This document shows, one piece after another, positions 1 to 64,000 of a stretch of 64,000 nt of DNA. The notes beneath the pieces were generated by a model, which made no database searches, was not told the origin of the DNA, and saw only the letters and a list, made by a program, of their open reading frames with translations. Numbering within the stretch: position 1 is the first letter of the stretch; the number at the start of each line of letters is the position of its first letter. Location of the stretch: the NCBI GenBank assembly GCA_944389455.1, contig CALXMK010000006.1, positions 62,001-126,000 of the forward strand, given 5' to 3'. The DNA is from an uncultured Verrucomicrobiota bacterium. GTDB taxonomy: Bacteria; Verrucomicrobiota; Verrucomicrobiia; Limisphaerales; UBA1412. A program made the position numbers and the translations under genes.

Positions 1-1
1 A

Positions 2-1099
2 GAATTAGTAAAATTACAAAAAGGTGATCCTGAAAATCTGGAAATTTGGAAACAGATGATCCAGCTTTCACAGTCTCAATTCAATATGATCTATGATCGC
101 TTAAATGTAAAATTTGACTATACATTAGGTGAGAGTTTTTATAATGATAGATTAAAAGGTATTGTTTCAGAGCTTGTAGAAAAAAGGATAGCCGAAGAGA
201 GCCAAGGAGCCTACGCAGTCTTTTTTAAAGAGGATCCTGAGTTGAAAGAACACCCTGCGATTATTCAAAAAAGAGACGGAGCAGCCAATTATGCCACAAC
301 AGATTTGGCCACGTTGGAGTATCGTATGAAAACTTGGAATCCAAATCAAATTATCTATGTGACAGATGGTAGACAGCAACTTCATTTCAAACAGGTTTTT
401 TCTATTTTTAAGCAATGGAAAGGTTCCTCTCCAATCAAATTAACTCATGTCTGGTTTGGTACTATTTTAGGAGAGAATGGAAAACCTTTTAAAACTCGTT
501 CCGGAGAGGTGATTAAATTGGTCGATCTCTTAGATGAAGCAGAAGAAAGGGCATTAGCTGTTGTCCAGGAGAAAAATCCGAATTTGCCTTTAGAAATTCA
601 AAAAAATATCGCTCGTGTTGTAGGAATTGGAGCTATTAAATATGCAGATCTCCTTCCTAATCGGCAGAGTGATTATATGTTTGATTGGAATAAGATGCTT
701 GCTTTCAATGGAAATACGGCACCGTATCTTCTTTATGCTTATACAAGGATTCAAAGTATTTTCCGTAAATATGAAAAAGAGAAAAGTAAAGCTTTTGATA
801 TTTCCCAAATAAGTGAAGAGGATATTTTCTATCAGGAGACTTATGAGTTTGCTCTAGCAAAGCATTTATTTTCCTTTGGTCTTGTTCTGCAACAGGCTGC
901 GGATGATTCCAGACCCAATATTCTCTGCAATTATGTCTATGAATTGGCCGGTTTATTTGCTTCATTCTATGAGCATTGTCCTGTTCTAAAATCGCAAGGA
1001 TCAGAACAAATATCACGTTTGGCTTTGTGTCATGTTACAGCTCGTGTTTTGAAAATTGGATTACAGACTTTAGGTCTGGAAACATTAGAAGAAATGTAA
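2..1099 (+). CDS. argS: arginyl-tRNA synthetase, C-terminal part (cut by window edge)
   Basis: The reading frame is open from the window edge, so only about the last 365 residues of a class I arginyl-tRNA synthetase (usually 550-600) are present. It charges tRNA-Arg in the cytoplasm. Visible are the late Rossmann-fold segment with TTDLATLEYR, an HVWFG strand, and the KMSKS-equivalent loop FKTRSGE followed by a helix rich in acidic residues. After this comes the all-helical DALR anticodon-binding domain ending in the typical ARVLKIGLQTLGLE segment. The next gene starts 36 bp downstream with no clear terminator between, so transcription may continue into it. Identification is secure; the N-terminus lies outside the window. 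Confidence 0.95.
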   Translation, partial: ELVKLQKGDPENLEIWKQMIQLSQSQFNMIYDRLNVKFDYTLGESFYNDRLKGIVSELVEKRIAEESQGAYAVFFKEDPELKEHPAIIQKRDGAANYATTDLATLEYRMKTWNPNQIIYVTDGRQQLHFKQVFSIFKQWKGSSPIKLTHVWFGTILGENGKPFKTRSGEVIKLVDLLDEAEERALAVVQEKNPNLPLEIQKNIARVVGIGAIKYADLLPNRQSDYMFDWNKMLAFNGNTAPYLLYAYTRIQSIFRKYEKEKSKAFDISQISEEDIFYQETYEFALAKHLFSFGLVLQQAADDSRPNILCNYVYELAGLFASFYEHCPVLKSQGSEQISRLALCHVTARVLKIGLQTLGLETLEEM

Positions 1100-1135
1100 A
1101 TAATAGTTAAACCTTTATAATCTTTAAAAACGAAA

Positions 1136-4100
1136 ATGAATTGGAAAAAATGGCTGTCTCTCGCAGGGGGGGCAATAATTGTATTAATTTTTTTAGCGTA
1201 CTTAATTTTTACAAGTTCTTTCTTTCTTAAGAGAGTCGCATTACCGATAGCAGGAAATTTCCTTAAGATGGAAATAAAAGCTGATTCGATTGACTTGGAT
1301 GGGCTTTCAAAGATTTCGATTCAAAATTTAAAACTCACACCCAACAATGAAGAGACTATTTTGGAAGCAGCCGAGATTCAGATAAGCCTCAGCAGTTTTT
1401 CTTCTCCAATTAGCATAGAGGAGGTCTTTTTAGACAAAGCGTCTATAAATATTGTTCAGACTCCAGATGGAGGTAATTTGGCTGCTGTTCTGGCTCTATT
1501 CTCAGCAGAAGAGGAAGAAAAGGCTCCGTTAGAATTGTCGCTGGTATTAAAGAATCTTATTATTCAAAATTCTTCTGTAAAATGGAGAATGATTGGAGAA
1601 GATGATTCCTTGATGGGAGCTGAGTTGAAAAATATTAATCTCACGGGTAAAGAGATTGGAAATGAATTAAATGGCAAGGTTTCATTGCAATCCATTTTGT
1701 CTTTCTTTATGGGAAGCGATTGTAAGGCGGTTCCGGAAAACCTTCTGAGCGGTGCTCTTGCTGCTGATTTAACGGTTCCTCTGACGAAAGAGTTTATGCC
1801 TGGAATAATTAGCGGAGGAATAAATTGGGGGTTTTCTGAGACAGACGGAATGTTTAACCCTTTGCATAGTCATGGAATTGACTTGGATGTGGCTCTTTCT
1901 CTGGAACAAATTCAAAAATTAGTCCTCAATATAAACAAAGGGGAAGAACAGTTGGGAAACATTGTTCTCAACGGCAATATTAATTTGAGTGATTTAGGTG
2001 GAGAATTTAATTATGATATCAACGGGGTTGATTCTCGCCTTTTAAATGCCTTTATAGCTTCTCCAAAAGTGAAATTAGATCAGACATTTATTTCTACTAA
2101 AGGTAGTTTGAAAGTTTATGATTTACTCAATAACTATGCCATAAAATCTCAAACAAAGATTCAAGAGTTGACGCTTATTTTGGATGAACCTTCTCCTGCT
2201 ATTTCTTTGGAAAGCGATTTGGATTTAGAAGTTGATCTTACTCAACAATTAATGAGAATGAATAAACTTTATGCAAAAGGGGTTATAGGAAATAAGGAAT
2301 TCATTTCCACAGAATTAACAGATAAATTGGTCATTTCGTGGGCAAAAGATAAAATGCAGACAGAAATCCCTGATGCGAGTTTTCAGACAAAATTTAATTT
2401 TGATTTGGCTGCTTGGGAACAAACAGGCTTAATCAATAGTATAATTAATATTGCTGTTAAGGAACAGGGAACAAAGGTTGAGCTTGTCTCTCTACTTAAA
2501 CTTGAAGATGTCGATGCCTTTGGTTATCAGGCGACAGGTGAGATAAATTTTGAAAATATTTTCTCTGTAATGGATGCCGGCTGCGAATTTGCCGGACGTT
2601 TGGATGTGAAGGATCTGACATTGGGGAGAGGTGAATTAAAACTTCAGGAATTAGCTTTTAACTCTAATCACAAAATTGGCATCTCCCGTGAACCGGCCAT
2701 CTATTTGCAGAATTTCAATATTGCGTTTAAAGCGACTGATAAAGCATCAAATAAAATCTCTATGGCAGGGAAATTGGATATGCATGATTATTCTAATCTT
2801 TCTTTTCTTAACATTGACACAGATGGGGTGGATTTAACTCCTGTTCTGCGCTGGACTAAAGGATTAATGGCAAAGCTTAATACGATTTCCGCTATTGAGA
2901 ATGAATCACTCTCACAAGAAGCTGAGTTAATAACTAAGAAATCTGTTCAAGAAGATACTCATTCCACAATCACAGGAATAAATTTGCCTGTGAAAAATTT
3001 TGAAAGCAAAATTTCAATGAAGCATATTTATGCCGAGATGATCCATATTGAGAATTTTGACCTGGATCTTTCGATTAAGACGAATGATCTTAATTTGACT
3101 ATTAATCCCATGAAAGTTCTTGCTGGTGAAACTGAGGGGAGCATCGAGCTTGCCAGTAAGGTCAATTTGGAGGATTTATCCGTTGGATTAACCTATAATA
3201 TTTCTGGAATTGACGAAAATATCTTAAATGAGCTGTTACCGGTAGATTTCTACCGGATTCAGAAGGTCTTAATTTCCTCTAAGGGGAATATCCAAGTTTC
3301 CAACTCATTACAAGAATTTCATTTAGGTTTACAATCTGATGTGAAAGATTTATTGATAGAGAACCTAAATACTCAAAGTTTATCTCTTGATTCTGATTTT
3401 GATCTAAACTTGAACTTGGCCAAAGGAACGGTGCTTGCCGAAAAACTTGACTTTTCCACTTTGCTAGGGACTAAAGAAATTTTATCTGCAGGCTTAACAA
3501 AACCTCTGTCATTTTCATGGACCGGAGGAGAAAATTCTCAAATAAATGATTCCAATTGGAAGGTTGTTTTCAATTTGAGTGCTGATGAGTGGAAAGCACT
3601 TTTGAGTGATCCAAATGCTAAGGGAAGTGTAACCGGTCTATTTAATCTTAATGTAACCGAATCTGGTAGGGAACTTACTTTTAACGGGAATATTGGTATT
3701 GATGCTTTGTCTGCAGGTGGATATTCAGCTTCCGGCAATGTTAAAGCGGATGGAATTTTGAATAAGAATGCGAATGATTATTCATTTACGGGACTTATTG
3801 ATGCTGGCAATTTCATGGTGCAGGGTGACATGCTTGATATCAAAGACTTCTCGGCGAAAACAGAATATGAATTTGCACTGGACTCTGAAATTTTCGATAT
3901 TAGAAAATTAGTTATAAATTGGTCCCCAACTTATCGGGCCAAAAATGAGATTCAATTTACAGGAAGCATTGCTTACTCAGACCTATCAAAGCCTTCTCGC
4001 ATTAATATCGCTGCGGAATCACTAGATTTTACTCCACAACTTTCTTGGTTGAAATCATCAGCTCAGCCAACCGAACTGCAGGAAGGGGTTCAGACAAATG

Positions 4101-5224
4101 CACTCATTGAAACACCTGTTGCTTCCGCAAGTCAGGATCACTCTCTACCTTTACCCAAAACAGAGCCAGAGGCAATCGATTTCCCTGTTAAGGATTTTGA
4201 ATGCAATATTGATCTTGGTGTTGCTTATTTGCAGGAGATGTTTATGAGTAATGTAACTATGGGGGTCTTTGCTAAAACAAATGTTGTAAGTATAGAAATT
4301 GACTCTATCAATCTTAATGGAGGAGATGCTACTGCACAGATGTCGTTGGATTTAGGCAAGAAAGGCTATATTTATAGTTTAAATTATGATGCTCCTTCTA
4401 TCCCGGTTGCTCCAATATTCGATTTCCTCCAATCTGACTTACCAAGCGAAATTTCAGAGGGGAGTTTTTATGCCGTAGGATCTATTAACGGTTCAGGTGT
4501 GACGGAAGCTTCTATACAAAAAAATTTAAATTTTCACACGATTGCCGGATTAACCAATATCGTATTTAAACCGATTAATGCTACTTATCAAGTTGCTCTG
4601 AAACCGATTTTAGCCGTGTTAAGAGTAAGTGAATTAGTTTCAGCACCTATTCTGGGGGTTCAAGCTGATGTTGAAGGAATGAATGGTAATTTGACTATCA
4701 ACTCTGCCAGGGTAATTACTGATTCTTTTGAGGCGGATGTAACCGGCGATATAGAAATGAATTCTGTCTTGATGGATTCACCTTTGAATTTACCGGTCAC
4801 ATTTTATCTTGAGGAAGGAATTGCCAAACGTTCCAATATGACATTGACACAAGCTAAGACTAACTCGGTTGGTTTTCTGGCTATGCCTCAATTTGTCACA
4901 ATTAAGGGAACACCGGCAGAGTGGAAGATTGATCTCAAAGAGACTGTTATTACTGGTTTGCTTTTAAAATCTGGAGTTGGGGCTGTCTCTGATGTGGGAA
5001 GTACTGCAGACAAAATTGTTGGTAATATAGGAGGATTATTAATAGGAGATACAAACAATACGAATGGTGTCAAAGGAATAGTCCAGGGAGTGGGAGAATT
5101 GGTAGGCATTCGTAATGGTAATGATACCAATACAGTTGATAACGATTCTACGACTAACAATACTAGTACAAATAACATAAAGAAGCATTTTGATGATCTA
5201 ATTAACATTTTCAAGAATCGATGA
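1136..5224 (+). CDS. large AsmA/TamB-like membrane-anchored protein with three internal repeats
   Basis: 1362 residues. A single N-terminal membrane segment (about residues 8-28) is followed by a very long, beta-rich, hydrophilic region, which predicts a periplasmic protein anchored in the inner membrane. The N-terminal pattern (TM, then SIDLDGLSKISIQNLKL, then a strand pair) is that of the AsmA-like/DUF748 group linked to lipid transport and outer-membrane homeostasis. About 395-residue units recur three times, starting near residues 248, 640 and 1039, each with a Y(D/N)I(N/S)G(V/I)D-type strand and a VK(N/D)FE boundary motif before repeats 2 and 3. The last 50 residues are Asn/Thr/Asp-rich low complexity. 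The ATG has no Shine-Dalgarno site. Its stop overlaps the start of the next gene by 4 bp. The exact function is unknown. Confidence 0.6.
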   Translation: MNWKKWLSLAGGAIIVLIFLAYLIFTSSFFLKRVALPIAGNFLKMEIKADSIDLDGLSKISIQNLKLTPNNEETILEAAEIQISLSSFSSPISIEEVFLDKASINIVQTPDGGNLAAVLALFSAEEEEKAPLELSLVLKNLIIQNSSVKWRMIGEDDSLMGAELKNINLTGKEIGNELNGKVSLQSILSFFMGSDCKAVPENLLSGALAADLTVPLTKEFMPGIISGGINWGFSETDGMFNPLHSHGIDLDVALSLEQIQKLVLNINKGEEQLGNIVLNGNINLSDLGGEFNYDINGVDSRLLNAFIASPKVKLDQTFISTKGSLKVYDLLNNYAIKSQTKIQELTLILDEPSPAISLESDLDLEVDLTQQLMRMNKLYAKGVIGNKEFISTELTDKLVISWAKDKMQTEIPDASFQTKFNFDLAAWEQTGLINSIINIAVKEQGTKVELVSLLKLEDVDAFGYQATGEINFENIFSVMDAGCEFAGRLDVKDLTLGRGELKLQELAFNSNHKIGISREPAIYLQNFNIAFKATDKASNKISMAGKLDMHDYSNLSFLNIDTDGVDLTPVLRWTKGLMAKLNTISAIENESLSQEAELITKKSVQEDTHSTITGINLPVKNFESKISMKHIYAEMIHIENFDLDLSIKTNDLNLTINPMKVLAGETEGSIELASKVNLEDLSVGLTYNISGIDENILNELLPVDFYRIQKVLISSKGNIQVSNSLQEFHLGLQSDVKDLLIENLNTQSLSLDSDFDLNLNLAKGTVLAEKLDFSTLLGTKEILSAGLTKPLSFSWTGGENSQINDSNWKVVFNLSADEWKALLSDPNAKGSVTGLFNLNVTESGRELTFNGNIGIDALSAGGYSASGNVKADGILNKNANDYSFTGLIDAGNFMVQGDMLDIKDFSAKTEYEFALDSEIFDIRKLVINWSPTYRAKNEIQFTGSIAYSDLSKPSRINIAAESLDFTPQLSWLKSSAQPTELQEGVQTNALIETPVASASQDHSLPLPKTEPEAIDFPVKDFECNIDLGVAYLQEMFMSNVTMGVFAKTNVVSIEIDSINLNGGDATAQMSLDLGKKGYIYSLNYDAPSIPVAPIFDFLQSDLPSEISEGSFYAVGSINGSGVTEASIQKNLNFHTIAGLTNIVFKPINATYQVALKPILAVLRVSELVSAPILGVQADVEGMNGNLTINSARVITDSFEADVTGDIEMNSVLMDSPLNLPVTFYLEEGIAKRSNMTLTQAKTNSVGFLAMPQFVTIKGTPAEWKIDLKETVITGLLLKSGVGAVSDVGSTADKIVGNIGGLLIGDTNNTNGVKGIVQGVGELVGIRNGNDTNTVDNDSTTNNTSTNNIKKHFDDLINIFKNR

Positions 5225-6597
5225 ATAAAATAACTCCTATAGAATACTTTCATAAAAATCGAGAGAGAATGCTCGAAGAACTTAAAGAGCTTCTCCGAAT
5301 TCCCAGTGTTTCAGCTCAACCTTTTTATAAAGATGATGTAAAACGGTGTGCTGACTGGTTGATAAACCACTGCAAAAAAATAGGTCTAATTGCAGAGAAG
5401 AGAGAAACAGAAGGCAATCCTCTTGTCTTGGCTCGCACTCCGGGGTATAAAGAAGCAAAATATCGTTATTTGGTTTATGGACATTATGATGTTCAACCTC
5501 CGGAACCGTTAGAATTATGGACCAAAACAAAGAATCCTTTTTCTCCAGTCATTGCTGATGGAAATATTTATGGAAGAGGGACTGCGGATGATAAAGCCCA
5601 GCTTTTTATGCATTTAAAAGCTGTTGAATGCTTTTTGGCAACAGGAACCCCATTGCCATGCGGTATTTCTTTTCTCTTTGAAGGAGAAGAGGAGATTGGA
5701 AGTCGATCTCTTGAGACTTTTTTACAAAAACATGCAGAGGATCTTTCCTGCGATTTGGTTATCATATCCGATACAGGGATGCCAGCTCTTAATTGTCCGG
5801 CAGTTACTTGTGGATTAAGAGGTGTTTTGGCTCTGGAAGTCACTTTGACTGGACCTAATAGAGATTTACATTCTGGAATACATGGAGGTGCGGTCCAAAA
5901 TCCGGCTCATGTTCTTTGTTCTATGATAGCTGCTCTTCATGATCAAGATGGGAAAGTAACTGTGCCGGGATTCTATGATGAGGTCTGCAATCTTACTGAG
6001 TTTGAGAAAAAGCAATTTCTAAATCTGCCTTATAATGATGAAGAATACAAGAAGAGTCTTGGAGTGGAAGAGCTTTTTGGAGAGAAAGGGTATACTTCTA
6101 CAGAACGCAGAATGGCTCGTCCTACTTTGGAAGTCAATGGTTTAACAAGCGGATATCAAGGGAAAGGAGGAAAAACTATTATTCCATCTACTGCATCAGC
6201 TAAAATTACCTGTCGGACTGTGCCAAATCAAGATGCTAAGAGTCTCCAGAATAAGGTTTGTGCTTATTTAGAAAAAATTTGTCCTAAAACGGTTTCAATT
6301 AAAATAGAAAAGGAACAGGCTGGGAATGCTTATTTGATTGATCCCGCTGGTAAATCTGTTTCCGCTGCTATTCGTGCTTTAGAAAAGGCATTTGGATGCA
6401 AAGCAACCATTATGAGAGAAGGGGGATCTATTCCAATAGTTGTTGATTTTAAAAATTATCTTAAGGCGGATTCGTTGCTCATAGGGCTGAGTTTGCCAGA
6501 TGATAATGCTCATTCTCCAAATGAAAAATTCAGTTTGGAATGCTTTGATAAAGGGATTGAGACAAGTATCTATCTTTGGAATGAATTAGTTTCTTAA
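5221..6597 (+). CDS. M20 family metallopeptidase (dipeptidase-like)
   Basis: 458 residues, the usual length for the M20 dipeptidase/CNDP-like group. These cytosolic di-zinc enzymes cleave dipeptides or acylated amino acids. The metal- and catalysis-related motifs are in order: YGHYDVQPPEP (first zinc His and catalytic Asp), GRGTADDKAQ (bridging Asp), EGEEEIGS (catalytic Glu pair), an SDTG segment, HSGIHGG in the lid/dimerisation domain (residues about 195-330), and a C-terminal DDNAHSPNEKF with the last metal-binding His. The ATG overlaps the upstream stop (ATGA), so it is translationally coupled to the AsmA-like gene. The natural substrate cannot be deduced. A hairpin terminator follows. Confidence 0.88.
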   Translation: MNKITPIEYFHKNRERMLEELKELLRIPSVSAQPFYKDDVKRCADWLINHCKKIGLIAEKRETEGNPLVLARTPGYKEAKYRYLVYGHYDVQPPEPLELWTKTKNPFSPVIADGNIYGRGTADDKAQLFMHLKAVECFLATGTPLPCGISFLFEGEEEIGSRSLETFLQKHAEDLSCDLVIISDTGMPALNCPAVTCGLRGVLALEVTLTGPNRDLHSGIHGGAVQNPAHVLCSMIAALHDQDGKVTVPGFYDEVCNLTEFEKKQFLNLPYNDEEYKKSLGVEELFGEKGYTSTERRMARPTLEVNGLTSGYQGKGGKTIIPSTASAKITCRTVPNQDAKSLQNKVCAYLEKICPKTVSIKIEKEQAGNAYLIDPAGKSVSAAIRALEKAFGCKATIMREGGSIPIVVDFKNYLKADSLLIGLSLPDDNAHSPNEKFSLECFDKGIETSIYLWNELVS

Positions 6598-6661
6598 AAC
6601 ATATTCTAAGTTTAGAATGGCAATTATTTTTTAATTAACGAAATATAATATTAGGGAATTT

Positions 6662-6702
6662 GCTCTAGGAGTTTATTTAAGAAATACTTCTAGAGCTTTT
6701 TT
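6662..6702 (+). terminator. intrinsic terminator after the M20 peptidase
   Basis: An 11-bp stem (GCTCTAGGAGT paired with ACTTCTAGAGC, one G-T pair) with a short AT-rich loop is followed directly by TTTTTT. It ends the argS/AsmA-like/M20 transcript about 65 bp after the peptidase stop. Confidence 0.75.
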
Positions 6703-6798
6703 GTGGAATTATAACTTTTATTTTCATTATATTAGCTTATATTATTAAATAAGAAATTATTAAAAGATATCTTAATTTCGAATAAAATTTTTATAATC

Positions 6799-6826
6799 TT
6801 GACACCGTGAATAAAAACACTATGAT
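6799..6826 (+). promoter_or_regulatory. promoter of the pseudopilin gene, near-leaderless
   Basis: A perfect TTGACA (6799-6804), 16-bp spacer and TATGAT (6821-6826), the strongest sigma70-type promoter in the window. Only 12 bp separate the -10 box from the ATG at 6839, so the transcript would have a leader of about 5-6 nt and no room for a Shine-Dalgarno site. Confidence 0.7.
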
Positions 6827-6838
6827 GAAACTACTGTT

Positions 6839-7657
6839 ATGATTACTCAATTGAAAAAAGATACAAATAAGGGTTTTACGCTGATAGAACTATTGGTGGT
6901 AATCGCGATTATAGCAATTCTTGCTGGAATGCTTTTACCGGCTCTTTCGAAAGCCAAAGATAAAGCTCAGCGCACCACCTGTGTTAATAACTATAAGCAG
7001 ATTCTCCTGGCCATGAATATGTTTGCCAATGATAATTCTGATGAATTGCCTTGGCCCAATTGGGATCCTGCTGATATGGCTGGTAGACCAACAGGATGGT
7101 TATTTGCCTATGGAAATGCCAATATGTCTAAGAGAGATGACGGACGCCAATCCCTGACTAGCCAATTGGCTTTGGAACGGGCCCGTACTAATTACGCGGC
7201 AGGGAAGTATTGGCAATACATTAATGCGCAAAAGGTCTACCAATGCCCCAAAGATGGACCTCACAATAGCACCATGTTTTGGACTAGGCCCAACCAACTT
7301 TCTACGTATGTGATGAATGGTGCTTTGTGTCATTTTGGAGAAAGAGATTCTTCTTATAAAATTTCTGCTTTCAGACCGACTGCCTATTGTATGTGGGAGC
7401 CAGATGCTACATTGGATGAGGATCCAAACAGAGGAGTTAGTGTCTATAATGATGGATCAAGTTTTCCAAATCCTTCTACTGGAGAAGGGATTAATACCTG
7501 GCATGGGAATGGAGGAATTGTAGGAAATTTTTCCGGTTCTTCTTCGTACATTTCAAAAGAAGAATTCGTTCGTGAGGGCAGCTATGCGCCAAGTTTGCTG
7601 TGGTGTGTTCCAAATGCAACCTATGGAGGAGCCAAAGATCAATATGGTAATTTTTAA
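6839..7657 (+). CDS. type II secretion/type IV pilin-like pseudopilin
   Basis: 272 residues. The N-terminus has a short basic leader and the prepilin peptidase motif [22 protein letters not shown], with Glu at +5, followed by an [20 protein letters not shown] helix. This is the class III signal of the pseudopilin-like proteins that occur in many copies in Lentisphaerota, Verrucomicrobiota and Planctomycetota. The rest is a globular domain with Cys pairs. Near the end, where these proteins often carry H-G-x-G-x-x-x-F-x-D-G-H, this one has [17 protein letters not shown], so the DGH is missing. It is monocistronic, between its own promoter and terminator. An in-frame TTG at 6851 is an alternative start that would give a slightly longer leader. 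Surface or secretion role inferred; partners are not in the window. Confidence 0.8.
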
Positions 7658-7685
7658 GTTTTAATTATCTTCAATAGGAGAAGAG

Positions 7686-7714
7686 GGCACTGTTTTATCA
7701 ACAGTGCCTTTTTT
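7686..7714 (+). terminator. intrinsic terminator after the pseudopilin gene
   Basis: A perfect 9-bp stem GGCACTGTT/AACAGTGCC with a 5-nt loop, followed by TTTTTT. Confidence 0.85.
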
Positions 7715-7798
7715 AATGTAGATTTCCATTTTTTAGGTGTTTAATTAAAAAAAATAAATTAAACTGATCTCTCTGTTTTACAGAGGTAAATAGGGCAA

Positions 7799-9034
7799 GT
7801 GAATCCCAAAAGTACATTTTTTAAGCAAAGTTGTTGGATGATTATTTCAACAACTATAGGAGGAATTTTGATGTGGAGTGTTCATCGCATCGCCAGTGAA
7901 TATCTTCCTCAGTCTGAATATGGAACTTTAGGTATGTTCTTGAGATGCTTAAATTTAATCACTATTCCAGCCTGTGGATTACAAACCGCTTTTGCCAGGC
8001 AAACAGCTATTTCACTTACAGATACAGAGCGGTCCCATCTTAGTTATTTGATCTCTCAAATCTCAAAATATATAATTATCTTATGGATAGTTTGCATGTT
8101 AGGAGTATGTTGTTGCTTTCATCCTATTATTGAGATTCTTAAACTCTCAGAGAGTTTTGTTTTTTTTGCTGGAGTGACGTCTCTTTTAATTCTTTTGCGT
8201 CCAATTGGAATTGGGGTGCTGCAGGGAGAGCAGAACTTTCTTTGGATTGGGTGGACTCAAATTCTCGATGGAGCTATCCGTTTGGGAACAATTTCTCTGA
8301 TTTTGATTTTTTTTGCAAGAACTGCGGCCTCTTCACTCATTGGAGTTTTAGGAGGAGTCGTCGTTTGTATCGCAATTTGTTTATGGAAAATTTATCCCTT
8401 ATATATGCACCCTCGGAAGAAATGTTCTATTTCTCGCTGGTGTTTAGATCTGATACCGATCACTCTTGGAACTGGAATCCCTCTTTTTATGATCAGTGCA
8501 GATACACTGATTGTACAAGCAGTCTTTTCGGATAAAGAAATTGCCATTTATGCCGCTGCCGGTATTGTTACTCAGGCCCTGATTTTCTTTACAATTCCAG
8601 TTACTTCCGTCATGTTTCCCAAGATAGCTCGCAATACTGCGTATGGTAACAGAACATCTGTCTTTTTTCTGGGATTAGGATTAACTGCCGCTTTGACAGG
8701 AAGCGTTGTTTTGGGAGTATTTCTGTTTCCGAAATTGCCTATTCAAATTATGTTTTCAAGCGAGTTTCTGCCTGCAGCAGAATTGCTTCCATGGTTTGCT
8801 TTATCAATGTTTCCTTTGGCATTAACGACCGTATTGATTAACAATCTATTAGCAACAGGGAAATATGTATGCGTTTATTGGCTTTGGGGAATTGCCGCTA
8901 TTTACATTTGCGTCTTAATTCTAAAGCATGATTCTCTCCAGCAAGTTATTGCTATTATAGGAGGATTTAATCTCATTATGCTTGGGGTTGTAATTTACTT
9001 TAATCTCCGATCTGTTCTTCTAAAGAATAATTAG
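7799..9034 (+). CDS. oligosaccharide flippase/polysaccharide export family membrane protein
   Basis: 411 residues with about 12 hydrophobic segments spread over the whole length, typical of the MATE-like MVF/Wzx superfamily that flips lipid-linked sugars across the inner membrane. The N-terminal STTIGGILMWSVHRIASEYL segment followed by LPQSEYGTLGMF matches the polysaccharide-biosynthesis/flippase N-terminal pattern (a pair of helices, then a charged turn with a conserved E-Y-G). The frame begins at a GTG with a weak GAGGT about 14 bp upstream; the next in-frame ATG would cut into the first helix. It stands alone: no glycosyltransferases or polymerase lie nearby, so the substrate is unknown. 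It ends 7 bp from a convergent gene. Confidence 0.72.
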   Translation: MNPKSTFFKQSCWMIISTTIGGILMWSVHRIASEYLPQSEYGTLGMFLRCLNLITIPACGLQTAFARQTAISLTDTERSHLSYLISQISKYIIILWIVCMLGVCCCFHPIIEILKLSESFVFFAGVTSLLILLRPIGIGVLQGEQNFLWIGWTQILDGAIRLGTISLILIFFARTAASSLIGVLGGVVVCIAICLWKIYPLYMHPRKKCSISRWCLDLIPITLGTGIPLFMISADTLIVQAVFSDKEIAIYAAAGIVTQALIFFTIPVTSVMFPKIARNTAYGNRTSVFFLGLGLTAALTGSVVLGVFLFPKLPIQIMFSSEFLPAAELLPWFALSMFPLALTTVLINNLLATGKYVCVYWLWGIAAIYICVLILKHDSLQQVIAIIGGFNLIMLGVVIYFNLRSVLLKNN

Positions 9035-9041
9035 GATAAAA

Positions 9042-9254
9042 TTACATCCATTCTCTATTATGATAGAGCCAGAGACAAAGTCCCAGTAGTGAGGCAAGAA
9101 GAATTCCTGTGAGAAAAGCTATCAGCTGTGTGTTCCGTCTCCATTTTTTGGCCCCGCGCCCTTGTCCGGGCAGGAGGTAGTAACGGTCTGCTTCTCTTTT
9201 TTTTCTTTTTTCTGCCTCTCGTTCGCTTAATCTGTTTTCTCTGGAAGTCCCCAT
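9042..9254 (-). CDS. small single-pass membrane protein, unknown
   Basis: 70 residues: a strongly basic, charged N-terminal half (SEREAEKRKKREADR, then a Gly/Arg segment), one transmembrane helix at about residues 44-63, and a short polar tail, predicting cytoplasmic N-terminus orientation. No family recognised. It is the last gene of a three-gene minus-strand group (Lon-domain protein, DUF1844 protein, this one), 15 bp after the DUF1844 gene, which supports its being real. Confidence 0.6.
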   Translation of the reverse strand: MGTSRENRLSEREAEKRKKREADRYYLLPGQGRGAKKWRRNTQLIAFLTGILLASLLGLCLWLYHNREWM

Positions 9255-9269
9255 AGTACAGTTGTGGTA

Positions 9270-9752
9270 TTAGTATTTTTTGGAAAATCTTTTACGAGAA
9301 TCATCATTATCCGAAGAATTTCCTGATAGAGCTGTTTTATCTGATTCTGAAGGAGATACAATCGATTCAGATTGAACTAATGGAGCGGTTTGAGAAGAGG
9401 ATTCCGAGAGATTCTCCTGACTCATTTGCTTTTCTGTATGCCTTTTCTCGAGAGTTTCGATTGTATGCTGAAAAATATCGTGGAGTTTTTCTATGCTTTC
9501 CGTAATTAATTTCTCCTCTTTCGAAGATAAATTGCCTTTTGTCTTCACCTCAAGCATTTCCAGATTTGCAATCAAGATTTGAGCTGTATCCAAATCGAGA
9601 ATTCTCTGACCACTGTTTGGATCTGGAATTTGGCCCAAAGCAAAAAGAGCTGTCCGCGTTTGTTGGACAACAAGATTGCAAAACATGTTTTCCATAATTT
9701 GCTGTTCCGACATATCCTCTTCAGGTGAGGTATAAAATTGTTCTTCACTCAT
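9270..9752 (-). CDS. DUF1844 domain protein
   Basis: 160 residues. The first ~105 residues match the DUF1844 pattern: a NLVVQQTRTALFALGQIPDP helix-turn, a RILDLDTAQILIANLEMLE helix, then KTKGNLSSKEEKLI and a further helix. DUF1844 proteins are small, helical and widely conserved in PVC bacteria and relatives; their function is unknown. The remaining ~50 residues are Ser/Gln-rich and presumably disordered. It lies 25 bp downstream of the Lon-domain gene and 15 bp upstream of a small membrane protein gene, probably one operon. Confidence 0.75.
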   Translation of the reverse strand: MSEEQFYTSPEEDMSEQQIMENMFCNLVVQQTRTALFALGQIPDPNSGQRILDLDTAQILIANLEMLEVKTKGNLSSKEEKLITESIEKLHDIFQHTIETLEKRHTEKQMSQENLSESSSQTAPLVQSESIVSPSESDKTALSGNSSDNDDSRKRFSKKY

Positions 9753-9777
9753 TTTCTGCTATTTCTAAATTTAAAAA

Positions 9778-10455
9778 TTAAAATTCATCCGGGGAATTAG
9801 GCAAGCCATATGTCCTACAAAATATCTCATTAATTATTCGAAGACGCCGATTGATAGTATATTCGTTAAGAATGATTTGACGATCTTTCCCGGGAATAAT
9901 CATAGTGCTGGCAATCAGATCAGCTAAAACCCCCGGATGTTCAATCTGGTTTACATATTTTAAAAAGTCTTCCAGGGGTGTCGAAATGCACTGTGCGATT
10001 TTTGGAAAAACTCCTATGGAATTGTCATTAATATCTGATGGCAGATGAGACATCTTATTAACAACTTCATTGACTTGACGTTTTAATTTATTAGCTAAAA
10101 TATTAATATTCTCAGAGTCAAAAAAAGGCTCTTCTTCCAGCGGAGCTATTTCATAAATTGGATAGGGCCTTAAAGAAATAGGATGCTTAATTAGCATTCT
10201 TGCAAGCCCTTGTATCACAATGCGATAAGTATTATTCTGGCGAAGAGCGGCTCGAATCAATCCTAAACCAGAAATGGCACATGGAGTCTTACGTGGGGAA
10301 TCTTCATTGGCAAGCACCAATAAACGAGAGGTCTCCAGCGAGTCTTTTATCAGAAGACAATGGGAAGGTCTTTTGATGAGCAAAGGATGGACGCCTCCAG
10401 GAAACAAAGTAGTTTCAGGAAGAATCATGACCGGAATGCTGCTTGGCACCTGCAC
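9778..10455 (-). CDS. Lon substrate-binding-domain protein (LON N-terminal domain, no protease)
   Basis: 225 residues, all of it resembling the N-terminal substrate-binding domain of Lon: IPVMILPETTLFPGGVHPLL at the start (the P-L-P-x-x-x-x-F-P-G pattern), strand segments up to about residue 110, and a helical C-terminal half. There is no AAA+ or Ser-Lys protease domain, so it is a stand-alone adaptor- or binding-type protein. The frame opens with GTG at 10455, and the divergent coiled-coil gene starts 86 bp away. It heads the Lon-domain/DUF1844/small-membrane-protein group. Substrate recognition in protein quality control is plausible from the family but not shown here. Confidence 0.78.
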   Translation of the reverse strand: MQVPSSIPVMILPETTLFPGGVHPLLIKRPSHCLLIKDSLETSRLLVLANEDSPRKTPCAISGLGLIRAALRQNNTYRIVIQGLARMLIKHPISLRPYPIYEIAPLEEEPFFDSENINILANKLKRQVNEVVNKMSHLPSDINDNSIGVFPKIAQCISTPLEDFLKYVNQIEHPGVLADLIASTMIIPGKDRQIILNEYTINRRLRIINEIFCRTYGLPNSPDEF

Positions 10456-10503
10456 GTGCTGAGTATAAAAAAAAATATAACAAATGCAAGTTGAAGTTCA
10501 TTG

Positions 10504-10531
10504 TTGCAAAAAGTAGATAAATAAGTAAAAT
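10504..10531 (+). promoter_or_regulatory. promoter of the coiled-coil gene, near-leaderless
   Basis: TTGCAA (10504-10509), 16-bp spacer, TAAAAT (10526-10531). The ATG at 10542 is 10 bp after the -10 box, so the predicted leader is only about 4 nt. Spacer length and geometry repeat those of the pseudopilin promoter. Confidence 0.5.
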
Positions 10532-10541
10532 TCATGGCGGG

Positions 10542-11297
10542 ATGAAGGTTAAATTTGTCTTATCAGTTTTGTTGCTCGCCTGTATAGCCTTGGCAGGTTG
10601 GTTTTATATGTATCACAAAGATTCTCAGCTGCTGCAGAAGAATCTTGAAGAGGAAAATCTGGCATTGAATAGTCAGCTTAAAGATTATACAGATCAGAAC
10701 ATGGATCTTAACACAAGGGTTCAAAAGCTTCAGAGCGAGCTTCAAGTTGTTCGTACGGCCAATGAGACTTTATCGAATGAATTAGTACAAACGACAGCTC
10801 GATTAAATAAAACAGAAGCGGATGCGGCTGTAGCAGCCAAAAATGCGGAGGAAGTAATTGCCCAGAAAGAACAGCAAATTTCTGGATTAAGCGATGAAAA
10901 GACAGATCTTATTACACGTTTGGCGGCTTTAGATGAATCAATCAAAAAATTAGAAGCAGAATTGAGTGATACTAGCGGCAAACTTAATATGTCGGAGAAA
11001 AATCGTGAATTCTTAGTTGTTGAACTCAAGCGTCTTCAAACAGAAAAAGCGGAGTTGGAACGCCAACTTAACAGTATCGATTTCTTAACGGAACAAGTAC
11101 GCCGCTTGAAACAAGAAACAAGTGTTTCTGGTCGCTTGGATATTGTACGAAAAGGAATTTATGGATTCCGTAAAGGTGGCGAAAGAATGGTATTCAGCAA
11201 TGATAGAGCTATTCGAAGTCTTTCTAGGACGAACTACAATTTAAATGTTGAAGTTCACCAAGATGGAGAGACAGAGGTTTCACCAGATAATCAATAG
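10542..11297 (+). CDS. membrane-anchored coiled-coil protein, unknown
   Basis: 251 residues. One hydrophobic segment (residues 4-24, LSVLLLACIALAGWFYMY) is followed by a long heptad-repeat region (about residues 30-190, rich in Leu/Glu/Gln/Lys with no helix breakers), then a short basic tail (GRLDIVRKGIYGFRKGGERM). This predicts an inner-membrane anchor with a periplasmic coiled coil, as in several cell-envelope or division proteins, but no family is recognised. It is transcribed alone: its own promoter and a hairpin terminator surround it. Confidence 0.65.
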   Translation: MKVKFVLSVLLLACIALAGWFYMYHKDSQLLQKNLEEENLALNSQLKDYTDQNMDLNTRVQKLQSELQVVRTANETLSNELVQTTARLNKTEADAAVAAKNAEEVIAQKEQQISGLSDEKTDLITRLAALDESIKKLEAELSDTSGKLNMSEKNREFLVVELKRLQTEKAELERQLNSIDFLTEQVRRLKQETSVSGRLDIVRKGIYGFRKGGERMVFSNDRAIRSLSRTNYNLNVEVHQDGETEVSPDNQ

Positions 11298-11349
11298 GAT
11301 ATTTATTAATAACAACATCCCAGTTTTTATCTTTTAACTTTAATGTAGA

Positions 11350-11375
11350 CGGAGCCTCTTCGGAGGCCCCGTTTT
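11350..11375 (+). terminator. intrinsic terminator with UUCG tetraloop
   Basis: Stem CGGAGCCTC/GAGGCCCCG (one A-C mismatch) closed by a TTCG tetraloop, followed by TTTT. It separates the coiled-coil gene from uppP. Confidence 0.75.
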
Positions 11376-11385
11376 AATTTATCAA

Positions 11386-12195
11386 ATGGATTGGTTAATA
11401 GTCATTATTTTAGGAATTATTGAAGGAATTACAGAATTCCTTCCTATCTCATCCACAGGACATCTATTGCTTGCACAGGCCTTTTTGCCCAAATTAGATT
11501 TTTCTCGTTCTCAGTTGGATATGTTCAATGTGCTTATTCAAAGTGGAGCAGTGCTGGCAGTGATAGTAGTATTTTATGAGCGATGCAAGCAGCTCCTTTT
11601 AGAGTGGAAAAAACCGGAAGTTTTTGACTATTTGATAAAATTAAGCGTCGCTTTTTTAATTACGGGCATCGGGGGCCTATTGCTGAAAAAATTTGGTATG
11701 TGTCTTCCAGATACAGCCGCACCTGTGGCTTGGGCAACATTTATCGGAGGATTTGTGATTTTAATCATTGAATTTTTTATAAAAAATAAAAAACTTAAAG
11801 ATTCCCTCCCGTGGCATGTTGTTATTGTATTTGGAATCGCGCAATTACTGGCGGCAGTACTTCCTGGAGCCTCTCGCAGTGGCACAACTATTCTCCTTGC
11901 TTTGGCCATGGGGACGAATCGTAAAACTGCAACAGAGTTCTCTTTTATCTTGGGTATTCCAACGTTAGTGTCGGCTGGTTGTTTGGAGTTTGTAGGCTGT
12001 CTGAGAGAAACTGGGACCGACCAGCCTTGGGGATTGCTACTTATCGGACTGATTGTTTCTGCCGTAACAGCTTTTGTTGCGGTCAAATGGCTTCTTAAAT
12101 ATGTTCAGTCTCATAATTTTATAGGCTTTGGTTGGTATCGTATTATAGTTGGAGGTATTATATTAATTTGTGTTTTATCGGGTTGGGTAAAATAA
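11386..12195 (+). CDS. uppP: undecaprenyl-diphosphatase
   Basis: 269 residues of the BacA/UppP family, multi-pass inner-membrane enzymes that dephosphorylate undecaprenyl diphosphate to recycle the lipid carrier for peptidoglycan and polysaccharide export. Both signature regions are present: GIIEGITEFLPISSTGHLLL near the N-terminus (catalytic Glu and Ser/His) and PGASRSGTTILLALAMG (phosphate-binding Arg) near residue 165. About eight hydrophobic helices; full length. ribE follows after 10 bp, so the two are probably co-transcribed with the TPR, aroB and cimA genes downstream. Family members can confer bacitracin tolerance. Confidence 0.95.
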   Translation: MDWLIVIILGIIEGITEFLPISSTGHLLLAQAFLPKLDFSRSQLDMFNVLIQSGAVLAVIVVFYERCKQLLLEWKKPEVFDYLIKLSVAFLITGIGGLLLKKFGMCLPDTAAPVAWATFIGGFVILIIEFFIKNKKLKDSLPWHVVIVFGIAQLLAAVLPGASRSGTTILLALAMGTNRKTATEFSFILGIPTLVSAGCLEFVGCLRETGTDQPWGLLLIGLIVSAVTAFVAVKWLLKYVQSHNFIGFGWYRIIVGGIILICVLSGWVK

Positions 12196-12205
12196 TTATA
12201 ATTTT

Positions 12206-12811
12206 ATGTTTACTGGAATTATAGAAGAAACTGGCATAATCAGAGAGATTAGAGAAGGTGAGAAGTCTTTTGAAGTAGCTATTGAGTTAAAAAAATGTGC
12301 TCAAGGAATGCTAGTAGGAGGAAGTCTTGCTGTAAATGGATGTTGTCTTACTTTAGTAAAAGTAACTAAGAAGGATAATATTAATTTATATTGGTTTGAT
12401 CTCTTAAAGGAGACCTGGATAAGAACAAATTTTCAGTATGCAAATATAGGGTCTCTGGTGAATCTAGAGCGTCCACTCCGTGCCAATAGTGAGCTAGGAG
12501 GCCATTTTGTTACTGGGCATATTGATGGTCTTGGAAAAGTAGTTCGCTGGGAACAATCAGGAAAAGATTGGCTTTTAGATATAGAGCCAAATGGAGAACT
12601 GATGAAATATATCGTCTTTAAGGGAAGTATTGCAGTAGATGGGATTAGTCTGACGGTAGCTGCTGTGGATGAGAAATCCTTCCGGATATGGATCATTCCT
12701 CATACACTAGAAATGACTGCTCTTAAAGAACGCAAACCGGGTTCATTCGTAAATTTGGAAGCGGATATCCTTGGAAAATACGTTGAGAAATTTATGTCGG
12801 CAAGAAGATAA
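12206..12811 (+). CDS. ribE: riboflavin synthase alpha chain
   Basis: 201 residues. Riboflavin synthase catalyses dismutation of two 6,7-dimethyl-8-ribityllumazines to riboflavin. It shows the two tandem lumazine-binding half-repeats: MFTGIIEETG at the N-terminus with GGSLAVNGCCLTL, and in the second half GHFVTGHIDGLGKV with FKGSIAVDGISLTV. The N-terminal MFTGIIE strand is essential for trimerisation in the family. No other rib genes are adjacent, so the pathway is scattered. No Shine-Dalgarno site precedes the ATG. The next gene starts 13 bp downstream. Confidence 0.95.
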   Translation: MFTGIIEETGIIREIREGEKSFEVAIELKKCAQGMLVGGSLAVNGCCLTLVKVTKKDNINLYWFDLLKETWIRTNFQYANIGSLVNLERPLRANSELGGHFVTGHIDGLGKVVRWEQSGKDWLLDIEPNGELMKYIVFKGSIAVDGISLTVAAVDEKSFRIWIIPHTLEMTALKERKPGSFVNLEADILGKYVEKFMSARR

Positions 12812-12824
12812 AAGAGAAACTCAG

Positions 12825-15602
12825 ATGAGGAGAGTATTCTTAATATTTTGTATGATATTATGGGGAAACCTTTGTGGTTTATATGCCGAGGAAGAGGTCC
12901 CTGCAGAAAATATTTCCTCTCCGGCTGCGGATGAGAAAGCTACTCAAGAAGGAAAGTTGCCGAATGAGCTTTCATTATTTAATGCCGCAGTTATTTCTTA
13001 CAATGATAATCTTTTTGAGCGGGCTAAAGATGAATTTGCTCTATTTTGTATCAATTATCCCAATTCGACAAATTTGATCGATGCTACTGTCTATCAAGGC
13101 ATAGCACTGTACAGAATGGGAAAATTTGTAGAATCGTTGAATTTTTTTCGTCCATTAATTTCTGAGACAAATAATGCGGCTCTATCAGCTGGAAAAGATC
13201 GATATCTTTATTGGAGTGGGCTTTCATCTTTTAAACTTCAAGATTTTCCAGGGGCTATTACTGCACTTTCTCGCCTAGTTTCTGAATATCCTAAATCATC
13301 TCTAATTCCAAATGCCCTTTACTATACAGGAAACTCATGGCAAAAGTTAGGAAATACCAAGAAAGCTATTGAACTATTTAATACCCCTGACGGAATTTTT
13401 CAAACATTGTCCCAGCAGATGCCTAATAATGCATATATTATTCAGAGCTGGCTTCTATTAGCAGAAATGTATTTAATGCAAAATTCCTTTGAAAAAGTTC
13501 AGGAGATTTTATTAAAGATAGCAGAACACAACTTGCCTCCGGAGTTGCAATGGAGACAACTTTATTTACAGACACAACTGAGCATGGCTCAACAAGATCT
13601 TAATGGAGCTGGTGTATGTGTAACTAATTTACTGAAATTAACAACAGATGCAGGCCTGCTTAATTTGGAATATCAAGCATTGGCTCTTCAAGGGGATCTC
13701 TTACGACAGGAGAACAGAATTGATGATGCTGTAAAAGTTTATGAAAAAAATGTTTCCAATACTTTGATTCCTCGTAAAGATCGTTGGAATGCCTTGATGA
13801 ACATTGTGAAGATTGATATTGAATTAGGAAAACGAGATGCTGCCATTAATCTGCTAGAGTCTTTTCATACTGAATCTAAAGGGGATCCTTATAATGATGA
13901 AATACTTGTAACTTTAGGTAATCTCTATTTGCAAAATTATTATCAGAATATTCCTTATATCCGAATGATTGAACCAGGGATGGGGATTGGAAATCCTGCG
14001 ATGCAGAAAGCATATCAACATTATACCAATTTAATGTCTACTTTTACTAATAGCCCTTTTTTGTCAAAAGCGTGTCTTAATTTAGGTCTATGCTATTGGG
14101 AGTTGGGGTTCCCAAAAAATTCTATTGATTCTTTTTCTAAGGCAGTGGCTTCTATCCCTATTTCAGAAGATAATGCTTTCGCAAGAATCAAATTAGCAGA
14201 AGTACAATTTTATGAGAAAGATTTCCAGGGAACCTTGCAGACTATAGGTGCTTATTTGGAAATCTATGCTGATGCACCAGGATTGCCTGCCGAATTTCTG
14301 GAACAGGCTTACCATTTGCAATTGATTACTGCTGTCGAACTTCAAAATGAGGATCTTGCCAGACGTGCTATGGCTTCTATTTTGGAAAAATATCCTAAGG
14401 GCTATTTTACTGAAAGGGATCTATTATATTTAGGAAATTATTTATGCAATATTGGGAAAACAGCAGAGGGGAGAGATCTTTTTCAAGAATGTTTGACTCT
14501 TTTCCCCAATAGTGAATTGAATAGAGAAGCTTTACGGTCTTTAGCCAGGAGTTGGCTTTATGAGAGAAAATATGATGAAGCCATCAAATTATATGAAAAT
14601 TGGCTTACATCAAATCCAGAGTCGTCTCTTTTTTATTCTCAAACTGAATTTGAATTGGCTTGGTGTTATGCTCAATCAGGAGAAGATGAAAAAGCTTTAA
14701 AAGGTTTTTCTGATTTTGTAAATAAGTATCCTTCCGCAGCTGAGGTTGTTTTAGCTAAAAAATGGATAGCAGATCATTATTTTAATAATAAACAATTTAG
14801 TTTAGCAGAAGAGTCCTATCAGCAAATATTTGAGTCTGACAATTTGGTTTCCCCGACTAATTCATTCTCACTGGAAGCAAGGCTCATGGCAGCACGCTCT
14901 GCGTTTGCACGCGGTTCGTATAGGGATGCAGGAGAACATTTAAGAATTCTGATTAATCTCCTTCTAATTCCCCCAGCAAAACAGGTAGAAATGCTTGACG
15001 AAGCATTTATTTTGTTAGGGGATTCATTAACAGAAGAAAGTGCTTTCTCTGCAAATCCAAAGGATAGATTAGATCGTTATGCCAAAGCCATTAATGCTTA
15101 TTCTCGTGTTTCAAATGAAAGCTCTTTTCGAGCCGTAGCGCTTGGACGTATTGCTAATTGCCATTTTCAGCTTGCAGGCAATGAAACCGTCGACGATCGT
15201 CGGATTAAGTTAGCAATTCAATTTTATAAAGAGGCGATGAATCATCCCAAAGCAGCAGCAGTAACTCGACTTCACGCGGAATTAGGATTGGCAGCACTAT
15301 ATTACCAGCAATCAATGAATCCGAAATTGGAGTCAACCGTGCGCACTCAAGACTTAGCATTGGCCCTTGATCACTATTTAAATGTTTATCAAGGGAAAAA
15401 TCTCTTGCCGGGAGAATTTGATGCCTTTTGTACCCAAAAGGCTGGAATGGAGGCTGCGCGAATTTTGGAAGAACAAGGAAGATGGAAAGAGGCTTTGGGC
15501 ATTTATAGGCGCTTGTTTGATTTGATAGAACCGCTTAGACCTCTCTTGAGAGAGAAAATTAGATACGTATCTAGTCGAATTCCCAGTCAAAACAAGGATT
15601 AA
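12825..15602 (+). CDS. exported TPR-repeat protein
   Basis: 925 residues from the ATG at 12825. The frame is open further upstream, but this start puts a good Sec signal peptide (RRVFLIFCMILWGNLCGLYA|EE) at the N-terminus. The mature protein is almost entirely helical tetratricopeptide repeats (for example YNDNLFERAKDEFALFCINY, then VYQGIALYRMGKFVESLNFF), about 20 copies, similar in type to the BamD/YbgF(CpoB) exported TPR proteins that scaffold envelope complexes. No catalytic domain seen. It lies between ribE (13 bp) and aroB (26 bp), apparently in one operon. Its specific partner is unknown. Confidence 0.75.
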   Translation: MRRVFLIFCMILWGNLCGLYAEEEVPAENISSPAADEKATQEGKLPNELSLFNAAVISYNDNLFERAKDEFALFCINYPNSTNLIDATVYQGIALYRMGKFVESLNFFRPLISETNNAALSAGKDRYLYWSGLSSFKLQDFPGAITALSRLVSEYPKSSLIPNALYYTGNSWQKLGNTKKAIELFNTPDGIFQTLSQQMPNNAYIIQSWLLLAEMYLMQNSFEKVQEILLKIAEHNLPPELQWRQLYLQTQLSMAQQDLNGAGVCVTNLLKLTTDAGLLNLEYQALALQGDLLRQENRIDDAVKVYEKNVSNTLIPRKDRWNALMNIVKIDIELGKRDAAINLLESFHTESKGDPYNDEILVTLGNLYLQNYYQNIPYIRMIEPGMGIGNPAMQKAYQHYTNLMSTFTNSPFLSKACLNLGLCYWELGFPKNSIDSFSKAVASIPISEDNAFARIKLAEVQFYEKDFQGTLQTIGAYLEIYADAPGLPAEFLEQAYHLQLITAVELQNEDLARRAMASILEKYPKGYFTERDLLYLGNYLCNIGKTAEGRDLFQECLTLFPNSELNREALRSLARSWLYERKYDEAIKLYENWLTSNPESSLFYSQTEFELAWCYAQSGEDEKALKGFSDFVNKYPSAAEVVLAKKWIADHYFNNKQFSLAEESYQQIFESDNLVSPTNSFSLEARLMAARSAFARGSYRDAGEHLRILINLLLIPPAKQVEMLDEAFILLGDSLTEESAFSANPKDRLDRYAKAINAYSRVSNESSFRAVALGRIANCHFQLAGNETVDDRRIKLAIQFYKEAMNHPKAAAVTRLHAELGLAALYYQQSMNPKLESTVRTQDLALALDHYLNVYQGKNLLPGEFDAFCTQKAGMEAARILEEQGRWKEALGIYRRLFDLIEPLRPLLREKIRYVSSRIPSQNKD

Positions 15603-15628
15603 CTTTTACAAAAGTATTTAAAAACCTT

Positions 15629-16729
15629 ATGAATTTAGAAAAGGTATGTGTTGATCTGAAAACAAGATCATATAATATTCTTATTGGTCAAAATTTACTA
15701 AATCAGATCGGATTATTTTGTCGAAGCATTCTCCCTTCACAGAAAGGAGTTCTCATTGGAGATTCCAATACGACAGCGCTCTATAAAGAAGATTGCCTTA
15801 TTTCCTTGCTCAAAGAAAATTTTCATGTTTCTTCCTGGCAGTTTCAGGCTGGTGAGAAATCAAAGAATTTGACTATATTAGGTAGATTATACGATTTTCT
15901 GGCCGAAGAAAAATTAGATAGAAAATCTTTTCTCATAGCTCTAGGAGGTGGAGTTGTTGGAGATATAGTAGGTTTAGCGGCGGCTACCTATCTGCGTGGC
16001 ATTCCATTTATTCAAGTTCCCACAACCCTTTTGGCGCAAGTTGATAGTTCTGTAGGGGGAAAAACAGCAATAGATTTGCCATCTGGGAAAAATTTAGTAG
16101 GAGCATTCTATCAACCTAATCTTGTTTTATGCGATGTCAATCTGTTAAAAACTCTTCCACGACGAGAGTTGATTTGTGGTTTAGCAGAAGTTGTTAAATA
16201 TGGCATTATTTTGGACAGAGATTTTTTTGACTTTTTAGAAACCCATATTGAAGGGATTTTGGCTTTGGAAACCAGTTTATTAACAACCGTCGTTAAGAGA
16301 TGTTGTGAATTGAAAGCTTCCGTCACAGCAGCAGATGAGACGGAAACTGGTAAAAGAGCCATTCTCAACTTTGGGCACACCATCGCACATGCTATAGAGG
16401 TAGTTTCTGGCTATGGTAAATATACGCATGGAGAGGCTGTTGCAATAGGATCTTTGATTGCTTGTAAGCTTTCAGAGACTCTTATGGGTTTTCCTCCGGC
16501 AGAAACAGAACGAATAGAAAAATTTTTTATTAAAATTGGATTGCCTGTTTCTCTTGTTTCTACAGAAATTCGAAGTGTGGATTCTCTAGTCCTTGCAATG
16601 CAAAATGATAAAAAAACATTAGCTGGAATTCCGAGATTTGTTCTAGTCCAACATATAGGTGAAGCTAAATTTGGCTGTCAAGTGCCAGAGAGCTTACTTA
16701 GAAAAAGCATAGAAGAATTTATTAGATGA
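15629..16729 (+). CDS. aroB: 3-dehydroquinate synthase
   Basis: 366 residues, full length. This NAD+- and metal-dependent enzyme makes the second step of the shikimate pathway, converting DAHP to 3-dehydroquinate. It has the signature GGGVVGDIVGLAAATYLRG, then PTTLLAQVDSSVGGKTAID, the metal-binding GLAEVVKYG and NFGHTIAHAIE regions, and HGEAVAIG. aroF (DAHP synthase) is found 30 kb away, so the pathway is dispersed. The ATG has no Shine-Dalgarno site. cimA follows after 25 bp, probably on the same transcript. Confidence 0.96.
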   Translation: MNLEKVCVDLKTRSYNILIGQNLLNQIGLFCRSILPSQKGVLIGDSNTTALYKEDCLISLLKENFHVSSWQFQAGEKSKNLTILGRLYDFLAEEKLDRKSFLIALGGGVVGDIVGLAAATYLRGIPFIQVPTTLLAQVDSSVGGKTAIDLPSGKNLVGAFYQPNLVLCDVNLLKTLPRRELICGLAEVVKYGIILDRDFFDFLETHIEGILALETSLLTTVVKRCCELKASVTAADETETGKRAILNFGHTIAHAIEVVSGYGKYTHGEAVAIGSLIACKLSETLMGFPPAETERIEKFFIKIGLPVSLVSTEIRSVDSLVLAMQNDKKTLAGIPRFVLVQHIGEAKFGCQVPESLLRKSIEEFIR

Positions 16730-16754
16730 TTCTTTCAAAAGAAAAATTATAAAA

Positions 16755-18329
16755 ATGAGCAATATTATTAGAATATATGATACAACCCTTCGTGATGGAA
16801 GCCAAGGGGAGGGAATTAACTTTTCAGTAAATGATAAAATTAAAATTGTAGAGAAACTAGATGCTTTTGGAATACAATTTGTAGAAGGAGGTTGGCCTGG
16901 ATCTAATCCCAGAGATGTAGAGTTCTTTAACGAAATTTCTAAAAAAAAGTTTAAACAAACTCAAATTGTTGCTTTTGGATCTACACGGCGAAAAAACATT
17001 GACGTTCAACAAGATGAACAAGTAAGATTATTGTTAGGAGCAGAGACACCGGCTATTGCTGTTTTCGGGAAAACATGGCTTCTTCATGTTCAAGAAGTTT
17101 TAAAGACAAGTCCGTCAGAAAACCTTGCCATGATTCGCGATACTGTAGCCTATTTAAAATCACATAATAAATGTGTACTTTTTGATGCCGAACATGCTTT
17201 TGATGGATATAAAGATAATCCAGAATATGCTTTGGAGGTTTTAAAAACAGCTGCAAGTGCTGGAGCAGATTGGATTACTTTGTGTGACACTAACGGGGGA
17301 ACCCTCCCTTCAGAAATCGGCACTATTGTCTCAGAAGTTTTAAAGGTTATTGGCAGCTCCGGCCTAGGAATTCATACTCATAATGATATTGGCATGGCAG
17401 AAGCAAATGCTCTTACTGCCATAGAAAAAGGGGCCCAAATGATTCAAGGAACGATCAATGGATTTGGAGAAAGAACTGGTAATTGCAACTTAATTAGCGT
17501 CATTCCAACTCTTCATTTCAAAATGAAGAGGAATGCTGTTCCTGATGAATCTTTGCCAAAACTCAAACAGCTTTCTCAATTTGTCTATGAAATTGCCAAT
17601 ATGCTTCCCAACCCCGCAGAACCATGGGTTGGGAATTCTGCCTTTGCGCATAAAGGTGGAATGCACGTTAATGCTGTACAAAAATTAGCTAGAACTTTTG
17701 AACATATTGATCCCTCCGCTGTAGGGAATCACCGTAGAGTTTTAGTTAGCGACTTGTCAGGAAAAAGCAATATCATTCTTAAAGCCAAAGAATTAGGAAT
17801 TGAGTTAGAGAATTCATCTCCCGAATTAAGGTCCATTCTTAACACTATCAAACAAATGGAGCATCAAGGTTATGAATTTGAATCAGCAGAGGCATCCTTC
17901 ATGTTGTTGATTCAGAAAAAATTCAAAAAAGTCCAAGCTCCATTTACAATTGTCTCCTATCATATTTCGATGCGTTCCGATGGACAGAGCAAAATATGTG
18001 AGGCTACAATCAAGGTTCGAGTAGGAGATAAAATAGGCCATACTGTAGCAGATGGAATGGGCCCAGTGGAAGCATTAGATGGTGCTTTAAGGGCAGCATT
18101 GTTAGATTTTTACCCAAACCTAAAAGAGATGAAATTATCTGACTATAAAGTGCGCATATTAGAGAGCTCAAATGGTACTGCGGCTAAAACTCGCGTATTA
18201 ATCGATTCTTCAGATGGGACTCAGACTTGGGGAACTGTCGGTATGAGCTCAAATGTAATCGAAGCCAGTTTACAAGCACTTGTTGATAGTATTGAGTATT
18301 GGCTATTAAAAAAGAGGGGAGAGTTTTAA
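16755..18329 (+). CDS. cimA: (R)-citramalate synthase
   Basis: 524 residues of the alpha-isopropylmalate/homocitrate synthase family. The N-terminal TIM barrel begins with IRIYDTTLRDGSQGEGINFS (metal- and substrate-binding R-D). VEGGWPGSNPRD, HTHNDIGMAEAN (metal His pair), GFGERTGNCNL and the KGGMHVNAV loop follow. The WPGSNP signature and the overall length fit the CimA group that condenses pyruvate with acetyl-CoA, giving a threonine-independent route to 2-oxobutanoate and isoleucine. The C-terminal ~140 residues form the allosteric regulatory domain, so isoleucine feedback is expected. Last gene of the uppP-cimA series; it faces the convergent HEAT-like gene. Confidence 0.9.
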   Translation: MSNIIRIYDTTLRDGSQGEGINFSVNDKIKIVEKLDAFGIQFVEGGWPGSNPRDVEFFNEISKKKFKQTQIVAFGSTRRKNIDVQQDEQVRLLLGAETPAIAVFGKTWLLHVQEVLKTSPSENLAMIRDTVAYLKSHNKCVLFDAEHAFDGYKDNPEYALEVLKTAASAGADWITLCDTNGGTLPSEIGTIVSEVLKVIGSSGLGIHTHNDIGMAEANALTAIEKGAQMIQGTINGFGERTGNCNLISVIPTLHFKMKRNAVPDESLPKLKQLSQFVYEIANMLPNPAEPWVGNSAFAHKGGMHVNAVQKLARTFEHIDPSAVGNHRRVLVSDLSGKSNIILKAKELGIELENSSPELRSILNTIKQMEHQGYEFESAEASFMLLIQKKFKKVQAPFTIVSYHISMRSDGQSKICEATIKVRVGDKIGHTVADGMGPVEALDGALRAALLDFYPNLKEMKLSDYKVRILESSNGTAAKTRVLIDSSDGTQTWGTVGMSSNVIEASLQALVDSIEYWLLKKRGEF

Positions 18330-18373
18330 TTTCTAATACACTCCCCAGAATAAAGTTATAAAAACTATTCACT

Positions 18374-18413
18374 AGGTATGCCTCAAAATCCAGGAGGTCC
18401 AGGAGGCATACCT
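18374..18413 (-). terminator. hairpin across the stop codon of the HEAT-like gene
   Basis: A perfect 10-bp inverted repeat, AGGTATGCCT (18374-18383) and AGGCATACCT (18404-18413), enclosing the last codons of the minus-strand gene. On the minus strand a TTTTT follows about 9 nt after the stem, so it may act as a terminator despite the gap. Confidence 0.45.
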
Positions 18414-19663
18414 GATTGTCCCATACCAAATCTTCCAGCGCCTCTCATTCCTCCCATTATATCTCGCATATTAATTTGCGGAGGTTCATCGTATGCACTG
18501 GGATTTGATGCATATTCTAATTGAGCTCTTGCCGCTGCAAACACCTGTGACATTTGCTCATCTGCTGCATAATTTTGCTCAATTGATTCCAATACATTGA
18601 GTCTACTTGCAGCCGACTCTACCGAAACATTGTTATTAGGACCGATTCCTCCTAGCCCAAGGATCATCATTCTGCTCAACATAGGATTATCGACAACCTC
18701 ATTATAGGCAGTATTAAACATTTCTGTAGCCTGGCTATTACGCCCAACGTAATCCATGGCTGAGGCCATCAGTCTTGCCTGGTCCATTGGGCTTAGATTT
18801 TGATTCATAAAGGCATCATAAATAGCAGGGATAGCAGCTTCTCCTAAGGTTTGAATCGCAAAATCAAGAACAGAACCATCTATGCCATTATTGGTAACCA
18901 GTGAACCAAGCATAGCTGCCGCGTACTCTGTATCACCAAGTGAGGCTAATAATTGAAGTAATTGCCGTTTATCTCCTTCTGTTATTGATGTATTAGCCAA
19001 CAAGTTTCTGGCTGTAGTTATCGTTGTATTGACAAAAATATTGCTGTCAATAGATTGCAAAATAGTAGATAAATAACTTAATTCTTGTGCATTTAATGTC
19101 GTCGGTAGAATTTGTCCAAGAAGATTTATAGCATCTTTTCCTCCAATATCATTCAATACATCGATCAATCCAATACGAGTTGTTGATGGCAAGTCTGTGT
19201 TAGCTGTGCCAGTGTTGTTATTGTTAAAATTATTGTTACGCCCTCTTCCATTCCGATTACCAGGTCCTCTTCCACGAAAGCCTCCTGTATTTTCAATTAA
19301 AACAACATTTTCTCCTGTTGTGAAATAATCACGAATTGCGGGTATAGCCTTTTCTCCTTCTTCGACTAATCCTTGAAAACAGAAAAATGCTTCACGGAGC
19401 TTTTTTTTAGGATCGCTGTTAAGATTGCTTAATCTATGGATGAGAAGAGTGGAATCAGTATCCAAACTTAGTTGCACATCTGGAGACGAAGGTTGGCTAG
19501 AAGATTTAGCTGCCAATAAAGCTTCTTTTTCTGCTTCCCAAGCATTTTGTCTGGCATTGATTTGTTCAACAGCAGCACGCTCAACTTTTAAAACATAATG
19601 GGCGCTAGCAGCAATTACACAAGCACAAATGATACAATTAATCAAAATTCCTTTCGTATTCAT
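18383..19663 (-). CDS. membrane-anchored helical-repeat (HEAT-like) protein with low-complexity segments
   Basis: 426 residues. An N-terminal hydrophobic segment (LINCIICACVIAASAHYVL) precedes a charged coiled-coil-like stretch. A short globular region and a Gly/Arg/Asn-rich low-complexity segment around residues 125-160 (GGFRGRGPGNRNGRGR, then poly-Asn) come next. About 200 residues of alternating helices follow, of the HEAT/PBS-lyase-repeat type (IGLIDVLNDIGGKDAINLLG and similar). The C-terminus is Met/Gly/Pro-rich (MRGAGRFGMGQSGMPPGPPG). Probably periplasmic or membrane-bound scaffold; no known family is recognised. Single gene, convergent with cimA. Confidence 0.55.
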   Translation of the reverse strand: MNTKGILINCIICACVIAASAHYVLKVERAAVEQINARQNAWEAEKEALLAAKSSSQPSSPDVQLSLDTDSTLLIHRLSNLNSDPKKKLREAFFCFQGLVEEGEKAIPAIRDYFTTGENVVLIENTGGFRGRGPGNRNGRGRNNNFNNNNTGTANTDLPSTTRIGLIDVLNDIGGKDAINLLGQILPTTLNAQELSYLSTILQSIDSNIFVNTTITTARNLLANTSITEGDKRQLLQLLASLGDTEYAAAMLGSLVTNNGIDGSVLDFAIQTLGEAAIPAIYDAFMNQNLSPMDQARLMASAMDYVGRNSQATEMFNTAYNEVVDNPMLSRMMILGLGGIGPNNNVSVESAASRLNVLESIEQNYAADEQMSQVFAAARAQLEYASNPSAYDEPPQINMRDIMGGMRGAGRFGMGQSGMPPGPPGF

Positions 19664-19854
19664 AACGAAACTCTATATTGAAAACACCAGTTAGAGCTAA
19701 TAGTTTTGATTTATTTAGATAATTGTGAAGTTTTTTGGTATACCATCTTTGAACGAGATGCGACTTGACAAAAAACACTTTCTACGGTTTCATAATCAAA
19801 GGTAAACACTGGGAGAGTGGGAACCTATTAAGGAAAAAATCGGGAATTTTGTAT

Positions 19855-20256
19855 ATGACAAAGAGACTTTTTTTAAAAACTCTCGTATGTTGCTGTGGGG
19901 CAGCAATATTGAGTGGATGTGTAGGAACAGTAGATGGCGGGAAACGAATGGGGAATCCTATGGTTAACGATAAAATTTTGAGCCTGTATGATGCGCCCGT
20001 CACAATGGATATTGCTTTTCAATCTGCCAAAAAAGTTCTGATGGAAATTGGCAACTTGTACGGAGAAAATACGATTACATATACTCTGGAAGCAAAAGTT
20101 GATACTAGGACTGTTTTTTTGAAAGTTGAAGATTCTGAAGGAAAGGTGCTTATCACTACACAAGTCCGCGCTAAAGGGGGAGGAGCCGATTTAACTCTGG
20201 CTAGCGAGATTGATAAACGGATTGCTATTGAGATGACATTGAGAACTAACGAGTAA
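19855..20256 (+). CDS. small lipoprotein, possibly DUF3568-like
   Basis: 133 residues from the ATG at 19855. The frame is open upstream, but this start gives a clean lipoprotein signal: KRLFLKTLVCCCGAAILSGC, with lipobox L-S-G-C. The mature part is a small alpha/beta domain (YDAPVTMDIAFQSAKKVLME, then strands ITYTLEAKVDTRTVFLKVED). The overall size, lipobox and helix-then-strands layout recall DUF3568 lipoproteins, but I cannot confirm that. It stands alone, followed by a strong terminator. Confidence 0.6.
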   Translation: MTKRLFLKTLVCCCGAAILSGCVGTVDGGKRMGNPMVNDKILSLYDAPVTMDIAFQSAKKVLMEIGNLYGENTITYTLEAKVDTRTVFLKVEDSEGKVLITTQVRAKGGGADLTLASEIDKRIAIEMTLRTNE

Positions 20257-20286
20257 TCTTAAATTTAAGGAATTAAGTATTTGGAC

Positions 20287-20314
20287 AGATCCGGTATTTT
20301 TCCGGATCTTTTTT
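20287..20314 (+). terminator. intrinsic terminator after the small lipoprotein gene
   Basis: A perfect 8-bp stem AGATCCGG/CCGGATCT with a 7-nt T-rich loop, followed by TTTTT. Confidence 0.85.
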
Positions 20315-20358
20315 ATTTTAAAATTGAGTTAACTCCATTAGAAGTGTAATTTATCTGC

Positions 20359-21747
20359 ATGCGGCAAGTCTTATTGCAAGGAGCCCGAATTTTAGATCCG
20401 ATGAATAACGTGGATCTAATTGGTGAATTACTAATTCGGGAGGGGAAGGTAGCTGCCATTGGCAAAAATCTTTCATCTGATTTAAAGCAAGAAACAGAAG
20501 TAATTTCTCTAGAAGGTTTGGTTCTATGTCCCGGATTAATTGATATGCATGTGCACTTGCGGGAACCTGGGCAAACAGCAAAAGAGACTATTAAAACTGG
20601 AACACAAGCAGCAGCCAGGGGCGGAATTACCAGTATTGTTTGTATGCCAAACACTAATCCTCCATTGGATAACCCAAGTTCAGTGGCCTTTGTTGAAGAA
20701 CACTGCAGACAAGAAGCGACAGTAAATGTTTTTATAGCAGGAGCGATCAGCAAAGATTTGGATGGTAAAGAGATGGCTCCTATCGGGGGACTCAAAAATG
20801 CAGGAGTTGTTGCTATTACCGATGATGGTCATTGTATCCAAAATAATGATTTAATGCGCAGATCTGTAGAATATGCTCAATTATTTGGTTTGCTCGTTAT
20901 GGATCATTGCCAAGATTATAGTGCAACTAGTGATGGTGTAATGCATGGTGGGTACTGGAGTACACACCTTGGCTTAAGAGGTTGGCCCAGTTTAGGTGAA
21001 GAAATAGTCGTGGCTAGGAATATTCTATTAGCCAAAAGGATTGGAGCCAGATTATACTGCCAGCATGTTAGTAGTGGGGAAAGTATTAATATGATCCGAA
21101 TGGCCAAAAAAGAAGGAATCACAATTTACGCAGAGACATGTCCTCATTATTTTATTTTAACAGACTCGGCAATAGCTGGTTCTGACATATATTGGGGAAA
21201 AGATGGCAATGATTATTTTATGCCTTTTTCCGATGAAGTGAAATCTTTACCAAAGCCTAGATGGTCTCGTTATAATACTTTTTTTAAGATGAATCCTCCT
21301 CTGCCATCCGCTTCTCATCGAGAAGCTATTTTAGAAGGTTTGGCAGATGGAACAATTGATGTTATTGCTAGTGATCATGCACCTCATTGTTGGCATGAGA
21401 AGGAAGTCGAATTCGATTTAGCCCCATTCGGTATTATTGGATTAGAAACAGAATTGGCTTTATCCTTAACAGGTCTTTACCATAAGAAAATTCTTAGTTT
21501 ATCTGATTTAATTAAAAAATTTACAGTTAATCCTGCGAAACTTTTAGGAATAAAGAAAGGATCACTTAGTATCGGCAGTGACGCAGACATCACGGTATTT
21601 GACCCGGAAAAAGAATGGTTTTATAACCCTAATGATGGTGCCAGTAAGTCGAAAAATTCTCCGTTTGCGGGCTGGCCTCTGAAAGGAAAAGCTATTGCAA
21701 CATGGGTTAAAGGAGAATTGAAGTGGAGTGATCGAAATCTAAAATAA
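20359..21747 (+). CDS. pyrC: dihydroorotase (class I)
   Basis: 462 residues of the amidohydrolase family, cyclising N-carbamoyl-aspartate to dihydroorotate in pyrimidine synthesis. Zinc-binding motif DMHVHLREPGQTAKE, then the GITSIVCMPNTNP loop, ITDDGHC, YCQHVSSGES, and the catalytic ASDHAPHCWHEKE near residue 340. The C-terminal small beta domain ends with GSLSIGSDADITVFD, typical of this family. It is slightly longer than the usual ~430 residues because of a loop around DIYWGKDGNDYFMPF. hisC starts 1 bp after its stop, so the two are co-transcribed although from different pathways. Confidence 0.93.
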   Translation: MRQVLLQGARILDPMNNVDLIGELLIREGKVAAIGKNLSSDLKQETEVISLEGLVLCPGLIDMHVHLREPGQTAKETIKTGTQAAARGGITSIVCMPNTNPPLDNPSSVAFVEEHCRQEATVNVFIAGAISKDLDGKEMAPIGGLKNAGVVAITDDGHCIQNNDLMRRSVEYAQLFGLLVMDHCQDYSATSDGVMHGGYWSTHLGLRGWPSLGEEIVVARNILLAKRIGARLYCQHVSSGESINMIRMAKKEGITIYAETCPHYFILTDSAIAGSDIYWGKDGNDYFMPFSDEVKSLPKPRWSRYNTFFKMNPPLPSASHREAILEGLADGTIDVIASDHAPHCWHEKEVEFDLAPFGIIGLETELALSLTGLYHKKILSLSDLIKKFTVNPAKLLGIKKGSLSIGSDADITVFDPEKEWFYNPNDGASKSKNSPFAGWPLKGKAIATWVKGELKWSDRNLK

Positions 21748-21748
21748 A

Positions 21749-22870
21749 ATGAAAAAAAATGTCATTAGACCTTTAATTCAAAAATTAAATCCATATGTAC
21801 CTGGAGAACAAATAAATCTTCCTGGACTTATCCGATTAAATACAAATGAACCTCCATATGCTCCTGCTCCAGAGGTTTTGGCGAGAATAAAAGATTCGGT
21901 AGATGCTAGATTGCGTAGATATCCTAATCCTACATCTGATGAAGTCAGAGAAAAATTAGCATCAATTCACGGATGTAAGAAGGAAAATATACTTGTTGGA
22001 AATGGATCCGATGAAGTATTAGAGTTAGCAGTCCGAGTTTTTGTAGAACCAATTTCTCCATCTATCAATGACAATTCAGCCAGTACGGTCCAATATTTTG
22101 ATCCCAGTTATAGTCTATATCCGGTATTGGCAGATATTGCAGGAGCCTTGAAAAATCCTGTACCTCTTTTGTCTGATTTTGGCATTCCGATTACAGAGCA
22201 ATTAAAATTAGAAGGGAAATGGGATTTTAATGCGGCTCTGACATTTGTTACCACTCCTAATGCTCCTACAGGAAGAGGTTATACAACAAGAGAGCTAGAA
22301 ACGCTTTGTGCAAATCAAAATGGAATAATTCTTTTGGATGAGGCGTATGCAAATTTTGCTGAAGAAAACGCAATGTCTCTTGCTTTAAAATTTCCAAATG
22401 TATTGGTTGCCAGAACTTTTTCAAAAGCTTATGCTCTCTGTTTTCAAAGGATCGGATATGTTGTTGGACCTGAAAATCTGATTTCATCTCTTCATAAGAT
22501 TCGAGGAAGCTATAATGTAAATGGTTTAGCGCAGGTGGCAGCATCCGCTTCTTTAGATTATCTAAATTATTATCAAAAAAACTTTGAATATATTAAAAAA
22601 ATTCGAGCAAAAACATCTGAATGGCTAAGTTCAAAAGGGTTTTATGTTAATCCTAGCCAGACTAATTTTATATTTGTAAAACCTCCTAACATTTTAACAG
22701 CTGAAAACTGGTATAAAGCTTACCATAAAAAGAATGTGCTTGTTCGCTGGTGGAGATATCCGAATGTAAAGGATTATCTGAGAATATCAATTGGTTCAGA
22801 AGAAGAAATGATCGAATTCAGAAAAAGAACTTTGGATATATTCAAAGAAAATGGAATTCTGAATCTATAA
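21749..22870 (+). CDS. hisC: histidinol-phosphate aminotransferase
   Basis: 373 residues, a fold-type I PLP aminotransferase. It exchanges the amino group between glutamate and imidazole-acetol phosphate in histidine synthesis. Visible: LIRLNTNEPPYAPAP and RRYPNPTSDEVREKLA near the N-terminus, GNGSDEVLEL, TTPNAPTGRGY, the LLDEAYANFAE cofactor-Asp region, and the PLP-lysine motif ARTFSKAYAL. The following residues CFQRIGYVVG differ from the usual GLAGLR(I/V)GY. The C-terminal KNVLVRWWRYPNVKDYLRISIG segment is typical for HisC. hisD is 15 kb away. Ends before a bidirectional terminator. Confidence 0.9.
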   Translation: MKKNVIRPLIQKLNPYVPGEQINLPGLIRLNTNEPPYAPAPEVLARIKDSVDARLRRYPNPTSDEVREKLASIHGCKKENILVGNGSDEVLELAVRVFVEPISPSINDNSASTVQYFDPSYSLYPVLADIAGALKNPVPLLSDFGIPITEQLKLEGKWDFNAALTFVTTPNAPTGRGYTTRELETLCANQNGIILLDEAYANFAEENAMSLALKFPNVLVARTFSKAYALCFQRIGYVVGPENLISSLHKIRGSYNVNGLAQVAASASLDYLNYYQKNFEYIKKIRAKTSEWLSSKGFYVNPSQTNFIFVKPPNILTAENWYKAYHKKNVLVRWWRYPNVKDYLRISIGSEEEMIEFRKRTLDIFKENGILNL

Positions 22871-22912
22871 TAAATCTATCTCCTTAAGAGGAGAATCTTT
22901 ATGCTAACAAAT

Positions 22913-22950
22913 AAAACAGCCTTTCTTCTTCATGAGAGAAAGGCTGTTTT
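22913..22950. terminator. bidirectional intrinsic terminator between hisC and the serine-hydrolase lipoprotein gene
   Basis: AAAACAGCCTTTCT pairs with AGAAAGGCTGTTTT around an 8-nt loop. The A-run before and T-run after the stem let it work for both convergent genes. Confidence 0.85.
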
Positions 22951-22974
22951 ATTAAATTAAATTTATAGGTAAGA

Positions 22975-24189
22975 TCAATTTTGTTGCTCTAATTCTATTC
23001 CCTTCATTTCTGCAACTTTGGTTCCTAAAATTCTTTGAAGTCCCAAAACATTTCCTTTTCCATCAGGATGAACTCGATTAGATAAGAATATATAAAATAT
23101 CCCCTCATTAGGAAGAATCCACATGCTTGTACCTGTAAAACCTGTATGACCAAAAGATTCTCCAGCTGGGAAAATATTGCCACGAGGACTACTATAACCA
23201 GTGGCAACATCCCAACCTAAACTGCGTTTATCTTTTAGAGCTTTAGGAGATTGGATAGTTGCCATTAAATGGACTGTTTCCGGTTTTAAAAGTTGTTTCT
23301 TTAGTTTTTTACCATAACGCCCCTGATGGAGAAGCATGTTACAATATATGCTTAAATCAGATACAGTGCTAAAAACACCAGCATGCCCAGCAATGCCATC
23401 CATATTTCGTGCTGTAGGATCATGAACAACTCCACATAAAATTTTGTTATTTACTTTTTGTGTCGGAGCAATACGTGATAATTTATCGCTACTTGGATTA
23501 TATCCTGTATCAATCATTCCTAATGGCAGATATATATTTTCCTTAGCAAATTTATCGATTTTCTCTCCGCTCACTGTCCTGACAATTTCGCCTAACAAGA
23601 TAAAATTAATATCACTATAAACAAATTTGCTTCCTGGTTCTTGTTTTGGAAGCTCTTTGCAAGCAGTTGCTATGCCTTCATCATAGCCTTTCCATCCTTT
23701 TGTGCTGTATCCTGGCCTAAGACCAGATGTATGAGTTAATAAATGTCTTATAGTGATACTCTTCTGGAGATCATTAGTAAAAGCAGGTAAATAGGTAAAG
23801 GCCGGAGCGTCTATATCCAAAAGTCCACGTTCCCATAACATCATAATACTTGGAGCTGTAGCTACAACTTTTGTTAAGGATGCTAAGTCATAGATAGTAT
23901 CTACAGAATTAGTTTCAATATTAGGAGATAAAGATTTATTGCCATATACTTGGACCCATTCTAATTGAGCTTCATTATTTGGCTTTTCGATATGGAGAAA
24001 GAATATTCCTCCTGGGGTGTTGCCATCATGAATACACTCATTAACAGCTAAATCAATTTCATCCAATTTTGATTCATTTAGTGTATTAAGCAATTCTTGA
24101 CTTTTAATAGACGATGTTGAACATCCTATTTGTACAATAACTATAGCAGATAAAACTGCTGCAAAAAGTAGTAAAAATCTATTTATCAT
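22975..24189 (-). CDS. beta-lactamase-fold serine hydrolase lipoprotein
   Basis: 404 residues. The signal peptide ends in a lipobox (VQIGC, Cys23), so it is a lipoprotein. The mature part is a class C beta-lactamase/penicillin-binding-protein-like domain: the S-x-x-K motif is SLTK (Ser104/Lys107) in YDLASLTKVVATA, the second motif is Y-S-D in FVYSDINFILLGE (Tyr-x-Asn in classical enzymes), and the third is HTG in GHTGFTGTSMW. Such serine hydrolases act on D-amino peptides or esters, and some work in cell-wall recycling beside glycosidases. The substrate is not deducible. It is the last gene of the TPR-plsY-gpsA series, 32 bp downstream of gpsA. Confidence 0.82.
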   Translation of the reverse strand: MINRFLLLFAAVLSAIVIVQIGCSTSSIKSQELLNTLNESKLDEIDLAVNECIHDGNTPGGIFFLHIEKPNNEAQLEWVQVYGNKSLSPNIETNSVDTIYDLASLTKVVATAPSIMMLWERGLLDIDAPAFTYLPAFTNDLQKSITIRHLLTHTSGLRPGYSTKGWKGYDEGIATACKELPKQEPGSKFVYSDINFILLGEIVRTVSGEKIDKFAKENIYLPLGMIDTGYNPSSDKLSRIAPTQKVNNKILCGVVHDPTARNMDGIAGHAGVFSTVSDLSIYCNMLLHQGRYGKKLKKQLLKPETVHLMATIQSPKALKDKRSLGWDVATGYSSPRGNIFPAGESFGHTGFTGTSMWILPNEGIFYIFLSNRVHPDGKGNVLGLQRILGTKVAEMKGIELEQQN

Positions 24190-24221
24190 AATATCTTAGA
24201 TTAATTATATTCATATCTATT

Positions 24222-25220
24222 TCAAATGGAAAAGGTATCCATTTGTTCAGATTTTTGTGTTCGTCCGATCAGGTGAGTTATCGATTCTTTGATATCTTTA
24301 TTTTCGTGAAGGATTGAATAAATTTCGCTGATAATAGGGGCATCAATTTGATGTTTTTGAATAAGTCTTTTAGCAGAGGCTGCCGTAGGCACTCCTTCTG
24401 CCACTGCATTCATCCCAGCAAGAATATCCTTAATTTTTTCTCCTCTTCCTAAATGCTCACCAACATATCGATTACGGCTCAAAGGAGAAAAACATGTTAC
24501 CATTAAATCTCCTAATCCACTTAATCCAACAAAGGTCTCTGGCCTAGCTCCAAGAGCAACTCCTAAACGCCGTATTTCAACAATTGCTCTTGTAAGAAGA
24601 GCAGCCTTGGAGTTTGCACCGAATCCCATTCCATCACAAATCCCAGCTCCAATTGCAATAATATTTTTAAGAGCGCCACCTAATTCTACTCCAATTATAT
24701 CATTGCCAGTATAAACCCTGAAAACAGGGGAGTGAAACAATTCTTGAGCTAACAATGCATGTTCTGGCGAATGACTTGCTGCAACAACGGCAGTAGGAAT
24801 ACCTTGAATAACCTCTCCTGCTAGAGAAGGTCCTGATAGGGCTACTGGAATACAATTAGGAATAGTTTCTTTAAGAATACCTGACATAGTCAAGCCGCTC
24901 TCAAACTCAATTCCCTTTGTTACAGAGATTACAGGACCTTTAAAAGTTGCAATAGTCTCAGTTGACTGGCGAAAATATTGTGAAGCAATGGCTACAACAA
25001 CCACATCTGCGTTTTTGGTAGCAATGTGTATATCATCTTCTATAATAAAATTCTCGGGGAATAAAATTCCTTTGATTACCGAGTTAATTTTATGAGTATT
25101 ACGGATTTCTTCTAATTGCCATCTTAATGCACTCCAAAGGGTAATTTGATGTCCATTCTTTGCTAGAAGAAGGGAGAGTGCTGAGCCCCAGGCTCCTGTT
25201 CCTAAAATTGTAATTTTCAT
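24222..25220 (-). CDS. gpsA: glycerol-3-phosphate dehydrogenase [NAD(P)+]
   Basis: 332 residues, cytosolic. It reduces dihydroxyacetone phosphate to sn-glycerol 3-phosphate for phospholipid synthesis. N-terminal Rossmann motif ILGTGAWGSALSLLLA, the VTKGIE segment, SGPSLAGEV, GVELGGALKNIIAIGAG with the catalytic Lys, and GLSGLGDLMVTCFSPLSRN. The start overlaps the plsY stop by 4 bp; pairing gpsA with plsY joins glycerol-3-phosphate formation with its first acylation. Confidence 0.96.
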   Translation of the reverse strand: MKITILGTGAWGSALSLLLAKNGHQITLWSALRWQLEEIRNTHKINSVIKGILFPENFIIEDDIHIATKNADVVVVAIASQYFRQSTETIATFKGPVISVTKGIEFESGLTMSGILKETIPNCIPVALSGPSLAGEVIQGIPTAVVAASHSPEHALLAQELFHSPVFRVYTGNDIIGVELGGALKNIIAIGAGICDGMGFGANSKAALLTRAIVEIRRLGVALGARPETFVGLSGLGDLMVTCFSPLSRNRYVGEHLGRGEKIKDILAGMNAVAEGVPTAASAKRLIQKHQIDAPIISEIYSILHENKDIKESITHLIGRTQKSEQMDTFSI

Positions 25221-25864
25221 GATCTATTTTTGGGTCCTAATCGATTCTCTGTCCCATTCAAAAGACGTTTAATATTGCTTCTATGCCGATAAATTACCAG
25301 AAGAGCAATCACAACAGTAATAGAACTGATCAGAAGGTTATGGTAAATCAAATAAACAGAAAACGGTAAACAAATAGCTGCTAAAATCGAAGAAAGAGAT
25401 ACATAACGGCTTAGAAATATAGTTATGCTAAACACTAGCAAACAGATTCCTAAGGCAAGGGGAGTAATTGTTAAAAATACTCCGGCAGAAGTTGCGATTC
25501 CTTTGCCGCCTTTAAATTTTAGCCAAAAAGTAAAACTATGTCCTAAAATAGCCCCTAATCCAGCAATAATCATCAACAAAGAGGCTGTATCATCACTTAT
25601 TGGAACACCAGTCCATTCTGTTGCAATGATAGGGGCTAATAGACAAGATAAAAAACCTTTAAAAGCATCTGCCAAAAGAACAACTGATGCAGCTTTAGCC
25701 CCTAGAATCCGAAATGCATTTGTGGCACCAATATTACCGCTCCCTTGTTTGCGAATGTCTACTCCCTTGAGTTTTCCGATAAGATAGCCAGAAGGGATTG
25801 CTCCTAAGAAATAGGATATGGCAACAATAGTCACAATGAGAAACGGTGAACAATCCTCCAACAT
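25217..25864 (-). CDS. plsY: acyl-phosphate:glycerol-3-phosphate acyltransferase
   Basis: 215 residues, polytopic inner-membrane enzyme that acylates glycerol 3-phosphate from acyl phosphate, the first committed step of phospholipid synthesis. Signature motifs: FLGAIPSGYLIGKLKGVDIR, then GSGNIGATNAFR, LGHSFTFWLKFKGGKGIATS (phosphate- and substrate-binding loops), and a C-terminal IYRHRSNIKRLLNGTENR tail. Five hydrophobic segments. Its stop overlaps gpsA by 4 bp; a TPR-protein gene lies 24 bp upstream. Confidence 0.95.
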   Translation of the reverse strand: MLEDCSPFLIVTIVAISYFLGAIPSGYLIGKLKGVDIRKQGSGNIGATNAFRILGAKAASVVLLADAFKGFLSCLLAPIIATEWTGVPISDDTASLLMIIAGLGAILGHSFTFWLKFKGGKGIATSAGVFLTITPLALGICLLVFSITIFLSRYVSLSSILAAICLPFSVYLIYHNLLISSITVVIALLVIYRHRSNIKRLLNGTENRLGPKNRS

Positions 25865-25888
25865 AGCAAGTATAGAAAATAATTATAA

Positions 25889-26707
25889 TTACCTTTTTCT
25901 CTTAAATTGTTCTGAAGCAGGGATGTGAGATGTTTTATGAGTATCTTCTTGCTCTAATTCAGTCCCTTCAGGTGCAGCCTGAGGCTCTTCATATTTTATT
26001 CCCATTCTATCCAGATGCTGACGTGCCTTTTCTGCAGCTGCGGTAAATTCGTAATCACGCGCAATCTTTTTCATTAAGTGGATAGCATCATTAGGACGAT
26101 TTAATTTACTTATGTAGAGATTGCATAAGTGGATGGCTGTCCAACCCCATTGTTCATCAGGTAGGTTGTATTTTAAAACTTCTTCATACTCCAGCGCTGC
26201 CGCAAGATAATTATGGACATCTTTTTCATATATTTCGGCAATACGAATGGAGGCATGAATTTCTGTCGGATTTTCTTTTAAATAGGCTCTGAAGATTTCA
26301 ATAGCTTCTAGAAAATTTCCTTTAGTCCATTCTTCTTCTGCTTTTTCATAATCTACTTTATTAATGAATTTCTGTAGATCAGGACTTCCGTGGAGCGTAT
26401 CAACGAGTTTATCTGCAAATAATGCAGAAAGCTGACGTCCCACAGTCAATCCTAGCGCAATGCCAAACAATAGAAAAAGAGCTCCGTAGATGAAAAGAGA
26501 ACTGATATTAACTTGCCCAACAGTAGCATTAACTTTAGTTTCACTATTAATGTTTTCCTCGATATCTATTTGATTATCAGGAGAATGAAACATGTATTTA
26601 TCATAGTTCGCCTTAAATAATAGCCCAAAAGTGCAAGTTCCTAAAATCAGGATCGCATAAAAAACAATCTTAAGTTTTTGAGCTTTGGTCAATAGCAGTC
26701 TTGACAT
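25889..26707 (-). CDS. two-helix membrane protein with C-terminal TPR domain
   Basis: 272 residues from the ATG at 26707; a GTG at 26722 would add five residues. Hydrophobic helices at about residues 11-30 and 68-90 flank a ~35-residue loop, and the long C-terminal part (about 110-245) is soluble helical repeat of TPR type (EEWTKGNFLEAIEIFRAYLK, then AAALEYEEVLKYN). The charged tail is Gln/Glu-rich. This predicts a cytosolic TPR domain on an inner-membrane hairpin. It precedes plsY and gpsA in the same operon, but a link to lipid synthesis is only suggested by position. Confidence 0.65.
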   Translation of the reverse strand: MSRLLLTKAQKLKIVFYAILILGTCTFGLLFKANYDKYMFHSPDNQIDIEENINSETKVNATVGQVNISSLFIYGALFLLFGIALGLTVGRQLSALFADKLVDTLHGSPDLQKFINKVDYEKAEEEWTKGNFLEAIEIFRAYLKENPTEIHASIRIAEIYEKDVHNYLAAALEYEEVLKYNLPDEQWGWTAIHLCNLYISKLNRPNDAIHLMKKIARDYEFTAAAEKARQHLDRMGIKYEEPQAAPEGTELEQEDTHKTSHIPASEQFKRKR

Positions 26708-26744
26708 AACAATACCATTCACTCACTTTTAAGTGCCAAGCAAT

Positions 26745-26774
26745 ATTATCCAAAAATATACGACGAAATGTCCA
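26745..26774 (-). promoter_or_regulatory. probable promoter of the TPR-plsY-gpsA operon
   Basis: On the minus strand: TGGACA (26769-26774) preceded by CT, an 18-bp spacer, and GATAAT (26745-26750). The CTGGACATT -35 context is shared with the tRNA-Ser promoter. Confidence 0.4.
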
Positions 26775-26782
26775 GTGAAAAC

Positions 26783-26822
26783 ATCTTATTCAGCCAATAA
26801 GATATTTCAAAAAGAAATATCT
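26783..26822 (-). promoter_or_regulatory. two overlapping, mutually exclusive hairpins between htpG and the TPR operon
   Basis: ATCTTATT/AATAAGAT (26783-26790 with 26796-26803) and AGATATTTC/GAAATATCT (26800-26808 with 26814-26822, A5 loop) are both perfect but share bases 26800-26803, so only one can form. They lie downstream of the htpG terminator and just upstream of the predicted operon promoter. Confidence 0.35.
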
Positions 26823-26826
26823 TAGA

Positions 26827-26858
26827 AAAAATAAAGCAGGAGTAAAAGCTCCTGCTTT
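26827..26858 (-). terminator. intrinsic terminator of htpG
   Basis: A perfect 10-bp stem AAAGCAGGAG/CTCCTGCTTT with a 6-nt loop. On the minus strand it is followed by a T-rich run (ATTTTTTC). It lies 22 bp after the htpG stop. Confidence 0.85.
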
Positions 26859-26879
26859 GGCATATCAAAGCAAATTAAG

Positions 26880-28763
26880 TTATTTGAAAGATTGTTTTAA
26901 TGTTTTTTCCATTAAATTGTTCATTCGTTTTATGAGAGGAGAAAAATCTTCTACAAGGCCTGCCGCAATACACGCATTGTCATAAATTTGACTGGCAATC
27001 TCTTCAGCAATAGGATTATGGTTATCCCACGCTTTATAAAGTTCACAAATAATTGGACTTGCAGGATTAATCTCAAGGTTATAATTAACTGTATTCAGCG
27101 CATCTTCTTCTTTTTGAAGAGATTTCAATAATTTGCGCATGGCAGTTGTCATATACTTATCTTCTGAAACAATTGCGGCAGGACTGTCGATGAGGCGTTT
27201 AGAAATTTTAACCTCTTTTACTTTGTCACCTAGTAGTGTCTTAAACCATTCAACAATGTGTTTTGATTGTTCTTCATTTAATTTCTCTGCATTTGTTTCT
27301 ACGGTAATTTCAGCCTGTTCGGCAGAACGAAGTTCTTTTTCTTCAAAACGCATGAGATTTTCCATTACAAAACTATCAGCAGGATCGTAGCAGAAAATAA
27401 CTTCCAAGTTCTGAGATTTTAATCCCTCGTAATAAGGGCTAGCTTCTGCTGCTTTCCGATGGGGAGCTACTAGGTAATAGATCTCTTTTTGATCAGTTTT
27501 CATGCGGCTAACATAATCAGTCAGAGATGTTGTTTTGCCTGCATCTGTAAAAGATGATTCAAAACGCAATAACTTGGCTAGAGCATCGCGATGTTCAAAA
27601 TCAGAAAGCACACCTTCTTTAATCATTCTGTTGAACTCGGAATAGAATTTATCATATTTCTCAGGATCATTTTTTGATGTTTCTTCCAAAAATTTGATAA
27701 ATCGTTTTGTAATAATCGTACTGAGCTTCTTCATTAAAGAAGAATCCTGCATTGTTTCCCTGGAGATATTTAGTGGGAGATCTGCACTATCAATAACTCC
27801 CTTTACAAAACGCATCCACTCTGGGAGGAGTCCTTTTGCTTTAGAACCTTCAGAAATTAAAACTCGTCGGCAATAAAGACTTACGCCAGCCTGAAAACGC
27901 ATAAATCCCATCTTTTCAATATTAGAATCAGGAACAAATAAGAGAGACTGTATTAGCAGGGGGGCATCTGCAGTAAAATGTAATTTCAGTAAAGGTTCTT
28001 TTGTATCATGAGCAATATACTTATAAAATTCAGAATATTCTTCTGGTTTGATATCTACCTTGCTTCGGGCCCAAATAGCTTGAACTGTATTTAATTCTTT
28101 TCCGTTGAGGGAGATTGGAAATAGAATAAAAGATGAATACCTTTTTAAGATATTCTCCATCTCATATTGTTGAGTAAAATTCTGACAATTATCCTTAAGT
28201 GTCAAAATAACTTGTGTGCCACGTGGCAAATCAGCAACAGATTCTAACTCATACCCATCCATTCCAGAGCAGGTCCACTTATGTCCCTCAGCATCGGGTT
28301 TAAAAGAACGAGATAAAACAGTCACATTATTAGCAACCATAAAAGCTGAGTAGAATCCAACTCCAAATTGACCAATTAATGATTCCGCAGGATTCGAAGA
28401 ATTTGCATTTGATCCATTATTCTTTTCATCGTCATTGGCAGCAACAGTTGATTGCAAAAATGCTTTAGTTCCTGAATGCGCAATTGTTCCCAAGTTCTCA
28501 ATGAGCTCATCTCGAGTCATGCCACAGCCAGTATCGGTAAAAGTAATTTTCTTCTCTTTTTCATCAATTGTAACTGAGATAGTAGGGGGAATTTCTGGCT
28601 GAAAAATTGTTTGTCCAGAAGACTGCATAAAGCGAACTTTCTCACAAGCATCTGCAGCATTAGAAACAAGTTCTCTTACAAAAACTTCCTTATCAGTGTA
28701 AAGAGAATTGATTACAATATCGAGGAACTTTTGAATCTCCGCTTGAAAACCATATTTTTCCAT
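26880..28763 (-). CDS. htpG: molecular chaperone HtpG (Hsp90)
   Basis: 627 residues, full length, cytosolic ATP-dependent Hsp90 dimer. N-terminal GHKL ATPase: FQAEIQKFLDIVINSLYT, FVRELVSNAADACEK (Mg-binding Asn), FTDTGCGMTRDELIENLGTI, and IGQFGVGFYSAFMVA. The ATP-lid region carries an Asn/Ser-rich insertion before it (NDDEKNNGSNANSSNPAES), longer than in E. coli HtpG. The middle domain contains VKGVIDSADLPLNISRE, with the conserved catalytic-loop Arg. It is preceded by tRNA-Ser only 45 bp upstream on the same strand, so read-through from that promoter is possible; no separate heat-shock promoter is evident. Confidence 0.97.
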   Translation of the reverse strand: MEKYGFQAEIQKFLDIVINSLYTDKEVFVRELVSNAADACEKVRFMQSSGQTIFQPEIPPTISVTIDEKEKKITFTDTGCGMTRDELIENLGTIAHSGTKAFLQSTVAANDDEKNNGSNANSSNPAESLIGQFGVGFYSAFMVANNVTVLSRSFKPDAEGHKWTCSGMDGYELESVADLPRGTQVILTLKDNCQNFTQQYEMENILKRYSSFILFPISLNGKELNTVQAIWARSKVDIKPEEYSEFYKYIAHDTKEPLLKLHFTADAPLLIQSLLFVPDSNIEKMGFMRFQAGVSLYCRRVLISEGSKAKGLLPEWMRFVKGVIDSADLPLNISRETMQDSSLMKKLSTIITKRFIKFLEETSKNDPEKYDKFYSEFNRMIKEGVLSDFEHRDALAKLLRFESSFTDAGKTTSLTDYVSRMKTDQKEIYYLVAPHRKAAEASPYYEGLKSQNLEVIFCYDPADSFVMENLMRFEEKELRSAEQAEITVETNAEKLNEEQSKHIVEWFKTLLGDKVKEVKISKRLIDSPAAIVSEDKYMTTAMRKLLKSLQKEEDALNTVNYNLEINPASPIICELYKAWDNHNPIAEEIASQIYDNACIAAGLVEDFSPLIKRMNNLMEKTLKQSFK

Positions 28764-28807
28764 ATCAAAAAGAAAGAATACAAAAAGCAGAGGCTTACTC
28801 AGTAGTA

Positions 28808-28897
28808 TGGCGGAAGAGGGGAGATTCGAACTCCCGGATGCCTTGCGACATCTCCTGATTTCGAGTCAGGCGCCTTAGACCACTCAGCCACCCTTCC
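28808..28897 (-). tRNA. tRNA-Ser (anticodon CGA)
   Basis: 90 nt including an encoded CCA. Acceptor stem GGAAGGG/CTCTTCC (one G-U pair), anticodon loop with CGA in CTGACTCGAAATCAG, a long serine-type variable arm, and a T-loop with GTTCGAA. Decodes UCG. Confidence 0.95.
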
Positions 28898-28928
28898 ATT
28901 TGCTGACTAAAGCCAGCCTGCTGGACAT

Positions 28929-28956
28929 ATTATAGCATATCTATTTCTAATGTCCA
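28929..28956 (-). promoter_or_regulatory. promoter of tRNA-Ser
   Basis: Minus strand TGGACA (28951-28956), 16-bp spacer, TATAAT (28929-28934). The -35 region CTGGACAT is mirrored by an inverted copy just after the -10 box (28921-28928), giving an 8-bp inverted repeat that brackets the promoter. Confidence 0.7.
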
Positions 28957-29090
28957 GAGATGATATTTCCTATAATAGGCAAACAGAAAGAAGAAGAAAC
29001 AACTAAACTCAAACAACGAATAACGAATATTAAAAGAAATAAAAAAACACCTAATAATATTTCGCACAATGTTTGTTATATTTAATAAAA

Positions 29091-29167
29091 TGGTGGGCGA
29101 TGAGAGGCTCGAACTCCCGACCTACTGCGTGTAAAGCAGACGCGCTAACCAACTGTGCCAATCGCCC
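29091..29167 (-). tRNA. tRNA-Val (anticodon TAC)
   Basis: 77 nt with encoded CCA. Acceptor GGGCGAT/ATCGCCC, anticodon arm CTGCTTTACACGCAG giving TAC, T-arm GGGAGTTCGAGCCTCTC. Decodes GUA and other valine codons. Confidence 0.96.
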
Positions 29168-29200
29168 ACAACTTTGCTCTGGCTTATCCAAAGCACAGAA

Positions 29201-29229
29201 ACTCTACTCTAAATTATTTCTTTTAGCAA
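29201..29229 (-). promoter_or_regulatory. probable promoter of tRNA-Val
   Basis: Minus strand TTGCTA (29224-29229), 17-bp spacer, TAGAGT (29201-29206), ending about 34 bp before the tRNA 5' end. Confidence 0.4.
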
Positions 29230-29246
29230 GTCTGAAAATAAATTTT

Positions 29247-29786
29247 TCAATCAATCTTCCTAGTTGTATCTGGAATACGGATCTTTTTAGAACCGATTTT
29301 TAAATAATACGCCTGCACATGGTACGGAACTACAACCCTTGCTGTTGTCGTAACTTTTTTTAATTTCCACCCATCTGCCTCAAATCCAGAGAGTGTTGAC
29401 TCATTTCCTGTAAAATTTATTCTATATATTCCTAAAGTCTCTCCGTCTCGATTTAAAATTGAAAATGTATCTTCTGAAGAAAAACCAGACCTCCATGGTA
29501 AAACTAAAGTACTCAAATCTTGATGCGTAAATTGACAGCTTGTAATGTGATAAGATGGTGAAATAACGCCTTTGCGGCTAATAATCATATCTAAAAAGCC
29601 TTCTGTATATCTCTTTGAATAACTCTTTGTATCAAAGAAATTTGCATTATCCATAAATGCATCATCATCACTAATGCATCCTATGAAAGTGAATGCTAGC
29701 ATACATAAGCATGTAAGGCATTGTAGCTTATAATTATATCTTTTTGATCTATTTGAAGAAAACACAGAAATATTGTCTTTTTCCAT
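29247..29786 (-). CDS. putative lipoprotein, unknown
   Basis: 179 residues. A long polar n-region (EKDNISVFSSNRSKRYNYK) precedes a hydrophobic segment LQCLTCLCMLAFTFIGC ending in a lipobox (F-I-G-C). The mature ~140 residues are beta-rich with no recognised domain (IISRKGVISPSYHITS, then TARVVVPYHVQAYYLKIGSK). The unusual n-region could mean that translation starts further in, but no better start is seen. It is divergent from the 93-residue gene (91 bp apart) and ends upstream of tRNA-Val. Confidence 0.55.
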   Translation of the reverse strand: MEKDNISVFSSNRSKRYNYKLQCLTCLCMLAFTFIGCISDDDAFMDNANFFDTKSYSKRYTEGFLDMIISRKGVISPSYHITSCQFTHQDLSTLVLPWRSGFSSEDTFSILNRDGETLGIYRINFTGNESTLSGFEADGWKLKKVTTTARVVVPYHVQAYYLKIGSKKIRIPDTTRKID

Positions 29787-29843
29787 CAGATTTCAGAGTA
29801 CAAAATAATCAGAAAAAAAGAAAGTTTATTATCCTTCGAACGC

Positions 29844-29871
29844 TTGACATCAATTCTTTGCAGATTAAACT
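29844..29871 (+). promoter_or_regulatory. promoter of the 93-residue protein gene, leaderless
   Basis: TTGACA (29844-29849), 16-bp spacer, TAAACT (29866-29871). The ATG starts 7 bp after the -10 box, so the predicted transcription start coincides with the A of the start codon. Confidence 0.5.
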
Positions 29872-29877
29872 AGAAGC

Positions 29878-30159
29878 ATGGCGGCAAAACCGACAGATCG
29901 AAATCAATCTTCTCGCAATATGCTTTTAGGAATTGGGTTAGATTCTGATGGACACAAAAGAATCACTACAGGTGAAAATTTCAAATTGATTGGTGGGTCA
30001 GAAGAAACTCATGAAGTAATGACTGAGAAAGTTATCAAAATAAATGAAAAACTCTCTCGTAGAGGCAAAAATCTTGATACAGTTTCGCGTGCTGAATTCG
30101 AGGATATTGCTAATTCTGTTGGGCTCAAGTCTTTTCATCCTAAGAAACCCGAAAATTAG
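29878..30159 (+). CDS. small soluble conserved-looking protein, unknown
   Basis: 93 residues. Composition and flow look like a real small cytosolic protein: SRNMLLGIGLDSDGHKRITT, then ENFKLIGGSEETHEVMTE, then helices EKVIKINEKLSRRGKNLD and SRAEFEDIANSVGLKSF. No catalytic motif or known family is recognised; the DGHKRIT-x-GENF-x-L-x-GG-S-E-E-T-H pattern seems a conserved core. It has its own promoter directly before the ATG and precedes a small membrane-protein gene by 22 bp. Confidence 0.65.
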   Translation: MAAKPTDRNQSSRNMLLGIGLDSDGHKRITTGENFKLIGGSEETHEVMTEKVIKINEKLSRRGKNLDTVSRAEFEDIANSVGLKSFHPKKPEN

Positions 30160-30181
30160 CTAATTCTTATTATTGGTTTCA

Positions 30182-30691
30182 ATGAGCAAATATCCTCTTT
30201 ATTCTACGCTTATTCTATTGATGCCAGAAATAGCTGTTTCCTTCTTTGCTTTCTGTGCTTATATTCTGGGGAAGTTTACACATCTAAATCAAAAAGCACC
30301 TTTTCATTGTTTTTCTCTTTTCTTTTCAATTGTAGGATTATTCTTATCTTTACTCCCACTTTTCTTTTATCATCACATTCTCTCTTTAAAACCAGATCTA
30401 AACTTGTATACTCCGGCAGTTCATCTTAATCTAGAGATTATTTGTGTTAAGATTCTAATCATTATACTGGCAATTATCTCCCTCTTCTTCTTTAAAAATG
30501 CAATAGCTAAATCAAAAAGAAAAAACAAAATTATTCACCCTTCCGTAATTCTGCTTTTTGTCTCAAGCATTCTATTTTTCATCTCTGCCACTAATCCAGC
30601 AGCAGCCCTCGCTATTCTGTTTTTTGTTATTTTTCTAATTTTTATCGTTTACAAACAGAAGCAGTCTGTATTTCCCTCTTGTGAAAATTGA
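30182..30691 (+). CDS. small polytopic membrane protein, unknown
   Basis: 169 residues from the ATG at 30182; an in-frame TTG at 30173 would add three residues. Four hydrophobic segments (about residues 6-27, 40-62, 78-98, 114-150) separated by short basic loops. The first segment, LILLMPEIAVSFFAFCAYIL, recalls the N-terminus of NADH dehydrogenase subunit N (L-x-P-E-I), but the protein is a third of that length and no nuo genes are nearby, so the resemblance may be superficial or mark a remnant. Convergent with the RND pump gene. Confidence 0.5.
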   Translation: MSKYPLYSTLILLMPEIAVSFFAFCAYILGKFTHLNQKAPFHCFSLFFSIVGLFLSLLPLFFYHHILSLKPDLNLYTPAVHLNLEIICVKILIIILAIISLFFFKNAIAKSKRKNKIIHPSVILLFVSSILFFISATNPAAALAILFFVIFLIFIVYKQKQSVFPSCEN

Positions 30692-30757
30692 GTTATTAAT
30701 CTCCTCATTCCTCTTTATTCACTGAATATCAGAATTTCTTTTTTCTTTTAAGTATAA

Positions 30758-30787
30758 AAAAGCTAGGAGTAGTTACTACTAGCTTTC
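30758..30787 (-). terminator. intrinsic terminator of the RND efflux operon
   Basis: AAGCTA and GTAG pair with CTAC and TAGCTT around a 3-nt loop, with a 3-nt bulge. On the minus strand a TTTTTT run follows. It may serve both convergent genes. Confidence 0.6.
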
Positions 30788-30808
30788 TAAAATAAGAATA
30801 TATTTTAA

Positions 30809-33800
30809 TTATTTCATTGAAGCAGTTTGTGAAAGAGAGACTAATTCTTTCCTTTTCTCTCTATTCCAGTGAACACTTATCCAGTTTCTCAAATCCTCGA
30901 AATAAAGATAAATAACCGGAGTGATATACAAAGTAATCACTTGGCTCACTAACAATCCTCCTGTTACAGAGAGCCCTAGAGGTTGACGTGCTTCTCCTCC
31001 TGCACCATATCCAAAAGCAATTGGCAAAGCTCCTGTAATTGCAGCCAGAGTTGTCATCATAATTGGTCTAAATCTCAGAATACAGCCTTTAAAAATAGCC
31101 TCTTCAGGAGAACTTCCACTGCGTTGTGCTTCCAAAGCGAAGTCTATTATCATGATTGCGTTCTTCTTCACGATGCCGACAAGCATAATTAATCCCACAA
31201 AGCCATAAATATTCAAATCTAAACCAAAAAGCATGAGCGTGATTAATGCACCAAATCCAGCCGCAGGCAATCCTGATAGAATGGTTAACGGATGAATAAA
31301 GCTTTCATAGAGAATACCTAAAATAATGTATATGATTAATACACAAAAAATTAGCAACATTCCCATTCCTTTCATGGAAGATTGAAATGCTTCTGCTTGT
31401 CCTTGGAATCGGCCTGTAATACTACTAGGCATATTCATTGATTGTGCAATAGATTCAATTTGTTCAACTACAGTACCTAATGCAACTCCAGGAGCCAAAT
31501 TAAAGGAAAGAGTAACTGCTGGAAGCTGTCCATAATGGCTTACACTCATAGGGCCAAATCCCCTCTCCCAAGTTGCAACTGTAGAAAGAGGAATCAGATT
31601 CCCTTCTTCAGAACGGACGTAGACTGTTTCTAATGTCTCAGGGGTTCTTTGCAGTTCAGGTAGTGTTTCTAAAAGAACAGAATATTGATCTACCGAGGCA
31701 TAGATTGTGGAAATTTGCCTTGTACCATATGCATTATATAAGGCGTTTTCTACATCATCAACGGTTAATCCCATGGAGGCAACCTTATCACGATCAATAG
31801 TTACGTTTAATTGAGGATTCTTGATAAGCAAATCACTGGCGACATCTCGAATTCCAGGGATATTCTGAATAGCAGCTTGAAGTTTGGGAGCCCAAAGATA
31901 AAGCTCATGCAAATTGATGCCTTGAAGAGTATATTGATAAAGGCTTTTACTTGAAAGACCACCAATCCGAACTATTGGAGGATTAGATAAATAAACTTTT
32001 ACACCTGGAACTGTTTGTAACTTAGGGCGAAGCTCTTGTATTATTTGATCTACATGCTTTTTCCGTTCCTTCATTGGTTTCAGGCGAATGCTGATACTTC
32101 CACTGTTTTGTGAATTTTGATTTCCAACATTTGAAGTGAAATTTAATACTTCAGGGCATGCTGCCACTATCTTATTTAAGGCTAGAATATGTCTTTCCAT
32201 AGACTCGAATGATATACCTTCTATACCTTCAACATTGATATCCAGAGTACCTGTATCTTCACTTGGGAAAAAGCCTTTAGGAATAATAATAAATAACCAT
32301 GCACTCAGACCTATGACAACAAAAGTAAACATCAAAGTGACAAACCTATGTTTAAAAACAATCTTGAGAGTTTTTGTATAAAAATTAATTAAACTCTGGA
32401 AACTTTTTTCAATTCCTTCATAAAAAACATTATGCTTTTTTTCAGGATGATAACTGATAAAACGGCTACACATCAGCGGAGTCAATGTTAATGAAACAAA
32501 TCCTGAAATAAGCACAGCAGAAATGATTGTAACTGCAAATTCATGCAGTAACCTACCTAATAATCCCCCCATGAAAAGAACCGGCAAAAAGACCGCAGCC
32601 AAACTGAGTGTAATTGATATAATAGTAAAACCAATCTCTTTAGAGCCTCTAATAGCAGCTTCCATGCGACTAGCTCCATTTTCACGATGGCGCATAATGT
32701 TTTCCAACATTACGATTGCGTCATCAACAACAAATCCTACACTCAATGTCAATGCCATCAAAGTTAAGTTATTCAAGCTATAATCAAAATAATGGATAAT
32801 GGCAAAAGTTCCAATGATAGACATTGGAATGGCTAATGTGGGAATAATTGTTGCGGATATATTTCTTAAAAACAGAAATATAACCATAATAACTAATGCT
32901 ACAGTCAACTTTAGTGTAAATTTGACATCTGCGACAGATTCTCGGATAGTAGCAGCTCTATCATAAAATGGATTAACTTCTACTGATGGAGGAAGTTGTG
33001 ATGCCAATGAAGGTAACACCTCTTTAACAGAATCGACCAATGCAACAGTATTTACTCCTGGTTGGCGGTAGACGGCTAAAACAATAGAGCGCTCATCCAT
33101 ATACCAACTGGACCTTTTATCGTTTTCAATGCTGTCTATAACCCTGCCCAATTGCTCAAGACGAACAGGGTTGCCATTCTGGTATGACACGATAAGTGGT
33201 CGATAATATTCAGCTTTCTCCAACTGACCACCAGCTTCAATTGTAAAAGACTGTTCATCTCCTTGAAGACTCCCGTTTGGTAAATTGACATTAGCTTTTT
33301 CTACAGCAGTACTGATATTAGCAACACTTACTCCCTTAGCTGCTAATGCATCAGGATTTAATTGAATACGGACAGCATATTTTTTCCCTCCCCAGATATC
33401 AACTTTTGCAACGCCGGTTACCATGCTAATAGCTCGGCCAAGAATATTTTCTGCATATTCATTTACCTCGTACATCGGCAAAGAAGAAGAATGAACTCCT
33501 ATAAATAAAACAGGTCTATCTGCCGGATTCTGTTTATTATAAGATGGTGGAGTGTTCATATCTTTTGGCAGACGCCGCTGAACACGAGAAATAGCAGACT
33601 GAACATCTTGAGCTGCACTATCAATATCACGATCCAAAGAAAATTGAATAGTAATCCTTGTGCTTCCAAGTGAGCTGACGGAATTAATGGAATCAACCCC
33701 ATCTATACTAGAAAACTGTCTTTCCAATGGTGTAGCAACCGTTGCAGCCATAGTCTCAGGGCTAGCCCCTGTCAAACTAGCACTTACACTTACTGTTGGA

Positions 33801-33925
33801 TAGTCAACGGTTGGCATATCACTCACAGGCAGATATTGATATGCCATTGTCCCAAAAATAAGAATTGCAGCCATGAGTAGTGTTGTCATGACTGGGCGAT
33901 GGATACAAAGTACTGGAAGGTTCAT
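30809..33925 (-). CDS. RND efflux transporter, HAE1 (AcrB/MdtBC) type
   Basis: 1038 residues, a full-length inner-membrane proton-driven RND pump subunit. N-terminal LPVLCIHRPVMTTLLMAAIL helix, porter domains with PLERQFSSIDGVDSINS, and TM4 LSVGFVVDDAIVMLENIMRH with the paired Asp of the proton relay. The second half repeats the fold, with GLIMLVGIVKKNAIMIIDFA (TM10/11 Lys) and SVTGGLLVSQVITLYITPV. Sequence flavour is closest to MdtB/MdtC-MuxB/C pumps. The adaptor gene lies 28 bp upstream in the same operon. No TolC-type outer-membrane channel gene is adjacent. Confidence 0.93.
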   Translation of the reverse strand: MNLPVLCIHRPVMTTLLMAAILIFGTMAYQYLPVSDMPTVDYPTVSVSASLTGASPETMAATVATPLERQFSSIDGVDSINSVSSLGSTRITIQFSLDRDIDSAAQDVQSAISRVQRRLPKDMNTPPSYNKQNPADRPVLFIGVHSSSLPMYEVNEYAENILGRAISMVTGVAKVDIWGGKKYAVRIQLNPDALAAKGVSVANISTAVEKANVNLPNGSLQGDEQSFTIEAGGQLEKAEYYRPLIVSYQNGNPVRLEQLGRVIDSIENDKRSSWYMDERSIVLAVYRQPGVNTVALVDSVKEVLPSLASQLPPSVEVNPFYDRAATIRESVADVKFTLKLTVALVIMVIFLFLRNISATIIPTLAIPMSIIGTFAIIHYFDYSLNNLTLMALTLSVGFVVDDAIVMLENIMRHRENGASRMEAAIRGSKEIGFTIISITLSLAAVFLPVLFMGGLLGRLLHEFAVTIISAVLISGFVSLTLTPLMCSRFISYHPEKKHNVFYEGIEKSFQSLINFYTKTLKIVFKHRFVTLMFTFVVIGLSAWLFIIIPKGFFPSEDTGTLDINVEGIEGISFESMERHILALNKIVAACPEVLNFTSNVGNQNSQNSGSISIRLKPMKERKKHVDQIIQELRPKLQTVPGVKVYLSNPPIVRIGGLSSKSLYQYTLQGINLHELYLWAPKLQAAIQNIPGIRDVASDLLIKNPQLNVTIDRDKVASMGLTVDDVENALYNAYGTRQISTIYASVDQYSVLLETLPELQRTPETLETVYVRSEEGNLIPLSTVATWERGFGPMSVSHYGQLPAVTLSFNLAPGVALGTVVEQIESIAQSMNMPSSITGRFQGQAEAFQSSMKGMGMLLIFCVLIIYIILGILYESFIHPLTILSGLPAAGFGALITLMLFGLDLNIYGFVGLIMLVGIVKKNAIMIIDFALEAQRSGSSPEEAIFKGCILRFRPIMMTTLAAITGALPIAFGYGAGGEARQPLGLSVTGGLLVSQVITLYITPVIYLYFEDLRNWISVHWNREKRKELVSLSQTASMK

Positions 33926-33953
33926 AGATGTACTATAATTTATGGTTATAAAT

Positions 33954-35147
33954 CTAATCGACTATTTCTTCACTTTGTGTGTTTGTGACTTGATTAGATT
34001 TATCCAAGATTGAATCCACCGCATCATCCAAGCTCTTAAAAATTGTCACCGAAGACTCTGGTGTCAAACGCAACTGTCCATCTGTTACGACATTTTCACC
34101 TGGAGATATTCCAGATGCAATTACAGATTCTAATCCACGTTGAACAGACACCTCTACAAGCCTATATTCCAAAGTATTATCAGGCTTGACCACATAAACA
34201 AAATCTCCGTTCTGTCCACTTTGTACAGCGACAGACGGGATTACAATCGCATCCTTAATCTTTTCAAGCTGCATGGAAATGCGAACGAATTGTCCTGGCC
34301 AAAGTTCATTATTCTCATTTTCAAAGTAAGCACTCACATTAATCATCCCAGTATTCTGATCAACATGATTCTCCATAAAATTTAATTCGCCAGAAGAAAT
34401 AAAACTACCAGTATCGTTGTCATAGACATTTACCTTTGATCTATCAGAACTTCCCAATGTTTCTCTTAATTGAAACAAAAACTTCTCTGGAATGGAAAAT
34501 TCTACGCTGATAGGATGAATTTGATTAATTGAGACTAAGGTATCTGCATCGGAAGCAACGACATTGCCTAAATCTACTTGGATTGCGCCTGTTTTACCTG
34601 CGATCGGAGCTGTAATTTCTGAAAATTCCAAGGTTAATAGAATATTCTCAATGGAAGCTTTATCTGCGGCTACACTTGCTTCTGCTGTACGAAGTGAAGT
34701 AGTAATACTATCCATCTCTTCTCGAGAGATAAGAGGTTGAACTGATTCAAATAAAGCCTTAGCTCTATTGTAATTATTTTGAGCATTGATTAAACGAGCT
34801 TCATCATTTGCCAAAGTCGCTTTGGCTTGTTCTAAGCTAGCTTCTGTTTTCCGAGGATCAATTTTAAAAAGTAAATCCCCTTTTTCAACTTCTTGTCCTT
34901 CAGAAAAATGAACACTTATAATATGCCCAGAAACTCTGGGTTTAACCTCGACTCTGCTATAAGAACTAACATGACCAAAGGAAGATAATGTTACATCAAA
35001 ATCTTTCTGAACAGCTTGAGCGATAGTAACGGGAATAGGTACACTAACTTGCGCTTTTTTCTCCGAATTTTCTTCTCTAGAACAGCCTGCAGAAAAAAAA
35101 CAAACCCCCACTGCAATGATAACTGTAAACAATGCATCTATTTTCAT
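33954..35147 (-). CDS. RND efflux periplasmic adaptor (membrane fusion lipoprotein)
   Basis: 397 residues. The signal peptide ends in a lipobox (FFSAGC), anchoring the protein to the membrane. Domains in order: barrel-sandwich/lipoyl half (VEVKPRVSGHIISVHFSEGQ, EKGDLLFKIDPR), alpha-helical hairpin (about residues 105-170, EASLEQAKATLANDEARL), the second lipoyl half (EITAPIAGKTGAIQVDLGNV), a beta-barrel (HPISVEFSIPEKFLFQLRE), and the membrane-proximal domain (IVIPSVAVQSGQNGDFVYVV). This is the HlyD/AcrA-MdtA family, linking the RND pump to an outer-membrane channel. Two perfect palindromes lie just upstream of the ATG. Confidence 0.92.
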   Translation of the reverse strand: MKIDALFTVIIAVGVCFFSAGCSREENSEKKAQVSVPIPVTIAQAVQKDFDVTLSSFGHVSSYSRVEVKPRVSGHIISVHFSEGQEVEKGDLLFKIDPRKTEASLEQAKATLANDEARLINAQNNYNRAKALFESVQPLISREEMDSITTSLRTAEASVAADKASIENILLTLEFSEITAPIAGKTGAIQVDLGNVVASDADTLVSINQIHPISVEFSIPEKFLFQLRETLGSSDRSKVNVYDNDTGSFISSGELNFMENHVDQNTGMINVSAYFENENNELWPGQFVRISMQLEKIKDAIVIPSVAVQSGQNGDFVYVVKPDNTLEYRLVEVSVQRGLESVIASGISPGENVVTDGQLRLTPESSVTIFKSLDDAVDSILDKSNQVTNTQSEEIVD

Positions 35148-35165
35148 GTCGTTCAGAAAGTGATT

Positions 35166-35201
35166 AATCTTAATTTAAGATTCCAATAGCTAGTACTAGC
35201 T
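35166..35201 (-). promoter_or_regulatory. two adjacent palindromes upstream of the efflux operon (possible operators)
   Basis: AATCTTAATTTAAGATT (35166-35182, 8-bp arms around one base) and AGCTAGTACTAGCT (35188-35201, perfect 14-bp palindrome) sit 19-54 bp before the adaptor start codon. This is the usual place for a TetR/MarR-type operator controlling an efflux pump. No regulator gene is adjacent. Confidence 0.45.
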
Positions 35202-35338
35202 GAGATATAGACGATTTAGAAATTAAATTTATTCAAAATACTTAGAAAAGAAATTTCTCCAGAAATAAAATTAATATTCTAAAATCTATAGAATTTTTCT
35301 ATGGATAGAAAGAATTGAATATTAAAATATAGGGGAAA

Positions 35339-35415
35339 TGGGGTGACCGACGGGACTCGAACCCGCGACAACCTGAACCACAATCAGGTGCTCTACCAAC
35401 TGAACTACGGTCACC
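35339..35415 (-). tRNA. tRNA-His (anticodon GTG)
   Basis: 77 nt with encoded CCA and the extra 5' G(-1) opposite discriminator C73 that is specific to tRNA-His. Anticodon arm CTGATTGTGGTTCAG, T-arm GCGGGTTCGAGTCCCGT. Confidence 0.96.
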
Positions 35416-35434
35416 ATCCGTAATACGAAAAAAG

Positions 35435-35463
35435 AGAATACAGACTAAAAGCTGCTTAGTCAA
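35435..35463 (-). promoter_or_regulatory. promoter of tRNA-His
   Basis: Minus strand TTGACT (35458-35463), 17-bp spacer, TATTCT (35435-35440). The spacer holds an inverted copy of the -35 edge (GACTAA...TTAGTC). Confidence 0.55.
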
Positions 35464-35479
35464 GCGTGAAGTATTTTTA

Positions 35480-36352
35480 TTAAAAATTATCCTCTCCTTT
35501 TTCAATTATAGAAGTTTTGGGATCTATATCATGAAATTCAATCTGATTTTTGAAATCAATTTCTACCTTTAGAATAGGATAATTTTGTAATGTTTTTTCA
35601 GCTAAAAACTTAACAATATTTCTTAGTTGGGTAACAGCACACTTTCTGGCCAACGCTAAATTTTTAGGCATATTTGCTTCTTTAAAAACTAATTCCCGCA
35701 GTTGACACTTCATAAGCTCCATTTGCTTTCTATCTTCCTTATTGAACCAATTTGTTAAACGATCATAAAATCCTTTCTCAGTCATTATCCATATTTTTGA
35801 TGGATCTGTTTGAACTTGAATTAGTTCTTTATCTAGATGAACATCTTCTATAGAAAGGTGAAGCACCCCTTTCCTTGGATCGAAAACTACATCTTCTGTT
35901 CTCAAATCGGAAAGAGATATGCAATATTGGACTCTATTGTCTCTAGCCACCATACGCAAAACGGTCTTATCCCTTAATTTTGCCAAACCACTGAAATAGG
36001 GAAAATTTTCTATCAATGGAGGAATAGGGAGTTTCCGTGATATTTCCCACTCTTCAACGACACAAATATTTAATCTTGCGACGATTAATCGAATTTCACT
36101 GCGTAATTCTTCTACAAAAGCGCCACTCCTAAAGTGATATTCTTTAAGAGTTTTAGGCAAAAGAGCATTTTTAATGTTATTCCATAATGGGGCTGCCAAT
36201 CCTATCCCGCCTGTTAAGATGAGAAGACAAATTAAGAAAATATTCGATAAACTAAGTTCGCTGGATGAGCGAAAAATTATTATAGTTCCAAAGAGATACC
36301 ATCCTATATTAATAATTCCCCAGAATTTAACTTTATCTTTATAATTTCTCAT
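35480..36352 (-). CDS. membrane-anchored DUF4230-like protein
   Basis: 290 residues. Two N-terminal hydrophobic helices (about residues 8-27 and 36-56, with a short loop between) precede a soluble domain. The domain's core (YCISLSDLRTEDVVFDPRKG, LHLSIEDVHLDKELIQVQTD, then a long helix EDRKQMELMKCQLRELVF and AVTQLRNIVKFLAE) has the strand-strand-helix layout of DUF4230 proteins; their function is unknown. Last gene of the tatA-tatC-hisD-lipoprotein series, 7 bp after the lipoprotein gene. Confidence 0.6.
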   Translation of the reverse strand: MRNYKDKVKFWGIINIGWYLFGTIIIFRSSSELSLSNIFLICLLILTGGIGLAAPLWNNIKNALLPKTLKEYHFRSGAFVEELRSEIRLIVARLNICVVEEWEISRKLPIPPLIENFPYFSGLAKLRDKTVLRMVARDNRVQYCISLSDLRTEDVVFDPRKGVLHLSIEDVHLDKELIQVQTDPSKIWIMTEKGFYDRLTNWFNKEDRKQMELMKCQLRELVFKEANMPKNLALARKCAVTQLRNIVKFLAEKTLQNYPILKVEIDFKNQIEFHDIDPKTSIIEKGEDNF

Positions 36353-36359
36353 CCAACTA

Positions 36360-37298
36360 TTAAATTCTGCTCGCCTTTAAACTTAAATTACGCACCTCCA
36401 TGCTTACATCTAGGAGCCCAGGAACCTCCCAACCTATATTCATTCCCGTAATAAAAATATCACCTAACCTCTTTGTTTTTTGCATATAACCGTGTTTCTG
36501 TGCAGATGTAAATGCTTGCTTCATTTCATCTAAAAGATCCGCTTCCAATGTAATCCATTTCTTATCATGAGTGGATTTATCAGATAGAAGATTTTGGTCA
36601 AGCGTGTAAATAAACATCCCTGATCCAGCAAAATCCTGTGCTTCATATCTAAGTGGCATGCGAACTCTATTATCATAAACAGGAATTCCAAACCAAATCA
36701 TTTCACCATAACCATCTGAACTTTTATTATAATCCTGTAAATAAAAATAAACAAAATATTGAGCAGCGTGAATTTGAGGATCAAAAAGCTCTGGTTTACG
36801 AAGAGAGGATTTAAGTAAACAAGCTTCCAAATGAAAACGAATATATTTCAGATCAACCAGTCGCGGAGCAGATAAAATAGATTGCTCCAACAACAAGTGT
36901 ACCCATGGAGTTCCCGCTTTCCGAGGGGATCCGGAATATTCTTGATTTCCTAAGACAGAGAGAATGAGTGAGTTCCCTTTTAAAGCAGATGGACGCAAAC
37001 AAACAGCTTTATATTCATTACAGAGAGATAATGATTCCCCTTTTGGAACCAAACGTTCTTTTGTACCCCATTGAGTAATCTTCCAAACAGGGGCATTAAG
37101 ATCAGTCGACTTCCATGTTCCGTAAAAACTACTCGGATTTTCGGGATCAATTAGTAAAGCTCCCTGCTCAAAATCGGGATCTCCTATTAATTCTATCCCC
37201 TCAGATATAAAAGAACCGTGCTTACAACTTGCTGTTCCCAATAGAAATGTACTGCCTGTAAAAACGCCAAGAGTTCTTAAAAAATCAAAGCGTGTCAT
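36360..37298 (-). CDS. putative lipoprotein with Tat-like signal, unknown
   Basis: 312 residues. The N-terminus TRFDFLRTLGVFTGSTFL followed by LGTASC looks like a Tat signal peptide (consensus S/T-R-R-x-F-L-K) in which the second Arg is Phe. It ends in a lipobox-like T-A-S-C, so an exported lipoprotein is likely. The mature part is beta-rich, with an IELIGDPDFEQGALLIDP opening and Trp/Tyr-rich strands, reminiscent of carbohydrate-binding jelly-roll proteins, but no family is recognised. It starts 1 bp after hisD, in the tatA-tatC operon. Confidence 0.6.
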   Translation of the reverse strand: MTRFDFLRTLGVFTGSTFLLGTASCKHGSFISEGIELIGDPDFEQGALLIDPENPSSFYGTWKSTDLNAPVWKITQWGTKERLVPKGESLSLCNEYKAVCLRPSALKGNSLILSVLGNQEYSGSPRKAGTPWVHLLLEQSILSAPRLVDLKYIRFHLEACLLKSSLRKPELFDPQIHAAQYFVYFYLQDYNKSSDGYGEMIWFGIPVYDNRVRMPLRYEAQDFAGSGMFIYTLDQNLLSDKSTHDKKWITLEADLLDEMKQAFTSAQKHGYMQKTKRLGDIFITGMNIGWEVPGLLDVSMEVRNLSLKASRI

Positions 37299-37299
37299 T

Positions 37300-38613
37300 C
37301 TAAGATCGTGCAGAACCTTGAAGTCTTATCTCTGCGGATTTACCATGTGCTATCAATCCTTCCATTTCAGAAAAACATCTAACAGCAGGATATGCTTTTA
37401 ACAAGCTCTCTTTACTATACTTGACAATACTGGTCCTTCTTTGGAATTGGTCTACAGTCAATCCTGGGAAAGAAACGCCAGCTCCACCTGTCGGCAGAAC
37501 ATGGCTTGGCCCTGCAACATAATCTCCTAGAACAGCTGGGGTATATTTTCCCAATAACAAAGCGCCAGCAGTATGAATACCTTCAGCTGTTTTTTCAGGA
37601 TCTGCGGTCATCACCTCACAATGCTCTGGAGCCAAACGATTAGCTAAAATTAATCCTTGTTTTATATCTTTTACCAAGATAAGAGCTGTTCCTTTTTCCA
37701 AGACAGGCATCAACAATTCTTTTCGGACAGCCTGCTCTAATTGTTCTGCAATTTGCCCCTGCACTTGATCTAATAGTTTTTCAGAAGTTGTAATCAACCA
37801 AACCCTTTCTTTACCTGAACCGTGTTCAGCTTGGGCCAAAATATCTGCTGCAATAAAGCAAGGATTAGCTGTCTTATCTGCAATAACTAAAACCTCACTT
37901 GGACCAGGGAGTAAATCCACAGCAACATGTCCAAATAATAATCTTTTAGCAGCAACAACATAAGAATTCCCTGGGCCAAATACTTTTTGCACTTTTTGAA
38001 TTGTTTTGGTTCCGAATGCCATAGCTGCAATAGCTTGAGCTCCCCCAATACGATAAATCTCTGTAGCTCCAGCTAATTTAGCGGCATAAAGCAATTCGGG
38101 ACGAATGCTTCCATCTTTACCACAAGGTGTGCAGACGATAATTTCTTTGCACCCTGCTTCCTTTGCCAAAGGTATAGTCATCAAAGCAGTACTGGCCAAT
38201 GGAGCTTTCCCTGCAGGAACATAAACACCAACTCGTTCAAAAGGATCAAATTTCTCACCTACTTGAGCTCCATGAGAATTAGTGCTTTTCCAATTTTTTC
38301 GGAGAGACTTTTTGGCAAAAAAAGAGATATTTTTCAAAGCCTTTTTAAAAGCCTGATCCATCTCTTTATTAGAAATAGTCTTAAGAGAAGCTGCTATTTC
38401 TTCTTCCATCGTTACTCGCAACTGCTGAGGTGTAAGTTTTATTCCATCAATTTCTTCTACTAAACTCAGCAAACCATCATCACCTTCTATCAGAACTTTC
38501 TGAATAATTGTTCTAACTCGCTCCTCAATCTCCAGATCAAATAAGCTTGATGTTGCTAATACGGCTTCAAATTCCTTTTGAAAAGAAGCCTCTGTATATT
38601 TTAGAATTTTCAT
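37300..38613 (-). CDS. hisD: histidinol dehydrogenase
   Basis: 437 residues, zinc-dependent enzyme performing the last two steps of histidine synthesis (histidinol to histidine with 2 NAD+). Motifs: ERVGVYVPAGKAPLASTALM, YRIGGAQAIAAMAFGT, FGPGNSYVVAAKRLLFG, DLLPGPSEVLVIAD, DILAQAEHG (zinc and catalytic His/Glu), and LAPEHCEV. Full length. The start overlaps the tatC stop by 4 bp, so it is translationally coupled to a protein-export gene, which looks like chance operon membership. hisC is 15 kb away. Confidence 0.96.
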   Translation of the reverse strand: MKILKYTEASFQKEFEAVLATSSLFDLEIEERVRTIIQKVLIEGDDGLLSLVEEIDGIKLTPQQLRVTMEEEIAASLKTISNKEMDQAFKKALKNISFFAKKSLRKNWKSTNSHGAQVGEKFDPFERVGVYVPAGKAPLASTALMTIPLAKEAGCKEIIVCTPCGKDGSIRPELLYAAKLAGATEIYRIGGAQAIAAMAFGTKTIQKVQKVFGPGNSYVVAAKRLLFGHVAVDLLPGPSEVLVIADKTANPCFIAADILAQAEHGSGKERVWLITTSEKLLDQVQGQIAEQLEQAVRKELLMPVLEKGTALILVKDIKQGLILANRLAPEHCEVMTADPEKTAEGIHTAGALLLGKYTPAVLGDYVAGPSHVLPTGGAGVSFPGLTVDQFQRRTSIVKYSKESLLKAYPAVRCFSEMEGLIAHGKSAEIRLQGSARS

Positions 38614-40436
38614 AAGGGAATATCTGTGTCCGTATCAAAATCACGAAACACTCTTTTTATTCTTTCTTTTTCTAATGTTGTGCCCTTTTCCAGCATAGGA
38701 TCCTTTTCTTGCTTCTCATTTAATCCCGCTGCCAACTGTTCTGAAAGTGATTCTTTCTCTTCTTTCTGAACCTTCTCTATTTCTTGTGATAAATCAGAAA
38801 AATTATCTGCGTTTGTCACTGAGTTTTTAATTGCTTCTGCATAAGGATGATAAGCCGCGTCAGTTATATGCAATTGATTTCGAGAATCCTCAAACTCCAA
38901 TGTTTTGCCGGTAGCTTCTATTTTTAAATCTTCTGACATTGGAATTTCCTGAGAGGAGGCTAAAGCAGAAACCTGCTTTTCTTTATTTCGATCCCTTTCT
39001 GTGAATGCACTATCCCTGGATTCAGATTCCTCAGATAAAGATATTTCTCCTTCACTCTCTTCGATTCCCTCTGGAACATAAGGTGGATTCAATGGGCCTT
39101 CTGGAACAAATTCCTGTTTGGATTCTATTTTATCCGTTTTAGCTTGATCTTTTTTAAAATCATTTTCCTTTATATCTGCAACTTGAGAATAAATCTGATT
39201 AGGATCTGAAACTGCTGCTGGATTTAAATTTTCCTCTGTTGAAATAATAGCATCTAAACTTTCTTCTTCCATGTTTGCTTGTTCTACTTTTCCCTCAATA
39301 GTAAGTGAAGCTAATTTTTCTTCTTCAGCTTTTTTAGCAGCAGCTCGCTTCTTACGATTTTCGGCGGCAATCTGACGATTACGTTTTATACGAAGAGCTT
39401 CTCTTTCAGCGGCTTCAGCAGCTTCTTCTGCCTCTTTTATTTTCTTTTCTTTTCTCTCCCACCACCATGCAATCAAAGCTGTTATCTCAAACAAACCATA
39501 GAGTGGAATAGTCATCGCAATTTGAGTCACCACATCTGGAGGTGTTAAAATCGCAGATGCTATTAAAATTACCACAAAAATAATTTTTCTATTACTTGCC
39601 AGTGTGCTATAACTTAGTAGTCCCAGTTTAACAAATAAGAGTAAAAATATTGGCAATTCAAATCCAATCCCCATTGCCAATAAGAATTTAGTAACAAAAG
39701 AAATATAAGTATCTGCTGTCCACTGAAACGCCCCAAATCCCATTTGATTAGAAAACCATACCGCAGCACGGAGAGCAATAGGCAATAAAATGAAATAGCA
39801 TAAAGATAACCCTGCTAAAAACAAACCTATAGAGAAAAGAAACGCTTTTCGAACATAGCGCAACTCATTTACCTTTAAAGCAGGTAAAACAAACTGTGCT
39901 ACAAAGAAAAGAATGAAAGGAGATGCGAAAACAAGACCACCATAAAAAGCCACCTGCAAGGCAACCATAAAACCAGATGCTGGACTCAAATTCAAAAGTT
40001 CAACAGGAGCTTTTTGAGGAAAATCATTTTGATTTGTATTTAAGCGAAAAGCAAGAAAATGATTCTCTCCATAGGAAAGAGGATAGAGGTCAATTGTAAG
40101 CTTTTCCTCTGGCTTAATTCCAAGAGTAGAAGAAAATTTTTCAATATATTCTTTCCCTGGTTTAAAAACTCCTACGGTATTTGTGCCTAGCTTTACAGCA
40201 ACAGCTGTTGCGTCTCCTCCGTATAAAGCTACTAATTTAGAAGACTCTTCCAATGGGCGTTTTAATATTCCAACGAGGACTGGGGCTGCTAAAAGACAGA
40301 TCAGAAGCGAGACAAATAGCGCGGTAACACATTTTAGGAGCACCCAGCGGAGATCCTCCAGGTGCTCTAAAAATCCTTTTACCGGGCCACCTTCTTCCTC
40401 TGCATCCAGAATTGGATCTTCGGGCTCGGTTGCCAT
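38610..40436 (-). CDS. tatC: Sec-independent translocase TatC with periplasmic insertion and long charged tail
   Basis: 608 residues, more than twice the usual ~250. TatC recognises twin-arginine signals in the inner membrane. The core is recognisable: GFLEHLEDLRWVLLKC (H-L-x-E-L-R motif), TM1 to about residue 57, then FVLPALKVNELRYVRK with the conserved Glu of the signal-binding site, and four further helices ending near residue 325. Two oddities: about 80 extra residues (roughly 62-145) in the first periplasmic loop, and a ~280-residue cytoplasmic extension starting with a basic Ala/Lys-rich coiled coil (ERKEKKIKEAEEAAEAAERE) and continuing acidic and disordered. Downstream of tatA by 19 bp; overlaps hisD. 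Confidence 0.9.
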   Translation of the reverse strand: MATEPEDPILDAEEEGGPVKGFLEHLEDLRWVLLKCVTALFVSLLICLLAAPVLVGILKRPLEESSKLVALYGGDATAVAVKLGTNTVGVFKPGKEYIEKFSSTLGIKPEEKLTIDLYPLSYGENHFLAFRLNTNQNDFPQKAPVELLNLSPASGFMVALQVAFYGGLVFASPFILFFVAQFVLPALKVNELRYVRKAFLFSIGLFLAGLSLCYFILLPIALRAAVWFSNQMGFGAFQWTADTYISFVTKFLLAMGIGFELPIFLLLFVKLGLLSYSTLASNRKIIFVVILIASAILTPPDVVTQIAMTIPLYGLFEITALIAWWWERKEKKIKEAEEAAEAAEREALRIKRNRQIAAENRKKRAAAKKAEEEKLASLTIEGKVEQANMEEESLDAIISTEENLNPAAVSDPNQIYSQVADIKENDFKKDQAKTDKIESKQEFVPEGPLNPPYVPEGIEESEGEISLSEESESRDSAFTERDRNKEKQVSALASSQEIPMSEDLKIEATGKTLEFEDSRNQLHITDAAYHPYAEAIKNSVTNADNFSDLSQEIEKVQKEEKESLSEQLAAGLNEKQEKDPMLEKGTTLEKERIKRVFRDFDTDTDIPL

Positions 40437-40455
40437 ATTTTAATTCGGCTAGGGG

Positions 40456-40734
40456 TTATGCTTTAGGAGAAGAATTATCCTCTTTTTCAGATGTATTTGA
40501 TTGATGGGAAGCTTCCTGCACTATCTTTTCTTTTTTAGGCTCCTCTTCTATTGCCTTTTGAATTTCATCGTTAACATTCTCTGTTGCCTTCTTGAACTCT
40601 TTAATTCCAGTTCCTAAACCTCTGGCCAATTCTGGAATTTTTTTAGCTCCAAACAACAATAAAATAACAACAAGAATGAGAATAATTTCTTGTCCACCTA
40701 ATCCAAACATCGCTACTAATGTATTCATTTCCAT
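40456..40734 (-). CDS. tatA: twin-arginine translocase subunit TatA/E
   Basis: 92 residues: a short N-terminus, one membrane helix ([18 protein letters not shown]), the conserved hinge and amphipathic helix [19 protein letters not shown], and a Lys/Glu-rich tail, as in TatA. It forms the pore oligomer with TatC. No separate tatB is adjacent, so this may be a minimal TatAC system in which TatA also fills the TatB role. First gene of the operon, with a predicted leader of about 115 nt. Confidence 0.92.
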
Positions 40735-40856
40735 TTTCTGTTTACGTATTTTAATAACAAATATAGATTTGCCTGACGAAGCGATGCACCCGTTTCCTAC
40801 CTACCACCACATAAACAGCATGTATCAGCGCGAAAGTTGTCCGCCAAAGCACACTC

Positions 40857-40884
40857 ATTATACAAACACCTTTAATATTGTCCA
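40857..40884 (-). promoter_or_regulatory. promoter of the tatA-tatC-hisD operon
   Basis: Minus strand TGGACA (40879-40884, in CTGGACAAT context), 16-bp spacer, TATAAT (40857-40862). It leaves a leader of about 115 nt before the tatA ATG, in contrast to the near-leaderless genes elsewhere. The leader is comparatively G+C-rich, with a small CAAAT/ATTTG hairpin but no recognised riboswitch. Confidence 0.65.
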
Positions 40885-40997
40885 GAATCAATTTGTTTTA
40901 GTTTATCAACAGTACTGAACAAATTTTATTCTGTTTTTTAACAATATATTTGCTAATATTAATACCAGTGTGAATTCCTCTCATGGAATAATTAGCC

Positions 40998-43900
40998 GTG
41001 AAACGACGCAGAAATACTTATAGAAAGACTAAATATGACGCTGATAATATCACTTTTAGCCATACCTATGGCTCATTAGCAGATATTCGGCGTTTTGTTG
41101 ATGACTCTAAAGAAGACATTGAAAGAAGAAATGCTCTGCTAAATTTGATAGCGACAAGTGATCATGCCCAAAAAACATGGCTTTATCTTGATGATTACTT
41201 CAAACAAATCAATTTGACTAAAAAGGATTTTCCTGATGATGACTGGTGGGGAAAAATCCAATCAAGTTCAGGAACAAAGCGTCTAGAAGTATTGGCGATC
41301 CAATTTATCAGAAGTAATCGCCCTCTTCCTCCTGAATTAGAAAAATATGCTGATTACGAAAAACTAGCTACTCTTATTCAAGAAGAAAATAATCTTTCTT
41401 TAGCACAAGAACTTGAAGGATGGATATTTGATCCCATACGTCCTCATCTCGATCAACCTACTTCTAATTTCTATCTTCTCTGTGAGTTGATAGACTGTGA
41501 TGTTTATCCCAATGAGTATTGTCTTAAAATCCGTTTTTTTATTTCAAGACCACGATTGGGACAATGTTGCAGAAATCTACAAAAACTTCGAGATATACAA
41601 TCTCGCTCTGCCCACGAAAAAGAACTTTTCCCTACTCAAGATTGGCAGCTTCTAGAGTGGGTCTTGGTGGAATTAAAAGAAGAAGATGATGATGTAGACG
41701 AAATCATTCTCTCTGCGCATGAATTGCATTATTGGTTAATTGAATGGGCTCCAAGCGGATTGTTGAAATTAAAGGAAAATTTTGAAAATATTTTATTTCA
41801 GAATAAAATAGCCCGTCTCGAGGCAGAGGTAAAAAAAGAAAAAAACACACTAATTCTTCACCATTTCATCCAATTAGAAAACGGAACCCAATATTCTTTA
41901 GAAAATGTAAAACTTTTAGCAGGACAACCTAGGTTTATTCTTGTCAAAAATGAATTTTTTCTGCTTTCAGGAGTCAAACAAACTAAATCATTGGGGAAAT
42001 ATTTTCTAACCCCATCTTTGCCTTTAAAGCATTTCTCTACTCGCTTTATTAAGGAGTTATGCAAAAGGAAATATAAATGCGATGTTCCTTGGGAAGAAAT
42101 ATGTTATTCCTACCATGCTAAACCTAGATTTGTAATGGAGCTTCTAGACAATGTTGTACAAGTCAAATTACTAGCTATCTGTGAAAAGGATGCCAGTCAT
42201 TGGATCTGGAACGGGAATGACTGGGATCCTTTGGATGTGCTAAAGAAAAAGAATAGCAAAAAGGATGTATCTTTAGAATATCTGGAAGATCCTCGCCTAG
42301 ATGCTGCAGTTTCATGGTTTAAAAAATTTGATTGGTTTACTCCTGAACATGGACTTTGGATTACGGATGCCTCAGAAGAGTTTTTCACCACTCTTTCTCA
42401 ACATTGGCTTAATCGGCCAATGGATGCAGAATACCTAGGGAATGCTGGTTTTCAGCATCTTTTCCTTCATCCACGCCGACTTCGCCCTACTTTAGTTGTT
42501 TCAGGAAGCGGAATCGATTGGCTTTCTGTTTCTACAGAATGGGAAATGGAAGGAATGAAATTAACTGCAGCGGATATTCAGCAATTAGCATCCTCAAATA
42601 GCCGATTTGTAAATCTTCCAGATGCTGGTTGGGTTGAACTTGATCTAAATGCCCTTCATAAAGCACAGGAAGCAATGTCTTCTTTTGGGATAGATGAATT
42701 GACACCTCTGTCACAAAAAGTAAGCATGCTGAATGCAATTCATCTGACAGATGAAATCTTAAGTACTCTTTCAGGTTCTGGTGTTTCTGTTTTAAGAGAG
42801 AAAATCTCATCCTTTAAAGGGATTCCTCAAGTTGATTTACCTTCAGGTATTCATGCAACTTTACGTTCCTATCAACGTGAAGGTTTTAATTTTCTGTGCT
42901 TTCTTTCTGATATGAAGATAGGAGGCATTCTTGCTGATGATATGGGGCTTGGCAAAACAATTCAAACTCTTACCTGGTTGCTTTGGATTAAAACGCAATC
43001 ATCTAAAGAATCTCGGCTGCCTTCACTGGTTGTTTGTCCAGCCTCTGTACTGCATAATTGGGAGAGAGAAAGTCATCAATTTACTCCTGGGCTATCTGTC
43101 TTAGTCATTGAAAGCACAGGAGAAGTTCGCAATAATCTTACATCTCAAGTACCTAAATATGACCTAGTTATTATTAACTATAGCCTTTTGAGGAGAGAAT
43201 TAGAAAATCTAAAGAAATGTAGATTTAGCGCCTTAGTTCTAGATGAAGCTCAATATATAAAAAATCCCTCCGCACAAATTACTCAGGCAGTCAAACAGCT
43301 TCAATCTCTGTTTCGCATTGCCCTCACCGGAACTCCTCTAGAAAACAGTTTAATGGATTTATGGTCCATTACTGATTTTGTCCAGCCAGGATACTTGGGA
43401 TCTCAACGTCACTTTTCTGAAGTCTATTCTCCAAAAGATGAATCTCCTGAAATTCAATCGTTTGCACGAAAAAAACTTTCTGCACGCTTGAAACCAATTT
43501 TACTTCGGCGATTAAAAAAAGAAGTAGCAAAAGATTTACCAGATCGTATTGATGAACGTCGGGATTGCGAATTAACTGAAGATCAACGAAAACTCTATTT
43601 GGCAGAATTGAGACATTCACGAGAAATTATCATGAAATCGGTTCGTGAAAAAGGATTAGCTCGTTCCAAGATTCATGTTTTGGCTGCACTAACTCGCCTG
43701 CGCCAGATTTGTTGTCATCCCCGTCTTGTTGGCAGCGACTTAATTTCAGGAAAAACAGAAGTTCTTTTTGATTTATTAGAGCCACTGCAAGCAGAAAACC
43801 AGAAAGTTCTTGTTTTTAGCCAATTTGTGGAAATGCTTAAAATTTTGGAACAAGAATGTGCAGAACGTAAAATTCGCACACAGATTTTGACTGGTGCTAC

Positions 43901-44252
43901 AAAGAACCGTCAAGAAATTGTTAAGCAGTTTCAAGAAGATCCTTCTCCACAGGTGTTTCTTTTAAGCCTTCGAGCTGCTGGCACGGGACTTAATCTTACA
44001 GCTGCGTCTTATGTTGTTCTTTATGATCCATGGTGGAATCCAGCAGTAGAAGCCCAAGCTATTGATCGCACCCACCGAATTGGACAAACAGCGGCTGTAA
44101 ATGCATATCGGCTTATATCTCCTGGAACCGTTGAAGAAAAAATTTGGGAACTTCAACAGAAAAAATCCAAAACTATTGCTGACGTTCTTGGAGAAAGCGG
44201 ATTCGCGCAGAATTTAAATAAAAAAGATTTAGAATATCTTTTTTCAGAATAA
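40998..44252 (+). CDS. SNF2-family DEAD/DEAH-box helicase/ATPase
   Basis: 1084 residues, GTG start. The N-terminal ~600 residues are a poorly conserved region as in bacterial SNF2 proteins. The ATPase begins with LPSGIHATLRSYQREGFNFL, then Walker A GGILADDMGLGKTIQTL (about residue 649), LVVCPASVLHNWERE, Walker B LVLDEAQYIKN (about 748), and FRIALTGTPLENSLMDLWSI. The helicase C lobe has KVLVFSQFVEML and the motif V-VI stretch LSLRAAGTGLNL, then DPWWNPAVEAQAIDRTHRIG. It likely remodels DNA-protein complexes such as RNA polymerase, as RapA does, but is not RapA itself. Divergent from tatA; a single gene or paired with the SGNH gene 16 bp downstream. Confidence 0.92.
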   Translation: MKRRRNTYRKTKYDADNITFSHTYGSLADIRRFVDDSKEDIERRNALLNLIATSDHAQKTWLYLDDYFKQINLTKKDFPDDDWWGKIQSSSGTKRLEVLAIQFIRSNRPLPPELEKYADYEKLATLIQEENNLSLAQELEGWIFDPIRPHLDQPTSNFYLLCELIDCDVYPNEYCLKIRFFISRPRLGQCCRNLQKLRDIQSRSAHEKELFPTQDWQLLEWVLVELKEEDDDVDEIILSAHELHYWLIEWAPSGLLKLKENFENILFQNKIARLEAEVKKEKNTLILHHFIQLENGTQYSLENVKLLAGQPRFILVKNEFFLLSGVKQTKSLGKYFLTPSLPLKHFSTRFIKELCKRKYKCDVPWEEICYSYHAKPRFVMELLDNVVQVKLLAICEKDASHWIWNGNDWDPLDVLKKKNSKKDVSLEYLEDPRLDAAVSWFKKFDWFTPEHGLWITDASEEFFTTLSQHWLNRPMDAEYLGNAGFQHLFLHPRRLRPTLVVSGSGIDWLSVSTEWEMEGMKLTAADIQQLASSNSRFVNLPDAGWVELDLNALHKAQEAMSSFGIDELTPLSQKVSMLNAIHLTDEILSTLSGSGVSVLREKISSFKGIPQVDLPSGIHATLRSYQREGFNFLCFLSDMKIGGILADDMGLGKTIQTLTWLLWIKTQSSKESRLPSLVVCPASVLHNWERESHQFTPGLSVLVIESTGEVRNNLTSQVPKYDLVIINYSLLRRELENLKKCRFSALVLDEAQYIKNPSAQITQAVKQLQSLFRIALTGTPLENSLMDLWSITDFVQPGYLGSQRHFSEVYSPKDESPEIQSFARKKLSARLKPILLRRLKKEVAKDLPDRIDERRDCELTEDQRKLYLAELRHSREIIMKSVREKGLARSKIHVLAALTRLRQICCHPRLVGSDLISGKTEVLFDLLEPLQAENQKVLVFSQFVEMLKILEQECAERKIRTQILTGATKNRQEIVKQFQEDPSPQVFLLSLRAAGTGLNLTAASYVVLYDPWWNPAVEAQAIDRTHRIGQTAAVNAYRLISPGTVEEKIWELQQKKSKTIADVLGESGFAQNLNKKDLEYLFSE

Positions 44253-44268
44253 CTTATAAATATAGCAA

Positions 44269-44928
44269 ATGAAAAAAATACTATTATCAATCTCCATTAT
44301 AATATTATCTTTCTCACTTACACTGCAAACCGATGCAGCATGGGAAAAAGAAATGGAATCTTTTAAAAAACAAGATCAACAAAGTCCTCCTCAACAGGGA
44401 CAGATTCTATTTGTAGGAAGTTCAACTTTTACACTCTGGAAAACCATGCAAGAGGATATGCCAGAGATCCCTTTAATTAATCGAGGCTTTGGTGGTTCAA
44501 AAGTCACAGATCTAATTGAACATTTTGACACTGTCATTGCTCCCTATCACCCGAAGCAAATAGTAATCTACGAAGGAGATAATGATATTGCGTCAGGGAT
44601 TTCTCCCGAAAAGATTTTAGAAAATTATAAGCAACTTTTACAGAAGATACGAACTCTATATCCGGAAATCCCTGTTACAGTTATCTCCGTTAAGCCCTGT
44701 GAATCCCGTAAAGATAAATTGATTGCTATGGCTGTTTTAAACGATATGCTCAATGTTTGGGCCTCACAAACAGAAAATCTTTACTATTTAAACACCTTTA
44801 ATATCACTCTGAATGCAGAAGGGAGTCCAATCCCTGAATACTTTCTTAAAGATAAGCTGCATCTTAATGATTTAGGGTATAAAGCTTGGGCTCGTAAAAT
44901 TAGTAAACACCTCCAATCTATAGACTGA
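44269..44928 (+). CDS. exported SGNH/GDSL-type hydrolase
   Basis: 219 residues. Sec signal peptide (KKILLSISIIILSFSLTLQTDA|A), then an SGNH-fold domain: block I ILFVGSSTFTLW (Ser in G-S-S rather than G-D-S), block II NRGFGGSKVTDL (Gly), block III YEGDNDIASG (G-x-N-D), and block V DKLHLNDLGY (catalytic Asp-x-x-His). All four blocks are present, so the esterase/lipase or carbohydrate-esterase activity of the family is plausible in the periplasm. Directly behind the SNF2 gene (16 bp) and followed by a terminator. Confidence 0.85.
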   Translation: MKKILLSISIIILSFSLTLQTDAAWEKEMESFKKQDQQSPPQQGQILFVGSSTFTLWKTMQEDMPEIPLINRGFGGSKVTDLIEHFDTVIAPYHPKQIVIYEGDNDIASGISPEKILENYKQLLQKIRTLYPEIPVTVISVKPCESRKDKLIAMAVLNDMLNVWASQTENLYYLNTFNITLNAEGSPIPEYFLKDKLHLNDLGYKAWARKISKHLQSID

Positions 44929-44942
44929 TTAACAAAATTGAG

Positions 44943-44980
44943 AAAGAGGAGTAAATACTGTATATTTTACTCCTCTTTTT
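44943..44980. terminator. bidirectional intrinsic terminator
   Basis: AAAGAGGAGTAAA paired with TTTACTCCTCTTT (13 bp, perfect), ~10-nt loop, T-run on the plus side and A-run upstream, between the convergent SGNH and minus-strand 92-residue genes. Confidence 0.85.
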
Positions 44981-45011
44981 GATTATTACCTAAATTCCGC
45001 CTAGCGAAATT

Positions 45012-45290
45012 TTATAAATTTGTTAGATCTGCATCAGGATATAATTCATGGATTCTTTTTCGAATGCGTTGAATCTCTTCCGGTGGATATCTACGACGAT
45101 TAGCTCCTCTTTTTACTGCATCAAGGAGATGAAGCCAATCTTCTAAAGGAGGATTTTTTAAATCTTCCCAACACTCAAAACGTTTATAACGCCAATAAAA
45201 TTTCCAGATATCACCTACATGGTGAGCATAAACTTGAATTTTCTCACCCTCTTCATTGATGCGTTTCCAACCTATCTCTGCTTTAGGCAT
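45012..45290 (-). CDS. small basic protein coupled to ispF, unknown
   Basis: 92 residues, soluble. Core WKRINEEGEKIQVYAHHVGD is followed by WKFYWRYKRFECWEDL, then NPPLEDWLHLLDAVKRGANR and a basic C-terminal helix PPEEIQRIRKRIHELYPDAD. Aromatic- and Arg-rich, possibly nucleic-acid binding, but no known domain recognised. The start overlaps the end of ispF by 8 bp, which supports translation and coupling to it. Confidence 0.65.
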   Translation of the reverse strand: MPKAEIGWKRINEEGEKIQVYAHHVGDIWKFYWRYKRFECWEDLKNPPLEDWLHLLDAVKRGANRRRYPPEEIQRIRKRIHELYPDADLTNL

Positions 45291-45798
45291 AAGAAGAATT
45301 AAAAGTAGGTGTTTCAGGTAACGCTACAGAAGCAACTGCCATAGCAGCAATCCCCTCCCTACGACCAACAAAGCCAAGTGTTTCATTTGTAGTCGCTTTT
45401 ACTCCAACAACAGCCGCATTAACATTCAATGCTGCTGCGATTTGATGTTTCATGCTGTTAATATAAGGAGCAACTTTGGGGACCTCTGCAATCAGGGTAC
45501 TGTCTACATTAACAATTCTTCCTCCTCTTAGCGCAATTAATCTGGAAATCTCTTGAAGAAAAACCTTACTTCTCACATTCTTCCATCGATCATCAGTATT
45601 AGGGAAAAAATGCCCAATATCTACTTCTCCGATTGCTCCAAGTAATGCATCGCAGATTGCGTGAATTAAAGCATCTGCATCTGAATGCCCCTCTAGTCCT
45701 AGCGAATGTGGAATTTCCACTCCTCCCAGAAAAAGTTTTCTATCCCCAACCAACTTGTGTACATCATAGCCAATACCGACTCTATACATAACAGGCAT
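45283..45798 (-). CDS. ispF: 2-C-methyl-D-erythritol 2,4-cyclodiphosphate synthase
   Basis: 171 residues, cytosolic trimer of the MEP isoprenoid pathway that cyclises CDP-ME-2-phosphate. Motifs: RVGIGYDVHKLVGDRKLFLG (metal-binding D-x-H), GLEGHSDADALIHAICDALLGA (third metal His), DIGHFFPNTD, and the C-terminal VKATTNETLGFVGRREGIAA. ispD, often adjacent or fused, is not here. A GTT-ATG three codons in offers an alternative start. Together with uppP this serves undecaprenyl and quinone supply. Confidence 0.96.
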   Translation of the reverse strand: MPVMYRVGIGYDVHKLVGDRKLFLGGVEIPHSLGLEGHSDADALIHAICDALLGAIGEVDIGHFFPNTDDRWKNVRSKVFLQEISRLIALRGGRIVNVDSTLIAEVPKVAPYINSMKHQIAAALNVNAAVVGVKATTNETLGFVGRREGIAAMAVASVALPETPTFNSSYA

Positions 45799-45881
45799 TG
45801 TGCCCGATTTTTATTTGCAAGGCAAGCCCAGGCGGGCTCATAATAGAGACGGCATAAAGTGACTTTGCCATTAAGTTTATT

Positions 45882-46898
45882 ATGATCATTGTATTAAGAC
45901 CAAATATTTCTAAAGAAGAAGAGGATTGCGTCCTTAAAGAAATTGAACTTCGCGGATATAAGCCGCATGTAATGCGAGGAGTAAGTCGAGTTGTAATAGG
46001 TGCTGTTGGAGATGAGCAGAGTCACCAGAGTCTTGTTACTCTAGCCTCTTGGAAACAGGTAGAAAGTGTAACCCGTATACAGAAACGCTATAAATTAGTT
46101 AGCCGTGAAGCCCAAGAAAAAAACACCGTTATCACAATAAATGATCAAGTCAAAATTGGAGATAAAAAAGTACATCTCATGGCGGGACCCTGCTCTGTAG
46201 AAAATGAAAAACAATTAATGCACATTGCAGAAAATGTGAAAAAAAATGGAGCAACAATCCTGCGAGGAGGGGCTTTTAAACCCAGAACCTCTCCTTATGA
46301 CTTTCAGGGACTGGGAGAAAATGGGCTTAAATTATTGGCAAAGGCTCGAGAAGCAACCGGCTTAGCTATTGTCACAGAATGTCTTTCTGAAGATCATGTA
46401 GAAATGGTTGCCGAATATGCAGACATTATTCAGATTGGAACTAGAAACGCTCAAAATTTTCAATTACTGATTGCCGCATCACACACTGGAAAGCCTATTT
46501 TACTGAAGAGAGGAGCTTCAATGAGAATTGAAGAATGGCTTCTAGCTGGCGAATATATTCTCAGCAATGGCAATCCAAACCTGCTTTTTTGTGAGAGAGG
46601 CATCAGGACTTTTGAGACATACACTCGAAATACTCTCGATCTGACATCAATTCCCATCTTAAAGCAAGAGACACACTGCCCTATCGTCATCGATCCTTCT
46701 CAGGGATGTGGAAGTGCTAAACTAGTAGAATCTCTTTGTATTGGCGCTGTATCCATGGGGGCAGATGCGTTATTAATTGAAGTTCATCCAGATCCAGCAC
46801 ATGCTCTATCTGACGGACCTCAACAAGTAACATTAGAAGACTTTGCCAAGCTGACAAAGGATTTAAAACCTTTTCTCGATGCTGTTGGAAGAGAATAG
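45882..46898 (+). CDS. aroF: 3-deoxy-7-phosphoheptulonate synthase (class I beta, ACT-like N-terminus)
   Basis: 338 residues. First step of the shikimate pathway: PEP plus erythrose 4-phosphate gives DAHP. The first ~70 residues (MIIVLRPNISKEEEDCVLKE, VIGAVGDEQ) form the ferredoxin-like regulatory domain seen in the Thermotoga-type enzymes, usually the target of Tyr/Phe inhibition. The barrel follows: HLMAGPCSVENEKQLM, LRGGAFKPRTSPYDFQG, IQIGTRNAQNFQLL, ILLKRGASMRIEEWL, and CERGIRTFE. aroB lies 30 kb upstream. Single gene, divergent from ispF. Confidence 0.95.
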   Translation: MIIVLRPNISKEEEDCVLKEIELRGYKPHVMRGVSRVVIGAVGDEQSHQSLVTLASWKQVESVTRIQKRYKLVSREAQEKNTVITINDQVKIGDKKVHLMAGPCSVENEKQLMHIAENVKKNGATILRGGAFKPRTSPYDFQGLGENGLKLLAKAREATGLAIVTECLSEDHVEMVAEYADIIQIGTRNAQNFQLLIAASHTGKPILLKRGASMRIEEWLLAGEYILSNGNPNLLFCERGIRTFETYTRNTLDLTSIPILKQETHCPIVIDPSQGCGSAKLVESLCIGAVSMGADALLIEVHPDPAHALSDGPQQVTLEDFAKLTKDLKPFLDAVGRE

Positions 46899-46930
46899 AT
46901 TATAAAAGATTATACTAATTTAGAATTAGA

Positions 46931-47677
46931 TTAACCTTCGGATGAAATTATTTGATTTTGAAGGTTAATGAGTTTTTTTATTCCACCTTGAGCTAATGTG
47001 ATTAACTTTTGAAGTTGTTGGCTTGTAAAAAAACCCTTTTCGGCTGTACCTTGAATTTCACAAAACTCATCATCTGAAGTCATCACTACATTCATATCTA
47101 CTTCAGCGATGGAGTCTTCTTGATAATTCAAATCTAATAATACCTCTCCATTTACAATCCCTACACTAACTGCTGCAACTGATTTAAAAACAGGATCTTT
47201 CTCTAGTTTCTTTTCAGTTAATAATTTATCTAAAGCCAACCGTAGAGCGACAAAACCTCCTGTAATGCTGGCAGTTCTGGTCCCTCCATCAGCCTGAATT
47301 ACATCACAATCTATATAAATAGATCGCTGGCCCAACAACTTTAAATCCACGGCAGAGCGTAATACTCTTCCTATTAGGCGTTGAATTTCCTGACTGCGAC
47401 CATCGATCTTTCCTCGTGAAATATCACGTGATTTGCGCTGAATTGTACTGTACGGAAGCATAGAATATTCCGCAGTAATCCATCCTCCTTCAGATCCCTG
47501 CTCTTTCATCCAACGAGGGATTGATTCCTCAACAGTAGCAGCACAAAGAACCTGTGTATTTCCACAACGGATTAGCACTGATCCTAATGCATGAGGTGCT
47601 ATGCCTTTAACAAAAGAGATTTCTCTCAGATCATTTCCTTTTCGTCCGTCAACACGAATTAACTGATTTAAGCTCAT
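46931..47677 (-). CDS. rph: ribonuclease PH
   Basis: 248 residues, phosphate-dependent 3'-5' exoribonuclease that trims tRNA 3' ends. N-terminal RVDGRKGNDLREISFVKGI, VLIRCGNTQVLCAATVEE, RSREIQR-type loop as DGRSQEIQRLIGRVLRSAVD, DCDVIQADGGTRTASITGGF (phosphate and metal), and EVDMNVVMTSDDEFCEIQGT. The tRNA genes in this window already encode CCA, so Rph would act on precursor tails. The zupT gene ends 19 bp beyond its stop in the opposite sense of the track, i.e. zupT is transcribed just before rph on the same strand. Confidence 0.95.
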   Translation of the reverse strand: MSLNQLIRVDGRKGNDLREISFVKGIAPHALGSVLIRCGNTQVLCAATVEESIPRWMKEQGSEGGWITAEYSMLPYSTIQRKSRDISRGKIDGRSQEIQRLIGRVLRSAVDLKLLGQRSIYIDCDVIQADGGTRTASITGGFVALRLALDKLLTEKKLEKDPVFKSVAAVSVGIVNGEVLLDLNYQEDSIAEVDMNVVMTSDDEFCEIQGTAEKGFFTSQQLQKLITLAQGGIKKLINLQNQIISSEG

Positions 47678-47696
47678 AAATTTTAAAAGAAGAGTA

Positions 47697-48494
47697 TTAA
47701 GGTAGGATAACTAAAATTGCGGCCATTAACATCATTCCAGCTACTAACGCATAAATAGATAGATGATGTTCGCCATATTCTTCTGCTGAGGGCAATAATT
47801 CATCTATTGATATAAAAATCATAATACCGGCAATTCCAGCAAGAATTATTCCAAAAAAGAGATCATCAATAAGAGGTCTTAAAAACAAGTATCCCACAAG
47901 TCCTCCAATCGGCTCCGATAATCCTGATAAAAAAGAATAAATAAAAGCTTTTTTGCGGCTACCAGTTCCCGCAAAAATTGTTACAAAAACGGCTATTCCT
48001 TCCGGGATATTATGAATGGCGACAGCTAGTACAATAGGAAGAGAGATTTCAGGTTCTTGAAAACCGGAAAAAAATGCCGCAATCCCTTCCGGGAAATTAT
48101 GGATAGAAATCGCAAGTGCAGTCATAATCCCGACATTCATGAGCCGTGGATTTTTATTTTCTTTTGCAGAGAGATGAAATTCATGGGGATTCTCAAAATC
48201 TGGAATAATTTTGTCAATTAATCCAATTAAAAACATCCCACTGAAAAAGAAAACAGCAGTTGCTATTTCTCCTTTTTTGACTCCCATTGCACGAGTAAGA
48301 AAATCACTGGCATCAGGATACATTTCGATCATCGATATATAGATCATAACACCAGCCGAAAACCCTAGTCCAATAGAAAGCAATTTTGAATTAATCTTTT
48401 TAGCAAAAAAAGAAACAGCACTTCCAATTCCTGTTGAAAGACCGGCAATCATTGTCAACAAGAATGGATACCAGATATTATTTGCAGGATCCAT
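47697..48494 (-). CDS. zupT: ZIP family metal transporter (ZupT-like)
   Basis: 265 residues, eight hydrophobic helices. The two ZIP metal-site helices are clear: ISIHNFPEGIAAFFSG (TM4) and VAIHNIPEGIAVFVTI (TM5), preceded by a His-poor cytosolic loop (FENPHEFHLSAKENKNPR). ZupT-type transporters import zinc and other divalent cations across the inner membrane. It sits before rph (20 bp), perhaps one transcript. nagB, further upstream on the same strand, is separated by a hairpin. Confidence 0.9.
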   Translation of the reverse strand: MDPANNIWYPFLLTMIAGLSTGIGSAVSFFAKKINSKLLSIGLGFSAGVMIYISMIEMYPDASDFLTRAMGVKKGEIATAVFFFSGMFLIGLIDKIIPDFENPHEFHLSAKENKNPRLMNVGIMTALAISIHNFPEGIAAFFSGFQEPEISLPIVLAVAIHNIPEGIAVFVTIFAGTGSRKKAFIYSFLSGLSEPIGGLVGYLFLRPLIDDLFFGIILAGIAGIMIFISIDELLPSAEEYGEHHLSIYALVAGMMLMAAILVILP

Positions 48495-48562
48495 ATAAGA
48501 TTAAAGTAACAAAAGCTTTTTTAGCTCCTAGAATAGGAAAATATATAAGGGGACAAAACAAA

Positions 48563-48593
48563 CGTCCGTTAATCCTATTTTAACTAACGGACG
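48563..48593 (-). terminator. probable terminator of nagB
   Basis: A perfect 9-bp inverted repeat CGTCCGTTA/TAACGGACG with a 13-nt loop. On the minus strand it is followed by TTTGTTTTG, a moderately T-rich tract. Confidence 0.55.
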
Positions 48594-48619
48594 CTAAATT
48601 AATTTAATAATAATGAGCT

Positions 48620-49408
48620 CTAGGTTCTAAAAGGAGCCCATTCAGGTTGATGGTTAAAAGACCAATCGTAATATTCGCGATTCTTCAAATGCAGAGCACA
48701 ATTTTCATCTACAATCACAACTGCATGACGATGCCATTGCAGTGCAGATGCAGTAACCTTTGCACAAAAAGGTCCTTCAATAGCTTCAGCCAAGATTTCT
48801 GCTTTAGATGCTCCTGTTGCCAACATAATACACCTTTGACTATCTAGGATTGTTCCCACCCCCATAGTAATCGCTCTTCTTGGCATCTTATCTGGCCCTC
48901 CAAAATATCCAGCATTCTGACGTATTGTAATAGGGTTAAGTTGTTTAACCCTTGTTCTACTCTGCAATGAAGACATTGGTTCATTAAAACCAATATGGCC
49001 ATCCAATCCTATTCCAAGCAGCTGAATATCAATCCCTCCAGCATTCCAAATAGCTTCCTCATATTCCAAACATTCAGCTTTGAGATCACTTGCCATCCCA
49101 TTTGGGATATGTGTATTCCGCTTGTCTATATTGATATGGTCAAACAAGTGAGTATTCATAAAATAGCGGTAAGAAGCAGGATGATCTCCGTTTAAACCTA
49201 CATATTCATCAAGATTAAAAGTTTTACAAAGAGAAAAGTCCAACCCTTCTTTGTGGTGCATCTCAATCAAGTTAGTATAAACCGGTTCAACGGTTGCACC
49301 CGTCGCTAATCCTAAGACAGCAGCAGGATTTTTCCTAACTTCTGCCGCAATAATCTTTGCGGTAAGCAGAGCCGCAGCCTCTCTTGTTGGCTGAATAATA
49401 ACTTCCAT
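48620..49408 (-). CDS. nagB: glucosamine-6-phosphate deaminase
   Basis: 262 residues. Converts glucosamine 6-phosphate to fructose 6-phosphate and ammonia in amino-sugar use. Motifs: LGLATGATVEPVYTNLI, KTFNLDEYVGLNGDHP (general-base Asp), IQLLGIGLDGHIGFNEP (catalytic Asp and His, then Glu), SRTRVKQLN, and the active-site lid region GPDKMPRRAITMGVGTI. All catalytic residues are present, unlike the paralogue at 55.1 kb. It is monocistronic, with a long leader (about 110 nt) containing a structured element. Confidence 0.95.
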   Translation of the reverse strand: MEVIIQPTREAAALLTAKIIAAEVRKNPAAVLGLATGATVEPVYTNLIEMHHKEGLDFSLCKTFNLDEYVGLNGDHPASYRYFMNTHLFDHINIDKRNTHIPNGMASDLKAECLEYEEAIWNAGGIDIQLLGIGLDGHIGFNEPMSSLQSRTRVKQLNPITIRQNAGYFGGPDKMPRRAITMGVGTILDSQRCIMLATGASKAEILAEAIEGPFCAKVTASALQWHRHAVVIVDENCALHLKNREYYDWSFNHQPEWAPFRT

Positions 49409-49428
49409 AACTATATTTTATTTATATC

Positions 49429-49444
49429 CAGAAATTAATTTCTG
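49429..49444 (-). promoter_or_regulatory. perfect palindrome in the nagB leader
   Basis: CAGAAATTAATTTCTG, 16-bp perfect palindrome, 21 bp before the nagB start codon. It could be an operator or a second leader hairpin; AT-rich sequence makes chance possible. Confidence 0.35.
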
Positions 49445-49461
49445 AATGATTTCTACTTAGC

Positions 49462-49520
49462 TGAACGTTTTATTTGCAGATTCCTCTTCATTGCCGACCA
49501 ATGTCTGCAAAACACGTTCA
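49462..49520 (-). promoter_or_regulatory. structured 5' leader element of nagB (candidate cis-regulatory RNA)
   Basis: Read on the minus strand, three helices nest in 59 nt. P1 is TGAACGT with ACGTTCA (7 bp); an internal loop GTT/ATAAA follows. P2 is TTGCAGA with TCTGCAA (7 bp); P3 is CATTG with CAATG (5 bp, loop GTCGG) stacked directly on P2. A purine-rich 3' bulge AAGAGGAA lies between P3 and P2. The predicted transcription start falls at its 5' edge. It matches no riboswitch I know. Confidence 0.45.
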
Positions 49521-49526
49521 ACTGTT

Positions 49527-49555
49527 ATTTTAATAATTTTATCCCTCGTTGTCCA
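49527..49555 (-). promoter_or_regulatory. probable promoter of nagB
   Basis: Minus strand TGGACA (49550-49555, CTGGACAA context), 17-bp spacer, TAAAAT (49527-49532). The start would be near 49520, giving a ~110-nt leader. The rest of the 337-bp gap up to 49745 shows no recognisable gene; the promoter of the plus-strand ligase gene must lie there but is not clear. Confidence 0.45.
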
Positions 49556-49745
49556 GTTTAGATCATAAATGAAAATGAAAAACAGTTTTCTTTTTAGCTT
49601 TTACAGTTTTCTCAATTTACATACGCAAAATCATTCTTTTGTTGAATTTCACAGAATAAAAACTCGTCTCCCAAGCTGTTATTTAATAAAATATCCATTA
49701 ATAGCGTATAAGCATCGCTAGCCATATTCATTGTGCGGTGGAAAT

Positions 49746-50984
49746 ATGATATCAGATATATTAGAGCAAATAAAGATACAGATTAAGAGAGTCAAGACTG
49801 CTAATGGTTTTTATTCTCAAAAATTAAAAGATATCAATATTGAAGATATCAAAGAATTTTCAGATTTTGAACAACTTCCCTTTTCAGAAAAAGATAATTT
49901 AAGAGAAGCATATCCATTGGGGCTTTCTGTTGTGCCGGAAGAAAGAATTGTCCGCATTCATTCTTCCAGTGGAACGACTGGCACTCCTGTTATCGTTCCT
50001 TATACACAAAAAGACGTAGATGATTGGGCTCTTTTGTTTAAAAGATGCTATGAGATTGCTGGAGTATCACCTTTGGATCGTATTCATATCACTCCAGGCT
50101 ATGGTCTTTGGACTGCAGGGATCGGTTTTCAATTGGGCGCTGAAAAATTAGGCGCTATGACAATCCCAATGGGTCCTGGTAATACAAACAAGCAATTGAA
50201 CTTCATGATTGACCTCAAATCAACCGTTTTATGTGCAACATCTTCTTATGCACTTCTGCTTGCGGAAGAAATTTCTAGGCGTGGACTTCACGATAAAATC
50301 CATCTTAAAAAAGGGATTATCGGCTCTGAACGCTGGGGCGAAAAGATGAGGGAGCGGATTGCTACTGAATTAGGTGTAGAACTTTATGATATCTATGGGC
50401 TTACAGAAATTTATGGACCAGGAATAGCTATCAACTGTACCCATCATACAGGAATGCACTACTTCAATGATTTCCTTTATATTGAGGTTATTGACCCCAA
50501 AACAGGCAAAGTCCTCCCCGAAGGACAAACTGGAGAACTTGTTATTACCACACTTAAAAAAGATGCAGCTCCGCTGATCCGCTATCGCACTCACGATCTC
50601 TCGCGTATAATCCCATCAAATTCTCCATGTCCATGTGGTCGGCCTTACCCCAGAATTGATGTCATTCTTGGAAGAACAGATGACATGATTAAAGTAAAAG
50701 GGGTTAATATTTTCCCAGCACAATTTGATTCTGTTCTCAAAAAAATAAAAGATGTCTCTAGCGAATATCAAATTATGATAGATCACTTAGAGGGCAAAGA
50801 TACTGTTACTCTATTCTTTGAAACACCTGTTGCGGAACATTCCATGCTAAAAAGAATCGAAGCTGATGTGAAAATTCAATGTAAATCAGATATAGGTATC
50901 AGTGTTAATCCCAAAGGGGTTGCAATTGGAGAACTCCCACGAAGCGAGAAAAAAACGACGCGAATCTTTGATAATAGATACTAG
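49746..50984 (+). CDS. phenylacetate-CoA ligase family adenylate-forming enzyme
   Basis: 412 residues from ATG 49746, which has GGTGG 6 bp upstream; a TTG at 49731 is in frame but unlikely. PaaK-type AMP-forming ligase: RIHSSSGTTGTPVIVPYT (phosphate loop), YGLWTAGIGFQLGAEKLGA, GIIGSERWGEKMRERI, DIYGLTEIYGPGIAINC (A5-like motif), PLIRYRTHDLSRI with the CPCGRPYPR zinc-type Cys cluster, and GRTDDMIKVKGVNIFPAQ. The family activates aryl acids with ATP and CoA; members outside phenylacetate operons are common, and no paa genes are nearby, so the substrate is unknown. 29 bp before the W/Y-P-F repeat protein gene, possibly one operon with mla. Confidence 0.85.
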   Translation: MISDILEQIKIQIKRVKTANGFYSQKLKDINIEDIKEFSDFEQLPFSEKDNLREAYPLGLSVVPEERIVRIHSSSGTTGTPVIVPYTQKDVDDWALLFKRCYEIAGVSPLDRIHITPGYGLWTAGIGFQLGAEKLGAMTIPMGPGNTNKQLNFMIDLKSTVLCATSSYALLLAEEISRRGLHDKIHLKKGIIGSERWGEKMRERIATELGVELYDIYGLTEIYGPGIAINCTHHTGMHYFNDFLYIEVIDPKTGKVLPEGQTGELVITTLKKDAAPLIRYRTHDLSRIIPSNSPCPCGRPYPRIDVILGRTDDMIKVKGVNIFPAQFDSVLKKIKDVSSEYQIMIDHLEGKDTVTLFFETPVAEHSMLKRIEADVKIQCKSDIGISVNPKGVAIGELPRSEKKTTRIFDNRY

Positions 50985-51013
50985 TATTTTTCAATAACTA
51001 AAGGAGAAATAAA

Positions 51014-52546
51014 TTGAAATTGCATTTGAAATATTATCTTAAAAAGGAAATTATTTTTCATCCTGGAATAAAAAAATACCTGTTTGGGATATGCATTCTA
51101 TCCATCATGCAGTTTCAAAATGCTTCTGGTTCAATATTTGATTTTCTATCTTTGAGTGAAGAAAGCTCTCCTCAGAAACTATCTTCATCCGAAGAATATT
51201 CTGTTCGTTTTACACTAGAACATGATTATCAGGCTTATGGACCTTGGGCTTTCTATCAAGAAGAATATAATGCCGCAGACCAATCCCAATTTACAGTTCC
51301 TATCCTTTTTTCGTACAATAGAATACGAGATATCGATCTAATGGAATTGGATTTTCTCTACCCTATTTTTACAATAGATCGATTCGAAAAAGAATATAGA
51401 CTCCAACTTTTTCAAATTTTAAATTGGGTAGGTGGTCAAAATTCTGAAGGAGAAATAACTAAACGTTATACACTATTCCCTCTCCTTTTTTATCAAGAAT
51501 CTACTATTCCCAATAATAATTATTGGGGAATAATGCCATTCTATGGGAATATACGCAATCGGCTGTGGAGAGATGAAATCAACTATATCATGCTCCCCTT
51601 CTACGTCCAGACTCGCAAAAAAGATATAATCACAAAAAATTATCTTTATCCTTTTGTTCATATGCGTAAAGGTGAGCATCTAAAAGGATGGCAATTTTGG
51701 CCATTTATTGGGCAAGAACAGAAGGAATTCAGCATTTGTACGGATATTTGGGGAGATGAAGTGACCATTCCTGGGCATGACAAAAGATTTTATTTCTGGC
51801 CTATCGGAATTAGTCAAAAAACCGGTATTGGTTCGGAAAATCCGGAAAATTTTTGGGGGATTATCCCTTTTTATGCACAGATGCGTTCTCCAAATCGTGA
51901 CTATTCCGTGGTTCTATGGCCTTTTTTTAATTGGGTAAATGATAGAGGCAGAGCTTACCGGGAATGGAGTATGCCATATCCATTTTTTGTTTTTGCTCGA
52001 GGTGAAGGCAAAACAACTAACCGGGTATTTCCTTTTTTCAGTTTTTCATCCAGTCCGACACAAGAACGGAATTTTATTCTTTGGCCATTCTGGAAAGAAA
52101 CCTCTTTTGATAATCAGATCATACAAACTAAGCGAGAACGAATACTGTTTTATCTTTACTCCGATAAGGAAGAGCATTATACCGAATTTAACAAATCCTC
52201 CTTCAGAACAGATTTGTGGCCTCTGTTCTCGACAATTCTTACAACAGATAATATTTATATCGTAGATATGCTTTCTCCTGTTGCCCCTCTCTTTCATAGC
52301 AATAAATCAGTTGCTAGAAATTGGACTCCTGCTTTTTCAATATGGCATCTGGAGGAAAACAGGGAAACCGGTTCTTTTAAAGAATCATTTTTTTGGAATT
52401 TTTATCGCCATGAACAAAAGCAAAAGCAAAAGAGATGGGGACTTTTTTGGGGACTTATTGAGTATGTTAAAGATCAAGAACATGGAAATTACTGGAGAAT
52501 TTTTTATTCTCCTGATAGGAGTCGGGTTAAAGAATCTCGTAAATAA
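51014..52546 (+). CDS. W/Y-P-F repeat protein preceding mlaEFD, unknown
   Basis: 510 residues, TTG start with a strong AAAGGAG site. A membrane/signal segment (KKYLFGICILSIMQFQNASG, about residues 20-39) precedes a domain built of short repeats centred on x-P-(F/I/L): FLYPIF, LFPLLFY, IMPFY, MLPFY, LYPF, FWPF, FWPI, IIPFY, LWPFF, PYPFF, VFPFF, LWPFW and LWPLF, about 13 copies spaced 15-45 residues apart from residue 114 to 405. Aromatic strands alternating with charged turns suggest an exported beta-structure, possibly an outer-membrane barrel. Its place 30 bp before mlaE suggests a part in lipid transport. No named family is recognised. Confidence 0.65.
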   Translation: MKLHLKYYLKKEIIFHPGIKKYLFGICILSIMQFQNASGSIFDFLSLSEESSPQKLSSSEEYSVRFTLEHDYQAYGPWAFYQEEYNAADQSQFTVPILFSYNRIRDIDLMELDFLYPIFTIDRFEKEYRLQLFQILNWVGGQNSEGEITKRYTLFPLLFYQESTIPNNNYWGIMPFYGNIRNRLWRDEINYIMLPFYVQTRKKDIITKNYLYPFVHMRKGEHLKGWQFWPFIGQEQKEFSICTDIWGDEVTIPGHDKRFYFWPIGISQKTGIGSENPENFWGIIPFYAQMRSPNRDYSVVLWPFFNWVNDRGRAYREWSMPYPFFVFARGEGKTTNRVFPFFSFSSSPTQERNFILWPFWKETSFDNQIIQTKRERILFYLYSDKEEHYTEFNKSSFRTDLWPLFSTILTTDNIYIVDMLSPVAPLFHSNKSVARNWTPAFSIWHLEENRETGSFKESFFWNFYRHEQKQKQKRWGLFWGLIEYVKDQEHGNYWRIFYSPDRSRVKESRK

Positions 52547-52576
52547 TATAATCACAACATAAATGAGGGTTATCTT

Positions 52577-53317
52577 ATGTTCAAAAACCTGGGAGAAATA
52601 ATCATACTATTTTATAAAACCATACTTGAGTTAAAAAAAATTCCAACTCAATTACCTAAAATTCTTTTTTTTCTTTTTGAAATGGGCAATGCCAGTCTAC
52701 TTATGGCTGGAATTGTCTCTATCTTTATGGGAGGGATTCTGGCTTTGCAAATGGCTCCACAAATGGCTCAGCATGGAATAACCGGAGTTGTCGGAGGAAT
52801 CATCGGCTTGGCAATGGCTAAGGAACTATCTCCTGTGCTAATGGCTATTTTAATCATTGGCAGAGTCGGTTCTGCAATGACTGCCGAAATCGGTTCTATG
52901 AAAGTTTATAACGAGATAGATGCTCTGCAGACAATGAATATTAACCCTATTCGTTTTCTAGTTCTCCCCAGAATGACTGCTATTGGCATCGTACTGCCAA
53001 TGCTCACTTTATTCTCCATGCTTGTTGGTTGGATAGGAGGTTTAGCGGTAAGCTATTTTAATCAAACAGCGGCTATTACCATCGAAGGATACTTTGAGAG
53101 TTTGGAATCTAATGTAAATGTCTCTGATATTTTAGAAGGATTAGTGAAGAGTTTTATTTTCGCTTTAAGCATTGGAATTATATCCTGTCATCAAGGATTG
53201 ATAACTCGAGGAGGTCCTCGTGGTATTGGGCGCAGTGTAACTAAATCCGTTGTAAATTCCATCGTTGCCATAATGATTCTTGATTATATTATAACCCGTT
53301 TCATTCTATTTATCTGA
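52577..53317 (+). CDS. mlaE: MlaE family ABC transporter permease
   Basis: 246 residues, with GAGGG before the ATG. Five or six hydrophobic segments of the MlaE/YrbE permease family: FMGGILALQMAPQMAQHGIT, MAKELSPVLMAILIIGRVGS (conserved E-L-x-P-V-L), AEIGSMKVYNEIDALQTMNI (the coupling-helix motif for MlaF), and SCHQGLITRGGPRGIGRSVT at the C-terminus. Inner-membrane part of the MCE phospholipid transporter that keeps outer-membrane lipid asymmetry. The stop overlaps the mlaF start by one base. Confidence 0.94.
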   Translation: MFKNLGEIIILFYKTILELKKIPTQLPKILFFLFEMGNASLLMAGIVSIFMGGILALQMAPQMAQHGITGVVGGIIGLAMAKELSPVLMAILIIGRVGSAMTAEIGSMKVYNEIDALQTMNINPIRFLVLPRMTAIGIVLPMLTLFSMLVGWIGGLAVSYFNQTAAITIEGYFESLESNVNVSDILEGLVKSFIFALSIGIISCHQGLITRGGPRGIGRSVTKSVVNSIVAIMILDYIITRFILFI

Positions 53318-54117
53318 TGAGTATATCCGACCGTAAATACCCTGCTATCAGCATTAATGTCAATCGGCTTTCAAAGTCTTTTGATGGGATCCCAATTTTG
53401 AGAAATATCTCATTTAATGTCCAACCTGGAGAAATTTTTGTTTTAATGGGTCCTAGCGGATCCGGAAAAACCGTTCTTTTAAGACACTTAATTGGGTTGC
53501 TGACACCGGATCAAGGAGAAATTTCTATCGATGGCCAACATCCAGGAACTCCAGATTTCTTTGACCACATTCCAATGGCAATGGTTTTTCAAAACGGAGG
53601 TCTTCTTAATTCCCTCTCTGTTGAAGAAAATGTTGGCCTTTATCTCAAAGAACATCGGTTAAAACCTCCCGCACAAATCAAATCTATCGTTGGAAAAGAA
53701 TTAACTAAATTAAATCTTACCGAAGAAGACGCGCGTAAATATCCGTACGAACTTTCCGGAGGAATGAAAAAAAGGGTTGCCATCGCAAGAGCTATAGTAA
53801 TGGAACCTAAAGTCGTTCTTTATGATGAACCAACCTCTGAGTTAGATCCAGTTGTCGCTAAGACTGTTGTTGATGAAATTCGCCGCATTCATCAGGAAGA
53901 AGGACAAACCACTGTAATTGTAACCCATGATCGAGAATTAGCATTTGAAATAGCAGATCATATTGCCATTTTGATTGATGGGACCTTACTTAAAATGGGA
54001 ACCACTATGGAAATTAAAGAAATTCTTTCTCAAGCTATTCCTAAAGAGAATAAAAATCTAACAAAAGTAAAAAATTTTTTAACAATTAATTATAAAAGCA
54101 TTTATAAAGGAGAATAA
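53317..54117 (+). CDS. mlaF: MlaF-type ABC transporter ATPase
   Basis: 266 residues. Walker A LMGPSGSGKTVLLRHLIG, Q-loop MVFQNGGLLNSLSVEENV, signature YELSGGMKKRVAIARAI, Walker B VVLYDEPTSELDPVVA, H-loop IVTHDRELAF. The S-G-G-M-x-K-R signature and F-Q-x-G-x-L-L-N-S-L are characteristic of MlaF, the ATPase of the MCE lipid transporter. Cytosolic, bound to MlaE. Starts in the mlaE stop (TGATG) and is followed after 2 bp by mlaD with a strong AAAGGAG site. Confidence 0.95.
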   Translation: MSISDRKYPAISINVNRLSKSFDGIPILRNISFNVQPGEIFVLMGPSGSGKTVLLRHLIGLLTPDQGEISIDGQHPGTPDFFDHIPMAMVFQNGGLLNSLSVEENVGLYLKEHRLKPPAQIKSIVGKELTKLNLTEEDARKYPYELSGGMKKRVAIARAIVMEPKVVLYDEPTSELDPVVAKTVVDEIRRIHQEEGQTTVIVTHDRELAFEIADHIAILIDGTLLKMGTTMEIKEILSQAIPKENKNLTKVKNFLTINYKSIYKGE

Positions 54118-54119
54118 CA

Positions 54120-55100
54120 ATGAATATGAATAAATTAGAAGTTCGCTTAGGTGTTTTTTTCCTCCTTATTTTATTGGTAGGAGTAATGATGATGGAACTC
54201 ATTGGTGCACTAGCACCTCTTAAATCTGGACTAAATATTCAAACTCAGTTTAAAAATGTTCTTGATCTGAAAAAAGGAGATCCTGTTCGCATAGCAGGTG
54301 TGCAAGTTGGAAGTGTCCGAGATATAAAACTAAAGGATAAGTCGGTTCTGGTGACAATGAAAATTAAACATAACACCGGAATTACAACTGATAGTACCGC
54401 AACTATTAAATTTCTCGGCATGATGGGACAAAACTACATTAATATTGATTTTGCGGAAACAGGAATGCCTATTTATGATGGAGCAATGCTTCTAAGTCAG
54501 GAACAGCCCGATTTAAGTATGCTCATGACTAAACTAGACAATGTGGTCAGCGGAATTGATGAACTAACACGGAATTTCAGCTCTGATTCAATAAGTTCCA
54601 TGATGATGCCTATAACCGATTTTATTAAAGAAAACAAAGACTCCCTCTCCTCAATTGGCCCAATTCTGGTAAATGTAAGAAATATTACTTCTGCCATTGC
54701 CAATGGCGAAGGCAGCATAGGTAAGATGATTCAAGAACCATCACTTTACACATCCGCGATGGGATCACTTACTAATCTGGAGGTTACTCTTCAAAATGCT
54801 CAGTCTATTGCCTCTCAAGCTAAATGGATTCTAAATGATGTGCAGCAAGGTCGTGGTTCTATTGGAAAAATCCTCACTGAGGATTCTGTTTATGTTGAAA
54901 TGAGAGACTCTCTCGCTAATTTAAGGGAAATCCTTCAAAAGGTTAATTCCGGCCGTGGTACAGCTGGAAAAATTGTTAACGATGCCGCACTTTACCAAAA
55001 TGCTAAACTTACAATGCAAAAATTAGATATGGCTGCCGAAGGTTTAGAAGATCAAGGTCCTATTTCTGTAATTGGTTTAGCCGTTGGCTCTCTCTTTTAA
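54120..55100 (+). CDS. mlaD: MCE-domain substrate-binding protein (MlaD)
   Basis: 326 residues. N-terminal membrane helix (VRLGVFFLLILLVGVMMMEL), then the MCE domain (about residues 35-120: TQFKNVLDLKKGDPVRIAGV, VGSVRDIKLKDKSVLVTMKI, GMMGQNYINIDFAETG). A long C-terminal region of coiled-coil helices contains repeated G-x-G-(S/T)-(I/A)-G-K-I/M motifs (GEGSIGKMI, GRGSIGKIL, GRGTAGKIV). Such extended tails form periplasmic needles or tubes in PqiB/YebT-like MCE proteins. No MlaB/MlaC/MlaA gene follows, so outer components may be elsewhere or replaced by the repeat protein upstream. Confidence 0.92.
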   Translation: MNMNKLEVRLGVFFLLILLVGVMMMELIGALAPLKSGLNIQTQFKNVLDLKKGDPVRIAGVQVGSVRDIKLKDKSVLVTMKIKHNTGITTDSTATIKFLGMMGQNYINIDFAETGMPIYDGAMLLSQEQPDLSMLMTKLDNVVSGIDELTRNFSSDSISSMMMPITDFIKENKDSLSSIGPILVNVRNITSAIANGEGSIGKMIQEPSLYTSAMGSLTNLEVTLQNAQSIASQAKWILNDVQQGRGSIGKILTEDSVYVEMRDSLANLREILQKVNSGRGTAGKIVNDAALYQNAKLTMQKLDMAAEGLEDQGPISVIGLAVGSLF

Positions 55101-55120
55101 TCGTATTGAAAAGCCGAAAT

Positions 55121-55840
55121 ATGAATCTATTTATTTTTGAAACTCAGGATGCGCTGGCTGAGGCTGCGGCAACTCTGTGGACAAAAAAAATTTGGGATAA
55201 AACTGATATGCGTATATGCCTTGCGGCGGGCAATACACCTATTCCTATTTATCAGAAGATGATAGATTATTATCATCAAGGTCAGGTCTGTATGAGAGAT
55301 ATTGAAGCTTTTCAACTTAATGAATTCGGTTCTTTGCAATCTTTTCATTCTGGATTTACACAGAATCTAATTCGAGAATGTTTGCTCAACTGGGTTGATT
55401 TTCCTGCAGGGCACTTCCAATGTATAAATCTTGAAGCAAAAGACCTAGATCTAGAGATAGCACGTTATGACTCCCTATTTGATCAGCCAATGGATTTGAC
55501 CATTTTAGGAGTAGGAACAAATGGACAAATAGGGATGAATGAACCTGGCTCTCTGTCTGATTCTCCTACAAGAAAGATAAATCTTACACAACCCTCAATC
55601 CAAGCTGCTCGCTATTATCTAAAAGATCAAAATCTTCCTACTTGGGGAATCACTTTAGGAATGAATCGAATCCTTCAATCTAAAGAAATATGGCTTCTTG
55701 CAACAGGTAAATACAAAGCGGGCGTTCTTAAACGAATAGTCTCTGAACCACCATCAGCCGTGACTCCTGCTTCTTGGCTATGCAACCATCCTAACTTTTC
55801 AATTTTCGCAGATCGTGAAGCTTCCGCTCAACTATTTTGA
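55121..55840 (+). CDS. NagB-like protein lacking catalytic residues (probable pseudoenzyme)
   Basis: 239 residues from ATG 55121; a TTG at 55106 would add five. The fold and several motifs are those of glucosamine-6-phosphate deaminase: ICLAAGNTPIPIYQKMI (phosphate loop), QLNEFGSLQ, LTILGVGTNGQIGMNEPGS, WGITLGMNRIL, and WLLATGKYKAGVLKRIV. Compared with the true NagB in this window (NLDEYVG; GLDGHIGFNEP) the base Asp is Asn, the second Asp is Asn and the catalytic His is Gln; only the Glu remains. It also does not fit 6-phosphogluconolactonase. A sugar-phosphate-binding sensor or a changed activity is possible. Follows mlaD by 20 bp and precedes rnhC by 16 bp. Confidence 0.8.
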   Translation: MNLFIFETQDALAEAAATLWTKKIWDKTDMRICLAAGNTPIPIYQKMIDYYHQGQVCMRDIEAFQLNEFGSLQSFHSGFTQNLIRECLLNWVDFPAGHFQCINLEAKDLDLEIARYDSLFDQPMDLTILGVGTNGQIGMNEPGSLSDSPTRKINLTQPSIQAARYYLKDQNLPTWGITLGMNRILQSKEIWLLATGKYKAGVLKRIVSEPPSAVTPASWLCNHPNFSIFADREASAQLF

Positions 55841-55856
55841 TTTCATCGCCTAATTT

Positions 55857-56822
55857 GTGAAAGAACATAAAAACCTTTTTACCTGCACTCTTTCCAAAGA
55901 GCAAATTCAGAAGTTCCTGTTTCTATTGAAAGATTCGGGATCTGTTGTCACAGAGCTGATCCCATACGCACTCTATGCGCTTCGCATGGAAAACACCTCT
56001 GTCACACTTTATACATCTGGAAAACTTGTTATCCAGGGGAAAGGTACCTCTGAATTTGTCGAGACTTTCCTCATTCCTTATATAATTGGAGAAAGCAGCG
56101 GAGAAAGTTTTCTTATAAAGCCAGATTACTCTCCACATATTGGAATCGATGAAAGCGGTAAAGGAGATTTTTTTGGACCTCTTTGTATTGCTGGAGTTTA
56201 TGTAAACAGAGAAATTATCAAACACTGGGAAAAATCCGGAATCCAAGATAGCAAAAATATCAAAAGCGACAAAAAAATTACTGAACTGGCTCATCTTATT
56301 TGCACCACCCCTGGAGTTGTTCAAAATATTGTGACAATTGGGAATGAAGCCTATAATAGGCTTCACGAGAAAATGAAATCCGTTAATAAAATTCTTGCAT
56401 GGGGACACGCTAGAATTATTGAGAATCTCCTGACTCACTCTTATCAAATGAATCCTCTGCCTGAAAAAGCAATTTCTGATCAATTTTCAAATACGAAATC
56501 TACTATTGAAAAAGCACTGATGTCTCTTGGTAAAAATCTATTGCTAGAACAGATGCATAAAGCGGAAGCTGACATAGCAGTAGCGGCTGCTTCCATCCTA
56601 GCTCGTAATGAATTTGTAAAAAGACTTACTCAAATGTGCACTCAATATGGCATTACCTTCCCCAGAGGAGCAACTTCAGTAATAGATACCGGCAAAAAAT
56701 TCGTCAATCGATATGGCAAAGAATTCCTCCCTAAAGTTGCTAAAATGCACTTTAGAACTTCTTTTACCGTACTTGGATTACCAACTCCACCTAAAACAAC
56801 CTGGTCAACAAATTCAAAGTGA
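55857..56822 (+). CDS. rnhC: ribonuclease HIII
   Basis: 321 residues, GTG start. The N-terminal ~80 residues (FTCTLSKEQIQKFLFLLK, VTLYTSGKLVIQGKGTSEFV) form the TBP-like substrate-binding domain (DUF3378) specific to RNase HIII. The catalytic domain starts at HIGIDESGKGDFFGPLCIAG (D-E-S-G-K-G-D, with Glu after Asp as in HIII), then QDSKNIKSDKKI, and HKAEADIAVAAASILAR with the third and fourth acidic positions. Removes RNA-DNA hybrids. The stop overlaps the NYN-domain gene by 4 bp. Confidence 0.95.
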   Translation: MKEHKNLFTCTLSKEQIQKFLFLLKDSGSVVTELIPYALYALRMENTSVTLYTSGKLVIQGKGTSEFVETFLIPYIIGESSGESFLIKPDYSPHIGIDESGKGDFFGPLCIAGVYVNREIIKHWEKSGIQDSKNIKSDKKITELAHLICTTPGVVQNIVTIGNEAYNRLHEKMKSVNKILAWGHARIIENLLTHSYQMNPLPEKAISDQFSNTKSTIEKALMSLGKNLLLEQMHKAEADIAVAAASILARNEFVKRLTQMCTQYGITFPRGATSVIDTGKKFVNRYGKEFLPKVAKMHFRTSFTVLGLPTPPKTTWSTNSK

Positions 56823-57298
56823 TTGTCCGCATTCTTATAGATGGCTATAACCTGCTCTATGCCTGGAAACATGTAGCGGCAGATAAAGAACGTTACTCTG
56901 AAGCGGCTAGAGATAGACTCATTGAAATTCTTCGAAAATATGCCGATACTTCATTAGCTCCGATTACCCTAATCTTTGACGGACATTCGCAGGAGTGTTT
57001 ACGTAAACAACAGACACATCTCGATCCAAATTTTGAAATAATTTATACTTCGTCCAATCAATCCGCAGATCAGCTCATTGAAAGAGCTGCATTTCTCTAT
57101 TCTAAATATGGACAGGTGCTTGCGGTAACTAATGACATAGCCATCCGTAATACTGTTATTGCCTGCGGTGGAACTATTTGTTCCTGTGATAATTTCCTGC
57201 TTATACTTCAAAATTCTTTTCAAGAAATATCTCTACGGGTTAAATATCACAATCACCAAACAAATAATCAATTCAATCGGCGGATAAAACGTCACTGA
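56819..57298 (+). CDS. NYN-domain ribonuclease-like protein (YacP/Rae1 family)
   Basis: 159 residues, GTG start overlapping rnhC (GTGA). PIN-like NYN fold: ILIDGYNLLYAWK with the first acidic residue, ITLIFDGHSQE (second), NQSADQLIERAA, LAVTNDIAIRNTV (T-N-D, third) and GGTICSCDNFLLIL. Matches the YacP/DUF901 group, of which Bacillus Rae1 is a ribosome-associated mRNA endonuclease. Pairing with RNase HIII suggests an RNA-processing unit. Last gene before a ~450-bp non-coding stretch and the foreign island. Confidence 0.88.
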   Translation: MIVRILIDGYNLLYAWKHVAADKERYSEAARDRLIEILRKYADTSLAPITLIFDGHSQECLRKQQTHLDPNFEIIYTSSNQSADQLIERAAFLYSKYGQVLAVTNDIAIRNTVIACGGTICSCDNFLLILQNSFQEISLRVKYHNHQTNNQFNRRIKRH

Positions 57299-57750
57299 CT
57301 TACTTTATTCATTAATTTTGCAAAAAGAATATACCTCTGCGAAGTTAGAAGAATTACCCCATGCTCATCCCCAGCAAGGATTTCAAAGATCTTGTCTATT
57401 AGGATGAGCTAATTGCGATAGACACTCAACGGGGTGGAATTTACGGAACTGTTGCCGATATAAATGCCTAGCAACAGGCTTTGATAAAATGGGCAATAGC
57501 AGGACTTTATTTAATAGTCTAGTCTATTTAGATACTTACAACTCTTATTTTTAATTATATATTCTTCTGTAAATAAATTTCAATAATTTTATCCAATGAG
57601 AACATAACGGTAGAAATATTAAATTTATAAGGCTGAATTATAAGATTTAAACGATTACCACTATGTTCTTAATTTTTAAAAAAATAAATTTAGACCTTAT
57701 AGCGAACTCACATTAAATATCTCCTGAGTTTTCATGCTTCACTTTTTTCT
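57299..57750. other. gene-poor junction between host operon and the imported island
   Basis: No intact gene seen. From 57361 a plus-strand frame of about 50 codons reads LIPSKDFKDLVY, then DELIAIDTQRGGIYG and related residues, but is broken by TAG at 57400 and 57469; it could be a decayed coding remnant. The right part (57530-57750) is very AT-rich. Composition changes sharply near 57760. Confidence 0.4.
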
Positions 57751-58250
57751 CTATTTCGGGATATAAATCAAAAGCTTGCACAGGCGTTGATAGTTGCGGT
57801 CTATCTTAAGATTGTCGAAGTATGGAGTACTGACACGCAATTTCTGCATCGGCGCCATAAGTCCCGCCATGTCCTTGCCGTAATGGCCGGACACAGTTCG
57901 ACCTCGTCTACATATCCAGTCAGGCGGTCGCCATTGAAACGAAGCCTGATGTTGTACCACTGGAGCCGCCACCTTTGCCGAGGCGAGAGTGTACTCGCCG
58001 CTTATCTCGACATCTTTTCTCGCAAGTATTAAAGCTTGTTGCTCCGGGGCGTCTATATGCTCTTTCTGATCGAATTTCCCTCGCGTAATTACTATAGCGA
58101 GCGTTGTCCTGATCATCAAGTATCAGGTAATACCCCTTGGTTCATACGCCGCGGTCAGAGCTCACGTCGCACAGGCAGCCCATGATGGCACCTTTGTCGT
58201 GAGGATTGAGATAAACGTCGGCATTCACCTCGTAATCAGTCCAGCTGGAG
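57751..58250 (-). pseudogene. C-terminal GH59 remnant, frameshifted and interrupted
   Basis: Continuing the GH59 frame beyond its stop in shifted frames restores a coherent lectin-like C-terminal domain. After a one-base shift near 58262-58275, residues ILGNSSWTDYEVNADVYLNP follow, and then HDKGAIMGCLCDVSSDRGV. A TGA (58142-58144) stands where Trp is expected, then TKGYYLILDDQDNARYSNYA. Another shift near 58080 leads to FDQKEHIDAPEQQALILARK, and further shifts give IRLRFNGDRLTGYVDEVEL and STPYFDNLKI. At least three frameshifts plus one nonsense change mean the domain is no longer made. GC-richer than the host genes. Confidence 0.75.
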
Positions 58251-59873
58251 TTACCGAGTATCGTATAGTGGATGCCATTCTGGAGCCCAGCTTAGCGTAT
58301 GCTCGCCCACGGTCTGACGGATGCACTGTCCGTCGTGGCCGGGACGTTCTACAAGTTCGAAACATCCGATAATGTCAGCCGTGTAGTGAGGCAGATAGCC
58401 CCACTTCGAGGCTTGACCGTAGCTGTCAAAATCATCGGCATAAGGTATCGGGAAGGGCTTTGAGTCGGGTATTACGGAGAACGAGCCTTTCTGTTGTCCA
58501 GTGGTTGTTGAGAACGAATACACAGCATCGGGCTTAAGCGTTATATTGTATGCGTCATCTTTCAGGGGGATGTCTTCCAAACGGACAAACTGCTGCTTAG
58601 CATCGCTGTACCATACGCACAGGCTTCCATCCTTCAGTCCACCATCCGGTATTACCCTTACCGTCTGTGTCTTCCTTGCTTCTTTGGTCTCAACGATTAT
58701 GCTATAATCGCCCGTCTGCGGATTTCTCAGGGTCACCATAGAGCCTCCTCCCTTGAGAACCATGCAACCGTCATCCACATAGTGCCAACCTATTTGTGTG
58801 AACTGGCCGTAATGGGCATAGCCCCAAAGGGCCTCGCGTACCTCATAGTGACCGCTCCACGGTTCGCGTGCGAGTACCGTGGTGGGGTCGCAGCTGTACG
58901 GTTCGAGCGGATATACGCCGGCTATGTCGTACCAGTTGATTATCCTGGTGGCACCGCTCACTATGTAGTTGTCATTGAATGCCTTGACGATGCTTATAAG
59001 ACAGTCAAAGCCTTTTTTGTATATATGCTCCTCGGTATTCCATATCGGTTTGCCCATTGCTTCCGCCATGGCCCGCTGTTCTTTGGTCATGTGTATTTCA
59101 CTGAACGTGTGGGCACTGACGGCGTAAAGGGCGTCGCGCAGCTCATTGTCGGCCTGCATGTCCTTAAGGAAGTCCATCTTGGATTTTCCCCAGTTGTCAA
59201 AGCCGTGTAGCTTGACGTTTTTAAAGCCGCGGTTGTCCATTGTTCGGCGGAGCACCTTGGCAAAGTCGTAGTTACAGCCCCTCTCATTGTGGCAGCCTAT
59301 AGCGTCGAGCTCAATGCCGTAGATGCAACGAAGGCCGTAGAGCCAAGCCACATAATAGTCGGCCATGTCCTGCGACCAGTAATGCTTCACCCATGCCGGC
59401 GCGCTCCAGGCAGTAGCGTCAAGCGACAGCAGAGGATTGCGCTTCTTGGCCTCGCGCAGCACCCACCACATGTAACCACGGCTGTAATTATCATCGCCTT
59501 TGTAATGGCTATGCGCCGGCATGGAGCCTTGCGTTGAATTGCCGTCGCCGGGGATCTCTACAAGCAGCACGCTGACGGAACCGCCGAACATGGGTTTGTA
59601 CACCAAATCCATTATCTGCGAGCGTTGTGGCTCGGGATAGTCTTTCAGCAAGACTGACGTAGCTCCACCACCATTGACTAACCCTATTCCGTCAAAACGC
59701 TTGCCGGAAGAGTCTGCGCTAAGTCTGACTGTCTGGGCTTTGATCGCAGCTTCAATGACCGACTCGCCGATATTGCCGCCGTTGATCTCCGTTCCAGTAA
59801 CCCTTTCCTGGGCAAAGAGATTGGCGTTAATACAGAGCGAAATCAATAGAATAAAAAGCTTTTTCATTGGCAT
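58251..59873 (-). CDS. GH59 galactocerebrosidase-like glycosidase, truncated (horizontally acquired)
   Basis: 540 residues open, but missing the C-terminal lectin-like domain through a frameshift. Signal peptide KKLFILLISLCINANLFAQ is of the Bacteroidetes type. The TIM barrel has FDGIGLVNGGGATSVLLKDY, FGGSVSVLLVEIPGDGNSTQ, ATAWSAPAWVKHYWSQDM, the acid/base Glu in IGCHNERGCNYDF, and the nucleophile Glu in KPIWNTEEHIYKKG, then IVSGATRIINWYDIAGVYPL. A beta domain ends near DDFDSYGQ. GH59 enzymes release galactose from galactosides. The catalytic barrel is complete; whether the truncated product folds is unknown. Base composition and codon use differ clearly from the neighbours. Confidence 0.82.
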   Translation of the reverse strand: MPMKKLFILLISLCINANLFAQERVTGTEINGGNIGESVIEAAIKAQTVRLSADSSGKRFDGIGLVNGGGATSVLLKDYPEPQRSQIMDLVYKPMFGGSVSVLLVEIPGDGNSTQGSMPAHSHYKGDDNYSRGYMWWVLREAKKRNPLLSLDATAWSAPAWVKHYWSQDMADYYVAWLYGLRCIYGIELDAIGCHNERGCNYDFAKVLRRTMDNRGFKNVKLHGFDNWGKSKMDFLKDMQADNELRDALYAVSAHTFSEIHMTKEQRAMAEAMGKPIWNTEEHIYKKGFDCLISIVKAFNDNYIVSGATRIINWYDIAGVYPLEPYSCDPTTVLAREPWSGHYEVREALWGYAHYGQFTQIGWHYVDDGCMVLKGGGSMVTLRNPQTGDYSIIVETKEARKTQTVRVIPDGGLKDGSLCVWYSDAKQQFVRLEDIPLKDDAYNITLKPDAVYSFSTTTGQQKGSFSVIPDSKPFPIPYADDFDSYGQASKWGYLPHYTADIIGCFELVERPGHDGQCIRQTVGEHTLSWAPEWHPLYDTR

Positions 59874-60480
59874 TGATAAATTAGTTAGGTTTTATTCATT
59901 TTGCATAATTATGTACTGTAAAATTATAGTAAGGAGAGCAAATGATGCAAGCTTTTACCATGACTTAATATTCCCTTTTTAGGTAACCGTGAGGCTAGTT
60001 GTTACATTTGGGAACACGCCAGTCATGACTCTTCCAAACTTGAGGCAAGACGTTCACAGTAATGCGGTCCGGGAAAGGCGAAAAACTGCACAAATTAAAT
60101 AAAACGTCAGCATAATGACGCATAAAAACACATACCAGCATGTAATGCTGGCCGTCACCACCGGTGACGTAACGATATTGCAAAGCACGGACTAACTAAC
60201 TGTGCAACAATCCCATCGACAACATCGCGCAAAATAGCATAAGCTTCATCTTGTTTTCATGCCAAGTGGCTTCTATTGCTATGACGGCTACCTCGTATGT
60301 CTGGGCACAACTACCTATCAGAACTTCAAGAAGATGGCGGAGACCACCTGTGGGTGAAGGCTTACAACAGAATGTACTACTGCATATGGCAACTCGTTGC
60401 TGCCGCGATGGGAGTCAAGATCAGAACTGACAGTCGAATTGCACACCATTCCTGCAATAATATACGCCTCTTGGTTGGAT
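59874..60480 (-). other. decayed GC-richer remnants between GH59 and the integrase fragment
   Basis: A minus-strand frame at 59995-60183 reads as the C-terminal end of some protein (YRYVTGGDGQHYMLVCVFMR up to WKSHDWRVPKCNN) with no recognisable start or family. On the plus strand 60260-60480, short fragments such as GFYCYDGYLVCLGTTTYQNF are soon broken by stops in every frame. The stretch looks like the worn inner part of the same imported island; I cannot name the original genes. Confidence 0.4.
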
Positions 60481-60670
60481 ATGCGATGATTTCCCCGCTT
60501 TTACACTCTTACCTTTGACACGGTTTCCCTTTGCGTCCCGAAATTCCTTTGCGATTCTCCGGTTACAACGCTGTTCCATTAATTATAACCCATTCCATGA
60601 TAGCTACAATTCCGGTCTTTTCCTTGTTATCGTTCACATAAAACAGCATGCGAAATGTACTTCTTGCCAT
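60481..60670 (-). pseudogene. N-terminal fragment of a Bacteroidales-type tyrosine recombinase
   Basis: From an ATG at 60668-60670 the minus strand reads MARSTFRMLFYVNDNKEKTG, IVAIMEWVIINGTAL, then a stop. After a frame change it continues RIAKEFRDAKGNRVKGKSVK. This is the Arm-type DNA-binding N-terminus of integrases common in Bacteroides/Prevotella conjugative elements (typical wording there: MARSTFK-LFYVNGSKEKNG and WDAKGNR-KGKS). The catalytic domain is absent. It marks the integrative origin of the neighbouring GH59 gene. Confidence 0.72.
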
Positions 60671-60920
60671 ACTCGTTCTTTTTTCTACTTCAATTCGCTG
60701 TAAAACGGTTTTCAGTTGTATTCCCAACTTCTGTGATTTTCCCTAACTGCTTAAATCTCAATTCCTATTGCATTAATCTGCTAGTTTTGTCGATTATTCC
60801 AGCGATATTTATAATATTTTGCCCCATACCCCCATATTTGTCCTACCCCTTCTTTTAAAATGCCCTAGATGTGTGAGATATTCATGCATCTTTAAGAGTA
60901 ATAAAAAACAGGTATCTGAT

Positions 60921-61403
60921 ATGAATAGAGGGCGAAAGAGAAAAACAAATAAAGAGCTGCTCTGCGAAGCAGAAAAAATTTATGATATTATTGTGCAATA
61001 CAGAAATATCACAGAAAGACAGCTGGCTTTTATCTTTGGTAAAACCGTTACAACGGTACAGGGAATAATCCCCGTTGTTAAATTGCTTTATCATGATGTC
61101 ATTGCACGAAATAATCCACGGCAATATTGCATCAAAAGCTCTTATGGAGAAATCCCTGATAAGATTCTGGGAATCAAAGCGCTTCAACATTTCAAGTATA
61201 AACAAAAAATTTTAAATCTTCTCAAGAATACTTCTGGTCTAAGCTGCCGCGAAATAACGGAGTATCTTTCTGTTGGAACACAGGAAAAAATACGAGCTCT
61301 GCTCTATGAACTGCGGAAAGAGAAAAAAATTTATTTAAAAAAAGTAAGATCAAATAAATGGATCTATTTGCACATGGATAACTATGTGGAAGAAGATGAA
61401 TGA
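60921..61403 (+). CDS. winged-helix-like DNA-binding protein, unknown
   Basis: 160 residues from ATG 60921; the frame is open upstream but that part reads through non-coding-like sequence. The N-terminus is basic (NRGRKRKTNKELLCEAEKIY). Two helical segments look like winged helix-turn-helix units: TERQLAFIFGKTVTTVQGII (residues about 35-55) and SCREITEYLSVGTQEKIRAL followed by YELRKEKKIYLKKVRSNKW (wing-like strands). The tail is acidic (NYVEEDE). Probably a transcription or phage/plasmid-type regulator. Base composition is host-like. Situated between the Bacteroidales island and tRNA-Arg, so it may belong to either mobile segment. Confidence 0.6.
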   Translation: MNRGRKRKTNKELLCEAEKIYDIIVQYRNITERQLAFIFGKTVTTVQGIIPVVKLLYHDVIARNNPRQYCIKSSYGEIPDKILGIKALQHFKYKQKILNLLKNTSGLSCREITEYLSVGTQEKIRALLYELRKEKKIYLKKVRSNKWIYLHMDNYVEEDE

Positions 61404-61454
61404 TAAATTCTCCTAGGCTGCCAGAATATATCGTGACTCATTCTCTCATAGAAA

Positions 61455-61537
61455 ATGATTGCAAATCATGAACTGTTTTTTTACAGTATTTAGGCACTAA
61501 TCTGTGCTCATCTCAAGATGCTGAAAATCTCAGCATC
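61455..61537 (+). repeat. three consecutive small hairpins upstream of tRNA-Arg
   Basis: ATGATT/AATCAT (61455-61469), ACTGT/ACAGT around a T-run (61472-61486), and a perfect 8-bp hairpin GATGCTGA/TCAGCATC with a 5-nt loop (61517-61537) ending 5 bp before the tRNA. The first two could end transcription of the winged-helix gene; the last would be in the tRNA precursor leader. Confidence 0.45.
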
Positions 61538-61542
61538 TGGAA

Positions 61543-61619
<77 letters not shown>

Positions 61620-62145
61620 TATTTCAAGTTTTCAATCAGTACAATCCTCTTATAATAAACGCATTAATTATATGTTATCTCTTTTATACAAAATTTTATA
61701 TGTTAAAAAATATGAATTTTTTCTAAATTAGAGGACAAAATAGGGGGACAATTCTAAGATCTTTTGGTATTGGATTTCTATTCTGTCATCGCTCCATAGA
61801 ACATCTGTCTGGCCTCTTTAAAATCCATCTCAAATACACCTCATTCTTTTATATCCTGTCAGTATACAATTACAGCTTTTTTGTATAATAGTTCATTTAT
61901 ATCTAGGGAACCATTAGTTATTAACTAAGGAGAAAAGAATATTCTACTGCCGAGTATCTGTTTGAAACGGAAACAGATAGGGTATAAAATTAAGAAGAAA
62001 TACATCAAAATACTGCTATGGCCTGTTTCTTCGTTTGTATGGATCTTATGTGGAAGCAGAGTAAATCTATGGAATCCTAGCTTATCATGATATTTTGTAA
62101 AAGCTTTATATTTCCCCATCCTAATCATAAATATAACACTCTGAA
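61620..62145. other. non-coding or decayed stretch between tRNA-Arg and the tail gene
   Basis: No convincing gene. On the minus strand 61925-62128 reads MGKYKAFTKYHDKLGFHRFT followed by LLPHKI, faintly like the R-F-T-L-L-P segment of zinc-ribbon transposase-type (DUF6431) proteins, and a 16-codon frame (MDFKEARQMFYGAMTE) with a GAGGTG upstream ends at 61779. Both may be remnants at the prophage edge. The AT-rich tract 61630-61740 holds nothing I recognise. Confidence 0.35.
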
Positions 62146-64000
62146 TTAATTTCTAAGTTCTGATTTACTCTTTTTACAGCACAAAAAACAAACGTTTCGC
62201 TTATTGCAAATGTCTGTGTGACTGCTCTTTTTATCTAAAAATGGAAAAGTTTTAATCGTTTTATCACACCACGCTGTCACTATTGCACTTCTTCCAACTG
62301 CCACAACAGAAACATTTGCATCTAACTTGAAAAAACGCCGCGTTTTATCTGCAGAGTCCAGTACATCAGACAACACAATATACTTGCCTATTCCATCAAT
62401 CGTTAAGGTCGCTCCCGTAAAAAACTTCTCTTCTTTTCCATCTTCACCAGTCAGTATAGCTGTTAAAACTCTCCCTTCAATCGACTCTATCGTAACCGTA
62501 AACGTAAAATTGCTCTTAATCGCACCGCAAGAATCAGAGTATAGAAGATAATTGCACGGTCTCTGAACCTTAAAACGAGGCATTTCTCTATTCAAAACTC
62601 TTAAATCTGACGACAATGAAACATTTATCTCCCCATTTGCGTTTGTTGTTCTCTGTACTTCTACTCCTTTAAAAATATTTTTTGAAACTGAATCCTGTAC
62701 TTCAAAAACCTCCACTTCCAGTAAATCTCCGGATGCCTTTTTCTGTATAAGATAATCTCTAATAACTCCTTTGCATGTAAGAGATAACTCTTCTCCCAGC
62801 ATATCCTCTTTGTGTTCTATGCTATCGTGCGTAATATCTCCAGCTCTCCAAAAAACAGTTTTCTCTTCACTTTCTACAGTCTCTTTTGTCTGTACCGCAT
62901 ATTGCCAATTGGCCCAATATGTCTCCTCATCTCCAATTGTAAGTTTATATAAATAAATCGTCTTGCTGGTATTCTCTATCTCTAATTCCTTCGGTATCTC
63001 TAAAAACTCACAGTCAAACTCAAATAGACGATACGGATGCAAACAGCGAACGCTCAATTCATCATTCCGGAAACGACAATAAACAGCTCCGCTCAGCGTA
63101 GAACCTGATAGCAGAGTTACACTCAAGGGAGTTTTTAACGTAATTTTCTCTGTTTCACCCTGTATGCTGCTCTCTCCTTCAAGGAGAATAAGAGATCCAT
63201 TCACACAGGCAAAAAACGCACTGTATCTCTCCGGCATCTTAGATACTCCTGCAGACTTAATCAGGATTGTGCTAGAGTCTCTTGCTGCTGTTTCAGCCAC
63301 CGTATAATCTTTTGTCCATGTCGGAACCCAGAATCCTCCTAAACATCCGTCTTTATTCTCAAAATGTTTTAAAACTTTTTGTAAATTGTAGCGGTCACAA
63401 GTATAGCTGAACTTCAAAAAACGTCTCTTTATCCTGTAAACCTCATACGGAAGTGTTACCCCTCCTGATAAAGATTCAAAGCTGATGTCATCCACAGCTC
63501 CCTGTTCCGGATCATCTCCCCAATTCGGCCGAATTGGAAAAATTGAATAATCCTGAAGGCTATCTCCTCCCTCTTGTGTCTCTAAACGTTCTTCAAAATC
63601 TTCTATCGAAGAAGCTCCTGTCTTCTTTACTTGTCCCTCTCCCTCATGAAATGATTCAAAACCAGGCCGTTCTTCAAAATCTATATCAATCTCTGAAATA
63701 GACGGATTCATAAACTCTGAATCTGGAATTTTTACAAATCCAAAACATAAAGGCATAAGAAATGAACCTCTCTTATACTTCTTCTCGAGCGGAGAAACCA
63801 AAACTACATTGCCGCCATTTAATTCAGCAATATCAACCACCTCAAACCAGAAAGGTCCGCTCCATAACACCGCCCAGCGAAACCAGGGAAAGAGTCTGTT
63901 TCTGGCGTCACACTTCAGAACAGTATCCCCCACCTGTGCTGTTGTCTTTAAGAGAACAGCCTCTGTCCACACTGGCATTCCGATCGGTCTTTCTCCTCTG
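62146..64000 (-). CDS. prophage/GTA-like tail protein, fused domains (5' end cut by window)
   Basis: At least 610 residues; the frame stays open to the window edge, so ATG 63978 may be internal. The N-terminal part (MPVWTEAVLLKTTAQVGDTV, WSGPFWFEVVDIAE, LVSPLEKKYKRGSFLMPL) and middle part (IFPIRPNWGDDPEQ, EVYRIKRRFLKFSYTCDR, GGFWVPTWTKDY) match virion/tail proteins with R-P-x-W and F-W-x-P-x-W motifs. The C-terminal part resembles DUF2163/BR0599, the gene-transfer-agent gp13-like minor tail protein (TIYLYKLTIGDEETYWANWQ, ITHDSIEHKEDMLGEELSLT, then RPCNYLLYSDSCGAIKSNF). The usual end of BR0599 (C-D-K-x-x-x-T-C...N-F-x-G-F-P) is replaced after AWCDKTIKT by an unrelated tail with C-x-x-C residues, so the 3' end may be rearranged. 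Confidence 0.65.
   Translation of the reverse strand, partial: RGERPIGMPVWTEAVLLKTTAQVGDTVLKCDARNRLFPWFRWAVLWSGPFWFEVVDIAELNGGNVVLVSPLEKKYKRGSFLMPLCFGFVKIPDSEFMNPSISEIDIDFEERPGFESFHEGEGQVKKTGASSIEDFEERLETQEGGDSLQDYSIFPIRPNWGDDPEQGAVDDISFESLSGGVTLPYEVYRIKRRFLKFSYTCDRYNLQKVLKHFENKDGCLGGFWVPTWTKDYTVAETAARDSSTILIKSAGVSKMPERYSAFFACVNGSLILLEGESSIQGETEKITLKTPLSVTLLSGSTLSGAVYCRFRNDELSVRCLHPYRLFEFDCEFLEIPKELEIENTSKTIYLYKLTIGDEETYWANWQYAVQTKETVESEEKTVFWRAGDITHDSIEHKEDMLGEELSLTCKGVIRDYLIQKKASGDLLEVEVFEVQDSVSKNIFKGVEVQRTTNANGEINVSLSSDLRVLNREMPRFKVQRPCNYLLYSDSCGAIKSNFTFTVTIESIEGRVLTAILTGEDGKEEKFFTGATLTIDGIGKYIVLSDVLDSADKTRRFFKLDANVSVVAVGRSAIVTAWCDKTIKTFPFLDKKSSHTDICNKRNVCFLCCKKSKSELRN

Follow-up and report, generated by a model that had tools for sequence, protein, structure and literature searches.

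In bacteria that have neither MlaA nor MlaC, the route that lipids take between the MlaEFD complex and the outer membrane is an open question. Previous work has indicated that the MlaD proteins of the PVC group (Planctomycetes, Verrucomicrobia and Chlamydiae) are without the outer-membrane barrel found elsewhere (PMC10665443), and the same 2023 paper, on Veillonella, asks whether non-homologous or unidentified proteins replace the missing parts. The protein family described here, which we call the ribbon family, addresses this question and offers a concrete candidate, with conservation across the phylum, an unusual predicted fold and a candidate contact site at the C-terminal tip of MlaD. Its member in the window (the whole stretch of 64,000 nucleotides that was analysed) is encoded first in a row of four plus-strand genes, followed by mlaE, mlaF and mlaD. 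We propose, with a probability of roughly 0.55, that it serves a single MCE-type (MlaEFD-like) lipid transporter as a dedicated envelope subunit, docking with the transporter tip near the outer membrane and replacing MlaA and MlaC. The operon comprises the following features.

51000..51006, plus strand: ribosome-binding site AAAGGAG, read in the sequence, 7 nt upstream of the TTG start
51014..52546, plus strand: gene of the W/F-P-F repeat (ribbon) protein, 510 aa, TTG start, first in the transporter operon
52577..53317, plus strand: mlaE, MCE transporter permease (PF02405, E 1.3e-67, 228 bits; placed in the MlaE tree)
53317..54117, plus strand: mlaF, transporter ATPase (PF00005, E 2.9e-33, 115.8 bits)
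54120..55100, plus strand: mlaD, MCE protein with an N-terminal membrane helix and a long tail (PF02470, E 3.1e-21, 75.9 bits)

The MlaE permease, the adjoining ABC ATPase and the MCE domain with its N-terminal membrane helix identify an MCE/Mla-type lipid ABC transporter. The initial annotation had placed the repeat-protein gene 30 bp before mlaE, behind a strong ribosome site and in an operon lacking mlaA, mlaB and mlaC, and all of this holds: the reading frame ends at 52546 and mlaE begins at 52577, AAAGGAG precedes the TTG start, and inspection of the operon found none of the three genes adjoining it. The mlaE and mlaF genes overlap by 1 base, and 2 bp separate mlaF from mlaD. MlaA was also not found anywhere in the source genome with the PF04333 profile, which detects it in only 6 of 40 relatives. 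The open frames that contain the MlaA domains of these six (G013, G015, G017, G019, G027 and G038) span 665-748 aa, much more than E. coli MlaA, and a fusion is possible. Upstream, a phenylacetate-CoA-ligase-like gene lies 29 bp from the ribbon-protein gene, and scans of the upstream sequence for promoter patterns found promoter-like sites no commoner than in shuffled sequence. Glucosamine-6-phosphate isomerase-like genes stand on both sides of the operon, at 48620-49408 (minus strand) and at 55106-55840 (plus strand), the latter divergent and beginning 5 bp after mlaD. Further along the window, 58251-59873 (minus strand) encodes a galactocerebrosidase-like protein of glycosyl hydrolase family 59 (PF02057, E 1e-80); the G+C content there is about 50%, against 37% in the surroundings, and the gene looks recently acquired.

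The distribution of the family and the neighbourhood of its genes carry most of the argument. Homologues of the ribbon protein are present in 52 of 58 relatives (35 of the 36 of good quality), in 51 of 189 genomes of the class, other orders included, and in 140 of 289 genomes of other Verrucomicrobiota classes (E 1e-3, a dozen of them weak), in a survey that covered the phylum Verrucomicrobiota, many of whose genomes are probably incomplete metagenome-assembled genomes. A contig scan with the window protein matched one locus, in a Verrucomicrobiota metagenome-assembled genome, and a search of plasmid and phage records yielded no homologue. The ribbon gene lies directly upstream of mlaE-mlaF(-mlaD) on the same strand at 27 of 30 loci of its own order, and the same arrangement was found at 18/18 loci elsewhere in the class and at 34 of 40 in other classes; many of these genes overlap the mlaE operon by 4 bases, stop to start. 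The neighbourhood survey had been set beforehand as the test that could refute a partnership with the MCE transporter, and it links 79 of 88 loci to MCE genes. Several unlinked loci are contig ends or second copies; the six exceptions of other classes include one locus truncated by a contig end (L110), one second copy (L109) and two that encode much longer proteins (L121 and L125). These last two are very long frames with many W-P-F motifs, away from mlaEFD (L121 3099-6422, 1107 aa; L125 690-6224, 1844 aa), and may point to a wider family of such ribbons. The proposal that the ribbon protein is a new partner, dedicated to an MCE transporter, is strongly supported by the gene order, and our search of the open-access literature found no paper describing it.

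The partnership concerns one type of transporter only. Three MCE operons are present in the source genome and only that at 51014-55100 carries the ribbon protein. The second (L129 3498-6635; contig 1, about 140-143 kb) is without it and is preceded by a gene for an Rce1/CAAX-protease-like membrane protein. The third (L130 3288-6970; contig 6, about 23.3-27.0 kb) consists of the E, F and D genes together with a gene for a lipoprotein-like protein with TPRs, which may be a further MCE partner that has gone unrecognised. Across the class, MlaE occurs in 179 of 189 genomes, against 51 of 189 for the ribbon protein. A quick MlaE tree accommodates its 91 partner-linked sequences with a single label change, compared with 33 when the labels are shuffled, and two large partner-linked clades have support values of 100 and 99. 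We do not claim monophyly of all partner-linked MlaEs, as the branch joining the two clades has a support of 3.

The MlaD encoded beside the ribbon protein is itself of a special type, with the following features.

54231..54452, plus strand: MCE domain of MlaD, residues 38-111 (PF02470)
54705..54725, plus strand: MlaD repeat 1, GEGSIGK (alignment A4)
54849..54869, plus strand: MlaD repeat 2, GRGSIGK (alignment A4)
54951..54971, plus strand: MlaD repeat 3, GRGTAGK (alignment A4)
55059..55097, plus strand: uncharged hydrophobic C-terminal MlaD tip PISVIGLAVGSLF, conserved, candidate docking element (family comparison)

As read from the sequence, the C terminus of MlaD consists of helical repeats followed by a 13-residue tip that runs up to the stop codon, and a fused C-terminal barrel of about ten strands was not seen. 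An unusually long tail with three G-x-G-S/T-x-G repeats had been noted at the outset; the repeats are present, but the length is not special, since long tails are the rule among MlaD proteins, occurring in 85% of homologues (PMC10665443). GEGTLGK-type repeats average 2.6 per partner-linked MlaD against 0.15 in other MlaDs, and the last residue is F or L in 52/52 partner-linked MlaDs against 1 of 27 others. At the level of sequence, it is the repeats and the tip, rather than the length of the tail, that mark this type of MlaD. A profile (A5) covering the final 110 residues, with a tail called where the match reached the end of the model, was positive in all 51 genomes with the ribbon protein and in none of the 138 without it in the class sample of 189 genomes; the scores were at least 61 bits with the partner and at most 39 bits without, and the weight of this result rests on that gap and not on a literal reading of the Fisher p-value, as the criterion was chosen after the list had been inspected and the genomes are not independent. 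In other classes, 99 genomes have both the ribbon protein and the MlaD tail, 2 the partner only and 4 the tail only. Two of these four are explained, since both G316, where the tail match lies at contig base 16, and G314 end at a contig edge just upstream. In three genomes (G013, G016 and G031) the ribbon protein is unlinked, yet the special MlaD is encoded elsewhere in the genome, and in a further one (G006) no ribbon protein was found and the sole match stops short of the tail. Comparison of the genomes shows that the ribbon protein is inherited, linked and lost together with one MlaEFD and its special MlaD tail.

The ribbon protein itself, whose gene is single copy in the source genome, has no sequence match in Pfam, NCBIfam or the PDB, alone or as a family; a PDB search with a profile of 99 family members and a Pfam search of 34 members, the MORN model included, likewise found no match. 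Two regions can be delimited.

51014..51148, plus strand: N-terminal hydrophobic export signal region, residues 1 to ~45 (family-wide hydrophobic segment; alignment A1)
51221..52501, plus strand: predicted single-layer beta ribbon, residues 70-496, 43 short strands (AlphaFold2; motif and hydrophobicity profile)

About 13 x-P-F/I/L motifs had been reported in the initial annotation. We counted 15 hydrophobic-P-hydrophobic motifs, more than in any of 20,000 shuffles of the sequence (mean 4.2, maximum 13), and 10 of the stricter form W/Y/F-P-F/L/I/V (shuffle mean 1.5, maximum 8). The motif prolines are conserved in a phylum-wide alignment of 99 homologues, in which about 17 are near-invariant (9 invariant and about 8 nearly so) and the consensus is L-[W/F/Y]-P-[F/L]-[Y/F]. 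The protein had also been described as signal-bearing, which applies well to the family, as a simple heuristic finds an N-terminal hydrophobic segment and a small-x-small site in 95 of 97 homologues, and less well to the window protein, whose own signal is less typical, with a long n-region, and which has no lipobox. Clear lipid-anchor signals were found in three relatives, one (L114) in an mlaEFD operon and two (L109 and L124) standing alone, which indicates that the family includes some lipoproteins; L109 and L124 may be paralogues, as they do not adjoin mlaEFD. The ribbon protein is likely located in the periplasm or the outer membrane, because of the export-type N terminus of 95/97 homologues and the lipid-anchor motifs of the three relatives.

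The expectation that the protein is beta-structured is borne out by AlphaFold2, which models an all-beta ribbon. The model was built from 99 sequences (mean pLDDT 92.8, pTM 0.81) and replaced an earlier, weaker one from 31 sequences (pTM 0.58). Its 43 strands average 5.9 residues in length, the longest having 8; every second turn holds one of the conserved proline motifs, with hydrophobic residues at -2, -1, +1 and +2, and the opposite turns are charged. The model is best read as a long beta ribbon of a single layer, one edge carrying about 17 aromatic-proline turns and the other polar or charged. It partly matches known single-layer sheets, namely those of the CPAP G-box, MORN and OspA (Z of about 10-11 across roughly 150 residues), and a Foldseek comparison with viral models gave partial MORN-type and tail-fibre matches only. 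Whole-chain matches to beta-propellers (LRP, IFT and teneurin) were dismissed, with rmsd above 20 and TM below 0.2.

Such a structure could serve lipid transport in another way. The ribbon might coil or pair and thereby line a hydrophobic groove or tunnel with its aromatic-proline edge, extending the MlaD conduit, with no dock at the outer membrane. The strong segregation of the hydrophobic and charged edges, with no barrel-type hydrophobic face pattern, is consistent with this, as are the defined overall shape implied by the pTM of 0.81 and a partial match to the beta belt of apolipoprotein B (Z 8.6, 228 residues, rmsd 6.7). However, the apolipoprotein B match is middling, and direct-coupling analysis of the 99 sequences for ring closure and long-range strand contacts yielded gap-dominated noise at low depth and no usable long-range contacts, and we consider this arrangement unlikely. 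That the protein is an assembly factor, stabiliser or regulator of the MCE complex, making no contact with lipid, appears more doubtful still. Co-occurrence alone does not separate a structural subunit from an assembly factor, and mycobacterial Mce1 has a known accessory regulator (PMC10517005), but a stoichiometric structural role is suggested by the matching MlaD tip and by the near-invariance of the aromatic-proline turns throughout the phylum. An outer-membrane beta-barrel pore of the classical kind, terminating the MCE conduit as the initial annotation had imagined, is disfavoured and very improbable: although the protein is all-beta and exported, and in some relatives the chain finishes precisely with an aromatic strand, as in barrel proteins, the 43 predicted strands are too short to span a membrane, prolines fall in every second turn, an alternating pattern is absent, and the barrels among the structural matches score lower or align at high rmsd (AlgE, Z 8.7, rmsd 16.5).

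We therefore return to the dedicated envelope subunit as the preferred reading, for which we propose a series of linked steps. MlaE and MlaF would reside in the inner membrane, where MlaEF would power lipid movement, and an MlaD hexamer would bridge the periplasm via its helical tail of GEGTLGK repeats. The hydrophobic C-terminal tip of MlaD would dock onto the ribbon protein. The latter would lie at the inner face of the outer membrane or close to it, attached through its aromatic edge or, as in a few relatives, through a lipid anchor. There, the ribbon protein would pass phospholipids to or from the outer membrane, in place of MlaA and MlaC. We infer both the docking of MlaD and the outer-membrane placement, and the docking mechanism fits the absence of MlaA and the published lack of a barrel in PVC-group MlaDs (PMC10665443). 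The ribbon protein is a good candidate, and a plausible one, for the outer-membrane end that the transporter otherwise lacks. In a bolder version, to which we give somewhat less than even odds, it represents a structural class new among MCE partners, a giant beta ribbon of a single layer that takes the tip of the MlaD needle and whose aromatic-proline edge enters the inner leaflet of the outer membrane or lines a lipid groove. It would then form a lipid bridge across the envelope, specific to the phylum, which has replaced MlaA/MlaC as well as the MlaD-fused barrel.

Comparison with known systems places this arrangement beside several others. The likeness to MORN repeats, the CPAP G-box and OspA sheets is confined to a partial structural match of the model; in contrast to these, the ribbon protein is an exported bacterial protein with W-P-F turns and about 43 strands per chain, and is without a MORN sequence match. 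The E. coli Mla system shares the MlaE, MlaF and MlaD families, whereas here MlaA is missing and neither it nor a shuttle protein is encoded in the operon. As in PqiABC, an MCE needle would be combined with a separate envelope protein at the outer-membrane end; however, PqiC is an outer-membrane lipoprotein forming an octameric toroid (PMC10897342), whereas the ribbon protein is long and mostly non-lipidated, and no sequence relation between the two was found. The MlaEFD of Veillonella parvula (PMC10665443) resembles the present system in its MlaEFD core without MlaA and MlaC, its long helical MlaD tail and its need for an outer-membrane end. In V. parvula that end is an outer-membrane barrel fused to MlaD, whereas here MlaD finishes in a short hydrophobic tip with no barrel, and the operon opens with the gene of an exported beta protein separate from MlaD.
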